From a virus, in the IMG/VR virus record IMGVR_UViG_3300046167_000162, positions 1 through 54,256 of that record: 54,256 nt of DNA; one strand, written 5' to 3'. Positions within the stretch are counted from its first letter, which is position 1. The number at the start of each line of letters is the position of its first letter. A model generated the notes under the pieces. The model was not told where the DNA came from. It saw nothing but the letters and a program-made list of their open reading frames with translations, and searched no databases. The position numbers and the translations under genes were made by a program. This document shows, piece after piece, positions 1-54,256 of this stretch.

Positions 1-268
1 GCAAATTCTCAATACGGTTGTTAAAAGCATTACCATCAATATGGTCAATGATCTCTGGCAAATAGCCTTTGTTCATCAAGAATACGATGCGATGCGCTTG
101 GTATTGCTTTCCTTTGATCCGTGTCTTTGCGTACCTGCCAGACTTATAGATAGCAGACATGCCGACTTTACCACGGCGGCTCTGTACCTTGCGAACAAGA
201 TCACCATCATTGTATTCAAACATCTGATGAGCTAGTTCGTACAGTTCCGCAGTTGGTGTATCAGTCAT
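1..268 (-). CDS. HNH homing-type endonuclease, 3' end cut by window edge
   Basis: Start at 268 preceded by AAAGGAG; no stop is reached before the window edge. The readable 89 residues begin MTDTPTAELYELAHQ and end with the HNH_3-type core HRIVFLMNKGYLP, IDHIDGN, NNRIENL, in which the HR and the IDH...N pattern are the metal-binding HNH core. Such enzymes nick or cut DNA and often spread as free-standing homing endonucleases in phage genomes. It lies just downstream of the large repeat-rich tail spike on the same strand. I infer a free-standing homing element; the missing C-terminus would show whether it carries a DNA-binding AP2 domain. Confidence 0.85.
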   Translation of the reverse strand, partial: MTDTPTAELYELAHQMFEYNDGDLVRKVQSRRGKVGMSAIYKSGRYAKTRIKGKQYQAHRIVFLMNKGYLPEIIDHIDGNAFNNRIENL

Positions 269-296
269 GTCTTTCTCCTTTTCTGACTGGTTACGA

Positions 297-3098
297 TTAA
301 GCGTTTTCTAGGGCAGTGATCCGTGCCTCTAGTGCAGTTATAGTTTCTTGCTGTTCTTGGATTGCTTTGATGCAGAGTGATACCATATTTGCATAACGTA
401 AGGCGTCTGGCCTGTCTTGGTCATCATATTCAACAAATTCAGTTAAGCCAGAGTCATGCACTTCCTCTGCAATCAAGCCGCCAAATACTGTATCTCCATC
501 GTTGTTGCCTTTGTAGGTGACGGGACGAAGCGTAAGTAATTCAGTTAAACCATGAGTGGCGTCATTAATTGTGTTTTTATAGCGCAATGATGAAGTTGAT
601 CTAAATAAAGCCCCACTTGTGCTTGATATTTGAACATTTGCACTTGCTGCCGTTGTTTTGCTTGCAACAGGTGGCAAAAACCAAGTTAAACTTCCTTGCG
701 AGTAATAACCTCTAGGATTACCATCCCCATCCGACAGCACGATGTTGTTGCTTGAGGTGCGGATGTCTAGGCCGCCTTGGTTGCCGTTGTAACAGCCAAG
801 GATGGTATTTTTTGAGCCTGTGGTTATATTATAGCCTGCGTAACGACCTACCGCTGTATTATAGCTACCCGTAGTATGAAACCGCAAAGCACCCGAACCA
901 AACGCCGAATTATACAAACCTGTTGTGGCGGCCTTTAAAGAATTTGGCCCAACCGCAGTATTCTCATAACCTGTCGTGTTTGTGTACAAAGCACTATAGC
1001 CCACGGCTGTGTTTACATTGCCCGTAGTATTACTATACCCCGCCTGATACCCAACGGCAGTGTTGTTGTTGGCGGTGGTGTTGGAGAACAATGAGCTATA
1101 TCCCAAGGCTGTGTTGTTGCCACCTGTCGTATTTGATGACATAGAGGAGCTACCAATAGCGGTATTTTCACCAGCGCCACTTTGCGTGTTTAGTGCGCCG
1201 TGACCAACCGCAGTGTTGTTGTTACCTGTGTTGTAATACAAAGCGACATGACCGATACCAACGTTTCTCTCTTGCGTAGAGTTTGTGTACCCCGCTTGAT
1301 AACCTAAGTAGTGATTATATTGACCAGTAGTATTATTGTACCCAGCCTGATACCCCACAGCAGTGTTGTTGCTGGCGGTGGTGTTGTTCGCTAAAGCCTC
1401 ACGCCCAACAGCGGTATTATTGCTACCCGTCGTGTTGTCATAAAGAGAGCCATTCCCCACAGCGGTATTCATAGTGCCTGTTGTGTTTTTGTTTAATGCA
1501 TTACGAGCAAAAGCATCGTTTACACCCGTGGTATTGCTATACAGAGCCGATGAACCCACGGCAGTGTTTACGCCAATTGTGTTGCTATACAAAGCCTGAT
1601 ACCCAACAGCAGTTGCGTTGCTGGCGGTGGTGTTGTTGACTAAAGCCTCATAGCCCAGACCAACATTGTAACTCCCTGTGCTATTAGAGTGCATAGCACC
1701 ACGGCCCATCACTACGTTTTGTGTGCCTGTTGTTGTAGAGTAAGCTGCCTGATACCCCACAGCCGTGTTGTTGCTGGCGGTGGTGTTGTTGTAGAGGGCA
1801 AGTGCGCCTAATGCGGTAGTACTTATACCAGTGGTGTTACTATAAGCTGCCTGATGACCAACCGCAGTTAAATAATAACCCAAGTTGTGGTTATATCCTG
1901 CCTGAACACCAACAGCAACGTCACCGTTTTGAGACGTTTGGCTATACAAAGCTTGATAACCAGCAGCAACTATAGAACCTCCCGTAGAGTTGTAGGCGGC
2001 TTGATACCCCACCGCAGTGTTGTTAGATGCGGTGGTGTTTTGATTTAACGATTGCATCCCCAGCGCAGTGTTATACTGGCCTGTTGTATTGCTGAACAGG
2101 GCTTCATAACCCACAGCCGAGCTGAAAGAAGCGGTGGTGTTCTTGCCCAAAGCGCCATTACCGTAGGCAATGTTGTAAGCGCCAGTAGTGTTTAACCCTA
2201 ACGGTGTGTTGTTGACCGAATTGCGACCGCCCATTGCGACATTGTAAAAGCCAGTAGTGTTAGAGTATAATGATTGATACCCAACTGCCGTGTTGTCGCT
2301 TGCTGTAGTATTACTAAACCCAGCCTGATGCCCAACCGCTGTGTTGTAGCTGGCGGTGGTGTTGTTTTCTAATGCTGAAGTACCAATAGCTACATTATTT
2401 GCACCTGTAGTGTTACCGAATAACGAAGCATAGCCTACCGATACGTTATAATTACCTGACGTATTAGACCGTAATGCAGCAACGCCCACCGCAACTCCAC
2501 GAATTGCTGAAGTATTAAGATACCCAGCAAGATAACCAACCCCTACATTTTCATAGCCAGTCGTGTTAGTAACATATGCCTGTCTACCAACAGCCGTATT
2601 CCCTGATCCTGTACTAACTTTTAATGCCTCAGAACCTATTGCAGTAGTGTTTGATCCGGTTGAGTTCGTATACCCAGCCTGATACCCCACAGCGGTGTTG
2701 TTGCTTGCGGTGGTGTTGGAGAGTAAAGACTGACGACCAACGGCTGTGTTGTAACTGCCAGTTGTGTTTGCCACTAAAGCACCAGTACCTATGCCTGAAT
2801 TATTTGACCCCGTTGTGTTTCCACCAAGAGACCCGCTACCCAAAGCCACATTTAAATCACCTGAGGTGTTTTCAGTCAGTGCGCTAGACCCAATGGCCGT
2901 GTTATATGATCCTCCAGTTAGAGCATCCAACGCAGCATCACCCAACGCCACGTTGTCTGACCCAACAGGATAATTCCCGTCCAGCTTTATTGTGCCGCCA
3001 TCGACTGACACGTTGCCAGCTACATCCAGACCATCTAATGTAAGTGTGCCTACAATGTCCTTATCGGCACTATCGGCTAAGTCTCTTGCTCTAGTCAT
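297..3098 (-). CDS. Tail spike/fibre: YadA-like head repeats plus S74 chaperone
   Basis: A 933-residue protein. After about 70 residues come dozens of degenerate 14-16-residue repeats of the form NTTGSYNTAVGYQAL, the Hep_Hag/YadA-head pattern that folds as a left-handed trimeric beta-roll. The last ~110 residues are an intramolecular chaperone (Peptidase_S74) with the Ser-Lys dyad in SSLRYK, followed by FGGLIAEEVHD and a C-terminal coiled coil. Known S74 domains trimerise the fibre and then cut themselves off. I infer a receptor-binding distal fibre. The repeated DNA makes this gene prone to recombination and misassembly. It is the last intact gene of the left block. Confidence 0.85.
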   Translation of the reverse strand: MTRARDLADSADKDIVGTLTLDGLDVAGNVSVDGGTIKLDGNYPVGSDNVALGDAALDALTGGSYNTAIGSSALTENTSGDLNVALGSGSLGGNTTGSNNSGIGTGALVANTTGSYNTAVGRQSLLSNTTASNNTAVGYQAGYTNSTGSNTTAIGSEALKVSTGSGNTAVGRQAYVTNTTGYENVGVGYLAGYLNTSAIRGVAVGVAALRSNTSGNYNVSVGYASLFGNTTGANNVAIGTSALENNTTASYNTAVGHQAGFSNTTASDNTAVGYQSLYSNTTGFYNVAMGGRNSVNNTPLGLNTTGAYNIAYGNGALGKNTTASFSSAVGYEALFSNTTGQYNTALGMQSLNQNTTASNNTAVGYQAAYNSTGGSIVAAGYQALYSQTSQNGDVAVGVQAGYNHNLGYYLTAVGHQAAYSNTTGISTTALGALALYNNTTASNNTAVGYQAAYSTTTGTQNVVMGRGAMHSNSTGSYNVGLGYEALVNNTTASNATAVGYQALYSNTIGVNTAVGSSALYSNTTGVNDAFARNALNKNTTGTMNTAVGNGSLYDNTTGSNNTAVGREALANNTTASNNTAVGYQAGYNNTTGQYNHYLGYQAGYTNSTQERNVGIGHVALYYNTGNNNTAVGHGALNTQSGAGENTAIGSSSMSSNTTGGNNTALGYSSLFSNTTANNNTAVGYQAGYSNTTGNVNTAVGYSALYTNTTGYENTAVGPNSLKAATTGLYNSAFGSGALRFHTTGSYNTAVGRYAGYNITTGSKNTILGCYNGNQGGLDIRTSSNNIVLSDGDGNPRGYYSQGSLTWFLPPVASKTTAASANVQISSTSGALFRSTSSLRYKNTINDATHGLTELLTLRPVTYKGNNDGDTVFGGLIAEEVHDSGLTEFVEYDDQDRPDALRYANMVSLCIKAIQEQQETITALEARITALENA

Positions 3099-3111
3099 GC
3101 GTCAGTTTCCT

Positions 3112-3339
3112 CTAACTTAATAAGATGTATGGCAGTACAACTGTACCACCTAAGATTGTTACTACGGCGTCCCATACATCTGGTGTGCCTCGCCCAGTGG
3201 CGTCATATAGTTCCTTACCCACAGCAGCTACGACACAAGCTATTATAGCAAGTACTGGTGTAGAGTACAAGCACACAGTAGAAGCTATTGCGGCACCTGC
3301 TAGGAAGTGTGCTTGTTTATCTATAGGTATGTTTTTCAT
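3112..3339 (-). CDS. Small membrane protein with KQAHFLAG motif
   Basis: A 75-residue protein with two hydrophobic segments (about 10-38 and 55-74). The start DKQAHFLAGAAI and the later GKELYDATGRG..DVWDAV..ILGG resemble small phage membrane or YfiM-like proteins whose conserved H, GKE and D residues line a membrane face. It sits between a tail assembly chaperone and the tail spike and overlaps the former by 4 bases, so it is translated in the same unit. Function unknown; a holin or spanin-like role is possible but not shown. Confidence 0.7.
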   Translation of the reverse strand: MKNIPIDKQAHFLAGAAIASTVCLYSTPVLAIIACVVAAVGKELYDATGRGTPDVWDAVVTILGGTVVLPYILLS

Positions 3340-3590
3340 TCTGGTTTAGTGGGCCATGTAATGTCGGTTGGAAAGCCAGCCTGATCTGTGATGTCACGCA
3401 GTGCTTGGCGGTATGCTGTCTGCTCTGCGGTCATTGTGCGGTCTGATAGCGCCCATACGTCTGTTGCTGCTATGAGGTTATCACGCTTATTGCGAACTTC
3501 CTCTTCTGTTGCTGGAGGGCTATAGAGCATAGCGTCCAATTCGGCTTGTGTAATCTCTATCATTACACCATCTCTTGAAATCATAGGCAT
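3336..3590 (-). CDS. Tail fibre assembly chaperone-like protein
   Basis: An 84-residue protein counted from the ATG at 3590, which overlaps the upstream stop as TAATG and has GGGGGA seven bases before it; an in-frame ATG at 3605 has no such site. The C-terminal half, RDNLIAATDVWALSDR..TAYRQALRDI...FP..I.WP, matches the phage tail assembly chaperone family (PF16778 type), whose members sit next to fibre genes and help fold or attach fibres. Position directly after a fibre gene agrees with that role. Confidence 0.75.
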   Translation of the reverse strand: MPMISRDGVMIEITQAELDAMLYSPPATEEEVRNKRDNLIAATDVWALSDRTMTAEQTAYRQALRDITDQAGFPTDITWPTKPE

Positions 3591-4204
3591 TAGTTGATCC
3601 CCCATAAAGAATATGTACCACCAGAGAAATTGCCACCCTGCTGGTGGTAGAAATATATACTGTTATTTGCGCCAACGCCGTACTGATGAATCCCCACCTG
3701 CGCAGTAAAATTACCCTGATTGTAAGAATCCATCGTAAACCAATAAGAGCCTCTTGCATGAGTAACTTCAGTAGTACTGTTAGGGTTATATATGTACATG
3801 TCGATATATGCGCTATCATTGCCATATTGATGATAATATTCGTCTATCCCCATATAGTCATACTTAATGTAAGTATTTGTAACTTTGTTAGTATACTGCA
3901 CAGGATAAGTCTGAGACGTAGTTATTGGGGTGCCAGAGGCGTCTGTAAAACGCCAGCGTAGGATCTGAAAATTGGTGTTAGAGTTAATACCGTTTAGGAT
4001 TAGTCTGTATGCCCTGTAACTACCGGAAAAAGATACACTAAATGTAGCACCTGTTCCAACACTAACAGAGTCTGAAATAAGTGTTGATGCACCACCAACA
4101 CCCGCATTACCAATAGCCGCCGCTGTAGTCGCATCCACAGACGCAATGTTACTCAGCGCCCTGCTGTCATTGATAACCGTAGTACCATTAACTTTAATCG
4201 CCAT
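3590..4204 (-). CDS. Tail fibre / receptor-binding protein, short
   Basis: A 204-residue protein. The start MAIKVNGTTVINDSRAL.NIASVDATT is the common N-terminal attachment segment of marine phage fibres and is followed by a beta-rich, Tyr/Asn/Ser-rich body ending in QQGGNFSGGTYSLWGIN. No enzyme motif is visible. It lies between the long fibre and the assembly chaperone with short spacing. I infer a structural distal fibre or adhesin; the exact partner cannot be told. Confidence 0.75.
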   Translation of the reverse strand: MAIKVNGTTVINDSRALSNIASVDATTAAAIGNAGVGGASTLISDSVSVGTGATFSVSFSGSYRAYRLILNGINSNTNFQILRWRFTDASGTPITTSQTYPVQYTNKVTNTYIKYDYMGIDEYYHQYGNDSAYIDMYIYNPNSTTEVTHARGSYWFTMDSYNQGNFTAQVGIHQYGVGANNSIYFYHQQGGNFSGGTYSLWGIN

Positions 4205-4222
4205 CTTCGTGTCCTTCCACTA

Positions 4223-7200
4223 TTAGCTATTAAGTTGTGCTTTAAGCTCGTCAATCTGAGCCTGTTGTTCCTTCATGGCTTCTATCAAGAGAGCCACCAT
4301 GTTTCCGTATTTAACTGACTTGATGCCTTGGTCATTTGTGCTGACTACATCCGGCAGTACAGCTTCCACTTCCTGAGCGATTACGCCGACCTCTGAGTTA
4401 CCATTCTCTAGCCAATCAAATGAGACACCACGCAGGGACTTAACGGCATCCAGAGAGCCTGTGAGCGTCTCTACGTTTGTCTTGAGTGTGGCGTCTGAGG
4501 TGGTGTTGAAGTTGGCTGAGTTGACTGTGCCGCTGAAGTAGGCGTCTTTCCATTTGTATGTGTTTGTACCAAGATCACGGGTTGATGCGGTTCCAGCATA
4601 AAATGACCCACTTGTTACCCAATACGAAGCATTTCCGCCTGTAATACGAACATCGTTAGCTGCACCCGAGATGTCAAAAATGCCACCACTAGAAGCAGAC
4701 CCAATACTCCCCACACTGGAGCCGTCTTTGTAAAATCCTAAAATAGGGCCATCAGTACCCGACCTTGAGAAAGTACCCGTGCGACCATTGTATGCACTAG
4801 CAAAGAACAGACCATCATTTCTTATACCAAAACCTGTTGTAGTATTCCCTACCCCCGGTTGTGTTGTACTAGACTGACCCACCAGCAAGTTACCGCTGCT
4901 GTCGATGCGCATACGTTCTGTTGAAAGCCCCGCATTTGAATTACCAGTGTGAAATGTAATTGGCGCAACTACAGTTGCAAGTCGCACACCCCCGCTGTTT
5001 GAACCAGTAATTGAAAGCTGTTTAGGTGAGTATGTTCCGTAACTCCATGTTGAGTTGCTTACGAATATACCGCCAATCTGATTTATAGAGGTGCCATCAT
5101 GTGCGTGGAGGGACAGTCCAGCTCCTGTTGTTGCTCCACTTGAGGTATCGTTTTTAATTGCAAGACCATTTAAGCTACTAGCCTCATGATTTATTGTAAT
5201 GTTCTCAGCACTCGCATCCCAGAAGAACTTTGGCGTGGTGCCTGTGTCCTCGTAGAAGCTGATGTCGCCGCTATCATCTATGTTTAAACGTGCTTTAGTA
5301 GATGTGCCATCATTGGTTTTAAACCGCATGAATGAGTTTGTTCCTGAAAACTCTGCACGACCTGACTGAATTTCACCTATTGTGTTTTGAGAGCCAGCGT
5401 GACCCTTAAATTGCAGTGTAGGGCTGTCGCCTGTCTTTTGTATAACTGTAGTGCTTGCATCCACAGTCAGCCCATCGCTGGTGATAGTCCCAGTGATGTC
5501 TACACCTGTGCTGGTGGTGGCGAGTTTGGGGGAGTTGTTGTGGTATAGGGTTACTGCGCCATTTGGAACAAACTGTGCAAGTGTTTCGCCGCCCGTGCTT
5601 TCAAAGTCTACGCCATTGCTATTGGAACGTATCTTTAATACACCCGCACCAACTTCATCAATGTAGCTATTAGACCCATCATGGTAAATCTGTAGGTCAG
5701 GCTTATTGCCGAAGATGGCTTTGTCGTTGTCACCGAAGGATAGATCACCCGTCATAGTGTCGCCAGCTACTTGAACATAACGAGCATCAGACTGTGCTTC
5801 AGTGTAGTGATCTGCCAGTACAAACGTACCGTAAGCTACAATGTCTACTACATCATTTACCGCTGCACCTGTAGCAAGTGTAATGCTTGTACCATTGGTG
5901 GCAGTAAAGTCTGTACCAGCTACAAGTTTAACCCCGTTGAGGTACACATCTACATAGCCAGTATCATAGGTAGCAGCAAAGACTGTCTGACCTGCGGAAG
6001 CAGTGTAAGTTACACGATCAGATGTACCGTTTACAGCAGAACCAGCAGACTGCCATCCACCAGAACCATATACGTTCATAATGTTAGTTGTGCTATTAAA
6101 GTACAAAGCACCAATTACAAGTGCATCACCATCATTGTCTACTGTAGGTGCAGAAGCTTTAGCACCTAAGTAACGATCATCGAAGTCATCGTATGATGCG
6201 GCAGCATTGGCTTCACTGGTTGCAGCATTACTTTCTGAAGTAGCTGCATTAGTCTCACTGGTAGCTGCATTGCTTTCAGATGTAGCGGCTGCAGCGGCAC
6301 TAGCAGAGGCAGCAGTAGCTGAACCAAAAATACCGTCTACATACGTTTTAGAGGTAGCATCATTAGCATCTGTAGGTGCAGCAAGACCTGTAACTTTATT
6401 GGAACCCATTGCAAGGTTACCAGACATAGTATCACCAGACTTAGCTACACGAGTATCACGCTGTGTATCTACATATGCTTTAGTAGCTACATCCTGTGCC
6501 GCTGTAGGATCACCTGCACCAGTAATCTTATTGGTAGACATGGCAATAGCACCAGTCATTGTACCACCAGCAAGAGGAAGCTTAGTGGCAATGCTGTCAG
6601 TTACTGTAGTGCTAAAGTCTGCGTCATCACCTAATGCTGCAGCAAGCTCATTAAGAGTATCAAGTGTACCCGGTGCTGAATCTACAAGGTTGGCTACCTG
6701 TGTATCTACATAACCTTTAGTGGCTGCATCGTTAGTATTAGTAGGTGAGGTAAGGTTAGTAATGGTAGCAGTAGTACCAGCATTCATGTTCAACGTACCG
6801 TCAATAGTCACGTTGTTGAATGTGGATGTACCTGCAGAGATTACGTTACCTGTCAGATCACCTGTAACATTCCCAGTGATTGCACCTGTTACGTTACCAG
6901 TGACGTTACCCGTTACATTACCTGTGAGGTTACCTGTGAGTCCACTAGAGGCTGATACAGTAGTGAAAGCACCAGAGGATGCACCAGAGGCACCAATGGC
7001 TGTACCGTCAATAGAACCGCCGTTAATATCTACTGTAGCAAAAGTACCCTGACCAGATGTAGACAAAGTAGTAAAGCTACCAGCGGCAGTACCTGCAGCA
7101 CCGATTACAGTACCGTCAATGTTACCACCGTTAATGTCAACTGTAGTAAGTGTTGATGTACCTGTAGCACTAAGTGCAGTAAATGCACCTGTGCTTGGAG

Positions 7201-7954
7201 TAGTCGCACCAATAGTAGTACCGTCTACAGTACCACCATTAATGTCGGCAGTAGCTGCAGTCAGGCTTGTGTTAGCGTTGAGTGTTGTGAATGTACCAGC
7301 GGCAGGAGTTGCACTACCAATTACAGAGTTATCAATAGTACCGGAGTTAATGTCACCAGATGTAATAACTGTAGTACCTGTGGCAGCAAGGTCAACAGTA
7401 TCAATATCTGCAAAGGTAGATGTACCTGTAGAAGTAACGTCACCAGTCAGATCACCAGTAATGTCGCCTGTAACATTACCTGTCAAGTTACCTGTGATGT
7501 TAGCTACGACACCTGCAGGGGCAGTAATAACACCAGTTACATTTAGCGTACCTGCTACTGTAGCATTCTCATGAACAGCTAGGGTATCAATGTAGCCAAT
7601 ACCATCAATGTACAAGTCTTTAAACTCAGCACCTGTAGCACCAAGGTCAATGTCATTATCTGTGATAGGGCGGATAACACCGTCACGTACACTAATCTGT
7701 TGTACTGGAACACCAGATACTTCAACGTAGAAGTCTACAGTGTTAGCACCTGTATTTACCTGTACTTTATTATTAGCGTCAAGGTCAGCAATAAGGGGAA
7801 CATACTCACCTTCAGCAGCTGTACCGTCATGCTTGTGACCACCAGATGCAGCAAAGGCATCACGTAGAGCATTATACTCTGCGTTAAGGGGGGCAGCACG
7901 TACCGTTGCTGTAGGGATGATGTCTGCTGTAGATTGTCTTGTGTAACCTGCCAC
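4223..7954 (-). CDS. Long tail fibre with S74 autoprocessing chaperone
   Basis: A 1,243-residue fibre. The N-terminus (about 1-110, TRQSTADIIPTATVRAAPLNAEYNALRDAF) is the T7-gp17-like mount used to attach to the tail. Residues ~130-400 have GN(L/V)TG repeats and ~30-residue DINGG.IDG..IG repeats. An Ala/Ser/Glu coiled segment (TSESNAATSE) precedes YLNGVKL and YHDGSNSYI modules. The end is a Peptidase_S74 chaperone with the dyad in SDATLK, then GVIAQEVEAVLPDVV and a terminal coiled coil. It should form the trimeric side fibre. It has the same chaperone type as the tail spike, so two self-maturing fibres are made. Confidence 0.9.
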   Translation of the reverse strand: MAGYTRQSTADIIPTATVRAAPLNAEYNALRDAFAASGGHKHDGTAAEGEYVPLIADLDANNKVQVNTGANTVDFYVEVSGVPVQQISVRDGVIRPITDNDIDLGATGAEFKDLYIDGIGYIDTLAVHENATVAGTLNVTGVITAPAGVVANITGNLTGNVTGDITGDLTGDVTSTGTSTFADIDTVDLAATGTTVITSGDINSGTIDNSVIGSATPAAGTFTTLNANTSLTAATADINGGTVDGTTIGATTPSTGAFTALSATGTSTLTTVDINGGNIDGTVIGAAGTAAGSFTTLSTSGQGTFATVDINGGSIDGTAIGASGASSGAFTTVSASSGLTGNLTGNVTGNVTGNVTGAITGNVTGDLTGNVISAGTSTFNNVTIDGTLNMNAGTTATITNLTSPTNTNDAATKGYVDTQVANLVDSAPGTLDTLNELAAALGDDADFSTTVTDSIATKLPLAGGTMTGAIAMSTNKITGAGDPTAAQDVATKAYVDTQRDTRVAKSGDTMSGNLAMGSNKVTGLAAPTDANDATSKTYVDGIFGSATAASASAAAAATSESNAATSETNAATSESNAATSEANAAASYDDFDDRYLGAKASAPTVDNDGDALVIGALYFNSTTNIMNVYGSGGWQSAGSAVNGTSDRVTYTASAGQTVFAATYDTGYVDVYLNGVKLVAGTDFTATNGTSITLATGAAVNDVVDIVAYGTFVLADHYTEAQSDARYVQVAGDTMTGDLSFGDNDKAIFGNKPDLQIYHDGSNSYIDEVGAGVLKIRSNSNGVDFESTGGETLAQFVPNGAVTLYHNNSPKLATTSTGVDITGTITSDGLTVDASTTVIQKTGDSPTLQFKGHAGSQNTIGEIQSGRAEFSGTNSFMRFKTNDGTSTKARLNIDDSGDISFYEDTGTTPKFFWDASAENITINHEASSLNGLAIKNDTSSGATTGAGLSLHAHDGTSINQIGGIFVSNSTWSYGTYSPKQLSITGSNSGGVRLATVVAPITFHTGNSNAGLSTERMRIDSSGNLLVGQSSTTQPGVGNTTTGFGIRNDGLFFASAYNGRTGTFSRSGTDGPILGFYKDGSSVGSIGSASSGGIFDISGAANDVRITGGNASYWVTSGSFYAGTASTRDLGTNTYKWKDAYFSGTVNSANFNTTSDATLKTNVETLTGSLDAVKSLRGVSFDWLENGNSEVGVIAQEVEAVLPDVVSTNDQGIKSVKYGNMVALLIEAMKEQQAQIDELKAQLNS

Positions 7955-7957
7955 GGT

Positions 7958-9496
7958 CTATCTCCTGTCTGCTAAACCATACGTCATCGAAATGGCTTGA
8001 ATTGTATGACTCGCATTTTGATTGTTGGTAACGTAACTTACTGATACTGATTTCCCTGAGCCTGATACGTTAGTCAAAGCTTTAGGTGATGGGTTGCCGT
8101 CATATATGTCACCTGAACCATAGATTGCAGTACCGTACACAGCTGCAGCACCTTCAGTCGAGAACGTATATGTTGTTGGGTTAAGGGAGTGGATGTCATC
8201 GTAGTCGTAGTACACACCAACAAAAACTTCTGTGTTACCCTCTGACCTCAGGTAGGTGTCTACCTTGTGTATATTTTTTCTTAACTCTGGATCTTCCATA
8301 TAGAAGTAAGGTGTCTGGTATAAGCTGAAGATGTCTTCCCCTGCAAAGGATTGACCCCTCTCCTGTCTATAGACCTTACCCGATCCATCCCCGTGTATTA
8401 CATGCTCAAACTGGCCCAAGTAACCAGATGCAACACAGTTAGCCTCAATGCCGATAAGCTGGCTGTACTCGAAGATACTCTGCTTATTCTGAGACTTACG
8501 TATAGCACCAATAAGAGACAGTGAGCTATCGTTCTTGAAGAAGAACCTGAACTGTGATTTCTTTCTAATGACTACGATACTAATGTCTGTGATGTTTTCT
8601 GAAAGGTAGTAGTTATCGAAGATGTCTTGTATTTCTTTTGATACAGGAGCAAGTTCAACATCACCAATTCTGTCAGTACCAGAGATAGGCCGGATACCAT
8701 CAGGTCCAAGGAATAGTAGGTCACCACCAAATTCTATCACAGAGTCAGGGGCAACACAACCTAAGTTAGAGGTAACATTTTCTAAGACAAAGTTAGAGAT
8801 ACTCGTACCAATAAGTCTCTTAATATTATTAGCTCCGAAGATATAAAGAGTATTTCTAAACTTCTTAATTGCTGTGATCTCGAACCCTACGTTAATAACC
8901 CCAGCTCCACTTGCTGGTGTAAAGTCTGTAGCATTCAAAGGGGCACTAAAGTAAAGGTTGTAAGGCTCTGTTGACGAACCTGCCAAGAAGATGTGAGAAG
9001 AAAACTCTTCAGAAAACTTGGGGTCAGCGGGGGCCAGAGCACTAGTAATCTGAGTGTATGTCGTACCGTCATAAGTTGCTGCTGGGTTCTGACCATCTGT
9101 AAGAAGTAGCACCTCTCCAGACCAGTTGTAGTCAGAGAACCTAACACGAGATACATCCGTCATAGAGGGTGTACCTGCGGCAGTTACAGTATCCCACGAG
9201 CTAGTCGAGTTATTCCAAGCATGGAGGTAGTTATACCCAGAAATTGTTTTCCTGCAAGCAAAAATACCGTCCTCAATGTTACCGTTTACATGAACACCTA
9301 AAACAGCTCCTTGTCCAGGTACAGTGCCGTAGTCATTCTGAAACCCACTGATACGTCTATAGCCACCCGACAAGGATGGCTCATAGTTAATCATACGGAG
9401 GGCACTACCACCTAAGGCAGACGCATGTGTGAGAGGGTCAACGTTAGTAATGAGACCGCCCTGACAAACCGTTAGGTGTGTTCTAAGATTGTCCAT
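7958..9496 (-). CDS. Tail hub / DNA-stabilisation protein (P22 gp10-like)
   Basis: A 512-residue protein. It has the pattern of P22 gp10 or podovirus tail-tubular-B proteins: an N-terminal GGLITNVDP..LGGSALRMINYEP, repeated propeller-like strands (VLLLTDGQNPAATYDG, HIFLAGSS..PYNLYFSAPLNATDF, NTLYIFGANNIKRLIG), then LLFLGPDGIRPISGTDRIGD. These proteins plug the portal and anchor fibres. It overlaps the adaptor gene start-to-stop at 9496 and precedes the fibre gene by four bases. The match is to fold-level pattern, so the precise name is inferred. Confidence 0.85.
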   Translation of the reverse strand: MDNLRTHLTVCQGGLITNVDPLTHASALGGSALRMINYEPSLSGGYRRISGFQNDYGTVPGQGAVLGVHVNGNIEDGIFACRKTISGYNYLHAWNNSTSSWDTVTAAGTPSMTDVSRVRFSDYNWSGEVLLLTDGQNPAATYDGTTYTQITSALAPADPKFSEEFSSHIFLAGSSTEPYNLYFSAPLNATDFTPASGAGVINVGFEITAIKKFRNTLYIFGANNIKRLIGTSISNFVLENVTSNLGCVAPDSVIEFGGDLLFLGPDGIRPISGTDRIGDVELAPVSKEIQDIFDNYYLSENITDISIVVIRKKSQFRFFFKNDSSLSLIGAIRKSQNKQSIFEYSQLIGIEANCVASGYLGQFEHVIHGDGSGKVYRQERGQSFAGEDIFSLYQTPYFYMEDPELRKNIHKVDTYLRSEGNTEVFVGVYYDYDDIHSLNPTTYTFSTEGAAAVYGTAIYGSGDIYDGNPSPKALTNVSGSGKSVSVSYVTNNQNASHTIQAISMTYGLADRR

Positions 9497-10182
9497 TAGC
9501 GTCTTTCAACTACTATAGATCTCAAACGTAACTCATCATCAAACAAGATACGCTTCATGTGCCTCAAACCTTGTTCAAACTTTTGGGTGTGCATTGCAGC
9601 ACTTTGCTCGTTGCTACGGAAAGACATCATGTAGGCCATAGCGCCATCAATAATTACGTGGTTAAATCTTTCAGGTACAATGCAAACATCGTCATACAAA
9701 GTAAGAGAAGCAGGAGACCGCCAGTACACGTACTCTACTTCGTAACCAGCATCTGGAGAAGGAGTCACGCCAAAGCTTTCTCCAAAGGTCTGATACACAA
9801 GACTAGGGGTAGCTTGAGTTCCTGTGTCATTCTGAGGTCTGTGGTTTTTTAGGTACTCTTCGTAAGAGATAACTCTAAGGAGAGAAGGAGAGTTATTCTG
9901 GGAAGAAAGTTTCTTAATATAAAATGTCTCCCAGTCTACCCGTGAGTAGTCTGAAGGAAATGCGTACTCGTTAGTACCAGCTGTAAGGGTTTGGGTATAC
10001 GTAGTCTTAAGGAAAGGCCACTCCATACCAACTTGATAAACCTCTCTAAGGCTGCTATTGACTGCATCTTTAGCTACAGCTTGTACGTTACGTACAGTAT
10101 CAAAGCCGTCCCCAGCTACGTCAAGAGGAACTTCATTCAGTCTTCTTAATAGTTCGTTAGTCAGTTCAACGTAGTTGGACAT
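9496..10182 (-). CDS. Head-tail adaptor / tail tubular protein A-like
   Basis: A 228-residue protein. The pattern NYVELTNELLRRLNEV near the start, AVNSSLREVYQVGMEWPFL, an NEYAFPSDYSRVDWETFYI beta strand and a helical C-terminus is that of podovirus adaptor proteins (P22 gp4 / T7 gp11 class), which sit under the portal. Position directly after the coat gene and before the gp10-like hub supports this. It is separated from the coat gene by a hairpin, so expression may be lower than coat protein. Confidence 0.8.
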   Translation of the reverse strand: MSNYVELTNELLRRLNEVPLDVAGDGFDTVRNVQAVAKDAVNSSLREVYQVGMEWPFLKTTYTQTLTAGTNEYAFPSDYSRVDWETFYIKKLSSQNNSPSLLRVISYEEYLKNHRPQNDTGTQATPSLVYQTFGESFGVTPSPDAGYEVEYVYWRSPASLTLYDDVCIVPERFNHVIIDGAMAYMMSFRSNEQSAAMHTQKFEQGLRHMKRILFDDELRLRSIVVERR

Positions 10183-10260
10183 AGGGTATCTTCCATGCTT
10201 CTATTTTCTAGACTCTTTAAAGAACTTACTTGATTAAGTGCTTAAAGGAACCTATCTTGT

Positions 10261-10290
10261 AGGAAGGGGCTACCGTAGCAGCCCCTACCT
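10261..10290 (-). terminator. Hairpin after coat protein gene, possible leaky terminator
   Basis: AGG-A-AGGGGCT pairs with AGCCCCT-A-CCT around an 8-base loop, giving a 10-bp stem with one A-A mismatch, eight bases beyond the coat stop codon. On the minus strand the U tract after it is poor, so partial termination or protection of the coat mRNA 3' end is more likely than full termination. Confidence 0.5.
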
Positions 10291-10297
10291 TTAGATC

Positions 10298-11371
10298 TTA
10301 GGCCAAGTTGTACTTAGCTGTAACCAGAGCTTCTGGTCTCAGAATCTTTCTGCCGTAAAGGTGCATACCACGCACGATGTCAGCGAAGGAGTCTGGGTCA
10401 CGGTAAGTTTCAGTCTTGTTGATTTGCTCAGCAGTTGCTACAGCAGAATCATGACCAGCTACGATAGCACCGTAGTTAGTGGACTGGGCAGCTGTACCTG
10501 TTGTTGATGCGCCTGTGCCAACGGATGGCAAGTTGTTGGACACATAAACACGGAAGCCGTTCCAGTTGTTCAAGACGAGACCGTTACGCAAACCGTTAGA
10601 GTCACCGAAGTCTGCATTCAGAAGACGTGAATCTTCGTCCATCAGGATCTCCATCATGACTGGGTCAATAACAACCCAACGGCCAGCCTTGTCAACGCTC
10701 TTCTGGTCAAGCAAACGACCCATACGTGCAATCAACATAGTCGGTGAGACATATGCTGTTGGCAGGGCTGTTGCACCTGGAAGACGAGCAGCAACTGGGA
10801 TCGAGTCACCAGCTACACCAGCAGTTGTGATGTTGCCGAAGTCAGGGCGTGACAGTTTGTTGCCAGCCAAGAGTTCGTCAGAACCAGCTGTTGTGTCAGC
10901 CTTGGTACCGTTAACAGTGTCATTGACAGTGTCAGCGTTAGTGTGCAAAGCAGACTGCTTGAAGCCAGACAAGTAACCCAATACTTCTTGGTCATGCTGG
11001 TCAGCCAAGCGGAAAGCCGCACGGTTGGTAGCAAGGTCCATGAAGTTTACATGGGAGTGGGCTTCCTCGATGTCGTCCATCTTGAAGGCAAAATAGTTAG
11101 CTTTATCAACGACTAACGAGAAATCGGCATCGGTCAAATCTTGTGCAGCAATGGTTGTACCACGTGCATAAGCAGATACGCTTACCTCTGGCTCTTTGAT
11201 AATCTTAACAGTGTCACCTTGGTTTGCAATCTCACCAAAATAATCAGAGTTAGTGATGTCACCAACAACTGTAGATTTGCGGAAAGCAAGTTGTACTTTT
11301 TTCGAGTAGATTACGGAACTGAAGTTTCCGTTTGGAAGGTTGGTATAACCTCCCGCTGATGCGAATGCCAT
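10298..11371 (-). CDS. Major capsid (coat) protein
   Basis: A 357-residue protein with AGGAG before the ATG. It has the pattern of P22-gene-5-like/HK97-fold coat proteins of marine podoviruses: an early FSSVIYSKKVQLAFRKSTV, GDTVKIIKEPEVSV, LVVDKANYFAFKMDDIEEAHS, HDQEVLGYLSG, the VDKAGRWVVIDPVMMEILM core and the closing YGRKILRPEALVTAKY. It lies between scaffold and adaptor genes as expected. It has its own promoter, a long leader upstream and a hairpin downstream, fitting the most abundant virion protein. Confidence 0.93.
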   Translation of the reverse strand: MAFASAGGYTNLPNGNFSSVIYSKKVQLAFRKSTVVGDITNSDYFGEIANQGDTVKIIKEPEVSVSAYARGTTIAAQDLTDADFSLVVDKANYFAFKMDDIEEAHSHVNFMDLATNRAAFRLADQHDQEVLGYLSGFKQSALHTNADTVNDTVNGTKADTTAGSDELLAGNKLSRPDFGNITTAGVAGDSIPVAARLPGATALPTAYVSPTMLIARMGRLLDQKSVDKAGRWVVIDPVMMEILMDEDSRLLNADFGDSNGLRNGLVLNNWNGFRVYVSNNLPSVGTGASTTGTAAQSTNYGAIVAGHDSAVATAEQINKTETYRDPDSFADIVRGMHLYGRKILRPEALVTAKYNLA

Positions 11372-11660
11372 TTTAATTCTCCTAGAATGTTTGGCTTGAT
11401 AAGTAAGAATCTATTAGCCCACACAAGGTGCTTAATATATGTGAGTCGAGTTATGTGTGGAGATTCCAGTTAATAAAACCTAAGTCATCTATACTAAGAG
11501 GCTGTACATTTTCTAGGGTGCGTTAGGAAGACAGTTGGCCAACCATCAGTCTAACGGGCCTATACTTACACAGGTGTTCTTGGCGTTATGTTTAAGTTTA
11601 AGGTTTGGGAAGGTTTGTACAAGAAAAGAGGTAGTCCAAAAGGAGGCTCTTTAAACTGTA
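11372..11660 (-). other. Structured non-coding leader of the coat protein gene
   Basis: About 290 bases with no convincing ORF between the coat start and its promoter. On the minus strand it contains a 7-bp stem CCACACA/TGTGTGG with a 28-base loop (about 11421-11462), a longer imperfect hairpin bounded by CGTTAG/CTAACG (about 11520-11560), and AAAGAG/CTCTTT arms near its 5' end. This is an unusually long leader in a genome where most genes touch or overlap. A role in mRNA stability or late timing is inferred. Confidence 0.6.
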
Positions 11661-11668
11661 CGTACTTA

Positions 11669-11696
11669 GTTATATGCAGGTAAAAGTGTTTGTCAA
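11669..11696 (-). promoter_or_regulatory. Sigma70-type promoter for coat protein
   Basis: On the minus strand TTGACA (11696-11691) and TATAAC (11674-11669) are separated by 16 bases. It lies immediately after the scaffold stop codon and faces the coat gene. The hexamers are 6/6 and 5/6 matches to consensus, and the spacer equals that of two other promoters in the window. Confidence 0.75.
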
Positions 11697-11699
11697 CAC

Positions 11700-12641
11700 C
11701 TAACGTGCACTACCAGTAAGATCATACACGAATTTCCCTGTTCGCATAGCCTTACTAATCTCTTCTTCACGGGCTTCAAACTCTGCAGATGACATCTTAT
11801 TAACGTCTGACTCTCTAATCACTGAGCCACCTTCTGAAGGATCAACCTGTGTCCGTGAGCCTCTGCCTATAGGTTTAGCAGCTGCTTTTGTTTTAGCTTT
11901 CTTGTCTTGTGTTGTATGACCTGTATCAATCTTGTATAGATCAATAACTCTAACAACTGAGTCAGGGTCATCCATATTCTCGTAGAGTGCATCTCGTACC
12001 CACTTGGGTTGCTCTTCAGCCCACTGGTGAAATGAGTCCGATTCACGTAGCTTACTAAAGTCTGGGTGCGACTCACTGATCTTAGCCTCAGCAGTCTTGC
12101 GCTCTGCCTCATACTGGATCTCGTCTAGCTGTGACAATCTGTCTTCAGCCTTCTTGAACATCTCTTGGGCTTTCTTAGCGGCAATAGTTTCAACGATACC
12201 AGCTACGTCAGGGTACTCTCTAGCCCACTTTTCAATGTCTTCGTCTGACTTAGGGGGAACAATAGACTCTTTGCGCATTCTAGTTTCAAAGGAACTAAAC
12301 TTGTCTTCCCACTCTTTTTCTTTTTGCTGCATATGACGGCGGAGATCACCATAGCGTTTCTTAAAAGATTTTTCTTCAGCAGTTAAGTTAGAGTCATCTT
12401 CTTGTGCTTCAACTTCAGTGTTGGCTTCTTCTTGTTGGGTACTACTCGCAGCCTGTACTTCGGTTGTCTCAAGTCCCTCGCTATCGGATTCCTCTTCGAA
12501 GGTTTCACCTTTAGCCTCCGCTTCTAGTCGAGCGATCTCTTGTTCTTCTTGTTGGAGACGCTTACGTTTACGGTCATAGTTTGAACCTCGATCAACAAAA
12601 CCTGCTGACTTAGGGGATTGCATTGTTAGTAGTTCAGACAT
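11700..12641 (-). CDS. Capsid scaffolding protein
   Basis: A 313-residue, highly charged, Glu/Lys-rich, largely helical protein: KRKRLQQEEQEIARLEAEAK, an acidic linker of E/T/Q residues (about 45-95), KRYGDLRRHMQQKEKEWEDKFSS coiled coil, then a basic C-terminus. Composition and place between portal and coat genes are those of podovirus scaffolds, whose basic helix binds coat protein during procapsid assembly. No protease motif is visible, so it probably leaves the shell intact as in P22 and T7. Confidence 0.82.
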   Translation of the reverse strand: MSELLTMQSPKSAGFVDRGSNYDRKRKRLQQEEQEIARLEAEAKGETFEEESDSEGLETTEVQAASSTQQEEANTEVEAQEDDSNLTAEEKSFKKRYGDLRRHMQQKEKEWEDKFSSFETRMRKESIVPPKSDEDIEKWAREYPDVAGIVETIAAKKAQEMFKKAEDRLSQLDEIQYEAERKTAEAKISESHPDFSKLRESDSFHQWAEEQPKWVRDALYENMDDPDSVVRVIDLYKIDTGHTTQDKKAKTKAAAKPIGRGSRTQVDPSEGGSVIRESDVNKMSSAEFEAREEEISKAMRTGKFVYDLTGSAR

Positions 12642-12714
12642 TATATCTTCCTTGTGATGGGGCCAGCGGGATTGCTGGGTAGCCTTATTGTTTATTTGGA
12701 ATGCCTAGATGGGT

Positions 12715-12972
12715 TTACCGTGAGCCTAGGCCAGCACGTCTTATTGGTTGTTCCATTGGTTCTTGAGGTGGAGTAGGCGCTACCGTGGGTTCTGCTGGGG
12801 CTTCTCTTGGGAAGATAACAGAAAACATCTCACCCATCTCAGGTCCAAAGATCTTATCGAGAGGAGCAGCAAAAGGAGTGTTGGGTATGGTCTTAAGAAC
12901 CTCCTTCTCCTCTTCAGGCAGGCTTTGGTATCTTGAGAATATCTCTTCAAGGTAACTCGTGATTGGGTCCAT
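12715..12972 (-). CDS. Hypothetical protein next to scaffold
   Basis: An 85-residue acidic, Pro-rich protein (MDPITSYLEEIFSRYQ... FGPEMGEMFSVIFP, then a tail of Pro/Glu/Ala repeats). No family is recognised beyond its regular occurrence between portal-side and scaffold genes in marine podoviruses. It is followed by a 73-base gap before the scaffold gene. A small capsid-assembly or completion role is a guess from position only. Confidence 0.65.
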   Translation of the reverse strand: MDPITSYLEEIFSRYQSLPEEEKEVLKTIPNTPFAAPLDKIFGPEMGEMFSVIFPREAPAEPTVAPTPPQEPMEQPIRRAGLGSR

Positions 12973-13007
12973 TAGATTAAGTCCTTTTTAAAGTTAGTAA
13001 TCATACC

Positions 13008-16000
13008 TTAGACTACCTCACCGTTTTCTCTGATGAACTCAGCCTCACCGCCTAAAACGTCAAAGAGCTTCATCCAGAAGTTTTTAACTGGGGTAAAGAC
13101 GACACCGTGTCTATTTTCACCGTAGTAGTACTTACCGTAAGATACGAGTGGATCAGCAAAGGTTTTAGTAACAACCCACTTTACTATCTTAGACTTACGC
13201 ATTAGAGGCACTAAGACTTCTGCGAGTTTGTAATAGCCACGTCTATTGCGGTCTGTCATGTACTCGTCTCTGTACCTACGGACTACCTCATCCATTGTTC
13301 CGTTGCCGTATCGTGCTTCCAACATTATAAAGCAACAACCATCGCCAGAAGAGGAGGACGAAGAGGTAGAGGAGGAAGTGTCGTTACTGCCTGTAGCATT
13401 TTCGTTGACACCCGTGTAGGTTCTAGTAAGGTAGTTACCGTTTTCTGATTTTTTCCACTCAAAGCCGTCACCAGCGTACTGACCACCAGAGGTCACAGCA
13501 CCTACAGTTGTTGTGTCATTACCACTACTATCCTTTATGACAGAGGGGTTTGTATCAACCACAACAGACCGACCAGTAGTGGTGGTAACAGTATCTTTCT
13601 TAGGGGCTTTCCAAGGTTGGTTTGTTTTATCGTCAACAAGCTCTCCACCAACGTAAGATCGTCCATCGTTAGGGGTTAAGTTGTTAGCTAACTCCATGTA
13701 CGCAGTGTTTGTACCCTCGGGGTTATAGGCAATGCTGGCTTTCCTAGGCTCACCCGTCTTAGGGTCTGTTTTAACAGAGGTAACTTTAGGGTCCGTGACA
13801 GCAGTGGACTTTGGATCTGTAAGGGATTCAGGTCTGAGCTTAGGTCTAACTGAACTCTTAACAGACGTGTCTACCCGTTTAATAATACCCGAATCGTCAA
13901 TTGTTGCACCAGCATAACCAGGGCTATTCGCCAGAAGGTAATCATTTACATTACTTTTACCTACGTCATTGAGGTCATCATTGTAGATATACGGTACAGA
14001 CTCATCAGCATTTATATTTGTTATAGCCTCAAGAGCGTTATTGAAACGTTGAGTACCCTTCGCAAGGACACTATCTAGAGTTGTAACAATACCTGGTGCG
14101 TCCTTAAGGTAGTTATCTATTTCTTTTTGGATGGCAGCGGAGGATTCAGTATCCCCTAAAAAATCTGCCATATTCTTGTTAGCATTTGCTTTTGAGATTG
14201 CGGATAGTTGACTAACACCACTTGCTACACCAGCGAGTAAACCTAGACCTGGAGCTACTGCCCCAAGGAATGTTCCTGCACCTTTTGATACTTTGAAACC
14301 ACTCTCAAGGGCAGCCTTAGCTCCCTCAACGGTATCCTGTACATTAACACCACTGTCCTCGTACATAGCCTTGACACCTTCAGGAGTATCTGGGTTAACC
14401 TTTGTTTTAATGTCTACCTTAAAGTCTTCGTCATCAGTGTCATCAGCTGAAACTGTGGCACCCTCAGTCGATACACCACCAGTACTGTCTACTCCAGAGT
14501 CTGCAACACCAAAGTTAAGCTTTTGCCTATTTTCTGGTGTGTCCTCAACAAACTCGTTAAAGTCTGCTGGTACTGAGCTAATAGGTTTACCACCAAGCAT
14601 TAGAACTGAAAGTCTCCTACCGTCCTTATGAATGTAGAAGACGGTCTTCATAACCTTATCATTGCCGTCAGTCTTCGGCATAGAAGAAATGGGGGATGAG
14701 ACTACAGGAATGTTTGTTGTAGCTGGTCCACCTGGACCCTCTGACACACCGTAAACACCAGTACCACCAGTAAGAGCAGGAGGAACCATTGGGCCTCGTG
14801 TCGTGGGTAAAGGACTAATAGCACTCGGTTGAATTGGGTTTCCGAATGGATCAAGTGCAGGTTTAATGTCACCACCGTCAGCCATACCAATGGGTTTATT
14901 GTATTCTGTCTGCTGAGGTAAGTCAAGAGGCATTTGCTCAGGCATTGGTTTTGGCTGTTCAAGGGAGGGCATTGTCTGTTGGTTAACCATACCGCCTTGG
15001 AACATACCCATAGTTTCTGGATCGGAAGCCATAACCTCTTGGAGCAATGCCATCTCGTCTTCTGTTAGATCGTCTTCACCTTCTGGGACTGGCTCACCAC
15101 CAATGCGCCCATTAGCTTCCATGTCAGAAAGTTCGACCTTGGCTTGTTCTCTTAGATCCTCAAAGAACTTAACCCCATAGAATCGAGTAACATCCGCTGG
15201 AACAACGTACTCACCTTCAGACAGCATAGCAGGGATATCATCTCGAACTTCCTTAGGGGTTGAACCTGGTGGTACTTCATTCCCTGACACTGGGTCAATC
15301 TCTTCAACAGACCCACCGAAAGCCATCTCCATTTGTTTTCCCATTACTGCTCCGCCTTTTTTAAATTTGAATCTCACATCACTAGGAATGTCCACACCCG
15401 ACTGAGTTGCGAGAGGGGCAGGAGCTTCTGCTTTCTTCCAGTACTCCACACCTTTAGCGTACACACGATCACCGATAACTGTTGCCTCTTCAGCACCTTT
15501 AACAGCCTGTCCTGTCTTCAAATCAATAAACAAATGATGAGCACCTGGGTTTAAGCCGATCTCGACTAGATCACCACCTTCATCAAGTAGGTTTTTATTT
15601 GGTACATAGTCCCCATCAACCGACATAGCAGGGTATTTGCTTTTAGCCTCTGGTGTATCAATTTGTTTGATACGTGAGGCGATAGCAGTCCGTCCCTTTT
15701 GACTAACATTGAAGGTAACATTTCGAACAGTAGCAAAAGGTAAGTACGACATAGCCGTACCACTGAAAGAGCCTTTATGAAGTGTTTGTAGTTTATCTAA
15801 ACCTTTAGGCATGTCTGGGATAGTAGAGTTTAGATTTAGACGGACACCTACCCTAGTTCCTTCAGGAACTGCAGCGTTCATAAGAGCATTTGCTCTGGTG
15901 TTACCTGCAGTAGCATTCTTTGCTTTCTCTGCCATTCCAGAAGCGGTATTTGCATCATATCCTTTTAGAAACTTGCCGTCCTGCAATGCTTCATTAAAAC

Positions 16001-16790
16001 CAATCTCTAGAGGTTCAGCCGCTTTTTTCTTGATAGCACCCACACCAAAGGAAGACATGGAGTTAGGATCAATCTCATACTGCTTGGCCTTGTTAGATAA
16101 AGCCTTAACACCTTTAATACCGTACTTAGTGGCAAGACCACCCATGAGCCACATAGCGCCTTCAGTTGCTGCTGATGTGCCAGCTTTGCTTAGCTCTGAC
16201 TGGATGTAGTCGTAGTCACGCTCTTCCTCAGGTTTAGTGTACTCGTCAATGACGTTGACCATGTTACTGCCAGCATCATAGAACGGAACCAACCACTCGC
16301 CAGCATTATCTAGGCCAGCTATTAGCTCTTCCTCAGATACGTTCTCTTTTAGGTACGATCCAAAACCTGCAAAGTCAAAGGGACCATCACCTCTAAACCC
16401 TGGTCTACGGGAAGTTGCTGCCTTAACTCTAGCGTCTTTAGCTTCTTGCGTCTCTTCTAAAGGAGGTGTTGCTAAACCCAAAGCCTCTTCAGTTTGTTGG
16501 GCTAGGCCACCTTCGTTGAATTTTAAAGACTCACTTCTTTCTACAGCAGCTTTTATAGCATCTTTTTTATTTTTATGAGTACTTGTAGGCTCTATCACTT
16601 CAGCGTCTAACATCATCTTAAGAGTGTCATCGTCATAAGAGCGACCATCAAAAATAGTAGGTACGTTGATCCACTCACCTTTATACTTAAAGGTAGTAGA
16701 CTTTTCAGAGACCATTTCTCCCTCAGACGTTTCGTATACGTCACGACCAACCTGAGTTCTTTTACCTGTTCTCTTACCCACTTCAGCCAT
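13008..16790 (-). CDS. Giant multidomain virion protein with CFI-box C-terminus
   Basis: 1,260 residues in distinct parts. Residues ~1-95: a module around KYKGEWINVPTIFDGR seen at the start of phage structural proteins. ~290-460: a mixed alpha/beta domain with VRLNLNST..LHKGSFSGTAMSY, NVTFNVSQKGR..IASRI, HLFIDLKTGQAV and EATVIGDRVYAKG. ~490-560: the marine-phage motif DDIPAMLSEGEYVVPADV..FYGVKFFEDLR. Then Pro/Gly/Ser-rich linkers and a hydrophobic GXXXG-rich stretch (VAPGLGLLAGVASG), a Ser run, and finally GCCFIMLEARYG..VVRRYRDE, a CFI-box-CTERM-like domain. It sits between the portal-side 63-residue gene and scaffold, so a minor capsid or internal protein is likely. No catalytic residues can be assigned. 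Confidence 0.8.
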   Translation of the reverse strand: MAEVGKRTGKRTQVGRDVYETSEGEMVSEKSTTFKYKGEWINVPTIFDGRSYDDDTLKMMLDAEVIEPTSTHKNKKDAIKAAVERSESLKFNEGGLAQQTEEALGLATPPLEETQEAKDARVKAATSRRPGFRGDGPFDFAGFGSYLKENVSEEELIAGLDNAGEWLVPFYDAGSNMVNVIDEYTKPEEERDYDYIQSELSKAGTSAATEGAMWLMGGLATKYGIKGVKALSNKAKQYEIDPNSMSSFGVGAIKKKAAEPLEIGFNEALQDGKFLKGYDANTASGMAEKAKNATAGNTRANALMNAAVPEGTRVGVRLNLNSTIPDMPKGLDKLQTLHKGSFSGTAMSYLPFATVRNVTFNVSQKGRTAIASRIKQIDTPEAKSKYPAMSVDGDYVPNKNLLDEGGDLVEIGLNPGAHHLFIDLKTGQAVKGAEEATVIGDRVYAKGVEYWKKAEAPAPLATQSGVDIPSDVRFKFKKGGAVMGKQMEMAFGGSVEEIDPVSGNEVPPGSTPKEVRDDIPAMLSEGEYVVPADVTRFYGVKFFEDLREQAKVELSDMEANGRIGGEPVPEGEDDLTEDEMALLQEVMASDPETMGMFQGGMVNQQTMPSLEQPKPMPEQMPLDLPQQTEYNKPIGMADGGDIKPALDPFGNPIQPSAISPLPTTRGPMVPPALTGGTGVYGVSEGPGGPATTNIPVVSSPISSMPKTDGNDKVMKTVFYIHKDGRRLSVLMLGGKPISSVPADFNEFVEDTPENRQKLNFGVADSGVDSTGGVSTEGATVSADDTDDEDFKVDIKTKVNPDTPEGVKAMYEDSGVNVQDTVEGAKAALESGFKVSKGAGTFLGAVAPGLGLLAGVASGVSQLSAISKANANKNMADFLGDTESSAAIQKEIDNYLKDAPGIVTTLDSVLAKGTQRFNNALEAITNINADESVPYIYNDDLNDVGKSNVNDYLLANSPGYAGATIDDSGIIKRVDTSVKSSVRPKLRPESLTDPKSTAVTDPKVTSVKTDPKTGEPRKASIAYNPEGTNTAYMELANNLTPNDGRSYVGGELVDDKTNQPWKAPKKDTVTTTTGRSVVVDTNPSVIKDSSGNDTTTVGAVTSGGQYAGDGFEWKKSENGNYLTRTYTGVNENATGSNDTSSSTSSSSSSGDGCCFIMLEARYGNGTMDEVVRRYRDEYMTDRNRRGYYKLAEVLVPLMRKSKIVKWVVTKTFADPLVSYGKYYYGENRHGVVFTPVKNFWMKLFDVLGGEAEFIRENGEVV

Positions 16791-16974
16791 TAACTTTATC
16801 CCTTAAGAATTTAAACTTGTTCAAGCAAGCAGCCTGACCCTGAAGCCTCAGGAAGTCGTTAGTGTCTGTAGCTTGTTCCATCTGCCTGTGGACATCGTTG
16901 AGTCTGTCTTGGATCTCTTGGAGGAATGATTCCCACAAAGCTTTATCATTAACTAGAGGCTTCAGGTTGTGCAT
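16783..16974 (-). CDS. Small helical protein between portal and giant virion protein
   Basis: A 63-residue, mostly alpha-helical protein (KALWESFLQEIQDRLNDVHRQMEQ..DFLRLQGQAACLNKFKFLRD). Similar short helical proteins follow portal genes in T7-like and marine podoviruses; I know no function. It touches the portal gene at one base and overlaps the next gene by eight bases, so it is translationally coupled to both. Confidence 0.75.
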   Translation of the reverse strand: MHNLKPLVNDKALWESFLQEIQDRLNDVHRQMEQATDTNDFLRLQGQAACLNKFKFLRDKVNG

Positions 16975-19106
16975 TAAGCTGCCCCCTGTTGCCCAGTGTT
17001 ACCTGAGAAGCCCTGTTCTCCTGGCTGAGGGGCTGTTCCTGTTCCGATGTTGCCACCCCCTGCCCCAGAGGTATCCTGTACTCCAGGGGCCGCTCCTTGG
17101 CCCTGAGGCTGTTGTACACCTTCTTGGGGTTGTGGTTGAGGCTCAGGGTTCTGTGCTTGGAACTCTTTTAGTAACTCAGCTTGCAGTCTTGCGTCAGCCA
17201 TAGAGTTGACTACCTTATCAGGATCAAGGTCCATAGATTTAGCGATCTCACGGATGATGTAGTCCATCTTAGAGAAAGGAGCCAACGCAGGGTTCTGAGC
17301 AATCTGTAGGAACTGCATAAGACGCTGACTACGTACTTCATTAGCCATCAGGCTCTCAGTACCTTGGGCCTTAACCTCTAGGTCACCCTTAATCTCTTTG
17401 TCAAAGTCAAACTGCATATTAAAGTTAAAGAAAGCTTTGCCAAGAGGTGACAAGAGGTAGTCATCTACGTTCTTAACCACATTACGAATAGAACCGTTAG
17501 CAGCAGACATAAGCATACTAATGCCGCTTGCAGTCCTACCAACACCGCTAACCCCTGTTTGACCATGAGCAAAAGACGGGAACCCTGTCGATTCATCTGC
17601 TAACACCCTCGCTTTATCAAAAAGCTGCATATTCTCGTTAGAAACGTTAGGGAACTTGGTGCCAAACAAGGCTTGACCAGGTGCACCCCCTTGTCTTCTA
17701 AAGACTTTCCCAGGGTACACTGACATGTCTTGACCTGGTACTAGGTTTGTTTCGTCTACTTCAATGATCAAGTTACCGGATAGAGCAGCATTATCCACAG
17801 CCATTCTCATAAAACCGTTCATAAGGGTCTGTGTATCGTCCATGTTCTCAGCAATACCTACGCCGAAGAAGCTGTAAGGGTTCACCTCATAGGGAACTGC
17901 GTAGTAGGGGAGGTAGGACGGTGTAAATGGATTAAGGACAAGACGTAGTACCTGACCATTACACACCCAGATGTTCACAGACACTTGGTCTACATCTTCC
18001 ATATCTTCTGGGATGTCTACATTCTGGTCCTTAAGCATCTCGGTATCTACGTAACCCCAGAACTCCAAGACTTCGAAGCGTTCACTGCGAGTCTCTTGTT
18101 CGTCATCCTCCATGGCCTGTTCCCACCACTCTTTAGTGTAGGACTCACCCATAGTGATTGCTGTGTCGATAGCATTAGAACGGAAGAAAGGTCTCTTCTT
18201 TAAGGCACGTAGTTGTGTGCGAGACATCTTGTGTCGTTCTACGATAAACTCTGCGTCATCCATGTTAGATGCGTCTGGATCGGGGTAGAAGTTCCAGATA
18301 GAAACAGAAGAGCACCTTGGCATAGTCTTAATAAGAGGTGTGTACTCCCCTTCTTCAGACCAGTTAGGGTACTCTTTATCGACTGCAAACGGACCTTTCA
18401 TGATACCTGTTCCAAACAGAGCACACTCAAAGGCTGCAGTACGTAGTTCTTTCCTAGCGTTTGATTCCTCAAGCTGATCGTGGATCTTCTTTTCCATTTT
18501 CTTAGCAGCAATCATAGCTGGGTGGAAAGTGATCTGCGATGGAGACTCTGCTTCACCCTCTTTAAGGTCTTCCTGTACAGGTGCAAGTTTAGTCTTAAGG
18601 CCAGCTAGTCTCTCTCTAAAATCAACAAGAGTTTCTCCAGGTTCAATGGCTGGTGCCGCTCCGTAGTCAGCCTCAGGAACTTGCTGTTCATTCATCTTCT
18701 TGATAGTATCTTCAGTCTCAAGGTGAACAGCTTCTGTCACACCCTCAGGAAGGACTGTGGGATCAATGCTAATTGGGAACTTGTTGGCTCCAAAGAGTAC
18801 TTCTACAATCTGACCGTAGGCTGCAAGAACCTTGGTCTTAGTTACTTTAACAAATACTTTAGACTTCTCAGAAGAAGTAAACTGTACGTCTGGTCCGTAG
18901 ATGCCTCGGTAGTTCCGGTAGGCTCTAATCCAGCGTTGTTCTTCTCCGTGCCTAGCTGTTTCAGCTTTGTCAAAACGTTGTTGAACATAACCAACAATGG
19001 TACCTACTGAAGGGTCAGTACCCATTTCTTCTTCTGAGTCTTCGATGTAAGATACTTCAGCGTCTTCCATGTAGACTTCTTCAGCCAAGATGTCATCTTC
19101 TTCCAT
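16974..19106 (-). CDS. Portal protein (head-tail connector)
   Basis: 710 residues. An acidic N-terminus (EEDDILAEE) is followed by the portal body: VQQRFDKAETARHGEEQRWIRAYRNYRGIYG, FVKVTKTKVLAAYGQIVEVLFG, FHPAMIAAKKMEKKIHDQLEES, a clip-like region and the long crown helix region near KVVNSMADARLQAELLKEF. The C-terminus is Gln/Pro/Gly-rich, about 60 residues, low complexity. Length fits P22-like rather than T7-like portals. It is adjacent to the large terminase, as needed for DNA packaging. The low-complexity tail is possibly a DNA-facing barrel extension. Confidence 0.9.
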   Translation of the reverse strand: MEEDDILAEEVYMEDAEVSYIEDSEEEMGTDPSVGTIVGYVQQRFDKAETARHGEEQRWIRAYRNYRGIYGPDVQFTSSEKSKVFVKVTKTKVLAAYGQIVEVLFGANKFPISIDPTVLPEGVTEAVHLETEDTIKKMNEQQVPEADYGAAPAIEPGETLVDFRERLAGLKTKLAPVQEDLKEGEAESPSQITFHPAMIAAKKMEKKIHDQLEESNARKELRTAAFECALFGTGIMKGPFAVDKEYPNWSEEGEYTPLIKTMPRCSSVSIWNFYPDPDASNMDDAEFIVERHKMSRTQLRALKKRPFFRSNAIDTAITMGESYTKEWWEQAMEDDEQETRSERFEVLEFWGYVDTEMLKDQNVDIPEDMEDVDQVSVNIWVCNGQVLRLVLNPFTPSYLPYYAVPYEVNPYSFFGVGIAENMDDTQTLMNGFMRMAVDNAALSGNLIIEVDETNLVPGQDMSVYPGKVFRRQGGAPGQALFGTKFPNVSNENMQLFDKARVLADESTGFPSFAHGQTGVSGVGRTASGISMLMSAANGSIRNVVKNVDDYLLSPLGKAFFNFNMQFDFDKEIKGDLEVKAQGTESLMANEVRSQRLMQFLQIAQNPALAPFSKMDYIIREIAKSMDLDPDKVVNSMADARLQAELLKEFQAQNPEPQPQPQEGVQQPQGQGAAPGVQDTSGAGGGNIGTGTAPQPGEQGFSGNTGQQGAA

Positions 19107-19115
19107 AATTGTTCC

Positions 19116-20705
19116 TTAGTATCCAAACGTTGTGTCTGATGCCTGAAAGCCTGTACGCTGCGAGTCAGAGTTATAATCAAACAGATTACTTCTAGGTCTT
19201 GTCATGATACCATACCTTAGAGCGTCATAGATGTGGTCTTCTGACTTAGTGTCTACGTCCTCGGGGTTATTCTTGTCTAAGGGTAGAGAGGGTAACTGAG
19301 CAATTGTGTTGTAGCAGTTACTGAAGAAGACTATTCTTGGTTCTTCTGTGAAGTCATCTGTCTGAAGTCTTCTATGCAGTTCGTTTTTACCTGCTACACG
19401 GGAGCCCTTAGATCTGTCTGCTGGTCTCCAACGGCAACCCTTAACAATCATTTGCTCTGCTAGGCTGGGTCCAGTATCCCCTCTTTTGTGCCAGAGAGAA
19501 CTATCAAGAACACCATACCTTATTTTCTCTTCAGACTCAACCTCTAAAATCATATCAGCTAAGTCTGTTGCTAGTACCTTGCTTACGTACATCTCCCTGT
19601 ACACGATCAACTGCTCGTCAGGTGATACAGCAAACCATAGAACAGCACTGTAAGATCCGTAACCGTAGTCAGCTGCTCTGAACCTAGGCCAGTTGTGAGG
19701 AATCTCGAAAGGCTCTACAACGTGTGCTCTACGGTTAAATTCAGGAAAAGCTGCTCCCTCGTTAATGTCCCAGTCCCCTTCCAACAACTGACGCCGTTGG
19801 TGCTCAGGCAAAGAGAGAAGGTTGGCTTCGTACATCCCGTCATCAGACAGGTAAGGATTATCAAACAAAGTCGCAGGGATAAACTTTCTTTTAAAGAGAG
19901 GCTCACCTGACCGACTATGCCCACTGGGCCAACAAATAGTCTCACCTTCTAAGTCTGTCGCCCAAAATGCCTGATTAGGAGTATTCGGGTCAATAAAGGT
20001 TTTCTTAACCCAGTAGTGACCAGGACCACCAGGGTTACTCGTGGCTCTCATGTAGAGAGGTAACCCTGACGCCTTAGTGGTACGTAGCCTTGAGCGCATA
20101 TAGTTCCACGCATAGTCCGTAGGCCATTGAGTTAATTCATCAAATCCAATCCAGTTGAACGCTTGGCCTTGGTATCTCATAACGTCATCGTCACGGTCAA
20201 GGTAAGACATCCAGAGTGTTGCACCGCTAGGAGCTACCCAAGTCTTATCTCTCTCCATAAACTTAATACCTGGGATAGCTCTAGGATAAAGCTGTTTACT
20301 TACAGATATAAGTTCTCTTAGTTCCTCTGTACTTCTACGTACAATAAGCATTCGAGCGTTAGGGTTGTTCAAGTATCTGACTGGGTCAGCAATAAGACTA
20401 TAGCTCTTACCACCACCAGCTGCCCCACCGTACAGAACCTCTTGCTCTGTAGCCGCTAGGAAGCTTGTCTGAGGGCCAGGATTAGGCTCAAAGATAATAT
20501 CTCTCTGAACAGACTCAACATCAATCTCCTGAGGCTTCGGTATCGCTGGTGTCTGACCAACCGTCTCCAAAGATTCTTTTGGTAGCTCTACCACCAAGTC
20601 TTTGCTTTTCGATTTTCTCCGCTTTCCTTGACGCTTCTTGATACCTTTTGGCATACTTGCGATAGCTGGAGGAAGCCCGTCTGCGCTTTTCTTCGATCCT
20701 GACAC
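19116..20705 (-). CDS. terL: Terminase large subunit (ATPase-nuclease part)
   Basis: 529 residues as an open frame. Walker A GGAAGGGKS at 93-101, Walker B in NWIGFDELTQW near 187, coupling motif ATSNPGG, and the RNase-H-like nuclease with RAADYGYG and VLDSSLW..RGDTGP. It pumps DNA through the portal and cuts it. The first ~65 residues overlap the preceding gene by 185 bases in another frame, and no well-placed start codon follows that overlap. Removing one A from the four-A run at 20577-20580 joins both into one 628-residue protein, so this ORF is probably the C-terminal part of a frameshifted gene. Confidence 0.9.
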   Translation of the reverse strand: MSGSKKSADGLPPAIASMPKGIKKRQGKRRKSKSKDLVVELPKESLETVGQTPAIPKPQEIDVESVQRDIIFEPNPGPQTSFLAATEQEVLYGGAAGGGKSYSLIADPVRYLNNPNARMLIVRRSTEELRELISVSKQLYPRAIPGIKFMERDKTWVAPSGATLWMSYLDRDDDVMRYQGQAFNWIGFDELTQWPTDYAWNYMRSRLRTTKASGLPLYMRATSNPGGPGHYWVKKTFIDPNTPNQAFWATDLEGETICWPSGHSRSGEPLFKRKFIPATLFDNPYLSDDGMYEANLLSLPEHQRRQLLEGDWDINEGAAFPEFNRRAHVVEPFEIPHNWPRFRAADYGYGSYSAVLWFAVSPDEQLIVYREMYVSKVLATDLADMILEVESEEKIRYGVLDSSLWHKRGDTGPSLAEQMIVKGCRWRPADRSKGSRVAGKNELHRRLQTDDFTEEPRIVFFSNCYNTIAQLPSLPLDKNNPEDVDTKSEDHIYDALRYGIMTRPRSNLFDYNSDSQRTGFQASDTTFGY

Positions 20706-21003
20706 GTTTGTCTAACCCTACATGTGAGATATACCTACCTGATTGTTGAGTCAGCCACTTAGCTACTTGCCTTAGACTGTACTCCTGTAGGAATAGCTTT
20801 GCTTTTTCTAAAAGTTCTAATTCTTCTGGGATGGGTATGAGTAGATCTATGTCTTCTTCATCTTGTTTGTAACCAAATGGTACGTGTCTTCCAACTCTAA
20901 TGATAGGATACCACTCTCCGTTTTCTCCCCTGAGTGGTACCTGCCAGTCTACTTTAGTTGGGTAGTCTGCTTTGGATGCTCTTGCCGCCTTAACCTTAGG
21001 CAT
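20521..21003 (-). CDS. N-terminal part of terminase large subunit (frameshifted)
   Basis: 160 residues: DYPTKVDWQVPLRGENGEWYP, an acidic linker, then an HTH-like SLRQVAKWLTQQSGRYISHVGLDKRV and a basic coiled coil SSSYRKYAKRYQEASRKAEK. I recall this module as the N-terminus of long terminases in marine podoviruses, ahead of an RDIIFEPNPGPQT..LAA segment like the one in the next frame. Its last ~30 residues (after GGRATK) look unnatural, which fits a frame lost at the A run 20577-20580. It overlaps the small-terminase gene by eight bases. Alternative: a real separate small protein with an out-of-frame overlap. Confidence 0.7.
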   Translation of the reverse strand: MPKVKAARASKADYPTKVDWQVPLRGENGEWYPIIRVGRHVPFGYKQDEEDIDLLIPIPEELELLEKAKLFLQEYSLRQVAKWLTQQSGRYISHVGLDKRVRIEEKRRRASSSYRKYAKRYQEASRKAEKIEKQRLGGRATKRIFGDGWSDTSDTEASGD

Positions 21004-21361
21004 CTGTATCCTTGGAAGGTAGAATAAAGAGAGGCTCTGTTGTCTTAACCTCTACCTTCTCTGTCTTAGTAAAACCTGCTCTGTCCAAGATGTCTTTAGC
21101 TGCCATCATCTTTTCTTTAACCCCTAGATCTGTAGGGTCAGCCATCACACTGAACATTGTGTAAGCAGCTTTAGTGGAAGACCGTGAAATAAACTTTTTA
21201 GTTCTATCAACAATCTCGTCTTCAAGTGCTGAAACAATAGAGGATGTAGACATACCTTCGGAGTATCCTGCAAGCTTTCTGGCTTTAACAGGATCTCCTT
21301 TGGCTTCATCAAACAGAACGTCTAAGAACTTCTGTTGCTTCTCAGTTAGTTGCCTTGCCAT
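20996..21361 (-). CDS. terS: Terminase small subunit-like DNA-binding protein
   Basis: 121 residues. The N-terminal ARQLTEKQQKFLDVLFDEAKGDPVKARKLAGYS is the helix-turn-helix found in Terminase_2-type small subunits, followed by a helical oligomerisation part (IVDRTKKFISRSSTKAAYTMFSVM) and DLGVKEKMMAAKDILDRAG, also typical. It recognises packaging-site DNA and stimulates the large subunit. It directly precedes the large terminase and overlaps the DUF1127 gene by 20 bases. Confidence 0.82.
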   Translation of the reverse strand: MARQLTEKQQKFLDVLFDEAKGDPVKARKLAGYSEGMSTSSIVSALEDEIVDRTKKFISRSSTKAAYTMFSVMADPTDLGVKEKMMAAKDILDRAGFTKTEKVEVKTTEPLFILPSKDTDA

Positions 21362-21506
21362 ATACTGTTCGCCTTATTTCAGTACGTGAAATACCGATGT
21401 CACGTAGCTCTTTGTCTGACATGTTCTGGAGAATCCAGAAGTCTGCCCGTCTTTGTTGACCCTCTTGAATTGATCTCAGTGCGGTGTTTGCCCACTCTTT
21501 AAACAT
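21342..21506 (-). CDS. DUF1127 (YjiS-like) small regulatory protein
   Basis: 54 residues, ATG at 21506 with GGAG six bases before it. The core RADFWILQNMSDKELRDIGISRTEI matches the DUF1127 signature (L..MSD.EL.DIG..R.EI), a short Arg-rich family frequent in Alphaproteobacteria, where members bind RNA and affect sRNA turnover and phosphate or carbon metabolism. It opens the terminase transcription unit and overlaps the small terminase by 20 bases. The start region lies in a hairpin that covers its ribosome site. Role in the phage is not known; host-derived and regulatory is my inference. Confidence 0.75.
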   Translation of the reverse strand: MFKEWANTALRSIQEGQQRRADFWILQNMSDKELRDIGISRTEIRRTVYGKATN

Positions 21507-21565
21507 ATTAGTCTCCGTTTAGATTGTACAAGTAGCAGGATTAGCTACCGGAGACTAGTTATATA
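21507..21565 (-). promoter_or_regulatory. Leader hairpin hiding the DUF1127 ribosome binding site
   Basis: A perfect 9-bp inverted repeat, TAGTCTCCG (minus strand, from 21557) and CGGAGACTA (21517-21509), encloses a second stem GTAGC/GCTAC with a seven-base loop. The 3' arm contains the GGAG Shine-Dalgarno, which therefore pairs with CTCC of the 5' arm. No U run follows, so it is not a terminator. Translational control by opening of the stem is inferred. Confidence 0.65.
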
Positions 21566-21571
21566 CATATA

Positions 21572-21600
21572 GTTATATCATACCACAGACAATAATGCAA
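21572..21600 (-). promoter_or_regulatory. Possible promoter for DUF1127-terminase unit
   Basis: On the minus strand TTGCAT (21600-21595) is followed after 17 bases by TATAAC (21577-21572). The -10 is 5/6 and identical to that of the coat promoter; the -35 is weak (TTG only). Transcription would start near 21566, just before the leader hairpin. Confidence 0.4.
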
Positions 21601-21608
21601 CCCCGCTA

Positions 21609-21968
21609 TTACCCTACTGGGACGAAGGTCTCTGTTACCGTAAGGATAGTGTCGATATGCCCAGCAGAAACAGGTACGTTTTGTATCTTGTCACCAGGTT
21701 GAAGTACTAGATCGATGTCGGAAAAGGTAACGTAGTCACCTGAATTTAGACTCTTACCTGAAAGAAAGTGAGACGTGTAGTCATCAGCTGCTACATACCA
21801 CTCTACATCTACAGAGTTTGTACTGCCACCACCGTTGACTACATGGATAAACGTAACCTCAGCTACACAGTTAGCGGGGCATGTATATACAACCTCTGTA
21901 GCAGTGCCACTGTTGTGACCGTACACAGAACGCATACGTGATGGCTTGCCCTGATTAACTAAACTCAT
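21609..21968 (-). CDS. Predicted beta-sandwich virion protein
   Basis: 119 residues, nearly all beta strand: MRSVYGHNSGTATEVVYTCPANCVAEVTFIHVVNGGG...VDVEWY...SGKSLNSGDYVTF..IDLVLQPGDKIQ. The alternating pattern with the phrase LQPGDKIQ is typical of small phage decoration or tail-surface proteins. Two Cys in CPANC could form a small loop. It overlaps the next gene upstream by four bases. No enzyme motif; structural role inferred. Confidence 0.65.
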   Translation of the reverse strand: MSLVNQGKPSRMRSVYGHNSGTATEVVYTCPANCVAEVTFIHVVNGGGSTNSVDVEWYVAADDYTSHFLSGKSLNSGDYVTFSDIDLVLQPGDKIQNVPVSAGHIDTILTVTETFVPVG

Positions 21969-22249
21969 TTCTTCTTCATCACCTTCTTAGCAGTCTTAAC
22001 TACCCAAGCCTCGTTGACCTCAGTAGTAGGGTCATCAGCAATGAAGTGACCATTCTCGTCCCGTGCTCTCTCAAGAACAGGATCAGGGGTAGCCTTAACC
22101 TTAGGCTGTGGTTTCTTCTTCTTCGGTTTATCTGCGCCAGCCAAGAAGTCTAGAACAGCAGCGTCTTTAGTTTGCCACTCTCCATAAACCTTCTCTGCAA
22201 GGACATCACCACGAGGGCTGAGAACTCTATCACCTTCAAGTTTAAACAT
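21965..22249 (-). CDS. Hypothetical Lys-rich protein
   Basis: 94 residues. The start FKLEGDRVLSPRGDVLAEKVYGEWQTKDAAVLDFLAG looks like a short folded beta-alpha unit, followed by a KPKKKKPQPK basic linker and a C-terminal helix ending in KKVMKKK. No family is recognised. It overlaps the beta-sandwich protein by four bases and is three bases from the next upstream gene, so it is part of one tightly packed unit. Confidence 0.65.
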   Translation of the reverse strand: MFKLEGDRVLSPRGDVLAEKVYGEWQTKDAAVLDFLAGADKPKKKKPQPKVKATPDPVLERARDENGHFIADDPTTEVNEAWVVKTAKKVMKKK

Positions 22250-22251
22250 GA

Positions 22252-23133
22252 TTAGTACTTACCCTCTACACCAAACTTTTTCTTGTGATCTGTGATAGAC
22301 TCTTCTTTGTAACGAGTAGTATACTTCTTATCTTTCCAAGTAAAGGTAGCGTTACCAGACTTACGGTTTCTAGCGAAGGCTTTACCGAAGGACTCGTTAG
22401 TAACTGGACCAGCAGCAGGACGTTGTTTAGGTCTAAGGGACTTTTTAGGTGCAGTCTGAGTAGGAGCATTCTTCCTAGTCTCTGCTGCCTTCTTGTTTGC
22501 GTCAGCTGTTTTCTTGGTGGTCTTCTTCAAAGGTGGTTTCTTAGCTGCTGGCTTCTTATCATCAGAGGAGGAGACTACTACCTCAGGTGCAGCTGTATCA
22601 AGAGCACCCAGTTTAGCGTTTGGTCCTCTCATAACTTTAGGGTTCATACCCACAATGCGAGAACCACTTGGTCTTCCTGGAGCGTTCTTGTTAGGTGTGA
22701 TATCCTTCATAGGACGGCTAGGTCCAGAACTATTACTACCTGAACGAGGAGCCTTAGGTTTACCTACACTTGTGCCAGGCTTTGGTCTTGCAGTTGTAGA
22801 AGGAACTCTAGGTTTGGAACCAGCGCCTGAGTTTGCTGGGGGCTTAGGAGCAGTTCTTGGCGCTGCAGGGGCAGTGTTAGCTCTTGCTGCTGGTGGTCTG
22901 CTCTTAGTGTACTGACCAGTAGAGGACTTAGGCTGAGGTGCTTGAGGCACTCTTGTCTGTTTTAAAACATTTGCTACATTACCAGCTGTAACATTTTTAG
23001 GGGGATTTTTAAGATTATCAACTTGTTTCTTAGTAAGCCTTTTAGCCCCTCTTTTCATCAAGAGATCAAGTGCTTTTTTTGATATTACCCGAAGAGCTGT
23101 TGCTCCAAGCATTACGACTACTGGTGCTGGCAT
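22252..23133 (-). CDS. Large basic Pro/Lys/Ser-rich protein
   Basis: 293 residues. A hydrophobic first ~15 residues (MPAPVVVMLGATALRV) and a helical KKALDLLMKRGAKRLTKKQVDNL are followed by about 190 residues of disordered Pro/Lys/Arg/Ser/Ala-rich sequence, and a C-terminal folded piece FGKAFARNRKSGNATFTWKDKKYTTRYKEE. That last pattern (FAxAR..G..TFTWxGKxYTTRxKEE) recurs at the end of many marine phage proteins. A DNA-associated virion component is plausible from charge; not established. Confidence 0.7.
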   Translation of the reverse strand: MPAPVVVMLGATALRVISKKALDLLMKRGAKRLTKKQVDNLKNPPKNVTAGNVANVLKQTRVPQAPQPKSSTGQYTKSRPPAARANTAPAAPRTAPKPPANSGAGSKPRVPSTTARPKPGTSVGKPKAPRSGSNSSGPSRPMKDITPNKNAPGRPSGSRIVGMNPKVMRGPNAKLGALDTAAPEVVVSSSDDKKPAAKKPPLKKTTKKTADANKKAAETRKNAPTQTAPKKSLRPKQRPAAGPVTNESFGKAFARNRKSGNATFTWKDKKYTTRYKEESITDHKKKFGVEGKY

Positions 23134-23138
23134 TTTAC

Positions 23139-23549
23139 TTATCCTTTATACGATGCGCCACATTTGGCTTGAACTACACCACCTGCCTTGTAGCCTGACT
23201 TCTTAGTCATCCCACCTTTGGACATGTAACCCATTTTGTTTCTAACTGGCTTTGGGAGCTTCTTGAGTCCCTTTTGTTCTGCTGTAGGAGTTTTCATTGC
23301 TAGTGTACCTTTGGCTGCTCTGAATGGTTTTACTTTATCTGCTATCTTCTTAGGTTGTTTCACGAACTGCTTACCTTCTGCAGTCCCTTCTCTTTTAGCT
23401 TTTGTAGTGGCTGCATACTCAGAAGGAGATAAAGACTTAATAGCTTTCTCTGGTAAGTATCTCTCACCAGTCTTAGCACTAGGCTTTCCACTCTTTGTGC
23501 GCCACTTCTGTTTTGTCCAGTCCTTTAGAGACTTCTGAGGAGCCTTCAT
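23139..23549 (-). CDS. Small basic phage protein (DWTKQKWRTKSGKPS family)
   Basis: 136 residues, strongly basic. The start LKDWTKQKWRTKSGKPSAKTGERYLP and the later SPSEYAATTKAKREG..GKQFVKQPKKIA form a motif set I recognise from cyanophages and other marine phages, where function is unknown. The C-terminus is Gly/Lys-rich. It overlaps the next upstream gene by four bases. DNA or nucleoid binding is possible from charge only. Confidence 0.72.
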   Translation of the reverse strand: MKAPQKSLKDWTKQKWRTKSGKPSAKTGERYLPEKAIKSLSPSEYAATTKAKREGTAEGKQFVKQPKKIADKVKPFRAAKGTLAMKTPTAEQKGLKKLPKPVRNKMGYMSKGGMTKKSGYKAGGVVQAKCGASYKG

Positions 23550-23836
23550 GACGTGTAGCCTCCACCTTTAGCTTTGTATTGTTTCGCAACCATCTGGGCT
23601 TTTCTCGCAGACCATTGTCCAGGCTTTCCACCTTTTGAACTCGCCTTGGCTTGGGCCACAAGTTTCTTGCGCATGGTTGGTTTGGTATAGTTACCAGCAG
23701 CATTGACTGTGTCTCCACCTTTGGAGTAGCCAGAGGCTCTGATAGCTTTACCTTGTCTTTCAGCAGCAGCCTTGGTTTTGTAGACCTTACCAGTCTTACC
23801 CCAACGATAACCACCTTTTACTTTGTAGACTGGCAT
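23546..23836 (-). CDS. Small basic phage protein (KPGQWSARKAQ family)
   Basis: 96 residues, basic. It begins MPVYKVKGGYRWGKTGKVYKTKAAAERQG and ends KASSKGGKPGQWSARKAQMV.KQYKAKGGGY, both halves of which recur in marine phages and sometimes as paired modules. Function unknown. It precedes a related basic protein with a four-base overlap, and the two share lysine and glycine-rich composition. Expressed early or mid from the leftward promoter is inferred from position. Confidence 0.72.
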   Translation of the reverse strand: MPVYKVKGGYRWGKTGKVYKTKAAAERQGKAIRASGYSKGGDTVNAAGNYTKPTMRKKLVAQAKASSKGGKPGQWSARKAQMVAKQYKAKGGGYTS

Positions 23837-23854
23837 TAGGCTGACTTCCCTATT

Positions 23855-24026
23855 TCAAAACACAGAGGTATTCGCAAGTGCGCCTTGGCTTACAAGGTAA
23901 TCAGCCATCTCTGTTGCATCAACCTTACAAGAAGACTCCGTGTAGAACATCTCTTTTGTGTTAGCATATACTTGGCAAGACGTAGCCATCTGGTTTGTAC
24001 AAGGCCAAGATAATAGCTACCCACAT
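23855..24026 (-). pseudogene. Small secreted/membrane protein broken by a one-base shift
   Basis: An ATG at 24026 overlaps the upstream stop as TAATG and reads MWVAIILALYKPDGY, then stops after 21 codons. In the next frame lies MATSCQVYANTKEMF and the stretch to 23855. Dropping one A from the AAA run (TTT on the plus strand, 23994-23996) joins them into a 56-residue protein: a hydrophobic N-terminus, then two Cys and a Tyr/Thr-rich body. Small exported phage proteins of this form are common. The shift could be a sequence error. Confidence 0.5.
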
Positions 24027-24343
24027 TACATCATGTCTTCTTCACCAAAGCCCATGTCTTTACATTCCCAAGCTTGACAAGAAGCCTCTTGAGAACACAT
24101 AAACTTAAACTTCATGCAAGCACCCATACCGGACTCAGCATTCAAAGCCTTGAGTGTCTTGGCTCTGTTGTTAAAGTAATGGCAGTTACCACACTTCTTA
24201 AGCTTAGCGTACTCTAGCTCTTTATCCCAAGCCTTGGCAAGCTCTTCCTCAGAAGCACCGTACATCCAGTACTCTTCGGCACGGTCTTTGTTCTTTGGGT
24301 CTACCTCAGGAGTGTCTCCACCCATCATTAAGCCAACTTTCAT
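24026..24343 (-). CDS. Cys-rich small protein, probable metal binder
   Basis: About 105 residues from the ATG at 24343, which has AAAAGGA five bases before it; in-frame ATGs at 24346 and 24361 are alternatives. Seven Cys: CGNC near the middle, then CMKFKFMC, SC and a WEC near the end. The pattern C-x2-C ... C-x6-C-x5-C-x4-C suggests an iron-sulfur or zinc site. An acidic EELAKAWDKELE helix precedes it. Seen in other marine phages; no known function. It is coupled by TAATG to the gene after it. Confidence 0.7.
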   Translation of the reverse strand: MKVGLMMGGDTPEVDPKNKDRAEEYWMYGASEEELAKAWDKELEYAKLKKCGNCHYFNNRAKTLKALNAESGMGACMKFKFMCSQEASCQAWECKDMGFGEEDMM

Positions 24344-24660
24344 CATGATCCTTTTACCCACTTCTTAGAGCTAGATTTAGTTTTAGAGGGACTCCACTTA
24401 ACCTTATCAGCCCAGTAAGCAGCCGAAAGCTTTCCTCTCTTGATATTCTTTTGATGTCTGGACTTGAAAGCTTCCCTCTGCCCAGCTGTCTGGTTCGTCT
24501 TAACACCCTGCTGTCCAAACCTGATGAGCTTGTACTGACCTCCTTCAGATGCCATAACAACGTGAGACTTAGTTGGATGCTTAGGAGTTCTCTTAGGCTT
24601 ATTAACACCTGAGAGACCTTCTCTTTCCATTGTTGCTTTTACTCTATCAGGTACAGCCAT
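24343..24660 (-). CDS. Small basic conserved phage protein
   Basis: 105 residues, basic. KPKRTPKHPTKSHVVMASEGGQYKLIRFGQQGV, then QREAFKSRHQKNIKRGKLSAAYWADKVKW. I recognise this pattern from many marine phages (tentatively DUF6321), always of unknown function. The RH..N...G.LSAAYWADKVKW part looks like a compact nucleic-acid-binding unit. It starts one base after the endolysin stop region and overlaps the Cys-rich gene. Confidence 0.72.
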   Translation of the reverse strand: MAVPDRVKATMEREGLSGVNKPKRTPKHPTKSHVVMASEGGQYKLIRFGQQGVKTNQTAGQREAFKSRHQKNIKRGKLSAAYWADKVKWSPSKTKSSSKKWVKGS

Positions 24661-24661
24661 A

Positions 24662-25114
24662 TTACATCAACTCGAAATGAGGACCATCAATAAAAGGTCT
24701 ACGTCCTTGGGATCTTCTCAGGTCTACATAAGCCATCATTGCATCTTCTGCTGTACCTGGATAATCCCTAATATCACCTTCAGACCAAGCTGCACCCCAC
24801 TTGATTGCTACACCAAGTTCCTTAGCTGCCTCTTTCATTGCGTCACAGAGGTCATCGTAGACATTCAGTTCCCATACGCCCTTACCATCCACATAAGCCA
24901 TTAGGTCTACTGCTCTGCCTTCTAGATGCTTAGACTTCATAGTCTGAGACTTACCAGCAGCTACAAGCTTCTCTTGCTCTTCTACTGTGCGTAGACCATA
25001 GATAACTCCGAAGTCTACTTTGGTAAGCTCGATAGCACGTTTAACTACAGCAACAAGTCTTTCGTCTACGCCTTCCATCTTAGCTAGGCTACGGTTGGAT
25101 AACTTAAACGCCAT
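24662..25114 (-). CDS. Endolysin: M15-type L-Ala-D-Glu / D-Ala peptidase
   Basis: 150 residues, the usual length for a single-domain Peptidase_M15_4 endolysin. Zinc ligands are visible: H63 and D70 in SKHLEGRAVD and H146 in GPHFEL, the last before the C-terminus. The N-terminal FGVIYGLRTVEEQEKL is the family's substrate loop region. It cleaves peptide bonds in the cell wall at lysis. It has no signal peptide, so release depends on the two membrane proteins encoded just upstream, with a one-base overlap. Confidence 0.88.
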   Translation of the reverse strand: MAFKLSNRSLAKMEGVDERLVAVVKRAIELTKVDFGVIYGLRTVEEQEKLVAAGKSQTMKSKHLEGRAVDLMAYVDGKGVWELNVYDDLCDAMKEAAKELGVAIKWGAAWSEGDIRDYPGTAEDAMMAYVDLRRSQGRRPFIDGPHFELM

Positions 25115-25470
25115 TACTTCTTCCCTGTAAAGAACTTAGATACTGATCTCATACCAATGCTTGCACTTACAATACCACCCAAAGAATACTGATACCAGGT
25201 AGGCATAGCTTCAAGTGATGTAAAACCTGCCTGTACGATCTCGTTCCCCCAGTCACCACAAAATGCAAGGATAAGAGGAATGGAGAAGAGTAGAGTAATC
25301 CACTCGTCTTTCCAGCTGTTCTGGGTGCTGTTCATAGCAGCAATGTCCCAGTCGATCTCACCAGTAGCTTGCTTTACTTTAATCTCTGCATTGGCTTTCT
25401 GTACTGCTACCTTACCATCAAGATAACTAGTAGCTAGTCCACCTACAGCACCTATAATCTGACCTATCAT
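25114..25470 (-). CDS. GTA-type 3TM holin-like protein
   Basis: 118 residues. N-terminal hydrophobic stretch (IIGAVGGLATSYL), an amphipathic charged helix, then WKDEWITLLFSIPLILAFCGDWG and WYQYSLGGIVSASIGMRSVSKFF. This is the pattern of the holin family first described in gene transfer agents of Alphaproteobacteria (GTA_holin_3TM). It makes membrane holes that let the endolysin out. It overlaps the endolysin start by one base and the upstream holin-like gene by four. Confidence 0.75.
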   Translation of the reverse strand: MIGQIIGAVGGLATSYLDGKVAVQKANAEIKVKQATGEIDWDIAAMNSTQNSWKDEWITLLFSIPLILAFCGDWGNEIVQAGFTSLEAMPTWYQYSLGGIVSASIGMRSVSKFFTGKK

Positions 25471-25712
25471 TTCTTATAACTCTCTTCGTGTACTACACGT
25501 GTTGGTGTTACAGTAGTCTTAGACTCTTTGCCCATCCATATACCGAAGCAACCAGTTAAAGCACCCATACAAACTGATACAAGACCTGACTGTGCTACAC
25601 TTGGATCTGGCAGTGACATAAACCAGTGTACTGCCTGGTACGTAAGTACAGTAACAGCTAACATCATAAGACGTGGTAGTACTTTCCAGTCATCCAATAC
25701 AGTCTTAGCCAT
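25467..25712 (-). CDS. Second holin-like two-TM protein
   Basis: 81 residues with two hydrophobic helices (about 15-33 and 42-61) divided by a short turn, MSLPDPSVAQSG, and a hydrophilic C-terminus. Size and topology are those of class II holins. Being next to a 3TM holin-like gene and an endolysin supports a lysis role; it may be the holin and its neighbour the antiholin, or the reverse. Confidence 0.65.
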   Translation of the reverse strand: MAKTVLDDWKVLPRLMMLAVTVLTYQAVHWFMSLPDPSVAQSGLVSVCMGALTGCFGIWMGKESKTTVTPTRVVHEESYKK

Positions 25713-25716
25713 AAGC

Positions 25717-25971
25717 TTATTCCCAGTCTCTTTTCCTGTTAGGATCTAAAACAGTATTACTGCTAAGCATACCCTCTAGGTACATAGATCTTTCCATTCT
25801 GTCTAATGTAATCCAATCCCCTGAGTAATTGTAGTAAGCTTCTCTAGCATAGAAGACTGAACTATGAGGGATGTGTACTCTTCGTAGTACCTTGTCATTA
25901 CCTTTAGCTAATGCTGTGTAGAACTCTTCTAACACTTTATCAGATTGGTAGTACTTTACTCTTTTAGCCAT
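25717..25971 (-). CDS. First leftward early gene, hypothetical
   Basis: 84 residues from ATG 25971: AKRVKYYQSDKVLEEFYTALAKGNDKVLRRVHIPHSSVFYAREAYYNYSGDWITLDRMERSMYLEGML. The upstream GTG at 26013 lies before the predicted transcription start, so I chose the ATG. Rich in Tyr and charged residues; no family recognised. It has no clear Shine-Dalgarno. It is the first gene of the leftward unit, five bases before the holin-like gene. Confidence 0.65.
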   Translation of the reverse strand: MAKRVKYYQSDKVLEEFYTALAKGNDKVLRRVHIPHSSVFYAREAYYNYSGDWITLDRMERSMYLEGMLSSNTVLDPNRKRDWE

Positions 25972-25995
25972 TTCATTTGAACCAATGCACCAGTA

Positions 25996-26023
25996 GTTGT
26001 ACTCAATAGACACTAACTGTCAA
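25996..26023 (-). promoter_or_regulatory. Proximal leftward promoter
   Basis: Minus-strand TTGACA (26023-26018) and TACAAC (26001-25996) with 16 bases between. Transcription would start near 25989, about 18 bases before the first ATG. Same -35 and spacer as the distal leftward promoter; the -10 is weaker (4/6). Confidence 0.55.
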
Positions 26024-26263
26024 GAGCTAAATGCAGATAAGGGTATCCTAAATGCATAAGCCTCTGGTAGAGTCTAAAATTATATTTTACCTTTGATAGA
26101 AATAGAAGCCTACTGGTAGTACTGTTAGTTATTACTAGTAGTTCTATAAGTATTATAAGTATAAGAAGTATAAGACTGCTAGTATTAGCTAACAGTTATA
26201 ACTTATATGTATAATACTATTGGTATATACTGTTAGATACAGTAGGTATATACTATAAGTATA
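26014..26263. repeat. AT-rich repeat-bearing leader of the leftward unit
   Basis: About 250 bases with no gene. It contains TATAAGTAT-type direct repeats (26155-26185), CTACTGGTAGTA at 26110-26121, and copies of ACTGTTAGT or its complement. The same words occur in the gap at 31,140-31,260. It would form the untranslated leader of RNA from the distal leftward promoter. Confidence 0.6.
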
Positions 26264-26291
26264 ATTATATAGATACCCGCCCTTTTGTCAA
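26264..26291 (-). promoter_or_regulatory. Distal leftward promoter, perfect sigma70 consensus
   Basis: Minus-strand TTGACA (26291-26286) and TATAAT (26269-26264) separated by 16 bases. Both hexamers match consensus exactly. It should be read by host RNA polymerase at infection start and gives a ~285-base AT-rich leader before the first gene. No phage RNA polymerase gene is seen in the window, so host polymerase use is expected. Confidence 0.85.
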
Positions 26292-26485
26292 CCCCTAATA
26301 TGAAATAAATGTAGTGTTAAGTGATCACGAATTGTTACAGACTATTACAGACATGTTACCTAAAGTGTTACAAAGAGTAGATCCAACCCATTTCTTTGTA
26401 ACATTGTAAACCATAATTTTCTAAAAGTGGTTAACAGACCTAAAAACTACCCCCGCTGTCAATGGGTATATATAGTATACGTACA

Positions 26486-26513
26486 CCCCCGCCCTGGCCC
26501 ACGCCCCCTCCCC
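26486..26513 (-). other. G-quadruplex motif in the control region
   Basis: Minus strand carries five G runs of 4, 5, 3, 3 and 5 with loops of 1, 3, 3 and 1 bases, in an otherwise AT-rich, gene-free region. A further G run lies about 30 bases away. This fits the G3+N1-7 rule for intramolecular quadruplexes. Function not known; replication start or transcription control is inferred from place. Confidence 0.6.
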
Positions 26514-26573
26514 TACGTTAAGCCCTTGGTATCCATAAGAATTCTCTTATATAAGTGATCCTGGATATACAAC

Positions 26574-26654
26574 TAGTTTAATACTAAATTAAATCTACAG
26601 AAAGTAGTTTAACGTTAAACTATCTGCCAGTAAAACTAGTTTAAGGTTAAACTA
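26574..26654. promoter_or_regulatory. Three iterated TAGTTTAA palindromes (operators or iterons)
   Basis: Perfect palindrome TAGTTTAACGTTAAACTA at 26605-26622; near-perfect TAGTTTAAGGTTAAACTA at 26637-26654; degenerate TAGTTTAATACTAAATTA at 26574-26591. Centres are 31 and 32 bases apart, close to three helical turns, so a bound dimer would sit on one face. They lie just upstream of the rightward genes. A repressor, activator or initiator site is inferred. Confidence 0.7.
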
Positions 26655-26680
26655 TTTGTTTAGTCTGAATGTTTTAGCGG

Positions 26681-26766
26681 TTTGTGATCACAAATACTGA
26701 AAGCATCTATAGCCTGGAGAAAACTTGTGATCACATTTACCTTTGGAGCTACTATTTGTGATCACA
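26681..26766. promoter_or_regulatory. Three TGTGATCACA operator sites
   Basis: TTTGTGATCACAAA (perfect 14-base palindrome) at 26681-26694, TGTGATCACA at 26726-26735 and at 26757-26766; a shorter GTGATCAC lies at 26321-26328 by the leftward promoter. The arms TGTGA/TCACA equal those of CRP/FNR sites but without the six-base spacer. No matching regulator gene is identified. Confidence 0.7.
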
Positions 26767-26830
26767 TAATGTTTCAACTCTGGCCCTATATAAGTAGTCA
26801 AAGAGTAGATCACGGAATGTTTCAATTCTG
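26760..26830 (+). repeat. 23-base direct repeat, 48-base period
   Basis: 26760-26782 and 26808-26830 match at 20 of 23 positions; both start GATCAC and contain AATGTTTCAA followed by (C/T)TCTG. The first copy overlaps a TGTGATCACA site. The repeat ends 100 bases before the first rightward start codon, so it lies in or next to the early promoter. A weak TTGGTA-N16-TATATA candidate is at 26526-26553; I see no strong rightward promoter. Confidence 0.6.
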
Positions 26831-26930
26831 TAACAATTATCACAATATCAATTCACTTCTTGCAATCAATTCGTTTATGCTTAGATTGAATTCCAGAGAG
26901 ACACACAACAACAGAAAGAGAGAATTCAAA

Positions 26931-27548
26931 ATGTATAAGAGAGACGTTCAAGAGATCATGAATATCTGCCACGCCAAGAAATCGGTTTTACCAGTGGTCA
27001 CCTTTACCTTGTCAACTATTCAAGCTGGGCTTTCTACATGCTTAGGTCAGATTCAAGACATTAACGAAAAAGGGTCAGCTTCTAGATTTTGTTGGGGCTT
27101 GAAAGGTGACGGATACGACTACACAAGAAATAATGACGCCTATTTGTGGGGCAAGGTAAATCATATCAAAGACACATTAGGGACGGAAAGCGTTGAGGCA
27201 TGTGTGGAGGTGATCATGCTTTTCATGCGGGTTCCAAACCTAGGGATGGTTAAAGCTGCATTCGTGGCGCAGATGTTTGGGTTCAACGTGGCGTGTATTG
27301 ATAGCCATAATATTAAGCGCCTAGGGCTTAAACCTAGTGCCGTTCAAACACCACCGGCCAAGATGAAAGAGACCAGCAAGCGCAAGAAAGTGACCACCTA
27401 TGTGGAGATGTGCCAGATTGAAGGAACAGAATATTGGTGGGATACTTGGTGTGATCATGTAGCGGGTAATCGTGCCAACAAGGCCTTGGATACTGGCGAT
27501 ATTGTTTCCCGCTATCATGTGGAATGTGTTGCAGCGGTGGAGGTGTAA
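26931..27548 (+). CDS. First rightward gene, HhH-like DNA glycosylase-fold protein
   Basis: 205 residues from ATG 26931 (GAGAGA upstream); an in-frame ATG at 26727 lies inside an operator palindrome and is less likely. The region MRVPNLGMVKAAFVAQMFGFNVACIDSHNIKRLG has the helix-hairpin-helix pattern (PGLG.VKA..) seen in DNA glycosylase-like proteins and in unnamed proteins of marine phages. It ends with TWCDHVA...VSRYHVECV. No catalytic Lys/Asp set is certain. As first early gene it may act on host DNA; that is inference. Confidence 0.7.
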   Translation: MYKRDVQEIMNICHAKKSVLPVVTFTLSTIQAGLSTCLGQIQDINEKGSASRFCWGLKGDGYDYTRNNDAYLWGKVNHIKDTLGTESVEACVEVIMLFMRVPNLGMVKAAFVAQMFGFNVACIDSHNIKRLGLKPSAVQTPPAKMKETSKRKKVTTYVEMCQIEGTEYWWDTWCDHVAGNRANKALDTGDIVSRYHVECVAAVEV

Positions 27549-27552
27549 TACA

Positions 27553-27645
27553 ATGGTTGAATGGATCAAAGACATCGTGACATTGCTTTGCCTATGCGGC
27601 ACTGGCTATGCGTTCTTATTAATCGGCTACGGCCTAGGCTACTAA
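27553..27645 (+). CDS. 30-residue single-TM peptide
   Basis: MVEWIKDIVTLLCLCGTGY..LIGYGLGY: one membrane helix covering most of the peptide. The start follows GGAGGTG by eight bases. It lies between two early genes with five bases before and twelve after. Short hydrophobic peptides are common early phage products; function unknown. Confidence 0.55.
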   Translation: MVEWIKDIVTLLCLCGTGYAFLLIGYGLGY

Positions 27646-27656
27646 GGGGAAAGACA

Positions 27657-27941
27657 ATGCAAACTATCATGACAAAATATCTAGGCCCAACAGATACCAA
27701 AGGTTCAAGGGTCAAGGCTATGACATCCAGTGGTCACAGGGGTTCAACCTACACCGTGGAATGGGATCACAGCCTTGATGTAGAAGGCAACCATGCTGAC
27801 GCAGCACAGAAACTATTAGACAAACTAGGCTGGCATGGCGAGTGGCGCATGGGTAGCACAGACAGGGGATATGTATTCGTGAACGCAACAGATTACAACT
27901 CGCCAAAGCTTATGGCAAAAACAACAGGCTGGGAGGTGTAG
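27657..27941 (+). CDS. Hypothetical early protein
   Basis: 94 residues from ATG 27657, with AAGGGGA eight bases before it; the frame is open further upstream but overlaps the TM peptide. Sequence: TIMTKYLGPTDTKGSRVKA..TVEWDHSLDVEGNHADAAQKLLDKLGWHGEWRMGSTDRGYVFV. The HADAAQKLLDKLGW..W..G....GYVFV pattern recurs in Proteobacterial mobile elements and phages, unnamed. A small mixed alpha/beta fold is likely. Confidence 0.68.
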   Translation: MQTIMTKYLGPTDTKGSRVKAMTSSGHRGSTYTVEWDHSLDVEGNHADAAQKLLDKLGWHGEWRMGSTDRGYVFVNATDYNSPKLMAKTTGWEV

Positions 27942-27945
27942 TACA

Positions 27946-28335
27946 ATGGGAAAAGTAAATTCATTATTTCAAGATGCACAAGAGGCAAGAGAGGATGCAC
28001 AAGCGGATGCACAAATGGTTTATGCTATAGCAGATGTACCGCATGGAGACTTTGACAACTATGACATGCTCAATAAACTCTTTCATGCATTGTCGCCTCA
28101 CGGATGGCAGAACAGCTCTTGGAAAAACGACACCTGCCCGTCACTGCTCAAAGAGGAACGGCACGGGAACTATTGCCAGATCTTTGTGGACTATGCCGAC
28201 CCTGCCATGCGAGAAGATCCAGAGTGGCCTGTGCTGTCATACGACTGCTATGACGCAGAGGGGATGAAGACATTTCATGAAGAGTTTGACAATGTGGACA
28301 AGCTCATAATCTATCTGACAAAGAGGGTATACTGA
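27946..28335 (+). CDS. Hypothetical acidic early protein
   Basis: 129 residues with GGAGGTG before ATG 27946. Acidic, with a Gln/Ala/Glu N-terminal helix (LFQDAQEAREDAQADAQ) and an aromatic-rich body (NYDMLNKLFHALSPHGWQNSSWKNDTCPSL). No family recognised. The stop codon overlaps the next start as TGATG, so the two are translationally coupled. Confidence 0.65.
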   Translation: MGKVNSLFQDAQEAREDAQADAQMVYAIADVPHGDFDNYDMLNKLFHALSPHGWQNSSWKNDTCPSLLKEERHGNYCQIFVDYADPAMREDPEWPVLSYDCYDAEGMKTFHEEFDNVDKLIIYLTKRVY

Positions 28336-28502
28336 TGATCTATAAACCGCACCCCATGGATGTGTGTGATATGTTTGACACAACCAACAAGACAATCGCA
28401 CAAGTGGCTAGGCACTTTGGCCTGACCAGCGAAGAGGTTAAGAACATATTGCTGGACATTACAGATGAACAGGCGACAGCATTACAAAGAGAGAGAGGTT
28501 AA
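28335..28502 (+). CDS. Small HTH-like DNA-binding protein
   Basis: 55 residues. DTTNKTIAQVARHFGLTSEEVKNILL is a clear helix-turn-helix of the type found in transposase and repressor N-termini; nothing else is present. The start overlaps the upstream stop. It could bind the operators of the control region, but no evidence links them. It lies five bases before a methyltransferase-like gene. Confidence 0.6.
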   Translation: MIYKPHPMDVCDMFDTTNKTIAQVARHFGLTSEEVKNILLDITDEQATALQRERG

Positions 28503-28506
28503 GACC

Positions 28507-29247
28507 ATGACCAAAGGTATTGTACTATCACTATATGACTTCACAGGTGAGGCACTCAAGCCATGGGCAGAGGCAGGGTATGAGTGCTACGCCTATGACA
28601 TCCAGCACACAGGAACAGAGGCAACATTTGAGAACACACAGTTCTTTGCTGGTGGTGGCTCTATAGCATACCTACATGCTGACCTGCACAACAAGGATAA
28701 CCTATTTGCCCTACGTTCAGAGTTTATGGAAAAACCTGTCGTGTTCGGCATGGCCTTCCCTGTCTGTACTGACATGGCTGTGTCAGGTGCGGCACACTTC
28801 AAACGTAAGGCTGAACGTGACCCTGAGTTTCAGGTGAAGGCTGTGAACTATGCTAAATGGTGTGCTTGGTTGTTTGATGCCCTAGGTGTCCCTTACTTTG
28901 TGGAGAACCCTGTCAGTGTCTTGGCTACTAAGTGGCGTAAGCCTGACCATAGCTTTCACCCGTACCAATACGGTGAGTATCTCAGTGACGCAGAGGCAGT
29001 ACATCCACGCTGGCCTGAGTATATCGCAGAGCGTGACGCATACACAAAGAAGACTTGCCTCTGGACTGGCGGTGGCTTCCGTATGCCAACCAAGATCTCA
29101 ACGTGTAAGCCGACAGGCTACAGCACACAACACCTAAAGCTGGGCGGTAAGTCACAGCGCACCAAAGACATACGATCTGCCACACCCCGTGGGTTTGCCA
29201 AGGCAGTCTATGAGTTTAACAGCCAATCAGTAGAGGAGACAGTATAA
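28507..29247 (+). CDS. Divergent C5-methyltransferase-like protein
   Basis: 246 residues from ATG 28507, GAGAGG upstream. The N-terminal VLSLYDFTGEALKPWAEAGYECYAYD is the SAM-binding motif I region of cytosine methylases (FxGxG shape, here DFTGEA), with an acidic YDI as motif II. The catalytic motif IV, normally PC, reads AFPVCTDMAVSGA, with an extra Val between Pro and Cys; ENP at ~137 resembles motif VI. The target-recognition part is short. Relatives are known in actinophages and marine phages. It may modify phage DNA or have another base-modifying role. Confidence 0.72.
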   Translation: MTKGIVLSLYDFTGEALKPWAEAGYECYAYDIQHTGTEATFENTQFFAGGGSIAYLHADLHNKDNLFALRSEFMEKPVVFGMAFPVCTDMAVSGAAHFKRKAERDPEFQVKAVNYAKWCAWLFDALGVPYFVENPVSVLATKWRKPDHSFHPYQYGEYLSDAEAVHPRWPEYIAERDAYTKKTCLWTGGGFRMPTKISTCKPTGYSTQHLKLGGKSQRTKDIRSATPRGFAKAVYEFNSQSVEETV

Positions 29248-29420
29248 TGTATACGCTAGAACTAACAACAAGCCAGCTACTCATGCTGAAGGAAATGATT
29301 GACAATGACATTGAGATGTCCTGCATGGATGCACCAGACTACACTGACATGGATGCCATGCAATACTATATGGATCGGTGCACAGTGTTTCACCTTGTCA
29401 GAGAGGAGCTAGAGACATGA
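29247..29420 (+). CDS. Small acidic Met-rich protein
   Basis: 57 residues: YTLELTTSQLLMLKEMIDNDIEMSCMDAPDYTDMDAMQYYMDRC. The LTTSQL..LKEMID.D.E start is a pattern seen in small phage early proteins. Acidic, two Cys, ten Met. Its start overlaps the methylase stop (TAATG) and its stop overlaps the next start (ATGA). No function known. Confidence 0.6.
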   Translation: MYTLELTTSQLLMLKEMIDNDIEMSCMDAPDYTDMDAMQYYMDRCTVFHLVREELET

Positions 29421-29749
29421 CTAATTCAATTGAAAACCTATCAAGTGTGATAAGAACCTTTAGGACTGCCAACAGTGTACTCAGAGGAGAGGGGAAAGAC
29501 AGCCACATCCTATTGGAACACATCGAGGCTTTCCTTTATGTAGCAAGTAAGAAAGAGGCTCTTATGAGGGACGCACAGAAAGACCTACAACTAGCACAAG
29601 CCAAGACTCACAGGACATTCAAGCACCTACAAAGACTAGGCTGGCTGACAATAGGAACAGACCACAAAGATATGCGGCAGCGACAACTGAAACTGACAAG
29701 TGATGGCCTAGATTTCTTAGCATTTCTGACCTACAAATTAGACCGATAG
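29417..29749 (+). CDS. MarR-like winged-helix DNA-binding protein
   Basis: 110 residues from ATG 29417, coupled to the upstream stop; an earlier in-frame ATG (29378) lies within that gene. An N-terminal helix pair is followed by LAQAKTHRTFKHLQRLGWLT (recognition helix), a wing KDMRQRQLKLTSDGLDFL, matching MarR-type folds, in which SKTTVTR..LE.kGLi and RQ..L.lT..G are diagnostic. It is the only clear transcription-factor fold of the early region and a candidate binder of the palindromic sites. Unlinked to them by evidence. Confidence 0.72.
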   Translation: MTNSIENLSSVIRTFRTANSVLRGEGKDSHILLEHIEAFLYVASKKEALMRDAQKDLQLAQAKTHRTFKHLQRLGWLTIGTDHKDMRQRQLKLTSDGLDFLAFLTYKLDR

Positions 29750-29765
29750 AAAAGGAGAATAACAA

Positions 29766-30017
29766 ATGAAAAAGAATTACCGTACAGCATACAACCAACT
29801 CAAGAAACTAGGCGTCACAGTCTATGAGGATGACGATGGCTTTCGTATCTCAGGAGAGGACAACTACCCAGAGGTGTGGGCTGACTACTACTGTGAGTTC
29901 GGTGGTACTGTCTTGGATGACTTCGGAGTTAACCACAAGATCAACAATATCCTGGAAAAGCAGGGGCTATTTGCTGAGTGGGAAAACACTGGCGTCCTAG
30001 GTGTAGCAGAATTATAA
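29766..30017 (+). CDS. Hypothetical early protein
   Basis: 83 residues, AAAAGGAG upstream. KNYRTAYNQLKKLGVTVYEDDDGFRISGEDNYPEVWADYYCEF.GTVLDDFGVNHKINNILEKQGLFAEWENTG. Looks like a compact alpha/beta protein with an acidic surface. The phrase D.FGV...I...L...GL..EW.N.G is seen in other phage proteins of unknown role. A 20-base gap with a strong ribosome site separates it from the next gene. Confidence 0.68.
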   Translation: MKKNYRTAYNQLKKLGVTVYEDDDGFRISGEDNYPEVWADYYCEFGGTVLDDFGVNHKINNILEKQGLFAEWENTGVLGVAEL

Positions 30018-30038
30018 TCTTAAAAAGGAGAAAGACTA

Positions 30039-30569
30039 ATGCCTAACTGGTGTAACAATAGCATAACAATCTCTGGCCCTACAGCTAAGATCAAAGCACT
30101 GTGGGATGAAGCTAACGCTAAACCAGAGGATGAAGAAGATGAAAATGGCTTACTTCAAGCTATGGTTCCTATAGCTGAAGGTGAAGATGGCTGGTATAGC
30201 AGTCGTGTCGATAGCTGGGGAACCAAGTGGGAGATTGACCTTGAAGGCTTAGAGTATGATGACAATGAGGATGGTACATCTACTATCTCTGGCTGGTTTG
30301 ATTCCGCATGGTCTCCACCTATCGCAGCATATGATACATTCACTGCAAGCAACCAAGACTGTACTGTTGAGGCGTCTTACTATGAGTGTGGTATGTGTTT
30401 TGTTGGACAGTACAGCAGCGTAGAAGGTACAGACGATTGCTATACCTTTGACTTCACTGATGAAGATTGGGCTGCTGATATTCCCTCTGATCTGGTAGAA
30501 GACTGGGGGCTAGACAATGAGTATAAGAACTGGAAAGAATGGCAAGAGGAAGAAGAGGAGACAGCATAA
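30039..30569 (+). CDS. Api92/DUF1281-like ferredoxin-fold protein
   Basis: 176 residues, AAAAAGGAG upstream. MPNWCNNSITISGP is the signature start of DUF1281/Api92-like proteins of phages and plasmids, followed by a conserved RVDSWGTKWEID block and a Trp/Tyr-rich acidic C-terminus. Members have unknown function. Four Cys in the second half (DCTVEASYYECGMCF, DDC) might bind metal. The stop overlaps the next start as TAATG. Confidence 0.8.
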   Translation: MPNWCNNSITISGPTAKIKALWDEANAKPEDEEDENGLLQAMVPIAEGEDGWYSSRVDSWGTKWEIDLEGLEYDDNEDGTSTISGWFDSAWSPPIAAYDTFTASNQDCTVEASYYECGMCFVGQYSSVEGTDDCYTFDFTDEDWAADIPSDLVEDWGLDNEYKNWKEWQEEEEETA

Positions 30570-30835
30570 TGACTAAGACAATCAAAACAGAACTGACCCG
30601 TGACGAAGTAGCAATACTCTTGGAAGTATACAACACAATTGATGCTATGGTTGATGACACAATGGAGATGATGGATGTGCGTATGTCACAGCTTAGTGAT
30701 GTAAGAGACAAGGCCTATGCGTTGAAACAGATGTTTGACTTCAGACCTCTTGTTGATGGGGACGGAAACCCTAACCACTGGAGGCCATACGTATTACCTG
30801 ACAATCCTAACGCATGGTTCTACGAGAAAGACTAA
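30569..30835 (+). CDS. Hypothetical helical protein
   Basis: 88 residues from ATG 30569, coupled to the upstream gene. TRDEVAILLEVYNTIDAMVDDTMEMMDVRMSQLSDVRDKAYALKQMF is a long amphipathic helix, followed by a short Pro/Trp-rich tail (NHWRPYVLPDNPNAWF). No family recognised; coiled-coil dimer likely. Confidence 0.6.
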   Translation: MTKTIKTELTRDEVAILLEVYNTIDAMVDDTMEMMDVRMSQLSDVRDKAYALKQMFDFRPLVDGDGNPNHWRPYVLPDNPNAWFYEKD

Positions 30836-30866
30836 TCTGAATTGTTGTAAAAAGGAGACAAACGAG

Positions 30867-31034
30867 ATGCAATTATACGTTTTAATTCACGATGAAAATC
30901 TAGGCACTGAAACATGCTGGAAGAATTTCTCTAAAATGAAAGAGGCTGAACAGTACATGAAGGATGTTAATGAACTCAATGGTGTAAGGGCTGAACTTAA
31001 AGTGGTGGGAGCTAAACACAATGCCAACCTATGA
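30867..31034 (+). CDS. Hypothetical small protein
   Basis: 55 residues from ATG 30867 with AAAGGAG ten bases before; the frame is open upstream into the preceding gene. QLYVLIHDENLGTETCWKNFSKMKEAEQYMKDVNELNGV.AELKVV: a beta-alpha-beta pattern. The last codons overlap the start of a TM peptide. Confidence 0.6.
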   Translation: MQLYVLIHDENLGTETCWKNFSKMKEAEQYMKDVNELNGVRAELKVVGAKHNANL

Positions 31035-31104
31035 GTTTATTTCAATCGGTGCTACAGTAATCTTCTGGTTTGTGGTCTACCTGATCTACAAAAAAGATGA
31101 GTAG
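31021..31104 (+). CDS. 27-residue single-TM peptide
   Basis: MPTYEFISIGATVIFWFVVY then a short basic-acidic end. One membrane helix. It overlaps the upstream gene by 14 bases and has GGGAG about 16 bases upstream, rather far. Plausible but short. Confidence 0.4.
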   Translation: MPTYEFISIGATVIFWFVVYLIYKKDE

Positions 31105-31110
31105 AGGTAC

Positions 31111-31140
31111 TTGACATGCAAGAGGTCTTACCTATCTAAT
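31111..31140 (+). promoter_or_regulatory. Rightward promoter ahead of tRNA and ThyX genes
   Basis: TTGACA (31111-31116) and TCTAAT (31135-31140), spacer 18. It would start RNA near 31147 into the 13-base repeats, then the 31292 gene, tRNA-Arg and onward. A second promoter here would boost the replication genes. Confidence 0.5.
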
Positions 31141-31197
31141 ACTACTGGTAGTAGTACTTAAGGTAATACTGTTAGTATTTATTTCTTTATATAGAAT

Positions 31198-31259
31198 TAA
31201 TACTAATAGATACTAACAGTAGATACCAACAGTAGATACTAATAGTAGATACTAAAGAT
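31198..31259 (+). repeat. Four tandem 13-base repeats (iteron-like)
   Basis: AGATACTAACAGT (31208-31220), AGATACCAACAGT (31221-31233), AGATACTAATAGT (31234-31246), AGATACTAAAGAT (31247-31259), preceded by a partial copy. The gap of about 190 bases also holds CTACTGGTAGTA (31142-31153) and ACTGTTAGT (31168-31176), both also found at 26110-26129. Non-coding; an initiator or regulator site is inferred. Confidence 0.65.
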
Positions 31260-31291
31260 CTCTTGCATTTAACTTTAGAAAGAAAGAACCA

Positions 31292-31504
31292 ATGGTAGTC
31301 CATAAGGGTATAGACTTAGAAGATATAGAAACCATTGAAGAATACTTTGAGGTCTTCGGTAAAGATGAAGAGGCTTTGAAATACTTGATAGGTTTATTTC
31401 TTGATCAGGTCTTTGACTTACAAGAGTTCCTTCAAGACAAGGGCTTCAGAGCAGAAGACTTCATCGAGTGGCAGCAGTTAAAGGCTGATAGACAATACCA
31501 TTAG
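31292..31504 (+). CDS. Hypothetical acidic protein
   Basis: 70 residues, GAAAGAAAG before the start. Strongly acidic helical protein: LEDIETIEEYFEVFGKDEEALKYLIGLFLDQVFDLQEFLQDKGF. Size, acidity and place downstream of a middle promoter recall DNA-mimic or host-takeover proteins, but no motif proves that. Confidence 0.62.
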   Translation: MVVHKGIDLEDIETIEEYFEVFGKDEEALKYLIGLFLDQVFDLQEFLQDKGFRAEDFIEWQQLKADRQYH

Positions 31505-31516
31505 AGGGATAAGACA

Positions 31517-31684
31517 ATGGAAGAAAGAATAACATCACTGGAAAGACACATCACGAAACTTCAAAAGGAACGATCCGAGGCGGAGTGGTATGGTGACTTC
31601 GAACATGCAGACTTCTTGAAAAAACTTATTGACTCCTCAATAGAAGAAAGGAATAAGGGGGAGGTATACTACGTTAAGTTTTAA
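31517..31684 (+). CDS. Small coiled-coil protein
   Basis: 55 residues: MEERITSLERHITKLQKERSEAEWYGDFEHADFLKKLIDSS. A heptad pattern over the first 20 residues indicates a short coiled coil; the rest is a helix. GGGAT lies upstream. It ends six bases before the tRNA gene. Unknown function. Confidence 0.58.
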   Translation: MEERITSLERHITKLQKERSEAEWYGDFEHADFLKKLIDSSIEERNKGEVYYVKF

Positions 31685-31690
31685 TACAGA

Positions 31691-31767
31691 CCACCCTTAG
31701 CTCAACTGGATAGAGCAACTGCCTTCTAAGCAGTAGGTTGCAGGTTCGAGTCCTGCAGGGTGGGCCA
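31691..31767 (+). tRNA. tRNA-Arg (anticodon TCT), CCA encoded
   Basis: Complete cloverleaf: acceptor CCACCCT/AGGGTGG, D stem GCTC/GAGC, anticodon stem ACTGC/GCAGT with loop CTTCTAA (anticodon TCT), T stem GCAGG/CCTGC with TTCGAGT loop, discriminator G and encoded CCA. It reads AGA and AGG, codons used freely in this phage. Only one tRNA is seen in the window. Confidence 0.95.
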
Positions 31768-31789
31768 ACCAACAAGGACAACACACACA

Positions 31790-31999
31790 ATGGAAACATT
31801 AGACATCATACTGATCGGCTACGGGGTGCTTCTAGTTTACCTTGTATGGGATAACATCCAGGCTCACCGCCGACTGGACGTACACGAGGACTGCCTCGAT
31901 GAGACTATCCAGAAACACAACCAATTGGTTGAAGACATAGCGGCGTTTGCTGACGAGATGGATGATGCTTTCTATAAACTGGAGAAGAAAAATGACTAG
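31790..31999 (+). CDS. Single-TM coiled-coil protein
   Basis: 69 residues from ATG 31790 with AAGGA upstream; the frame extends back into the tRNA, so this start is chosen. TM helix LDIILIGYGVLLVYLVW, then a charged helix DETIQKHNQLVEDIAAFADEMDDAFYKLEK. Topology is that of an inner-membrane-anchored coiled coil such as spanins, though it lies in the early region. Overlaps the next gene by eight bases. Confidence 0.62.
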   Translation: METLDIILIGYGVLLVYLVWDNIQAHRRLDVHEDCLDETIQKHNQLVEDIAAFADEMDDAFYKLEKKND

Positions 32000-32174
32000 C
32001 ACGGTATGGATATTGTTGTGGCTTGTCTTAGTGCCTGAGAGTGGTATTAGGTATTATCACTTGGGTACTTATGACAATGAGACCCTATGTAAGTCTGGAC
32101 TGAGAGATGCAGCAGTTATGGTCAACGATAAAAATGAAACAGTGGAATGTATTGGGGTACAGGTAGATGATTGA
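31992..32174 (+). CDS. Small secreted protein with two Cys
   Basis: 60 residues from ATG 31992, GGAG nine bases before. Signal-peptide-like MTSTVWILLWLVLVPESG, then YYHLGTYDNETLCKSGLRDAAVMV...ETVECIGVQ. Two Cys could form a disulfide in the periplasm. Similar in style to the broken small gene at 23855-24026. Function unknown. Confidence 0.6.
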   Translation: MTSTVWILLWLVLVPESGIRYYHLGTYDNETLCKSGLRDAAVMVNDKNETVECIGVQVDD

Positions 32175-32400
32175 TGTAGAGATGTGGGCTATCAAAGATA
32201 CTGAAGAAGATAAGTTAATTGTAACTAAGTTTGGAAGGTCTACATGGAAACGTAAGATGAGTCCCAGCGGAGTTAATATTCCGGGTTATAAGAGGTATGA
32301 CTTTGATTGGTCAACCAACCCGCCAATCCGTACAGAAAGTGCTAAGTACAAGAGACTAAAACCTATTAGGATTAAACTGACGGAGATTGTAGATGATTAA
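32167..32400 (+). CDS. Hypothetical small beta-rich protein
   Basis: 77 residues, overlapping the upstream gene by eight bases and thyX by eight. VEMWAIKDTEEDKLIVTKFGRSTWKRKMSPSGVNIPGYKRYDFDW..RTESAKYKRLKPIRIKL. Basic, beta-strand pattern, no family recognised. Confidence 0.62.
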   Translation: MIDVEMWAIKDTEEDKLIVTKFGRSTWKRKMSPSGVNIPGYKRYDFDWSTNPPIRTESAKYKRLKPIRIKLTEIVDD

Positions 32401-33043
32401 AGCAACATACATAGACCACATGGGTAGTGACTTGACTGTAGCTAACGCAGCACGGGTCAGCTTTGGTAAGACATCTGAGATGGAAGACGATCCTTGGGGT
32501 CCACCAAAGCTTAAGGCTAAGGACGATAAGCTGATCCGTTACCTAGCAAAGCACAAGCACATCAGTCCATTCGGTCATTGCTTCGCCAGCTTCCACATCA
32601 AGGCTCCAATCTTTGTAGCACGGCAGCTAGTCAAGCATAAGTTCTTGAGATGGAATGAGATCAGTAGACGTTACGTTGATGATGAGCCTGAGTTCTACAC
32701 TCCTTATGCATGGCGTGGACGTAGTTCCGACAAGAAGCAAGGTAGTGAGGGTGTAGTAAACGTGGGTGACTGGGGAAGCTCAGGCTGGGCGGCACTTAAA
32801 GCTTACAAAGACCTACTATCTCATGGTGTGGCTCCTGAGCAAGCCCGTATGGAACTCCCACAGTCTACTATGACTGAATGGTACTGGTCAGGTAGCCTTG
32901 ATGCCTTCTCTGATATGTGTAACCTACGTTGCAAGCCTGACACACAGGCAGAGACACGAGAGGTAGCACGACAGATTGACCACAAGATGATTGAGCTATT
33001 CCCTGTGTCATGGGACGCACTAACGGAGGATGAAGATGCCTAA
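32393..33043 (+). CDS. thyX: Flavin-dependent thymidylate synthase ThyX
   Basis: 216 residues. It makes dTMP from dUMP with methylene-THF, FAD and NADPH. The ThyX motif region (81-94) reads [14 protein letters not shown], a variant of RHRxxSxNExSxRY with both Arg changed to Lys and the first Ser to Arg, a form I have seen in other marine phages. H55-SPFGH and FVARQLVKH precede it; EPEFYTP and [25 protein letters not shown] follow, as expected. It lies in a string of overlapping genes and supplies thymidine for phage DNA. Confidence 0.92.
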
Positions 33044-33260
33044 ACTATATGACTTAGAGCCAATGATTATGGACTGCTGGCATGTATGCGATGACCTACA
33101 GGTTATCTTTAGGCAGATAGGTGACGGTGAGCGTGACCCTACACAAGATGAACTGATGAACGCCCTGCTTGGTATGCAGCAAGTGTACCAGTGGAAGTTT
33201 GAGCAGCTGTTCTTTAAGTATGAACAGGTGATAGCAGAGGGTAGAAAGAACTATGATTAG
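33030..33260 (+). CDS. Hypothetical helical protein
   Basis: 76 residues (ATG 33030; ATG 33036 also possible). [54 protein letters not shown] is an all-helical pattern seen after thyX in related phages. Overlaps thyX by 14 bases and the next gene by eight. No known role. Confidence 0.65.
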
Positions 33261-33387
33261 ACCCATGACACCAGAGGAACGTAGAGCATCTCAAGATCGT
33301 GATGAAAAGAATAAGTGGCGCAAGTGTGTCAGCTGTGGTAATGCAAGCAAGGACACATGGTGTAGCTTCTGTTTGGAGGAAGAGTAA
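33253..33387 (+). CDS. Small zinc-ribbon protein
   Basis: 44 residues. [24 protein letters not shown] gives a four-Cys C-x2-C...C-x2-C zinc ribbon. Preceded by a charged helix. Overlaps both neighbours (stop TAATGA). Such minimal ribbons often bind RNA polymerase or nucleic acid; here only the metal site is evident. Confidence 0.62.
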
Positions 33388-33698
33388 TGATAAACAGCGA
33401 GTGGCGTAGGCTGATAAGAGAACAAGAGAACTTTAAGGAGACGGTAGTGGCAGAGCATACACCAGATATTGTGAATGAGCCTGAGCATTACGCACGGTGG
33501 AAGATCGAGCCTATCACATACATCATGCGCAATGGCTTTGAGTTCTGGAGAGGTAACCTTATCAAGTACAGTAGCCGTGCAGGTTACAAGATGTACAGTG
33601 GTAAGACCCAGGTTGAGAGTGAGATCATTGACTTGGAGAAAGTTATCCGGTATGCAAACATGCGTATCAACCAGTTAAACGGAGAGGAAAAGCTATGA
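33387..33698 (+). CDS. DUF3310 protein
   Basis: 103 residues. NEPEHYARWKIEPITYIMRNGFEFWRGNLIKYSSRAG..ESEIIDLEKVIRYANMRI is the DUF3310 (nucleotide kinase-associated) signature, common in phage replication regions. The H-Y and K-Y-x-x-R-A residues are conserved. Function of the family is not established. Overlaps neighbours at both ends. Confidence 0.85.
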   Translation: MINSEWRRLIREQENFKETVVAEHTPDIVNEPEHYARWKIEPITYIMRNGFEFWRGNLIKYSSRAGYKMYSGKTQVESEIIDLEKVIRYANMRINQLNGEEKL

Positions 33699-33823
33699 TA
33701 CCTGTTGGTCAGTTACGATTGTTACTCATTAAGGCAGGGTTAGAGTTTAAGATTACTCGTGTTGAGGGTAACATAGCTCACGTTAATATTATGGTAGCGG
33801 AGGGATCAGATGTTCACAGTTGA
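33695..33823 (+). CDS. Very small hypothetical protein
   Basis: 42 residues: MIPVGQLRLLLIKAGLEFKI..VEGNIAHVNIMVAEG. Start overlaps the DUF3310 stop as ATGA with GGAG upstream; stop overlaps the next start. A helix and beta hairpin are likely; nothing more can be said. Confidence 0.5.
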   Translation: MIPVGQLRLLLIKAGLEFKITRVEGNIAHVNIMVAEGSDVHS

Positions 33824-34043
33824 GTTTGAACATGACTCTTCCGTTATCCGCAGCCTAGATGAGACAGGAGAGTTAGATGACATAGAAATGATACTGGATG
33901 ACGATGGACTTGTTTTTATGAGGCAGTGGGATGATAGCTTGGACAAGTACGAGATGATCGTCATGACTTACCAACAGCTTCTTGACTTAGTTGTCTCACT
34001 AAAGCAGACTGAAGGTATATTCTTAGCCGTACCAAGGGAGTAA
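33810..34043 (+). CDS. Hypothetical acidic protein
   Basis: 77 residues, GGAGGG ahead of the start. FTVEFEHDSSVIRSLDETGELDDIEMILDDDGLVFMRQWDDSLDKYEMIVMTYQQLLDLV. The pattern VEFEHD.....LDE.GE..D.E..L...G.V.....DE...Y..I.M...QL..L. occurs in many phage replication clusters, unnamed. Acidic, beta-rich. Confidence 0.68.
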   Translation: MFTVEFEHDSSVIRSLDETGELDDIEMILDDDGLVFMRQWDDSLDKYEMIVMTYQQLLDLVVSLKQTEGIFLAVPRE

Positions 34044-34047
34044 AACT

Positions 34048-34221
34048 ATGAGCGACACAACACACACAGTAGAGTCTTTCATGAGAGAGAATAACCTAAC
34101 CTCACAAGATGTAATTCTTATTTTAACTAGACACCTTAATGACGTTGAGTTTGAGAGAGACTTAGCTGAGGTCTATGAGGGTGACGAGTGGGGTGACTGG
34201 GCAGAGGGAGATATAGTATGA
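34048..34221 (+). CDS. Hypothetical acidic helical protein
   Basis: 57 residues: TVESFMRENNLTSQDVILILTRHLNDVEFERDLAEVYEGDEWGDWAEG. Helical with an acidic Trp-containing tail. The stop overlaps the primase-helicase start as ATGA, so the two are coupled. Unknown function. Confidence 0.58.
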   Translation: MSDTTHTVESFMRENNLTSQDVILILTRHLNDVEFERDLAEVYEGDEWGDWAEGDIV

Positions 34222-35840
34222 ACGTAGCAGAAGATAAAAAGTTTGACATCGAGAGAGTAGCCTGTCCTTACGAGGAATGTGGAAGCTCAGACGGTTTCTA
34301 CTATAGCTCAGCAACAAAGTCAGGTTTCTGCCATGTCTGTGAGAGTAAGACAGGTAAACCTGGTAAGTATCCACGGCCTAACTTCAGGAAAGATATAACT
34401 GAATGGGCAGAAGAAACATATCCGGTGAACACAATGAAACCACCAGTACACACAAGACAAATATCATCAGCTACATTCTCAGGCATACGGGGCATTGACT
34501 CAGACGTATGTAAGCTGTTCGGTATTCAACTACAGATGGACAATGAGGGTGATGCTGTACGTTACGCATTCAAGTATCCATCAAACGTAAAGTACAGAGG
34601 CTTCGAAGAGAAGAAGTTCTGGACCGAGGAGAAGGGTGCCTTGCAAGATTTGTTTGGCCCTGACTTCAATGCTGGTTCAAGTAAGCGTATCTACCTGACA
34701 GAGGGTGAGTTCGATGCTGCATCTCTTTATCAGGCTCTAGGTAAAAGCTTCCCTGTTAAGTCTATCCCTTCTGCATCCCTGTCTGATAAGTTTATTAAGA
34801 AAAACTTTGATTACCTTAATTCCTTTCAGGAGATCGTCTACGCTGGTGAGCAAGATGATGCAGGTAAGGGTGCAGCTACACGCTTGTACGAGTTATTCCC
34901 TGAGAAGTTTTACTATGTGCCTCTAACCAAGCACAAGGATGCCAATGACTTCATACAAGCTGGCGATCAGGATGACCTGAAGTGGGCTGCTGTTAAACCT
35001 CAACGCTTCGCACCTGATAACTTCTTTGTTGGTGACGTAGAGGTTGAGAAGGCAATCAGAACAGAGAACCCTTACGAGTATGTACCCACAGGACACACAG
35101 CCCTGGATGATAAGATCCGTGGGTTAGTCAAGGGTGGTCTAACTTTTATTAAGGCTCTGCGTGGTCAAGGTAAGACTGAGTTGATCAGATACTTTGAGGT
35201 TGGTCTTCTTAAGTCAGAGGCTAAGATTGCTTTACTACACATGGAAGAGATGAAGTCTACAACCTACCGAGCCATGGCTACCTACGAGTTAGGCTGTAAC
35301 GTCCGTACTAAAGAAGATGCTGCTGAGAATGGTGTGTCAGAGGATGACGTAATCTTGGCAGCTAAGATAGCAGCACGTGACGATCAGACTATTATCTTTG
35401 AGATGCAAGCACACGATGACCCCATGAAGCTACTGGACTATGTACGTCTAGCTTCTACAGTGTATGGTGCAAGCTTCATCTTTATTGACCACGTCCAGCG
35501 GTTAGCCTACCTGTCAAACGCAGGAGTAGAGGGTGCAACCAGTACACTTACAACTCTTGGTGCTCGTATGGCACAGCTGGCTAAGGAGTTAAACATTGGT
35601 GTGATCTTCATCTCTCAAGTTAATGATGACGGACGTACAAAGTATGCTGCTTCACTTGAGGAAGAGGCTATCGTTTGTGTTAAGCTTGAACGTGACACTG
35701 AAGCTGAGGAAGAATCAGAGAGGAATACTACACACTTCACCGTTGACAAGAACAGACCATTCGCTAAGTTAGGTAAGGCGGGTTCAGTTTACTATGATCC
35801 TGACACAACAATACTAGAAGAGGTTTCGTTTCAGATATGA
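34218..35840 (+). CDS. Primase-helicase (T7 gp4-like)
   Basis: 540 residues. N-terminal zinc-binding domain with C16, C21, C38, C41; Toprim primase core with TEGEFDA (161-167) and the metal-binding EQDDAGKGA (211-219); RecA-like helicase with Walker A RGQGKT (315-320), Walker B FIFID (420-424), and VIFISQVN. It unwinds DNA at the fork and makes RNA primers for the polymerase encoded next (four-base overlap). The Toprim aspartates are present, so primase activity is expected. Length matches T7-like enzymes. Confidence 0.93.
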   Translation: MNVAEDKKFDIERVACPYEECGSSDGFYYSSATKSGFCHVCESKTGKPGKYPRPNFRKDITEWAEETYPVNTMKPPVHTRQISSATFSGIRGIDSDVCKLFGIQLQMDNEGDAVRYAFKYPSNVKYRGFEEKKFWTEEKGALQDLFGPDFNAGSSKRIYLTEGEFDAASLYQALGKSFPVKSIPSASLSDKFIKKNFDYLNSFQEIVYAGEQDDAGKGAATRLYELFPEKFYYVPLTKHKDANDFIQAGDQDDLKWAAVKPQRFAPDNFFVGDVEVEKAIRTENPYEYVPTGHTALDDKIRGLVKGGLTFIKALRGQGKTELIRYFEVGLLKSEAKIALLHMEEMKSTTYRAMATYELGCNVRTKEDAAENGVSEDDVILAAKIAARDDQTIIFEMQAHDDPMKLLDYVRLASTVYGASFIFIDHVQRLAYLSNAGVEGATSTLTTLGARMAQLAKELNIGVIFISQVNDDGRTKYAASLEEEAIVCVKLERDTEAEEESERNTTHFTVDKNRPFAKLGKAGSVYYDPDTTILEEVSFQI

Positions 35841-36052
35841 GAATTGTAGTAAGTGACATCGAGACAGAAGGTCTTAACAACTGCGAGAAACTATGGATCT
35901 GCGGCGGTAAAGACCTGAGTACAGGGGAGGTCACTCGCTTCGATAACTGTCATGAAGATCCTGTTGCCAAGGCTGCAGGCTATAGAAGTGGTACGAGGCA
36001 GCTGACCTTATCATTGGTCATAACTTCTTGTCATTCGATGCAGTCCAGTTGA
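35837..36052 (+). CDS. DNA polymerase A, first fragment (exonuclease motif I)
   Basis: 71 residues as read, of which about the first 48 are real polymerase: VVSDIETEGLNNCEKLWICGG has exo I residues D7 and E9. After HEDPVAKAAGYR the frame is lost; the next frame continues KWYEAADLIIGHNFLSFD without a break in homology. Adding one A at the AA in 35986-35987 restores the reading. It overlaps the helicase stop by four bases and has no start of its own other than this one, so it is the true N-terminus of the polymerase. Confidence 0.85.
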   Translation: MRIVVSDIETEGLNNCEKLWICGGKDLSTGEVTRFDNCHEDPVAKAAGYRSGTRQLTLSLVITSCHSMQSS

Positions 36053-36597
36053 ACAGTCTGCTTAAGCCTAGGTTGATAGACCCGAAGAAGATCGTAGATA
36101 CTCTTATTATCAGTCGGCTTGTTGACTACGGTATTCAGATACCTAAGGGTGCTAAAACACCACACAGTCTACAGGCTTGGGGTATACGTCTTGGTGACTA
36201 CAAAGGGGATCACAACGACTGGTCTCAGTGGAGCCAAGAGATGGTTGACTACTGGTATCAAGACATCGAGGTATCACAAGCCCTATACGAACACTTCTCC
36301 AGTGTCATCAAGAACCCTGACTGGCGCAAGTCTCTTAGGGCTGAGCATGACCTACAGACAGAGTTAGTACGGGCTAAGTACTATGGTTTTGCATTTGATT
36401 CTGGTAAGGCAGAGATGTTACTGAACTCTGTGCAGAACGAGATGCAGGAACTTCACGCTAAGTTTGAGGTGGATATCCCTCCGAGGCTTACCCTTGTGAA
36501 TACAATCAAGTACAGGGTTAAGCAGGACGGTGACCTTATGGCTTCAGTAGTTAAAGCTAAGGAACGTTATGATCTAACAGACAGGCAAGGGCGATGA
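36028..36597 (+). CDS. DNA polymerase A, second fragment (rest of exonuclease)
   Basis: Open from just after 35985. Exo II is GHNFLSFDAVQL (upstream of the first ATG), exo III is VDYWYQDIEVSQALYEHF, so the 3'-5' proofreading domain is complete when fragments are joined. It reads on to EVDIPPRLTLVNT and VVKAKERYDLTDRQGR, then stops at 36597. Removing one G from the GGG at 36589-36591 reconnects it to the third fragment. The ATG at 36028 is internal; this is not an independent gene. Confidence 0.85.
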   Translation: MSFDAVQLNSLLKPRLIDPKKIVDTLIISRLVDYGIQIPKGAKTPHSLQAWGIRLGDYKGDHNDWSQWSQEMVDYWYQDIEVSQALYEHFSSVIKNPDWRKSLRAEHDLQTELVRAKYYGFAFDSGKAEMLLNSVQNEMQELHAKFEVDIPPRLTLVNTIKYRVKQDGDLMASVVKAKERYDLTDRQGR

Positions 36598-36757
36598 CTT
36601 ACTTTGCTATAACTGGATTAACTTCAAGCCATCATCCTCTAAGGATCGTGTTGATGTCCTCTGGGATGCTGGTTGGAAGCCAGTCGATAAGAGCAAGGCT
36701 TTTATAAAGTTTGATAGGCTATCTGTTGGTGACCCTTACGGTAAGACTGTAAGCTCA

Positions 36758-37801
36758 ATGAGCAAAGAGTTTTATAATGATAAGAAGAAACACCTAGAGC
36801 ACTACGGATGGACAGTCTCAGAGGACAACCTATCTACTCTACCTGATGATGCTCCTGAAGGTCCGAAGGCTTTGGCTAAATGGCTGACACTAGAAGGACG
36901 AAGAAGTTCACTGGTTGAGTGGTTAGGTCAAGTAGGAAGTGACGGTAGAATACATGGCAGCATTAACAACATAGGTGCTTGGACTGGTAGGTGTTCACAC
37001 AATGACCCAAACACAGCTAACATCCCATCAGTCTTTCACGGTGAACCTAAGACACCAGTCGAAGAAGTTAAGAAGAAATATGACTCACACCTTAGAGCTT
37101 GCTGGACTACACCCAGTGGCTCTTACTTAGTGGGTACAGACGCTGACGGGATTCAGCTGCGAGTACTTGCTGATTATTTATGGAGATACTTTGATGCTGA
37201 CCAGTACGCTAGAGCTATTATGGAAGGTAAGAAAGAAAACGAAACAGATATCCATAACGTTAACAAACACGCACTGGGACTTAACCATGCTACACGGGAT
37301 ATGGCTAAGACTTTTATCTATGCTTGGCTACTAGGGGCAGGTGTTGCAAAGACAGCACAGATCCTTAAGGTCAATCAAAGGCAAGCGACAGAAGCTAGAG
37401 ATAACTTCGTTAAGTCTATTGATGGCCTAGCTAAACTAAAGAACAAGTTAATACCTGCGGTAGGAGAACAGGGTTACTTCACAGGTTACGATGGACGTAA
37501 GGTTATTGTACCGTCAACTCACAAGGCTCTGGCTGGTATGCTGCAGTCTGCTGAGAGTATCCTGATGAAGCATACACTTCTCCGCTGGACTTCTGAGGCA
37601 AGAAAGATTGGTATCAACTTCAAGCTTGTAGGTTTTATCCATGACGAGTACCAAACAGAAGTGATAGGAACAAGAGAGGAAGCAGAAGAATTAGGAAAGC
37701 TTCAAGCAGACTGTATGCTTGAGGTAGGTCAGGAGCTAGGCTTTAAGATACCTACTCCAGGATCATTTGATGTGGGTAAGAATTGGCTTGACACCCATTA
37801 A
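36758..37801 (+). CDS. DNA polymerase A, third fragment (polymerase domain)
   Basis: 347 residues from ATG, but homology starts upstream near 36587 (LLCYNWINFKPSSSKDRVDVLW). Motif A GTDADGIQLRVLADY, motif B RDMAKTFIYAWLLGAG and motif C IHDEYQTEV are all present with catalytic Asp residues. Joined, the protein has 654 residues, typical of T7-like phage polymerases. The DnaJ-like zinc insert that I recall from HMO-2011 is absent. Unusual residues: Gln where E. coli Pol I has Glu710, Leu where it has Tyr766, and Tyr at the Phe762 position. It copies the phage genome with the helicase and SSB next to it. Confidence 0.92.
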   Translation: MSKEFYNDKKKHLEHYGWTVSEDNLSTLPDDAPEGPKALAKWLTLEGRRSSLVEWLGQVGSDGRIHGSINNIGAWTGRCSHNDPNTANIPSVFHGEPKTPVEEVKKKYDSHLRACWTTPSGSYLVGTDADGIQLRVLADYLWRYFDADQYARAIMEGKKENETDIHNVNKHALGLNHATRDMAKTFIYAWLLGAGVAKTAQILKVNQRQATEARDNFVKSIDGLAKLKNKLIPAVGEQGYFTGYDGRKVIVPSTHKALAGMLQSAESILMKHTLLRWTSEARKIGINFKLVGFIHDEYQTEVIGTREEAEELGKLQADCMLEVGQELGFKIPTPGSFDVGKNWLDTH

Positions 37802-37849
37802 TTACCTATGCTACTAACCGAATCAGTTACAAACTAAGAGGATAACAAC

Positions 37850-38413
37850 ATGGCTAACGAATCAAAAACACAGATCGTAGAGGTCTTCGGTACACTTGAG
37901 TGGGCAAAAGTATTTGAACACAACCGAGATCGTGCGGCGTGGAATGAAGAGAAGGACGGTGAGTATAAGATCACTGTTATCATGGACGATGACAACGCCG
38001 AAAAGCTTAAGGCTTCAGGCTGTGCTAAGGCTACCCACCAAGTTGAAGGTGGTACTAAGGTTACCTTCGCTCGTCCACATAAAGGTAAGTTCGATTGGCA
38101 GGGCGGTGCGCCGTCTGTTGCTAACATTAAAGGACAACCTTGGGACTTTGATATGGATGGCTATATCGGTAATGGTTCCACAGGTCTTGTCCGTGTAGCG
38201 GTTTATCCCGCTGGCAGTTCTGGGCGTATTGGCTCACGCCTAGAGGCTGTACAAGTTGTAGATCACGTTGAGTTTGAGTCCGAAGGCGGCAGCTCAACCA
38301 GCGGGTTTAAAGACTTGTCCAGTTACTCCTCCCAAGGAGCCAAGACCGAGGCCAAGCCTGTGAAGACAGCAGCCAAGAAGGTTGTTGTAGAGGATGACGC
38401 CATCCCTTTCTAG
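37850..38413 (+). CDS. Single-stranded DNA-binding protein (gp2.5-like)
   Basis: 187 residues, AGAGGATAAC upstream. An OB-fold-like body (EVFGTLEWAKVFEHN..., YKITVIMDD, KVTFARPHKG) is followed by a Ser/Ala/Lys linker and an acidic C-terminal tail ending EDDAIPF. The acidic tail with terminal Phe is the hallmark of T7 gp2.5-type SSBs that use it to contact polymerase and helicase. Location right after the polymerase gene agrees. Confidence 0.82.
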   Translation: MANESKTQIVEVFGTLEWAKVFEHNRDRAAWNEEKDGEYKITVIMDDDNAEKLKASGCAKATHQVEGGTKVTFARPHKGKFDWQGGAPSVANIKGQPWDFDMDGYIGNGSTGLVRVAVYPAGSSGRIGSRLEAVQVVDHVEFESEGGSSTSGFKDLSSYSSQGAKTEAKPVKTAAKKVVVEDDAIPF

Positions 38414-38452
38414 GCTTGACTCACTTTCTGTTGTGTATGTGTGTTCAAGAAA

Positions 38453-38478
38453 GCCCCTTCCCTTAGTTGGGTGGGGGC
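38453..38478. other. GC-rich hairpin between SSB and nuclease genes
   Basis: GCCCC..CCC..TTAGTT..GGG..GGGGC forms a stem of eight G-C pairs with small internal loops. No U run follows in the plus direction. Likely an mRNA-stabilising or partial terminating structure that raises SSB mRNA over the genes behind. Confidence 0.5.
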
Positions 38479-38499
38479 AACCAACCTCAGGAGGAAACA

Positions 38500-39384
38500 A
38501 TGAAGACTATAGATACCCTAGTCCAAGACATCGAGCAGACTATCTTCGGCCACAACGGTTGGGATAAAACTCTTGGTGACTTCATGGCTAACAACATCTC
38601 TACGATGGCAGAGCAACGCTTTGCTAAACCACAAGAGCCACGGGGGTATCTGTCACTGTCTGCGCTGGGTACTCAGTGCGAAAGAAAACTGTGGTACAAG
38701 ATCAACAAGACAACCCAAGCGGAACCTTTGAGTGCGTCTACACTTCTCAAGTTCTTCTACGGTGACATCATCGAAGAGCTAGTGCTTACTATTGCAGCGG
38801 TCTCTGGTCACAGTGTAACTGGTATGCAGGACCGCATGGATGTTCACGGTATCAAAGGACACAGAGATGCTGTTATAGATGGCATGACTGTTGATGTTAA
38901 GTCTGCTTCCCCTTTTGCGTTTAAGAAGTTCAAGGAAGGTAACCTCAGAGAAGACGATCCCTTTGGTTATATCTCCCAGCTATCTTCCTATGTTTACGCA
39001 GCCAAGGATGACCCCAAGGTAACAAACAAAACACAAGGTGCCTTCTTGGTTATAGACAAGGTAAACGGTAACGTCTGCTTGGATGTTTATGACTTCACAG
39101 AGGAGATGCAAGATAAGGAGAAAGAGGTAGCTCACCTAAAGGAAATGGTTTCACTACCCGAGCCACCTGATCGTGCATTTGAACCTGTACCTCAGTCCCC
39201 TAAGAACCCCAAGGGAAATAAGAAACTTCCTATGGCTTGCTCTTACTGTGACTTCAAGAAGGAGTGCTACCCTAACCTTAGGAAATTTATCTACAGCGAC
39301 AAGCCTCTCTTTTTAACTGAAGTGGTTAAGAAGCCAATGGTTGCCGAAGACTTGGAGTATAACCTTGGCTTACAACAAGAATAA
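38500..39384 (+). CDS. Cas4/RecB-like PD-(D/E)XK exonuclease with four-Cys site
   Basis: 294 residues from ATG 38500, with AGGAGG five bases before; the frame is open upstream to 38467. Nuclease motifs: GHRDAVIDG (D123), VDVKSA (D132, K134), QLSSY (Q160, Y164). One Cys in LGTQCERK (C60) and three in ACSYCDFKKEC (C247, C250, C256) give the 1+3 pattern of iron-sulfur Cas4/AddB nucleases. It probably acts as the recombination exonuclease, like T7 gp6 in position, beside endonuclease I. It may recycle host DNA. Confidence 0.85.
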   Translation: MKTIDTLVQDIEQTIFGHNGWDKTLGDFMANNISTMAEQRFAKPQEPRGYLSLSALGTQCERKLWYKINKTTQAEPLSASTLLKFFYGDIIEELVLTIAAVSGHSVTGMQDRMDVHGIKGHRDAVIDGMTVDVKSASPFAFKKFKEGNLREDDPFGYISQLSSYVYAAKDDPKVTNKTQGAFLVIDKVNGNVCLDVYDFTEEMQDKEKEVAHLKEMVSLPEPPDRAFEPVPQSPKNPKGNKKLPMACSYCDFKKECYPNLRKFIYSDKPLFLTEVVKKPMVAEDLEYNLGLQQE

Positions 39385-39772
39385 ACTAAGGGGTATCCAA
39401 GCAGGATACCGATCAGGTCTAGAGGAAGATACAGCCGCTTACCTAACTAAGAAGAAGATCTCTTTTACCTACGAGAAGGAGAAGATCAAGTGGTTAGATA
39501 TGAAGTACAGAACTTACACCCCTGACTTTGTTCTAGCTAACGGTATCATAGTTGAGACTAAAGGACGTTTCGTTTCTGTAGATAGACGTAAACATAAAGA
39601 GATCAAGAAGCAGTTCCCAGATCTAGACATTAGGTTTGTGTTCAGCAACAGTAGACAGAAGCTTTACAAGGGTGCTAAGAGTTCGTATGGTGACTGGTGT
39701 AAGAGTAACGGATTCAAGTACGCCGACAAGGTAATACCAGAGGACTGGTTGGAGGAAGTTAAAGATGAGTGA
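39365..39772 (+). CDS. Endonuclease I, Holliday junction resolvase (T7 gp3-like)
   Basis: 135 residues from TTG 39365, which has GGAG seven bases before it; an in-frame ATG at 39341 lacks a ribosome site. With the TTG start the catalytic residues fall at E20, D54, E64 and K66, aligned with T7 E20, D55, E65, K67. YRSGLEE, YTPDFVL, VETKGRF, DIRFVFSNSRQKLYKG and YADKVIPEDW match T7 gp3. It resolves branched DNA before packaging and degrades host DNA. Overlaps the exonuclease gene by 20 bases. Confidence 0.9.
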   Translation: MAYNKNKLRGIQAGYRSGLEEDTAAYLTKKKISFTYEKEKIKWLDMKYRTYTPDFVLANGIIVETKGRFVSVDRRKHKEIKKQFPDLDIRFVFSNSRQKLYKGAKSSYGDWCKSNGFKYADKVIPEDWLEEVKDE

Positions 39773-40040
39773 ACCTTTTGAACCTAAGGTAGAAGTGCTG
39801 CAGGTTATACATGGACCCTTCGAGGATGATGAAGGACGGGTATGGAACCTGTGTTTAGCGAGACACTGCTCTACCAATGAACCCTTTGAAGAGGAGTACT
39901 ACTACCAATCTCTCAAAGATGCTATGGACGATGTGTCTCGTTTACATAAGACAGGGCCATTCCTAATAGACGATCTAGGTAATACCGAGCAAGACCACAG
40001 TGACAAGCAAACCCGGAAGGTTATAGAGTATGTCCAGTAA
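39765..40040 (+). CDS. Hypothetical acidic protein
   Basis: 91 residues. VEVLQVIHGPFEDDEGRVWNLCLARHCSTNEPFEEEYYYQSLKDAMDDVSRLHKTGPFLIDDLG. A small beta-alpha protein with acidic patches; seen in marine podoviruses between endonuclease and phosphoesterase genes, unnamed. Overlaps both neighbours (8 and 11 bases). Confidence 0.65.
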   Translation: MSEPFEPKVEVLQVIHGPFEDDEGRVWNLCLARHCSTNEPFEEEYYYQSLKDAMDDVSRLHKTGPFLIDDLGNTEQDHSDKQTRKVIEYVQ

Positions 40041-40806
40041 AACAGCAGTCGTATTCAGTTGCGCACACGTAGACCCCAGTATCCCTAACGACAGGTTCGA
40101 TCTACTTGGTGAACTGATCTATGATATTAACCCCACCTACGTTGTGGACCTGGGTGACGGAGCAGACATGAAGTCTCTTAATAGCTTTGACACTAGGTAT
40201 CCTGAGGCTATCGTATCCCAGAACTACGGTGAAGACATCGAGCACTACAACGATGCAATGGAAAGACTACGCAAGAAGCCAAGTATAAGAAAGTACAAGA
40301 AGCCGTACTGGATTGGCTTTGAAGGTAACCACGAGAACAGAATTAAAAAGGCTTTAGCACATGACCCAAGACTTAAGGGAGACAAGTACGGGATATCCTT
40401 CGGGCATCTTCAAACGGACCACTGGTTCGATGAGTACCACGAGTACCAAAACTCAGCACCTTCTATCGCTGACTACGATGGTGTATCATACGCTCATTTC
40501 TTTTCTAGCGGTAACTACGGCACAGCTATGTCTGGTCTTCACCATGGTTACAGCCTCTTACAAAGTAGGAACCATTCTTCTACCTGTGGCCATAGTCATA
40601 AGCGTTCTGTCTACTTTAAAGATTCTGCACACCCTAATCCAATTATCGGCTTGGTTGCGGGTTGTTTCAAAGGAGGAGCAGAAGGTTGGGCGGGACAAGC
40701 TAACCTAGAATGGTGGAAGGGCTGCGTAATTAAAAGAGAGATACGAGATGGTGTATACGAGCCAGAGTTTGTATCTTTAGACAGGTTAAGAAAAGAATAT
40801 GGTTGA
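40030..40806 (+). CDS. Calcineurin-like metallophosphoesterase
   Basis: 258 residues. Motifs: FSCAHVD (10-15), LGDGADM (41-47), GFEGNHENR (near 98), and STCGHSHKR (near 194), the four metal-binding blocks of the family. In the first block the usual Asp of DxH is Cys11, while His13 is kept. Such phage enzymes may act on nucleotides or RNA ends; the substrate is unknown. It follows the nuclease cluster, which suggests nucleic-acid metabolism. Confidence 0.88.
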   Translation: MSSKTAVVFSCAHVDPSIPNDRFDLLGELIYDINPTYVVDLGDGADMKSLNSFDTRYPEAIVSQNYGEDIEHYNDAMERLRKKPSIRKYKKPYWIGFEGNHENRIKKALAHDPRLKGDKYGISFGHLQTDHWFDEYHEYQNSAPSIADYDGVSYAHFFSSGNYGTAMSGLHHGYSLLQSRNHSSTCGHSHKRSVYFKDSAHPNPIIGLVAGCFKGGAEGWAGQANLEWWKGCVIKREIRDGVYEPEFVSLDRLRKEYG

Positions 40807-40844
40807 CCTAAGAGGTAAGAATAATATAACTAGGGGTTCTGACT

Positions 40845-41009
40845 ATGCAGTTTGAAGGTAGATTAGTTTTTACGGTTGACCCAGACGCTAACTTCCTTGA
40901 GGTTGATCGAGTTGAAATGGAAAGAGTTCTCGAAGAGATACTTGCTATAGCCATATACGACATAGACGATGTAATACTAGAACAATGTGAGGTAACACAG
41001 AATGACTAA
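40845..41009 (+). CDS. Small acidic hypothetical protein
   Basis: 54 residues: MQFEGRLVFTVDPDANFLEVDRVEMERVLEEILAIAIYDIDDVILEQCEV. Looks like a small beta-alpha-beta fold; very acidic. The end overlaps the start of the next gene by eight bases. No strong ribosome site (GGGG nine bases before). Unknown function. Confidence 0.55.
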   Translation: MQFEGRLVFTVDPDANFLEVDRVEMERVLEEILAIAIYDIDDVILEQCEVTQND

Positions 41010-41202
41010 ACTAACACTCGATGATAAAGAATACGAAATCGAAGACATGACTGATGAGCAGAAAGATATCTTGTCTGTTCTTAATTTAAACTCTAATTCT
41101 TCAACGTTGCTAAACCACATGCTTCAGTGCGTAGAGTCTGTTCGTGCAGTAAAGGTTGCAGAGTTGAAGGAATCCTTAGAAGGTAACAAAGATGATAACT
41201 AA
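41002..41202 (+). CDS. DUF6447-like small protein, early copy
   Basis: 66 residues: LTLDDKEYEIEDMTDEQKDILSVLNLNSNSSTLLNHMLQCVESVR. The segment (L/I)T(L/V)xDxEYxxEDMTDxQ(K/R) is also at the start of the late-operon protein at 53813-54034, so the two are distant paralogues of a short phage family (tentatively DUF6447). A beta hairpin plus helices is likely. Function unknown. Overlaps mazG by 11 bases. Confidence 0.65.
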   Translation: MTKLTLDDKEYEIEDMTDEQKDILSVLNLNSNSSTLLNHMLQCVESVRAVKVAELKESLEGNKDDN

Positions 41203-41665
41203 TGACGACATTGAAGCATTCATGCCAGCCACACCTGATGAGTGCCTCGAAGAGTTTATACTAACATTTAAGGCTTCCCTAGACCCTAGGCTGTGGGTCA
41301 CCCTTATCAGAGAGGAACTCAAAGAGCTTCAGGATGAGAAGGTGGGAACAGTCGAGCACCTCAAGGAAGTGGCTGACCTTCTCTATGTGCTTGAGGGTTT
41401 CCGTCTGGTATCCCCTAACTACCTAGACCTTCTAATTGATGACGAAGAGTTAGAAAGTATAGACACTCTTCTTGAGGTGGTTGATAAGGAGCTAGGTAAC
41501 GCAGAAGGTTTCTACGGACACAACACAGTCTACGATGCATTTCTAATGGTACATGACAGCAACATGTCCAAGCTAGACGAAGATGGAAAACCTATCTTTA
41601 GAGAAGACGGCAAGGTTCTAAAGGGACCATACTACAGAGCACCTGACCTCTCATACTTATTATAA
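41192..41665 (+). CDS. MazG/HisE-like nucleotide pyrophosphohydrolase
   Basis: 157 residues. Metal-binding helices EELKEL (E41, E42, E45) and KEVADLLYVLEG (E59, D62) are the all-alpha NTP pyrophosphatase motif, and VHDSNMSKLDEDGKPIFREDGKVLKG is the substrate-binding strand of the phosphoribosyl-ATP pyrophosphatase/MazG branch. It hydrolyses nucleoside triphosphates or possibly ppGpp and may keep starved hosts active during infection. It lies before the ribonucleotide reductase. Confidence 0.88.
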   Translation: MITNDDIEAFMPATPDECLEEFILTFKASLDPRLWVTLIREELKELQDEKVGTVEHLKEVADLLYVLEGFRLVSPNYLDLLIDDEELESIDTLLEVVDKELGNAEGFYGHNTVYDAFLMVHDSNMSKLDEDGKPIFREDGKVLKGPYYRAPDLSYLL

Positions 41666-41678
41666 TAAAGGAAACACA

Positions 41679-43583
41679 ATGAGCAACCAACTACCAACAG
41701 ATTACCAATCGTTCATCCACAAGTCTAGGTACGCTAAATACTTTGACGGAAAGGGCCGTGAGTCATGGAGTGAGACAGTGGGACGCTACATGGAAAATGT
41801 AGTAGACAAGGCAATGGGTGGTGTAAAGAACAGCCTAACAAAAGACATTGAACAAGCTATTATTGGGCAAGAGATCATGCCATCCATGAGAGCTATGATG
41901 ACAGCAGGTCCAGCCCTAGACCGTGACAACACTGCAGGATACAACTGTAGCTACTTACCCGTAGATGACCCTAAGTCCTTCGATGAGGCTATGTACATCC
42001 TCCTCTGTGGTACTGGTGTCGGGTTCAGTGTCGAGCGCCAGTTCATCAGTAAGCTCCCAGAGGTGCCTGAGCTGTTCGAGAGTGAGTCTATCGTTGTCGT
42101 TAAGGACAGTAAGGAAGGCTGGGCTAAGGGGTTCCGTCAAGTTCTTGCACTCCTCTGGGCTGGTGAGGTTCCTAAGTGGGATGTGTCACAGGTACGCCCC
42201 GCAGGTGCAAGGCTTAAAACGTTTGGCGGTAGAGCATCAGGCCCAGCGCCACTCGTAGAGTTATTTAATTTCGCAGTGTCTACATTCAAGGCTGCACAAG
42301 GACGTAAGCTATCCTCTATGGAATGTCATGACTTGATGTGCTTCATTGGTCAGATCGTTGTTGTAGGTGGTGTGAGACGTTCAGCTATGATCAGTCTGTC
42401 TAACCTGAGTGATGACCGTATGCGTCACGCTAAGTCAGGACAGTGGTGGGAAACTGCTGGTCATCGTGCCTTGGCTAACAACTCTGTATCGTACACTGAG
42501 AAGCCAGACATGGAAACATTCATGCGTGAGTGGCTTGCACTGGTTGAGTCTAAGTCAGGTGAGCGTGGTATCTTCAATCGTGAAGCATCCAAGAAGCAAG
42601 CAGCTAAGTTTGGGCGGCGTGATCCTAACTATGAGTTTGGTACAAACCCTTGTTCTGAAATCATTTTACGTCCATATCAGTTTTGTAACTTAACGGAGTG
42701 CGTAGTACGTGCTACCGATACCTTGCAGGACTTGGAACGTAAGGTTAAGTTGGCTACTATCTTAGGTACTATCCAGTCTACCATGATTAAGTTCCCTTAC
42801 CTACGTAAGGTCTGGCAGAACAATACAGCAGAGGAACGGTTGCTTGGTGTGTCTATGACAGGCATTATGGATAACCCCCTCATGACGAACAAGAACAAAG
42901 GATTGGAGAAGACCCTTGAGCATCTTCGTGATATCGCTGTTAATACTAATGCTGAGTGGGCTGAGTTGCTTGGCATCCCTGCTAGTGCTGCTATCAGCTG
43001 TGTTAAACCTTCCGGTACGGTATCACAGTTGGTTGATTCCGCTAGTGGTATTCACGCTAGGCACAGCCCCCATTATATTCGTACTGTCCGTGGTGATAAC
43101 AAAGATCCCCTGACACAGTTTATGATTGACCAAGGTATCCCTAATGAGCCTTGCGTTATGAAGCCTGACTCTACTGTAGTGTTTAGCTTTCCTGTTAAGT
43201 CACCTAGTCAGGCAGTCACACGTAACGACATGACAGCTGTAGAGCAACTTGAGTTGTGGCTTACCTATCAGCGACACTGGTGCGAACACAAACCATCTGT
43301 GACTATCTCAGTTCGTGACACCGAATGGATGTCCGTGGGTGCATTTGTGTATGAGCACTTTGACGAGATGTCAGGTGTATCATTCTTGCCACACTCAGAT
43401 CATACCTACCAGCAAGCACCTTATCAGGATTGCACCAAGGAAGAGTACGAAGAGATGCTCTCTAAGATGCCAGACAAGATTGACTGGGAGCTTCTTAACG
43501 AGTATGAGAGTGAAGACAACACAGTATCAATGCAGACTATGGCTTGCTCTGGTGATAGCTGTGAGATCGTAGACCTAGTGTAA
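41679..43583 (+). CDS. nrdJ: Class II (adenosylcobalamin) ribonucleotide triphosphate reductase
   Basis: 634 residues, AAAGGA upstream. It makes dNTPs from NTPs. Active-site Cys: C90 (YNCSYLPVD), C325 and E327 (NPCSEI) and C336 (YQFCNLTE), the 11-residue spacing equal to C408-C419 of the Lactobacillus monomeric enzyme; a C-terminal redox pair C623/C628 in CSGDSCEI. No iron-ligand or separate small subunit, so the B12-dependent monomeric type. Shorter than the 739-residue Lactobacillus enzyme. Glutaredoxin follows, likely its reductant. Confidence 0.93.
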   Translation: MSNQLPTDYQSFIHKSRYAKYFDGKGRESWSETVGRYMENVVDKAMGGVKNSLTKDIEQAIIGQEIMPSMRAMMTAGPALDRDNTAGYNCSYLPVDDPKSFDEAMYILLCGTGVGFSVERQFISKLPEVPELFESESIVVVKDSKEGWAKGFRQVLALLWAGEVPKWDVSQVRPAGARLKTFGGRASGPAPLVELFNFAVSTFKAAQGRKLSSMECHDLMCFIGQIVVVGGVRRSAMISLSNLSDDRMRHAKSGQWWETAGHRALANNSVSYTEKPDMETFMREWLALVESKSGERGIFNREASKKQAAKFGRRDPNYEFGTNPCSEIILRPYQFCNLTECVVRATDTLQDLERKVKLATILGTIQSTMIKFPYLRKVWQNNTAEERLLGVSMTGIMDNPLMTNKNKGLEKTLEHLRDIAVNTNAEWAELLGIPASAAISCVKPSGTVSQLVDSASGIHARHSPHYIRTVRGDNKDPLTQFMIDQGIPNEPCVMKPDSTVVFSFPVKSPSQAVTRNDMTAVEQLELWLTYQRHWCEHKPSVTISVRDTEWMSVGAFVYEHFDEMSGVSFLPHSDHTYQQAPYQDCTKEEYEEMLSKMPDKIDWELLNEYESEDNTVSMQTMACSGDSCEIVDLV

Positions 43584-43629
43584 ACCCAGCACCTAAGCAT
43601 GTGTATAAACTGCTTACTCAGGAGATATT

Positions 43630-43866
43630 ATGTATACTATCATTACCCGTGACCAATGTAACTTTTGTGATGACGCTAAAGCTCTACTGAAAGGTATAGG
43701 TTTTTCCTACACAGAGTACAACGTCCACTCCCCTAGCTCTAGGTGGGTGCTAACCTTATTGAAGAAGACCTCCTTAACAACAGTTCCTCAGGTATTCAGC
43801 CCGACAGGTGACTACATCGGCGGGTATACAGAGCTAAAAGAATTCTTGGAAAAGGAACAACGCTAA
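43630..43866 (+). CDS. Glutaredoxin
   Basis: 78 residues, CAGGAG upstream. Active site CNFC (10-13), cis-Pro TVPQVF, and GGYTEL for glutathione binding: a complete minimal glutaredoxin. It should reduce the C-terminal pair of the ribonucleotide reductase encoded before it. Its last base overlaps the phoH start. Confidence 0.93.
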   Translation: MYTIITRDQCNFCDDAKALLKGIGFSYTEYNVHSPSSRWVLTLLKKTSLTTVPQVFSPTGDYIGGYTELKEFLEKEQR

Positions 43867-44570
43867 TGGATGACTTCCCAGAGAAGCCCACTAGATCAAG
43901 ACGAAAGACCAACTACAAAAATGCATCAGCTAAGCCTACGTCTGGGCTAGTTCCAAAGACTAACAGCCAGAAGCTTCTTATAGAGGCTCTCGGAAGTCAT
44001 AGCCAAGTATTTATCCTTGGGCCAGCAGGTACAGGTAAGACTTATATTACTGCTACTTGTGCATCTGATCTCTACACTCTAAAAGAGATAGACAAGATTG
44101 TAATTACTAGACCACACGTAACTGTAGGTAAGGATATCGGTTACCTACCAGGTACACTAGAAGAGAAGACATATCCGTGGGCATTGCCTGTCTTGGATGT
44201 GTTAGTAAAACACCTAGGAAAAGGTGCAGTAGAAACGGGGATTAAAAATGGCAACATCGAAATGGCACCTCTTGCCCTCATGCGTGGGCGTAGTTTTGAT
44301 AATTCTTTTATTATTGTAGATGAAGCACAGAACATAACAACCCATGAATTAAAGATGCTATTGACTAGAGTTGGTGAAGGTAGTACTATTGTGCTCAACG
44401 GTGATGTCCAACAGTCAGACCTTAAGGAAGCTGACGGTTTATCTAAGGTTATCCACCTTGCCAAGAAGCACATGTTAGACGTGCCAGTAATTGAGTTCGG
44501 GATTGAAGACATCATACGGTCTGACATCTGCGCTCAATGGGTCAAGGTCTTCATGAAAGAAAGTATATAG
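43866..44570 (+). CDS. phoH: PhoH-like ATPase
   Basis: 234 residues. Walker A GPAGTGKT (52-59), VITRP, Walker B FIIVDEAQN, and VLNGDVQQSD for sensor motifs match PhoH family RNA-helicase-like ATPases, common in marine phages and once linked to phosphate stress. A basic N-terminus of ~30 residues precedes the core. Function in the phage is not established; RNA or host metabolism is proposed. It overlaps the glutaredoxin gene by one base. Confidence 0.93.
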   Translation: MDDFPEKPTRSRRKTNYKNASAKPTSGLVPKTNSQKLLIEALGSHSQVFILGPAGTGKTYITATCASDLYTLKEIDKIVITRPHVTVGKDIGYLPGTLEEKTYPWALPVLDVLVKHLGKGAVETGIKNGNIEMAPLALMRGRSFDNSFIIVDEAQNITTHELKMLLTRVGEGSTIVLNGDVQQSDLKEADGLSKVIHLAKKHMLDVPVIEFGIEDIIRSDICAQWVKVFMKESI

Positions 44571-44579
44571 GGTAGGTAC

Positions 44580-44831
44580 ATGACAACAGGCAGTCCTAAA
44601 AAGCCAAGAGGTAGGCCACCAAAAAAGAAAACCCTTGAGCAAGAAGCCCAAGAGTTCCTAAAGAAAGAGAAAGATAGTGTCCCCCCTGGTTCTCTCCAGG
44701 TAGGGGATTTCTATGCTGGATGCGCTCTGTCAGGTTTGATTGCATCTGGTAAGTTCCTACGGTCTGACGAGATTGTAGACGAAGCCTTCAAGTATCGAGA
44801 CAGGATGCTTGAGGCCAACAATAAGAAGTGA
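44580..44831 (+). CDS. Small AT-hook-like protein
   Basis: 83 residues. KKPRGRPPKKK near the N-terminus is an AT-hook (GRP core with flanking Lys), followed by LEQEAQEFLKKEKD and QVGDFYAGCALSGLIASGKFLRSDEIVDEAFKYRDRML. The hook binds the minor groove of AT-rich DNA; the rest is a helical unit. Last gene of the rightward operon. It could be a nucleoid or regulatory protein. Confidence 0.7.
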   Translation: MTTGSPKKPRGRPPKKKTLEQEAQEFLKKEKDSVPPGSLQVGDFYAGCALSGLIASGKFLRSDEIVDEAFKYRDRMLEANNKK

Positions 44832-44843
44832 TACTTTAAACTA

Positions 44844-44877
44844 AACCCCCAGCTAATAACTGGGGGTTCTTTCTTTT
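44844..44877. terminator. Bidirectional rho-independent terminator
   Basis: AACCCCCAG, loop CTAATAA, CTGGGGGTT, then CTTTCTTTTA: a 9-bp GC-rich stem with a U-rich end in the plus direction. On the other strand the run after the stem is weaker (TAGTTTAAAG), but the leftward genes also end here. It separates the convergent early and late operons. Confidence 0.92.
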
Positions 44878-45691
44878 AGTAGGGTTTATTTTTAGCTAAG
44901 GAGGGAACTACAGTTAGAAGCCTTAACCTTCTGTCAATCTCCTGTGTAACGTTATCAGAAGAAATTATCATCTCGTCAGCTGACGCAAAACCCAACCTCT
45001 TAGCGGCCAGATCAAACACGTCAGAACCTTCTCTCTTCCGTATTATGTCGTAGTTGTTACGGATGAAACCTCTGGCCTGAAGGGGTTTAGATGCAACATA
45101 AGAGTTGAACATACCCTCCATACTCTGCCGCTCTTCTGTAATCCTCTTCTTAATCCAACCTTCAAGAATCTCCTTCTTCTCAGAGCTTGGTATATCGCCT
45201 GAAGCCATGATCTCGTTGTAAGACATATCCCCGAAGCGTTGACTCGCAGCTGCGCCTTCCCTCCACTGTGCAAACTCTTTGGCTAAGCTAGGGGCACCAG
45301 TGTCAGGATTACCCCTCGCCAGTCTACGGCGAAGAAGAAGATCAACACTCGCATTTGGCACAGTCTTGTTGTTGTAAATCTGCCAATCCTTTATGTTCAT
45401 CTTAGACATTTCTTCTTCTAGTCCAGTCATAGCTGGTTCATCAGAAGACCCAAAGATTTGCTTAAGGGCTGGGTTGACTGTAGCAATAGCCACTGGGTTA
45501 GAGAACCTGTAGTACTGGATATCATTCTCGCCGTTGAATGACTGCGTGTACTGGACCATATCAGAGTCCATAAGCATACGGGTGGCTTGTCCAACGAGAA
45601 TACCTGACCCCATGCCAGCGCCTCTAGTGTTAACATCAGATGTAATGGCTAGATCTCTAACGTAAGGGTGTACCTGCTGCGTCTGGATCAA
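44876..45691 (-). CDS. C-terminal part of the large ejection protein (frameshifted)
   Basis: 271 residues as an ORF with only a TTG start and no ribosome site. It overlaps the end of the 863-residue protein by 35 bases in another frame. Removing one C of the CCC at the frame change (plus strand GGG, 45671-45673) gives DPDAAGTPYVRDLAITS and a single 1,123-residue protein. Content: NVNPALKQIFG-like helices, RRRLARGN, a long helical end. It is the inner-core protein's C-terminus, injected with DNA. CCC-T is also a known +1 frameshift site. Confidence 0.75.
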   Translation of the reverse strand: MIQTQQVHPYVRDLAITSDVNTRGAGMGSGILVGQATRMLMDSDMVQYTQSFNGENDIQYYRFSNPVAIATVNPALKQIFGSSDEPAMTGLEEEMSKMNIKDWQIYNNKTVPNASVDLLLRRRLARGNPDTGAPSLAKEFAQWREGAAASQRFGDMSYNEIMASGDIPSSEKKEILEGWIKKRITEERQSMEGMFNSYVASKPLQARGFIRNNYDIIRKREGSDVFDLAAKRLGFASADEMIISSDNVTQEIDRRLRLLTVVPSLAKNKPY

Positions 45692-48248
45692 GCTGACCGT
45701 ATACGTCCCTTGCTATAACTAAGGGGTATGTGAATGTCGAAAGGATGTTACCTATTTCCTTCTCAAGACCCTCAGAGTCTCCGTCTTTTGCAAATGACAG
45801 TAGCTCTTTGCCTATTGCCAAGTCAAAACTAAAGTCTGGGATACCACCCAAGATGTCAGCCAAGTCTTCTTTATTTATCTCTGCAGGAAGACCGTTAGCC
45901 CTACGCCAAACAATGTCACCTACGTACATATGGGCAAGGGCAGCACCAGCGTAAGCCTTCATGTCTTCTGTCATACCCTCAGAGTTCATGATAGTATTCT
46001 TTAGGGTTCCGTAGTCAGCCTCACCACCACGCATTTCAGCAATCTGATAACCACCAAAGAGCATCATAGCGCCAGTCATCTGCCTTGCGTACCGAAGAGA
46101 TGCATCCTCTGTCTTAGCGGATATACCTGTTTGCTGCATGATCTCCCCCAGAATAGGGGTATACTCAGACACCATCTGAAGGTGGTTACCCACATACCTA
46201 GGGAATGGAACACCAAGACCCTCAGAGATAAGGAATGGCATACGTCTGTTAAGATCTACTAATCCCTTTGTGGCTTTACCTATTACAGAGTCATCATCTC
46301 TAAATGTTCTCTGCATAGTAAATCGGTTGGCTGTTTCTATTGCCTCGTCTACATTGATACCTTCAGGTAAATCGTTAAGGCTCTTGTTAGCTTGCAGCCA
46401 GTCCTTGAGGGACGAGTCGTACTTCTGCCTAAACTGCCTATCAAGTGCACCATAGAACATACCTTCCTTGAGTACACTGTCAGTCACAGTGTTGAAGGTA
46501 TTCACAAAGCGCCCAGCCTTAGCCATAACACTCTGACCTTCTAGACCTACATCAATACGCATTGCATCGTTGAACAAACGCTTGTACTGCTCACCACCTT
46601 CTTCTAGAAGAATCTCTCTTATCACTTTTGCTTCTGCGTTGTTAGTCGAGTATCCTCTAAGGAGAGCAGTAGCATTAGGTAAGAAGTCCTTGATAGCCTT
46701 CGTGTCACCAGTCAGACCTTTGTATAAGGCTTGGTTAGTTTGATCGACTAAGTCTGTAGCGATAAGGATTCCAGAGTTTCTAAGGTTACGCATTGTTGTG
46801 ACGGGCTGTGATGTCATAAAGGCAATACGCATAGCGTCTAGGTCTTGAAAAAACCCAAGGGTCTTACTCTTCTTACTTGCTCCTTGTCTAATAGCTTCTT
46901 TACCTATCATTGCCATCTCATCAGAAGACATAGAGGATGCACCCTTGCTGAACAGTTCGTCCACACCAGCCAGGTTAGCACCCCTTTTAACAGCACTTGC
47001 AAAGCCTAGTATCTTACCTGCCCTAGAAACCTCAGATAGGTAAATAAGAGAGAACTCATCCTTAGTCAGACCGTATTTACTACGTGTGTTCTCCAAGAAC
47101 TTAAAGACTTCACCTGTCTCATCATTCCTAATTGCATCAGCAATAGACTGGGTTATTCTTTCTCCGCCCTTGGTGTCAAGCTTAGAGTTGTTCATGAGAT
47201 CAATGCTTGCAGCTGCAATCTTGCGCATTGTATCTGCTGAAAGACCAGACTCAAAGGTGGGATCAGCCTTAGGATCTACCAAGGAGTTCATGATAGACCT
47301 ACCCTTAGCGACTCTTGCAGGGTCTAGTGGATCTTTCAAACCTGCGCCCTTAACACCTGCTCTAGCTGAAAGGACTTCCTCCAAGTCAGCTACAATCTTT
47401 CTAGCGCCTTTGGCTTGCTCAGGGTTAGCACTCTTAATAACCTTTAGAGCCTCTGCTGTCGCCGCTTGTCTCTCTGCTCGAAGGGCATCCCTACGTTCCA
47501 GTAGGATCTTATCTACCTTCTTAGACTTACCTCGTCCGACAACACCTGAAACGTATCCAAGACCAGCGCCAAGTCCAGCCTCAGTAACACCGCCGACAGT
47601 AGCATCAAACAAAAGATCCTTTGTGTCGTACTCGTAACCCTCAATAACCTCTTCACGTGTTTCACCTTGCGCACCAGCCTGAACACCGCCAACAACAGCA
47701 CCAGAGATAGCACCTGTAACTGCGTCCTTCTTGGCTTGTTGGTACACTGACCTCTGGACACCCTGTTTAACAACATTCTTCTTTAGGTGTTCCTTCAGAC
47801 CGTATCTGACAGCAACTTGAGTAGCCTTAGTAGCAGCCTTAGCGCCTAGCTTACCAAGACCAAAACTCCCCAAGCCAATGTAAGTTGATGGAGCCGACAG
47901 AACAGCACCCGCAAAGTCACCAACACTATCTCCAAATCCTTGACCAGCACTGTCAGAATTATCCCAAGCCTGTATTAAGCGTCCAAATGCATCCTTACCC
48001 CTTGGGTCATAGTCCTTACCTTTAACGTAGCTCAAGTCACGTATAGCCTCTACTTCATTCCACGACTGGTAACGCATGTGTGTAACGAAGTCTTCTGCTA
48101 GACCCTCAAAACCCTTCTCTCGCATTTCTTCTTCAGAGTAGTTATAGCGCCCACCAGTAAAGAACTTTACCAAGTCAGCTTTAAACTCATCGTCCTCGAC
48201 AAGTTGTGAGAAGTCATACTCGTCTTCTCTTTGTAGATAGTTAGCCAT
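45657..48248 (-). CDS. Large internal virion (DNA ejection) protein
   Basis: 863 residues, mostly helical with several GXXXG-rich hydrophobic stretches (SVGDFAGAVLSAPSTYIGLGSFGLGKLGAK; AGAQ...GGVTEAGLGAGLGYVSGVV; MTGAMMLFGGYQI). Charged coiled coils lie between them. Composition and order match T7 gp16/P22-ejection-type proteins that form a channel across the cell envelope during infection. It starts with the 5' part MANYLQREDEYDFSQLVEDDEF, and its 3' end is probably cut by the one-base shift noted for the following ORF. Confidence 0.8.
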   Translation of the reverse strand: MANYLQREDEYDFSQLVEDDEFKADLVKFFTGGRYNYSEEEMREKGFEGLAEDFVTHMRYQSWNEVEAIRDLSYVKGKDYDPRGKDAFGRLIQAWDNSDSAGQGFGDSVGDFAGAVLSAPSTYIGLGSFGLGKLGAKAATKATQVAVRYGLKEHLKKNVVKQGVQRSVYQQAKKDAVTGAISGAVVGGVQAGAQGETREEVIEGYEYDTKDLLFDATVGGVTEAGLGAGLGYVSGVVGRGKSKKVDKILLERRDALRAERQAATAEALKVIKSANPEQAKGARKIVADLEEVLSARAGVKGAGLKDPLDPARVAKGRSIMNSLVDPKADPTFESGLSADTMRKIAAASIDLMNNSKLDTKGGERITQSIADAIRNDETGEVFKFLENTRSKYGLTKDEFSLIYLSEVSRAGKILGFASAVKRGANLAGVDELFSKGASSMSSDEMAMIGKEAIRQGASKKSKTLGFFQDLDAMRIAFMTSQPVTTMRNLRNSGILIATDLVDQTNQALYKGLTGDTKAIKDFLPNATALLRGYSTNNAEAKVIREILLEEGGEQYKRLFNDAMRIDVGLEGQSVMAKAGRFVNTFNTVTDSVLKEGMFYGALDRQFRQKYDSSLKDWLQANKSLNDLPEGINVDEAIETANRFTMQRTFRDDDSVIGKATKGLVDLNRRMPFLISEGLGVPFPRYVGNHLQMVSEYTPILGEIMQQTGISAKTEDASLRYARQMTGAMMLFGGYQIAEMRGGEADYGTLKNTIMNSEGMTEDMKAYAGAALAHMYVGDIVWRRANGLPAEINKEDLADILGGIPDFSFDLAIGKELLSFAKDGDSEGLEKEIGNILSTFTYPLVIARDVYGQLDPDAAGTPLR

Positions 48249-48264
48249 ACTTGATTACCTTACT

Positions 48265-49230
48265 TTATTGAGTAGCCAGATTATTCTTGCTAAAGATATC
48301 ACCGTTATCATCTACTTGAGCACCAGGGGGTAAGAGGGAGCCTGGACCTTCCGTAGGAACTGTAATTCCTTTTGGTGTGAATGGCTTACCAAACTCAAAA
48401 CCAGAGGCGATATCGTCTAGTTGAGCACCAGTACCTAGGAGGTCTTGCACGGTATCACTAATCTCAGTGGTTATATCCGCTAAGTCTGCCTCTCTAAATG
48501 GGTCAGCCCTTTGTTCCAAGTAGTAGTTCAATGACTTCTCAATGATAGCGTTGGCAGCTGATGGGTTCTCCCACTGGTACGAACCCGTGTTAGGGTCTAG
48601 TGTTCTACCCAGGGAGTCCTTCAGTCTGTCTTCTATAAGATTTCTAACCTTCTGAGTTTTCTCAGGAGAAAGATCTGTGAGACCTACGAGACTAACACCA
48701 GTTGGTGCTACGCCAGGACCACGACCAGAGGGGATGTCTGCCACCATATTGAAGCCTTCTTGTAGGGACTCTTCAACGTTAGTAGTAGAGAAGACAACAT
48801 CAATAAGTTTCTCTGCATTGAAACCCTCTACGGCCCCAGAGTCAAATGCGTATTTCATAGCGGCAGCTACTCTATCTTCAGGTACGTTGTCCAAGATAGC
48901 ACTCGACATCTTCTTGATACCTGCTTTACTAACATCTTTTTCTGGATCATCTCTCAGCTTCTCTAAACGAGAAATGATAGTAGTCAACTCACCGGAAGCC
49001 TCGAGTACAGCAGCAGCCTTCTTATCAAAACCTAGAGTAGTAGCTTGAGATATCCTAGCTCTGGACTCTTTAACAGCTGCACGTCTAGCTTCTAACTTAG
49101 ACATACCAGTCTTGAACAAGTACTCACGCTTAACGTTATTCAGCTGCCGGACCTGTTCTTTCTTTGCTGCCACTTCTTCGTTGTAGGCTTGAGCCATACC
49201 ACCAGCAATCACTAAGGGCATAAACGCCAT
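48265..49230 (-). CDS. Internal virion protein, helical
   Basis: 321 residues. The start MPLVIAGGMAQAYNEEVAAKKEQVRQLNNVKREYLFKTG is a coiled-coil pattern seen in DNA-ejection proteins of marine podoviruses, followed by MSKLEARRAAVKESRARI and a disordered Gly/Pro-rich C-terminus. No catalytic motif. Located between two ejection-apparatus genes, five bases from one and sixteen from the other. Confidence 0.7.
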   Translation of the reverse strand: MAFMPLVIAGGMAQAYNEEVAAKKEQVRQLNNVKREYLFKTGMSKLEARRAAVKESRARISQATTLGFDKKAAAVLEASGELTTIISRLEKLRDDPEKDVSKAGIKKMSSAILDNVPEDRVAAAMKYAFDSGAVEGFNAEKLIDVVFSTTNVEESLQEGFNMVADIPSGRGPGVAPTGVSLVGLTDLSPEKTQKVRNLIEDRLKDSLGRTLDPNTGSYQWENPSAANAIIEKSLNYYLEQRADPFREADLADITTEISDTVQDLLGTGAQLDDIASGFEFGKPFTPKGITVPTEGPGSLLPPGAQVDDNGDIFSKNNLATQ

Positions 49231-49234
49231 GTCT

Positions 49235-49798
49235 TTATCCTCTCGCCATTAAGCCACGGGGCTGTGGTTTAGCTTCTACTTCAGCTGCTACGCCCTCTAC
49301 CTCAGGGGATACTTCACCCTCAGTCTCTTGGGTAACGTCCATCTCAGGTGTTGCTTCAGCAAACTCCCCAAGCATCTCGTAGCCTTCATCTCTTTCTTCC
49401 ACTGGTGTTTCAGCGAGAGCCTTATCTAAGAGTGCTTGAACCTTATTCCGTTCATCCTCTTCTTTCATCTTAGTATTCTTGAAGTCATCAAGGTACTCGA
49501 TGCCAGCTTCTTCAGCAGTAGAGGCAATGAACTTATGAATAACAGGTGCAATGATAAGGCTGATATCAATGTTATGGATACCCTTTGCAACAGCCGTTGT
49601 AAGTGCAGCCTGTGTAGCATGTTTAACTGGTAAGCCATACTCAAGAGTAAACAGCAAGTTGTCCAACCGACTGGGGTCAGACAGCTTTGTCATGTGCCAT
49701 ATGATAGCATCGTTGGGGTCTACAATTTCTGGTGCTCTTTCATACAGAGCATTCCGTGGGGTCTTAGTTAGGGATTGCCCTGGGATAGGTCCGTCCAT
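49235..49798 (-). CDS. Conserved virion-associated protein (MDGPIPGQSLT)
   Basis: 187 residues. It begins MDGPIPGQSLTKTPRNALYERAP, a conserved start in marine phages, then IVDPNDAIIWHMTKLSDPSRLDNLLFTLEYGL and SLIIAPVIHKFIASTAEEAGIEY, and an acidic Glu/Val-rich tail. A fold with a conserved SLIIAPVIHxxI helix. Function unknown; it travels with ejection genes, so it is probably in the virion or needed to assemble it. Touches the transglycosylase gene at one base. Confidence 0.75.
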   Translation of the reverse strand: MDGPIPGQSLTKTPRNALYERAPEIVDPNDAIIWHMTKLSDPSRLDNLLFTLEYGLPVKHATQAALTTAVAKGIHNIDISLIIAPVIHKFIASTAEEAGIEYLDDFKNTKMKEEDERNKVQALLDKALAETPVEERDEGYEMLGEFAEATPEMDVTQETEGEVSPEVEGVAAEVEAKPQPRGLMARG

Positions 49799-50676
49799 TA
49801 TTCTTCACCTCTAAAGCTTTCAATAAGTTTTAAGTACTTGGGTACATACGGCATGACATGCTTCTTAGCTAACCCAAGTCCACCGCTACTTAAAGATGGA
49901 CCATCATGGTGTAAGGCATATACGTAGTCGTCACTGTAGCCTTTCTTAGCAGCCATTCTAAAGTTATCAGCCGTGTGTTCAAGAACAGCCTGAACCTGCA
50001 TGTCAACGTCCCACTGATTTTCTACATTAAGGCCGTAAGCTTTACCCGTCTCATTTACAAACTGTCCTAACCCTCTAGCACTTGTCGATTTAGCAGATGC
50101 ATCTGGGTTGAAACCAGACTCGTAACGTACAGTAGCTAAGGTATAGGCAATCTCGTAGTCTGTCATACCCAGTTTACTGCCAACATCTACAATCTTATTT
50201 ACGATTTCTTGTTGTGTTTCAGGAGTTACATCCCCAGCAGCACGAGAGTTACCCCTTAAGTCACCTTCTACAATGGGTTCATTGAAGTACGATTGAGTTG
50301 CGACATTACCAGACTGCACACCCTTCTTACCGTACAAGTCTTCTGATAACTTAATAGGGTCATAGTCGTCCTCAGGCTTATTCTCCTCAAAGTCCTCTTG
50401 GATAGCTTGCATCATAGCAGCTGTCTGTAGGTCAGGGCTTAGTTCACTACCCCTTGATGAAGCAACATCCGACTGGTTAAAGATCCTTCTCACACCTTGA
50501 GCACTAGTTCGCATAGCACTAGCGGTCTGCTCTGCCTGAGCCTCACCTAAAGCAAGCATCTTCTGAGTTCTCTGCCTAGAGCCAACACCAGCCCCTTGGG
50601 TAGCGCCATCTCTTTGCTGTTTCACAAACCTATTTAGCTGGTCATACTTTGTTAGGTAATCAGTCTTAAAAGCCAT
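49798..50676 (-). CDS. Virion lytic transglycosylase (SLT-like)
   Basis: 292 residues. The C-terminal 145 residues form an SLT fold: ATVRYESGFNPDASAKS (catalytic E186), ARGLGQF, AVLEHTADNF and YVYALHHDG. The N-terminal half is a coiled, Gln/Ala-rich anchor with an acidic linker. It opens a hole in peptidoglycan during DNA entry, like T7 gp16's N-terminus, but here as a separate protein next to the large ejection proteins. Confidence 0.85.
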   Translation of the reverse strand: MAFKTDYLTKYDQLNRFVKQQRDGATQGAGVGSRQRTQKMLALGEAQAEQTASAMRTSAQGVRRIFNQSDVASSRGSELSPDLQTAAMMQAIQEDFEENKPEDDYDPIKLSEDLYGKKGVQSGNVATQSYFNEPIVEGDLRGNSRAAGDVTPETQQEIVNKIVDVGSKLGMTDYEIAYTLATVRYESGFNPDASAKSTSARGLGQFVNETGKAYGLNVENQWDVDMQVQAVLEHTADNFRMAAKKGYSDDYVYALHHDGPSLSSGGLGLAKKHVMPYVPKYLKLIESFRGEE

Positions 50677-50688
50677 TATAGTTTTCCT

Positions 50689-52509
50689 TTAGAAGAGCCA
50701 GTCAAATAGAGCCTTACCGATCTGCTGGTTTGACCCTATTTCAGCCTGTAGTGTAGCTGCATCAAGTGTAGCCTCACCAGCTAGTTTCTGAAGGACAATA
50801 GCGTTAGCCCTATCCTGATCATTCTGGTAAGCATTAAATACGTAGTCCATCTCATCTCGTTCACGCTGCCAGATCTCGTCTAGCTCAGCTTGAGTTAAAG
50901 CGTTCTGTTCCTTAGCTACGTATAAGGCTCTCTCATTAGCAGACTGTTGGTTTGTTAGTGCAGCTGTCTGCCTCCACTTAGCGTTGGCCTGAGCTACAAC
51001 CAAGTTATTAGATAACATGAACTGTTTAAATGCGTTATCCTGTGCTACGTTAAACTGTCTTGTGGCATTCACAGCGTTAGTATCAAACTGTGCTACAGCA
51101 TTCCGTTGGTCTGCATTGAACTTAGAAACGTTAGTCTGAAGGTCAGCGAAGAACTGGTTCGTTTGGTTCTCAGATGCAGCATTAAACTGTGAGGCAGCAT
51201 TCTCAGCAGCTTGATCGGTAAAGAGAGCTTGTATATTCTGTTGTGCTCTGAACATCTCAGTCTGCTGTTTGTTGTTCAAGTTAGTCATATCCATAGCTAA
51301 AAAGGACTGAGCATTCTGTACAGCCGCTTGTTGTCTATTACTTAGATTGGCCATGTCCATGTTAGATAAAGCAGCAGCCTCCGCCATAACCATAGCCTGA
51401 CTATTAGATAGGTTAGCCATATTCATGGTATTGGCCGCACGAGCATTCTCTAGAGCTACCTGCTGTTCAGCAGTAAAGTTCATGTTTGCTATGTCAGAGA
51501 CCTTAGATGCGTTGGCTACTCTAGCTTGGAAGTCTTGAGTGAACTCCATGCCCATAAACTCAGCACGTTGTTGTGCTGCAAGCATAGCACGTTGCTGTTT
51601 GTTTGACAAGTTCTGAGCTTCAAATTGTGCTGTAGTTTGTGCATCAGCCATAGCGATAGGAAGTGAAGCCTCCATAGCCGCTTGTACAATAGCCTGACCA
51701 GCCATAGAGGAAGCACCAAGACCACGTGCAGACATCTGAGCAGTAGCGGCTCTCATAGCACCAGCAGCCCAAGAAGGTGTCTTACCACCCTCAAAGTCTT
51801 GCATCAGGTCTTCTAGTTGACCTTGAACTGTAGCCTTATCAGAGGGTGTCGCTGAAGCAGCCTGGACCTGTTCAGTAAATGCAGCAGCCTTCTGTGCGTC
51901 AGCAGCACCAGTGACCAACTCACCAGCCTGAATCTCTCTCTGCACAGGGTTGGTCATCATGGTAGCAGCGCCTTGAGCAGCCTGTAGACCTGATACAGCT
52001 GACTCATTCTGTTGGGCCGCTTCTACCTGGGCTTGGTCACTCACTTGTCCTTGCTGTGCTTGAGTTACATCAGTTACTTTCTTAACGTCAGCAGCGGCAG
52101 TAGTGGGCTGAACAGTAGCAACAGTAGGTGTTGTAGGAGCGGTAGCTTGAGCAGCAGTCCCGACCGTATCAACACCAGCTGTAGTTGCTTGGGTATCTGG
52201 AAGCTCTGATATCTCTTGGTCAGCTTGAGGTGTGACGTAGGTGTAGTTAGGTGCAGCAACAGTCGTAGCAGGGGTAATACCTGTAGAGGCTGTCATACCA
52301 CCTGTAGCCATACCAAGTCTCTTATTCTCAGGAGGGGTAGTAGGAGAACCTTGCATTGCCTTAGCTTTACGCTCCAACCTCTGCACAAGTGATCTAGCCT
52401 CAGGCTTAGACTGCATGAATGCTTCCATCTCATCCTCTTGGTCAGACCCAGTGTAGCCTGTCTTAGAGAGGATCGTATATTTTTGTTTGTTATTGAACGT
52501 ATCAAGCAT
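50689..52509 (-). CDS. Large Ala/Gln/Asn-rich fibrous virion protein with NLSNxQQ repeats
   Basis: 606 residues. A ~90-residue N-terminus with MLDTFNNKQKYTILSKTGYTGSDQEDEMEAFM, an Ala/Thr/Val/Pro linker, then long helical repeats of 16-18 residues like MANLSNRQQAAVQNAQSFL, AMDMTNLNNKQQTEMFRAQQ, changing to FNADQRNAVAQFDTNAVN units. It ends IGKALFDWLF. Similar long NLxNxQQ proteins occur in many marine podoviruses as unnamed structural proteins. I infer a coiled or helical-rod member of the ejection complex. Confidence 0.78.
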   Translation of the reverse strand: MLDTFNNKQKYTILSKTGYTGSDQEDEMEAFMQSKPEARSLVQRLERKAKAMQGSPTTPPENKRLGMATGGMTASTGITPATTVAAPNYTYVTPQADQEISELPDTQATTAGVDTVGTAAQATAPTTPTVATVQPTTAAADVKKVTDVTQAQQGQVSDQAQVEAAQQNESAVSGLQAAQGAATMMTNPVQREIQAGELVTGAADAQKAAAFTEQVQAASATPSDKATVQGQLEDLMQDFEGGKTPSWAAGAMRAATAQMSARGLGASSMAGQAIVQAAMEASLPIAMADAQTTAQFEAQNLSNKQQRAMLAAQQRAEFMGMEFTQDFQARVANASKVSDIANMNFTAEQQVALENARAANTMNMANLSNSQAMVMAEAAALSNMDMANLSNRQQAAVQNAQSFLAMDMTNLNNKQQTEMFRAQQNIQALFTDQAAENAASQFNAASENQTNQFFADLQTNVSKFNADQRNAVAQFDTNAVNATRQFNVAQDNAFKQFMLSNNLVVAQANAKWRQTAALTNQQSANERALYVAKEQNALTQAELDEIWQRERDEMDYVFNAYQNDQDRANAIVLQKLAGEATLDAATLQAEIGSNQQIGKALFDWLF

Positions 52510-52524
52510 TGTCTACTTCCTAAT

Positions 52525-52998
52525 TTACCACTTGCCTTGTTTCACACCTATGAAGTACATTAGCACTACTAAAGCGCCAACACCCGCCAGTGCCACTGCG
52601 ATACCTACAGCCCAGTTAATGCAGTTGTCTATAAACTCTTGCTTCTTATAGACTAGCTCACGCTGTTCTTTACGTTGCTGTGCTTCTATTCGTACTATCT
52701 CGTCCCATGCACTAGGGCCATACGTCCAAGATATATGCGCTCTAAGTTCTTCTCTCATCTCTTTGAGCTTCTGTTTCTGTGACCATATGTCTAATGCAGT
52801 AGCTTGGTTGTCATTAAACATCTTGTACATTGGAGGGTTCTTAGCTTTTTCCTCCAAGAAGTCTAGGTCACTTACAGCTTTAGACCATTGGGATACTGCA
52901 CCTGCCATACCACTGATTTCTCTGCCTACAGATACAGCTTTCTTGATACCATTGTAAGCTGTAGTAGCCGCTGCCATAGCTGTGAAAGGATCAATCAT
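52525..52998 (-). CDS. Conserved phage membrane-associated protein
   Basis: 157 residues. Start MIDPFTAMAAATTAYNGIKKAVSVGREISGMAGAVSQWSKAVSDLD, a pattern widespread in marine phages, a coiled-coil middle (QKLKEMREELRAHI, IVRIEAQQRKEQRELVYKK), and a C-terminal TM helix GIAVALAGVGALVVLMYFIG. Function unknown; I note that it precedes the ejection genes. Its start overlaps the stop of the small secreted protein gene as ATGA. Confidence 0.75.
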   Translation of the reverse strand: MIDPFTAMAAATTAYNGIKKAVSVGREISGMAGAVSQWSKAVSDLDFLEEKAKNPPMYKMFNDNQATALDIWSQKQKLKEMREELRAHISWTYGPSAWDEIVRIEAQQRKEQRELVYKKQEFIDNCINWAVGIAVALAGVGALVVLMYFIGVKQGKW

Positions 52999-53168
52999 TT
53001 AAACTTAACCTCTAACGGGCATACATAGTTATAACTAACCCTGTAAACTCTGTCGTACCATCCACCATTCTTAGGCAGCCCACAGTCATAGTAACAATAC
53101 TGAAACAATCTGTTACCACTCGCAGTCCATGCGTGATTGAACGAGACAAAGGCCAACACACACAACAA
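52995..53168 (-). CDS. Small secreted Cys-containing protein, TTG start
   Basis: 57 residues from TTG 53168, with GGAG eight bases before it. Signal-like MLCVLAFVSFNHAWTA, then SGNRLFQYCYYDCGLPKNGGWYDRVYR and VCPLEVKFK. Three Cys and many Tyr remain after the signal. It has the shape of a small exported phage protein. No ATG exists in the frame, so automatic annotation may miss it. Couples to the next gene by ATGA. Confidence 0.6.
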   Translation of the reverse strand: MLCVLAFVSFNHAWTASGNRLFQYCYYDCGLPKNGGWYDRVYRVSYNYVCPLEVKFK

Positions 53169-53170
53169 AT

Positions 53171-53530
53171 TTATTTCTCCATTGGACCTATAATAGAGTT
53201 GTGGTCACGGTTTATATACTTAAGGTCACTCTCTATGAGAGCTACACGTTGTTGTAGTGCAGTTATCTGACCAATGGTTCTTGTTAGATTATCCAACTCA
53301 TCCCATAGTTCTTCTATCTCTGCCCAAGAGTACTGCAATTCCATAGCATTGTCCAGTACGTCACGTTTAAGATTTACATTATCCTCAATAGCCATACGAG
53401 AACCAAGCTGGCTTACTGTCTCTTCAAGACTAGCAATGGTAGCTGCCTGTTGAGATACCCACCAGACACCACCTGCAAGTTGTGCCGCCATTGCCATGAC
53501 AAGAACTATAGGTAGCTTTAGGTTTTCCAT
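53171..53530 (-). CDS. TM plus coiled-coil protein (spanin-like shape)
   Basis: 119 residues. One N-terminal TM helix (about 7-26, IVLVMAMAAQLAGGVWWVS) then a long coiled coil (ATIASLEETVSQLGSRM, EIEELWDELDNLTRTIGQITALQQRVALIES). Topology is that of i-spanin or related envelope-spanning proteins. It overlaps the upstream gene by TAATG and shares its design, so they may form a heteromer. A role in lysis or DNA entry cannot be separated. Confidence 0.68.
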   Translation of the reverse strand: MENLKLPIVLVMAMAAQLAGGVWWVSQQAATIASLEETVSQLGSRMAIEDNVNLKRDVLDNAMELQYSWAEIEELWDELDNLTRTIGQITALQQRVALIESDLKYINRDHNSIIGPMEK

Positions 53531-53811
53531 TACCTGCCGTTCTCCCTGTTGGCTCTTTCTGCCATGTCCTCTACAAGATTACGAATAGCTTTTATATTCT
53601 CATCAATACGACCAAGTGATACAGCCTGTGACTGCACAGTCTTTTCTAGTGTATTGATACGTGTCTCTTGCCGTAGCAGATCACGTGTGTTACTCTTAAC
53701 GGAAGCGTCGAGAGTTGACACATACCATACCAATGCCATTGTTTGTAAGGCAATACCTACAATAAAGGTAATAGGTACTGACTTAGATAGGTGCCAACTC
53801 TCTTGCTTCAT
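53530..53811 (-). CDS. Second TM plus coiled-coil protein
   Basis: 93 residues from ATG 53811; the frame is open further upstream. TM helix VPITFIVGIALQTMALVWYV, then DASVKSNTRDLLRQETRINTLEKTVQSQAVSLGRIDENIKAIRNLVEDMAERA. Similar proteins with one TM and a coiled coil occur in many marine phages and resemble Phi29-like or T4-like spanin parts. Next to the other TM/coiled-coil gene. Confidence 0.66.
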   Translation of the reverse strand: MKQESWHLSKSVPITFIVGIALQTMALVWYVSTLDASVKSNTRDLLRQETRINTLEKTVQSQAVSLGRIDENIKAIRNLVEDMAERANRENGR

Positions 53812-53812
53812 T

Positions 53813-54034
53813 TTAGTCTTCCGTTTGTTCTTCTGGGTTTTCCAGAGCATCAGCCAGTAGTTCAATAAACTTTTCACGGCCTACTGCAAGCTGGTCTAAA
53901 TTAAACTGAGCATTATCAAGTTTCCGACCTAGATCATTCACATGATTTAAGAATGCCCTCTGCTTGTCAGTCATATCTTCAACAAAGTATTCGATGTCGT
54001 TGACGGTAATCGGGGTCTTTTTATCTTTTCCCAT
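53813..54034 (-). CDS. DUF6447-like small protein, late copy
   Basis: 73 residues, AAAGGAG eight bases upstream. ITVNDIEYFVEDMTDKQRAFLNHVNDLGRKLDNAQFNLDQLAVGREKFIELLADALE. A short beta start, then the EDMTDKQ motif and a helical hairpin. It is a distant paralogue of the early protein at 41002-41202. Family members are common in marine phages near fibre or structural genes; function unknown. Confidence 0.72.
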   Translation of the reverse strand: MGKDKKTPITVNDIEYFVEDMTDKQRAFLNHVNDLGRKLDNAQFNLDQLAVGREKFIELLADALENPEEQTED

Positions 54035-54051
54035 TACGAGTCTCCTTTAAG

Positions 54052-54256
54052 TTAAGAGTTGGCTGCGATTGCAGCATTGGCGGCAGTCATGTCTTCTGTA
54101 GTCCAGAAGTCTTTCGCCACCATGAGTGTCAGATGCTCTACGTTGCGAGACACAGTGTCAGCCCAATCAGCATCTTCCATGTCGGCTGGCTGTCCAGCGT
54201 TTAATAGATCAACAGAGTGACCCATTGCGACATAATGCTGGGCAATCTCTTCTACT
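54052..54256 (-). CDS. C-terminal part of an unidentified late protein (edge-cut)
   Basis: 67 residues visible, stop at 54052-54054. VEEIAQHYVAMGHSVDLLNAGQ..DMEDADWADTVSRNVEHLTLMVAKDFWTTEDMTAANAAIAANS. Helical; resembles the C-terminal segment of small tail-region proteins in marine phages that precede DUF6447-like genes. The start lies outside the window. Confidence 0.65.
   Translation of the reverse strand, partial: VEEIAQHYVAMGHSVDLLNAGQPADMEDADWADTVSRNVEHLTLMVAKDFWTTEDMTAANAAIAANS

Follow-up and report, generated by a model that had tools for sequence, protein, structure and literature searches.

A covarying leader hairpin and an embedded promoter upstream of a DUF1127 gene in HMO-2011-type roseophages, a probable timing switch of the T4 gene e type

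The DUF1127 Gene and Its Genomic Setting

The DNA analyzed here, referred to as the window, is a 54-kb virus record (54,256 nucleotides) from an HMO-2011-type roseophage. It belongs to the group of HMO-2011-type RCA phages CRP-1 to CRP-738, and among named phages Roseobacter phage CRP-13 is the nearest to it. The features treated below are given in window coordinates.

21342–21506, minus strand: gene for a DUF1127 protein of 54 aa, matching PF06568
21509–21517, minus strand: 3' arm of the outer stem, CGGAGACTA, based on inverted repeat, fold, conservation and compensatory change
21513–21516, minus strand: Shine-Dalgarno (SD) sequence GGAG, paired within the 3' arm, with a probability of being unpaired of 0.00
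21532–21548, minus strand: nested stem GTAGC/GCTAC (21548–21544/21536–21532), two of five pairs changing on both sides in close relatives
21549–21557, minus strand: 5' arm of the outer stem, TAGTCTCCG, based on inverted repeat, fold and compensatory change
21558–21563, minus strand: putative proximal −10 box, TATAAC, immediately next to the 5' arm and placed by its spacing from the upstream element
21572–21600, minus strand: distal promoter-like sequence TTGCAT-N17-TATAAC, found in a subgroup only; its predicted transcript would retain the whole hairpin
21596–21612, minus strand: upstream element GTAATAGCGGGGTTGCA, conserved with the consensus GCATAACGGGKWTGCA and present in this genome as one good copy
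26264–26291, minus strand: perfect sigma70 promoter sequence TTGACA-N16-TATAAT (12/12 match), also present in CRP-13

A preliminary description made from the sequence had assigned the 54-aa protein to DUF1127, and an HMM search agreed, with an E value of 2e-7 and 31.1 bits against the PF06568 cut-off of 23.3. The cut-off was exceeded in all 12 related genomes. The CRP-13 protein is 100% identical to that of the window, and its gene is left unannotated in the CRP-13 record (L045 1501–1662, corresponding to MW514247.1 49316–49477). An NCBIfam search with the protein gave no meaningful match, and a search against solved structures gave weak matches to L19, which were disregarded. The gene overlaps the start of terS (20996–21361) by 20 nt. 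Its place at the head of the packaging genes, as first described, applies to the window but not to CRP-1 and CRP-345, in which other genes, lysis genes included, come next. Two further observations concern the surroundings. The region 20521–21003 on the minus strand, between terS and terL, has a weak integrase-family match (phrog_95, E 4e-4), and a tRNA-Arg(TCT) lies at 31691–31767 on the plus strand, as was reported for the related phage CRP-9.

The phage protein shares the domain, the conserved DIG motif, small size and basic character with CcaF1 of Rhodobacter, the small DUF1127 proteins of Agrobacterium and YjiS. Unlike these host proteins, it is phage-encoded and has packaging genes as neighbors. 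CcaF1 binds RNA (PMC10253847), an Agrobacterium DUF1127 protein interacts with PhoR (PMC12501420), and no RNA association was found for YjiS (PMC11707872). RNA-binding is not universal in the family, and with host members varying in function, RNA regulation is no more than a possible role of the phage protein. No CcsR-like RNA adjoining the phage gene was found by Rfam search.

HMO-2011, ctYwJ313 and two pelagiphage relatives have no DUF1127 gene, and the upstream element is absent from them as well, apart from one chance-like match in HMO-2011 with TATACC only. In cobaviruses and related roseophages (L051, L055, L058, L060) a DUF1127 gene lies immediately 3' of mazG and mostly just 5' of the gene for B12-dependent ribonucleotide reductase (RNR), and the leader hairpin is absent there; the cobavirus genes stand in a mazG-RNR operon. 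Searching by term, we found no mention of promoters or DUF1127 in the CRP phage papers PMC8528129, PMC9038755, and PMC6918029; our literature search found no paper connecting DUF1127 with these phages and no description of transcription control for this marine phage group.

The Leader Hairpin and Its Covariation

Both structural elements of the preliminary description were located in the leader, namely a perfect 9-bp inverted repeat with GGAG in its 3' arm (outer arms of 9 nt, 100% complementary) and the second stem nested within it. Folded as isolated RNA at 37°C, the leader reached −19.1 kcal/mol, whereas shuffled sequences averaged −10.9 (z −2.96), and 3 of 200 shuffles were equally good. 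Taken from the window sequence alone, the hairpin is moderately beyond chance; it becomes decisive once relatives are compared. Rfam covariance models at gathering score gave no match to the leader, the tRNA being the only match in the window.

The stem, which had been expected to persist in relatives keeping the gene, did so: each of the 11 CRP relatives analyzed has a hairpin with compensatory changes, those of CRP-2 and CRP-738 being the weakest, and the hairpin is found in most metagenomic leaders checked as well. As a control, each gene in 13 genomes was scored for the best helix that its SD could form with upstream sequence (the window, 11 CRP phages and one IMG/VR genome). In this blind scan the top three of 605 genes were all DUF1127 genes, and when the DUF1127 genes were removed none of the remaining 601 matched the SD-pairing score of the window. 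Among close relatives, 14 pairs were kept in 98.7% of cells, and two pairs of the inner stem are compensatory. Arm sequences diverge from clade to clade without loss of pairing, and both sides have changed at 6 of 10 positions. Cells with changes on both sides numbered 21, against 6.5 in shuffles, and the covariation score was 0.539 against 0.202, no shuffle out of 500 being as high on both measures. The arms in this alignment were paired by hand, which favors structure, and the controls were slid registers as well as shuffles; all slid registers gave far lower covariation.

The details of the structure vary. The loop ranges from about 11 to 50 nt, and neither its sequence and length nor the arm sequences are conserved. 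SD pairing is weak in CRP-738; CRP-2 and CRP-603 show none and have the AUG paired in its place, while some GTATGCA-type leaders (L031, L034, L037–L039) pair just 5' of the SD and not through it. Judged from predicted structure together with covariation, the SD and/or the AUG is paired in a conserved helix, as in leaders of the T4 gene e type.

Promoter Sequences in the Leader

Alignment of the leaders placed an element CGGG[GT][AT]T 42–45 nt 5' of a TATAAY box in all CRP genomes. This box directly precedes or overlaps the 5' arm, except that in CRP-235 and CRP-738 it stands at the same spacing but past the 5' arm, in the loop. The sequence logo reads GCATAACGGG[GT][TA]TGCA, followed by no good −35 and then TATAAY. 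In a weight-matrix scan the site was ranked first in 12 of 13 genomes, with one good copy in each. Assuming that transcription starts 12 nt past the first T of the proximal box, the start would fall near 21551, inside the 5' arm, so that most of this arm would be missing from the RNA; the center of the upstream element would then lie at about −53.

The promoter of the preliminary description, TTGCAT-N17-TATAAC, is present at 21600–21572 on the minus strand, but it is confined to a subgroup in which the element reads GGGGTTGCA, and the proximal TATAAC (21563–21558) is more widely conserved. The preliminary description did not include the upstream element. Among the 96 distinct leaders of this GTTGCA type (GGGGTTGCA) listed, 54 have both boxes, 22 the proximal box only, 18 the distal box only, and 2 neither. 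Leaders of this type that lack the proximal TATAAY mostly have TAAAAC as the hexamer at that place.

Several other readings of these sequences were set aside. The upstream element is partly palindromic, and a strict dyad has weak support. A sigma54 reading of TTGCA was rejected on inspection, there being no upstream GG at the correct spacing. The T4 late promoter box TATAAATA (gp55/gp33) was not matched by the consensus, which consists of TATAAY plus the upstream element. Pairing in the lower stem does not by itself explain the conservation of TATAAC, since the box is kept also where it is unpaired or in the loop.

Held-Out Leaders and Searches by DNA Alone

A held-out set was collected by three IMG/VR scans with diverse DUF1127 queries, which gave at least 233 usable leaders; 67 were left after redundancy above 85% identity had been removed, both among the leaders themselves and against the discovery set. 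The element with a −10 box at 42–45 nt was found in 66 of the 67, compared to about 5% in shuffles. In these leaders, the mean predicted openness of SD and AUG was 0.22 in the read-through RNA and 0.63 in the local RNA, and it was greater in the local RNA in 65 of 66 leaders (paired Wilcoxon test, p 2e-12, the relatives not being independent). With shuffled upstream sequence the corresponding values were 0.46 and 0.58. In CRP-207, truncation changed the predicted openness of the SD from 0.25 to 0.24 and that of the AUG from 0.08 to 0.64. That a local start would remove the 5' strand, as in T4, follows from the sequence and the assumed 12-nt distance between −10 box and start.

IMG/VR was also searched by DNA only, without regard to genes. 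The first search, with GCATAACGGGGTTGCA, returned at least 120 loci, and the second, with CATAACGGGTATGCA and TATAAC at whatever distance between 20 and 40 nt further on, 59 loci listed. A DUF1127 gene lay 3' of the element on the same strand at 179 of 179 sites among the matches listed. In the second search, the box stood 42–44 nt from CGGG in 59 of 59 matches listed. No bacterial or archaeal genome contig matched the exact element with its −10 box, and a host origin of the cassette was accordingly not found.

Transcription from Upstream Genes

A same-strand open reading frame ends within 60 nt 5' of the site, usually within 10 nt, at 116 of 120 sites among the matches listed. In the window, the sigma70 promoter sequence at 26291–26264 faces the DUF1127 gene across a run of leftward genes and is a candidate source of a read-through transcript. 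The only terminator-like site on the minus strand between this promoter and the hairpin lies right behind the promoter (26196–26175), and none was found between 26175 and the hairpin. The region 26175–26291 on the minus strand, where the sigma70 promoter is succeeded about 70 nt on by a terminator-like hairpin, at the head of the leftward genes, is a possible attenuator. A second strong promoter sequence, TTGACA-N17-TATAAC, lies at 11696–11669 on the minus strand; its CRP-13 counterpart is flanked by gp52 and the coat protein gene, and other CRP phages have promoters like it.

A Possible Promoter-Choice Switch

In phage T4, the long early RNAs of genes e, soc, and 49 fold and are not translated, while a promoter in the 5' strand of the helix yields a short RNA which cannot fold (PMC3014915). 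We consider it probable that the roseophage leader is a combined promoter and RNA timing switch of the T4 gene e (lysozyme) type. Transcripts from upstream genes would contain the two arms and fold, and the SD, or the AUG in some relatives, would be hidden. On such RNA DUF1127 would remain untranslated, and TerS may also be held back in this phage because of the overlap between the two genes. The upstream element and the proximal TATAAY would form a local promoter, probably activator-dependent because no good −35 is present. RNA from this promoter would start within the 5' arm, the hairpin could not form, and DUF1127 would be translated. It is the conserved proximal −10 within the hairpin, together with the upstream element, which argues for a choice between promoters and not for a hairpin on every transcript. 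The architecture is well supported: the sequences show the hairpin and its covariation, the constant distance from element to −10, the place of the −10 beside the 5' arm or in the loop, and a gene on the same strand just upstream, from which the start site, read-through, late timing, activator and effect on translation are predicted. As in the T4 leaders of e, soc, 49, and I-TevI (PMC3014915), the SD and/or AUG lies in a helix whose 5' strand encodes a promoter, and any upstream transcripts would carry the full helix while local ones would lack its 5' strand. The differences from T4 are the unrelated phage group and host, the gene itself, the late timing, which we infer here, and the −10 region, where TATAAY with the upstream element GCATAACGGGKWTGCA takes the place of the T4 late box TATAAATA.

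Several observations speak against a switch. The distal TATAAC, from which a transcript would retain the full hairpin, is carried by the window and by 72 of the 96 distinct GTTGCA-type leaders listed, and in 18 of the 96 the proximal site lacks a TATAAY. The SD of CRP-207 is predicted to be no more open after truncation. SD pairing is weak or absent in CRP-738, CRP-2, and CRP-603, and some GTATGCA-type leaders pair beside the SD. The element appears strictly tied to DUF1127, a restriction not required of a general late promoter.

The last point would suit autoregulation, the main rival, in which the hairpin is present on every transcript and the DUF1127 protein, or another host or phage factor, stabilizes or melts it. 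That CcaF1, a DUF1127 protein, binds RNA (PMC10253847) is in line with this, and the distal promoter of the subgroup would yield full-hairpin transcripts. However, the variable loops (about 11–50 nt) and arms offer no obvious protein-binding motif, the cobavirus DUF1127 genes in mazG-RNR operons have no such leader, and a fixed −10 beside the 5' arm or in the loop is not predicted; we regard autoregulation as unlikely, though it is the strongest of the alternatives. Somewhat less likely still is constitutive damping or a thermosensor, where the hairpin lowers translation or tunes it by temperature and the nearby promoter is incidental. The SD is indeed closed in most predicted read-through folds, but stem strength, length and loops vary widely while the distances separating element, −10 and arm are constrained, and the local transcripts of CRP-235 and CRP-738 would lack the 5' arm, which precedes the −10 in these two phages.

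The inverted repeat could also be a protein site in DNA instead of an RNA stem, as it overlaps the promoter −10 region and has a partly palindromic element upstream. An operator of this kind is very improbable given that the arms stand at distances differing by tens of bases, that G-U pairs replace G-C pairs, that the arm sequences differ between clades, and that the helix takes in the SD or AUG in almost every clade. A host DUF1127 gene, duf1127_1 of S. meliloti, is controlled via its leader by uORF-dependent transcription attenuation (PMC12218461), which is a different device from the phage leader. The same mechanism has hardly any likelihood here: the leaders are short and showed neither a conserved uORF nor a terminator, the promoter element marks the point where the upstream gene stops, and pairing involves the SD directly.

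Returning to the promoter-choice switch, its principle is known from T4, and what is new is this phage group and the tie to DUF1127. More tentatively, the leader may be a phage-specific cassette of widespread marine phages, in which the −10 and start region of an activator-dependent promoter recurs as an inverted copy at the ribosome site so that promoter choice decides DUF1127 translation, with a factor binding GCATAACGGGKWTGCA and DUF1127 acting as an RNA-binding late-stage regulator. If the switch is real, the classic T4 timing trick would also operate in a phage group that is among those dominating the ocean, and there would be a reason why roseophages retain a host-type DUF1127 gene with a regulated promoter of its own. 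The analysis supplies a searchable promoter element and a testable start-site prediction. Apart from the DUF1127 leaders, a 10-bp SD-sequestering helix, TTATTCTCTA/TGGAGAATAA, was observed in CRP-2 (L091) at a small gene of 88 aa, at genome position 52591 on the minus strand.
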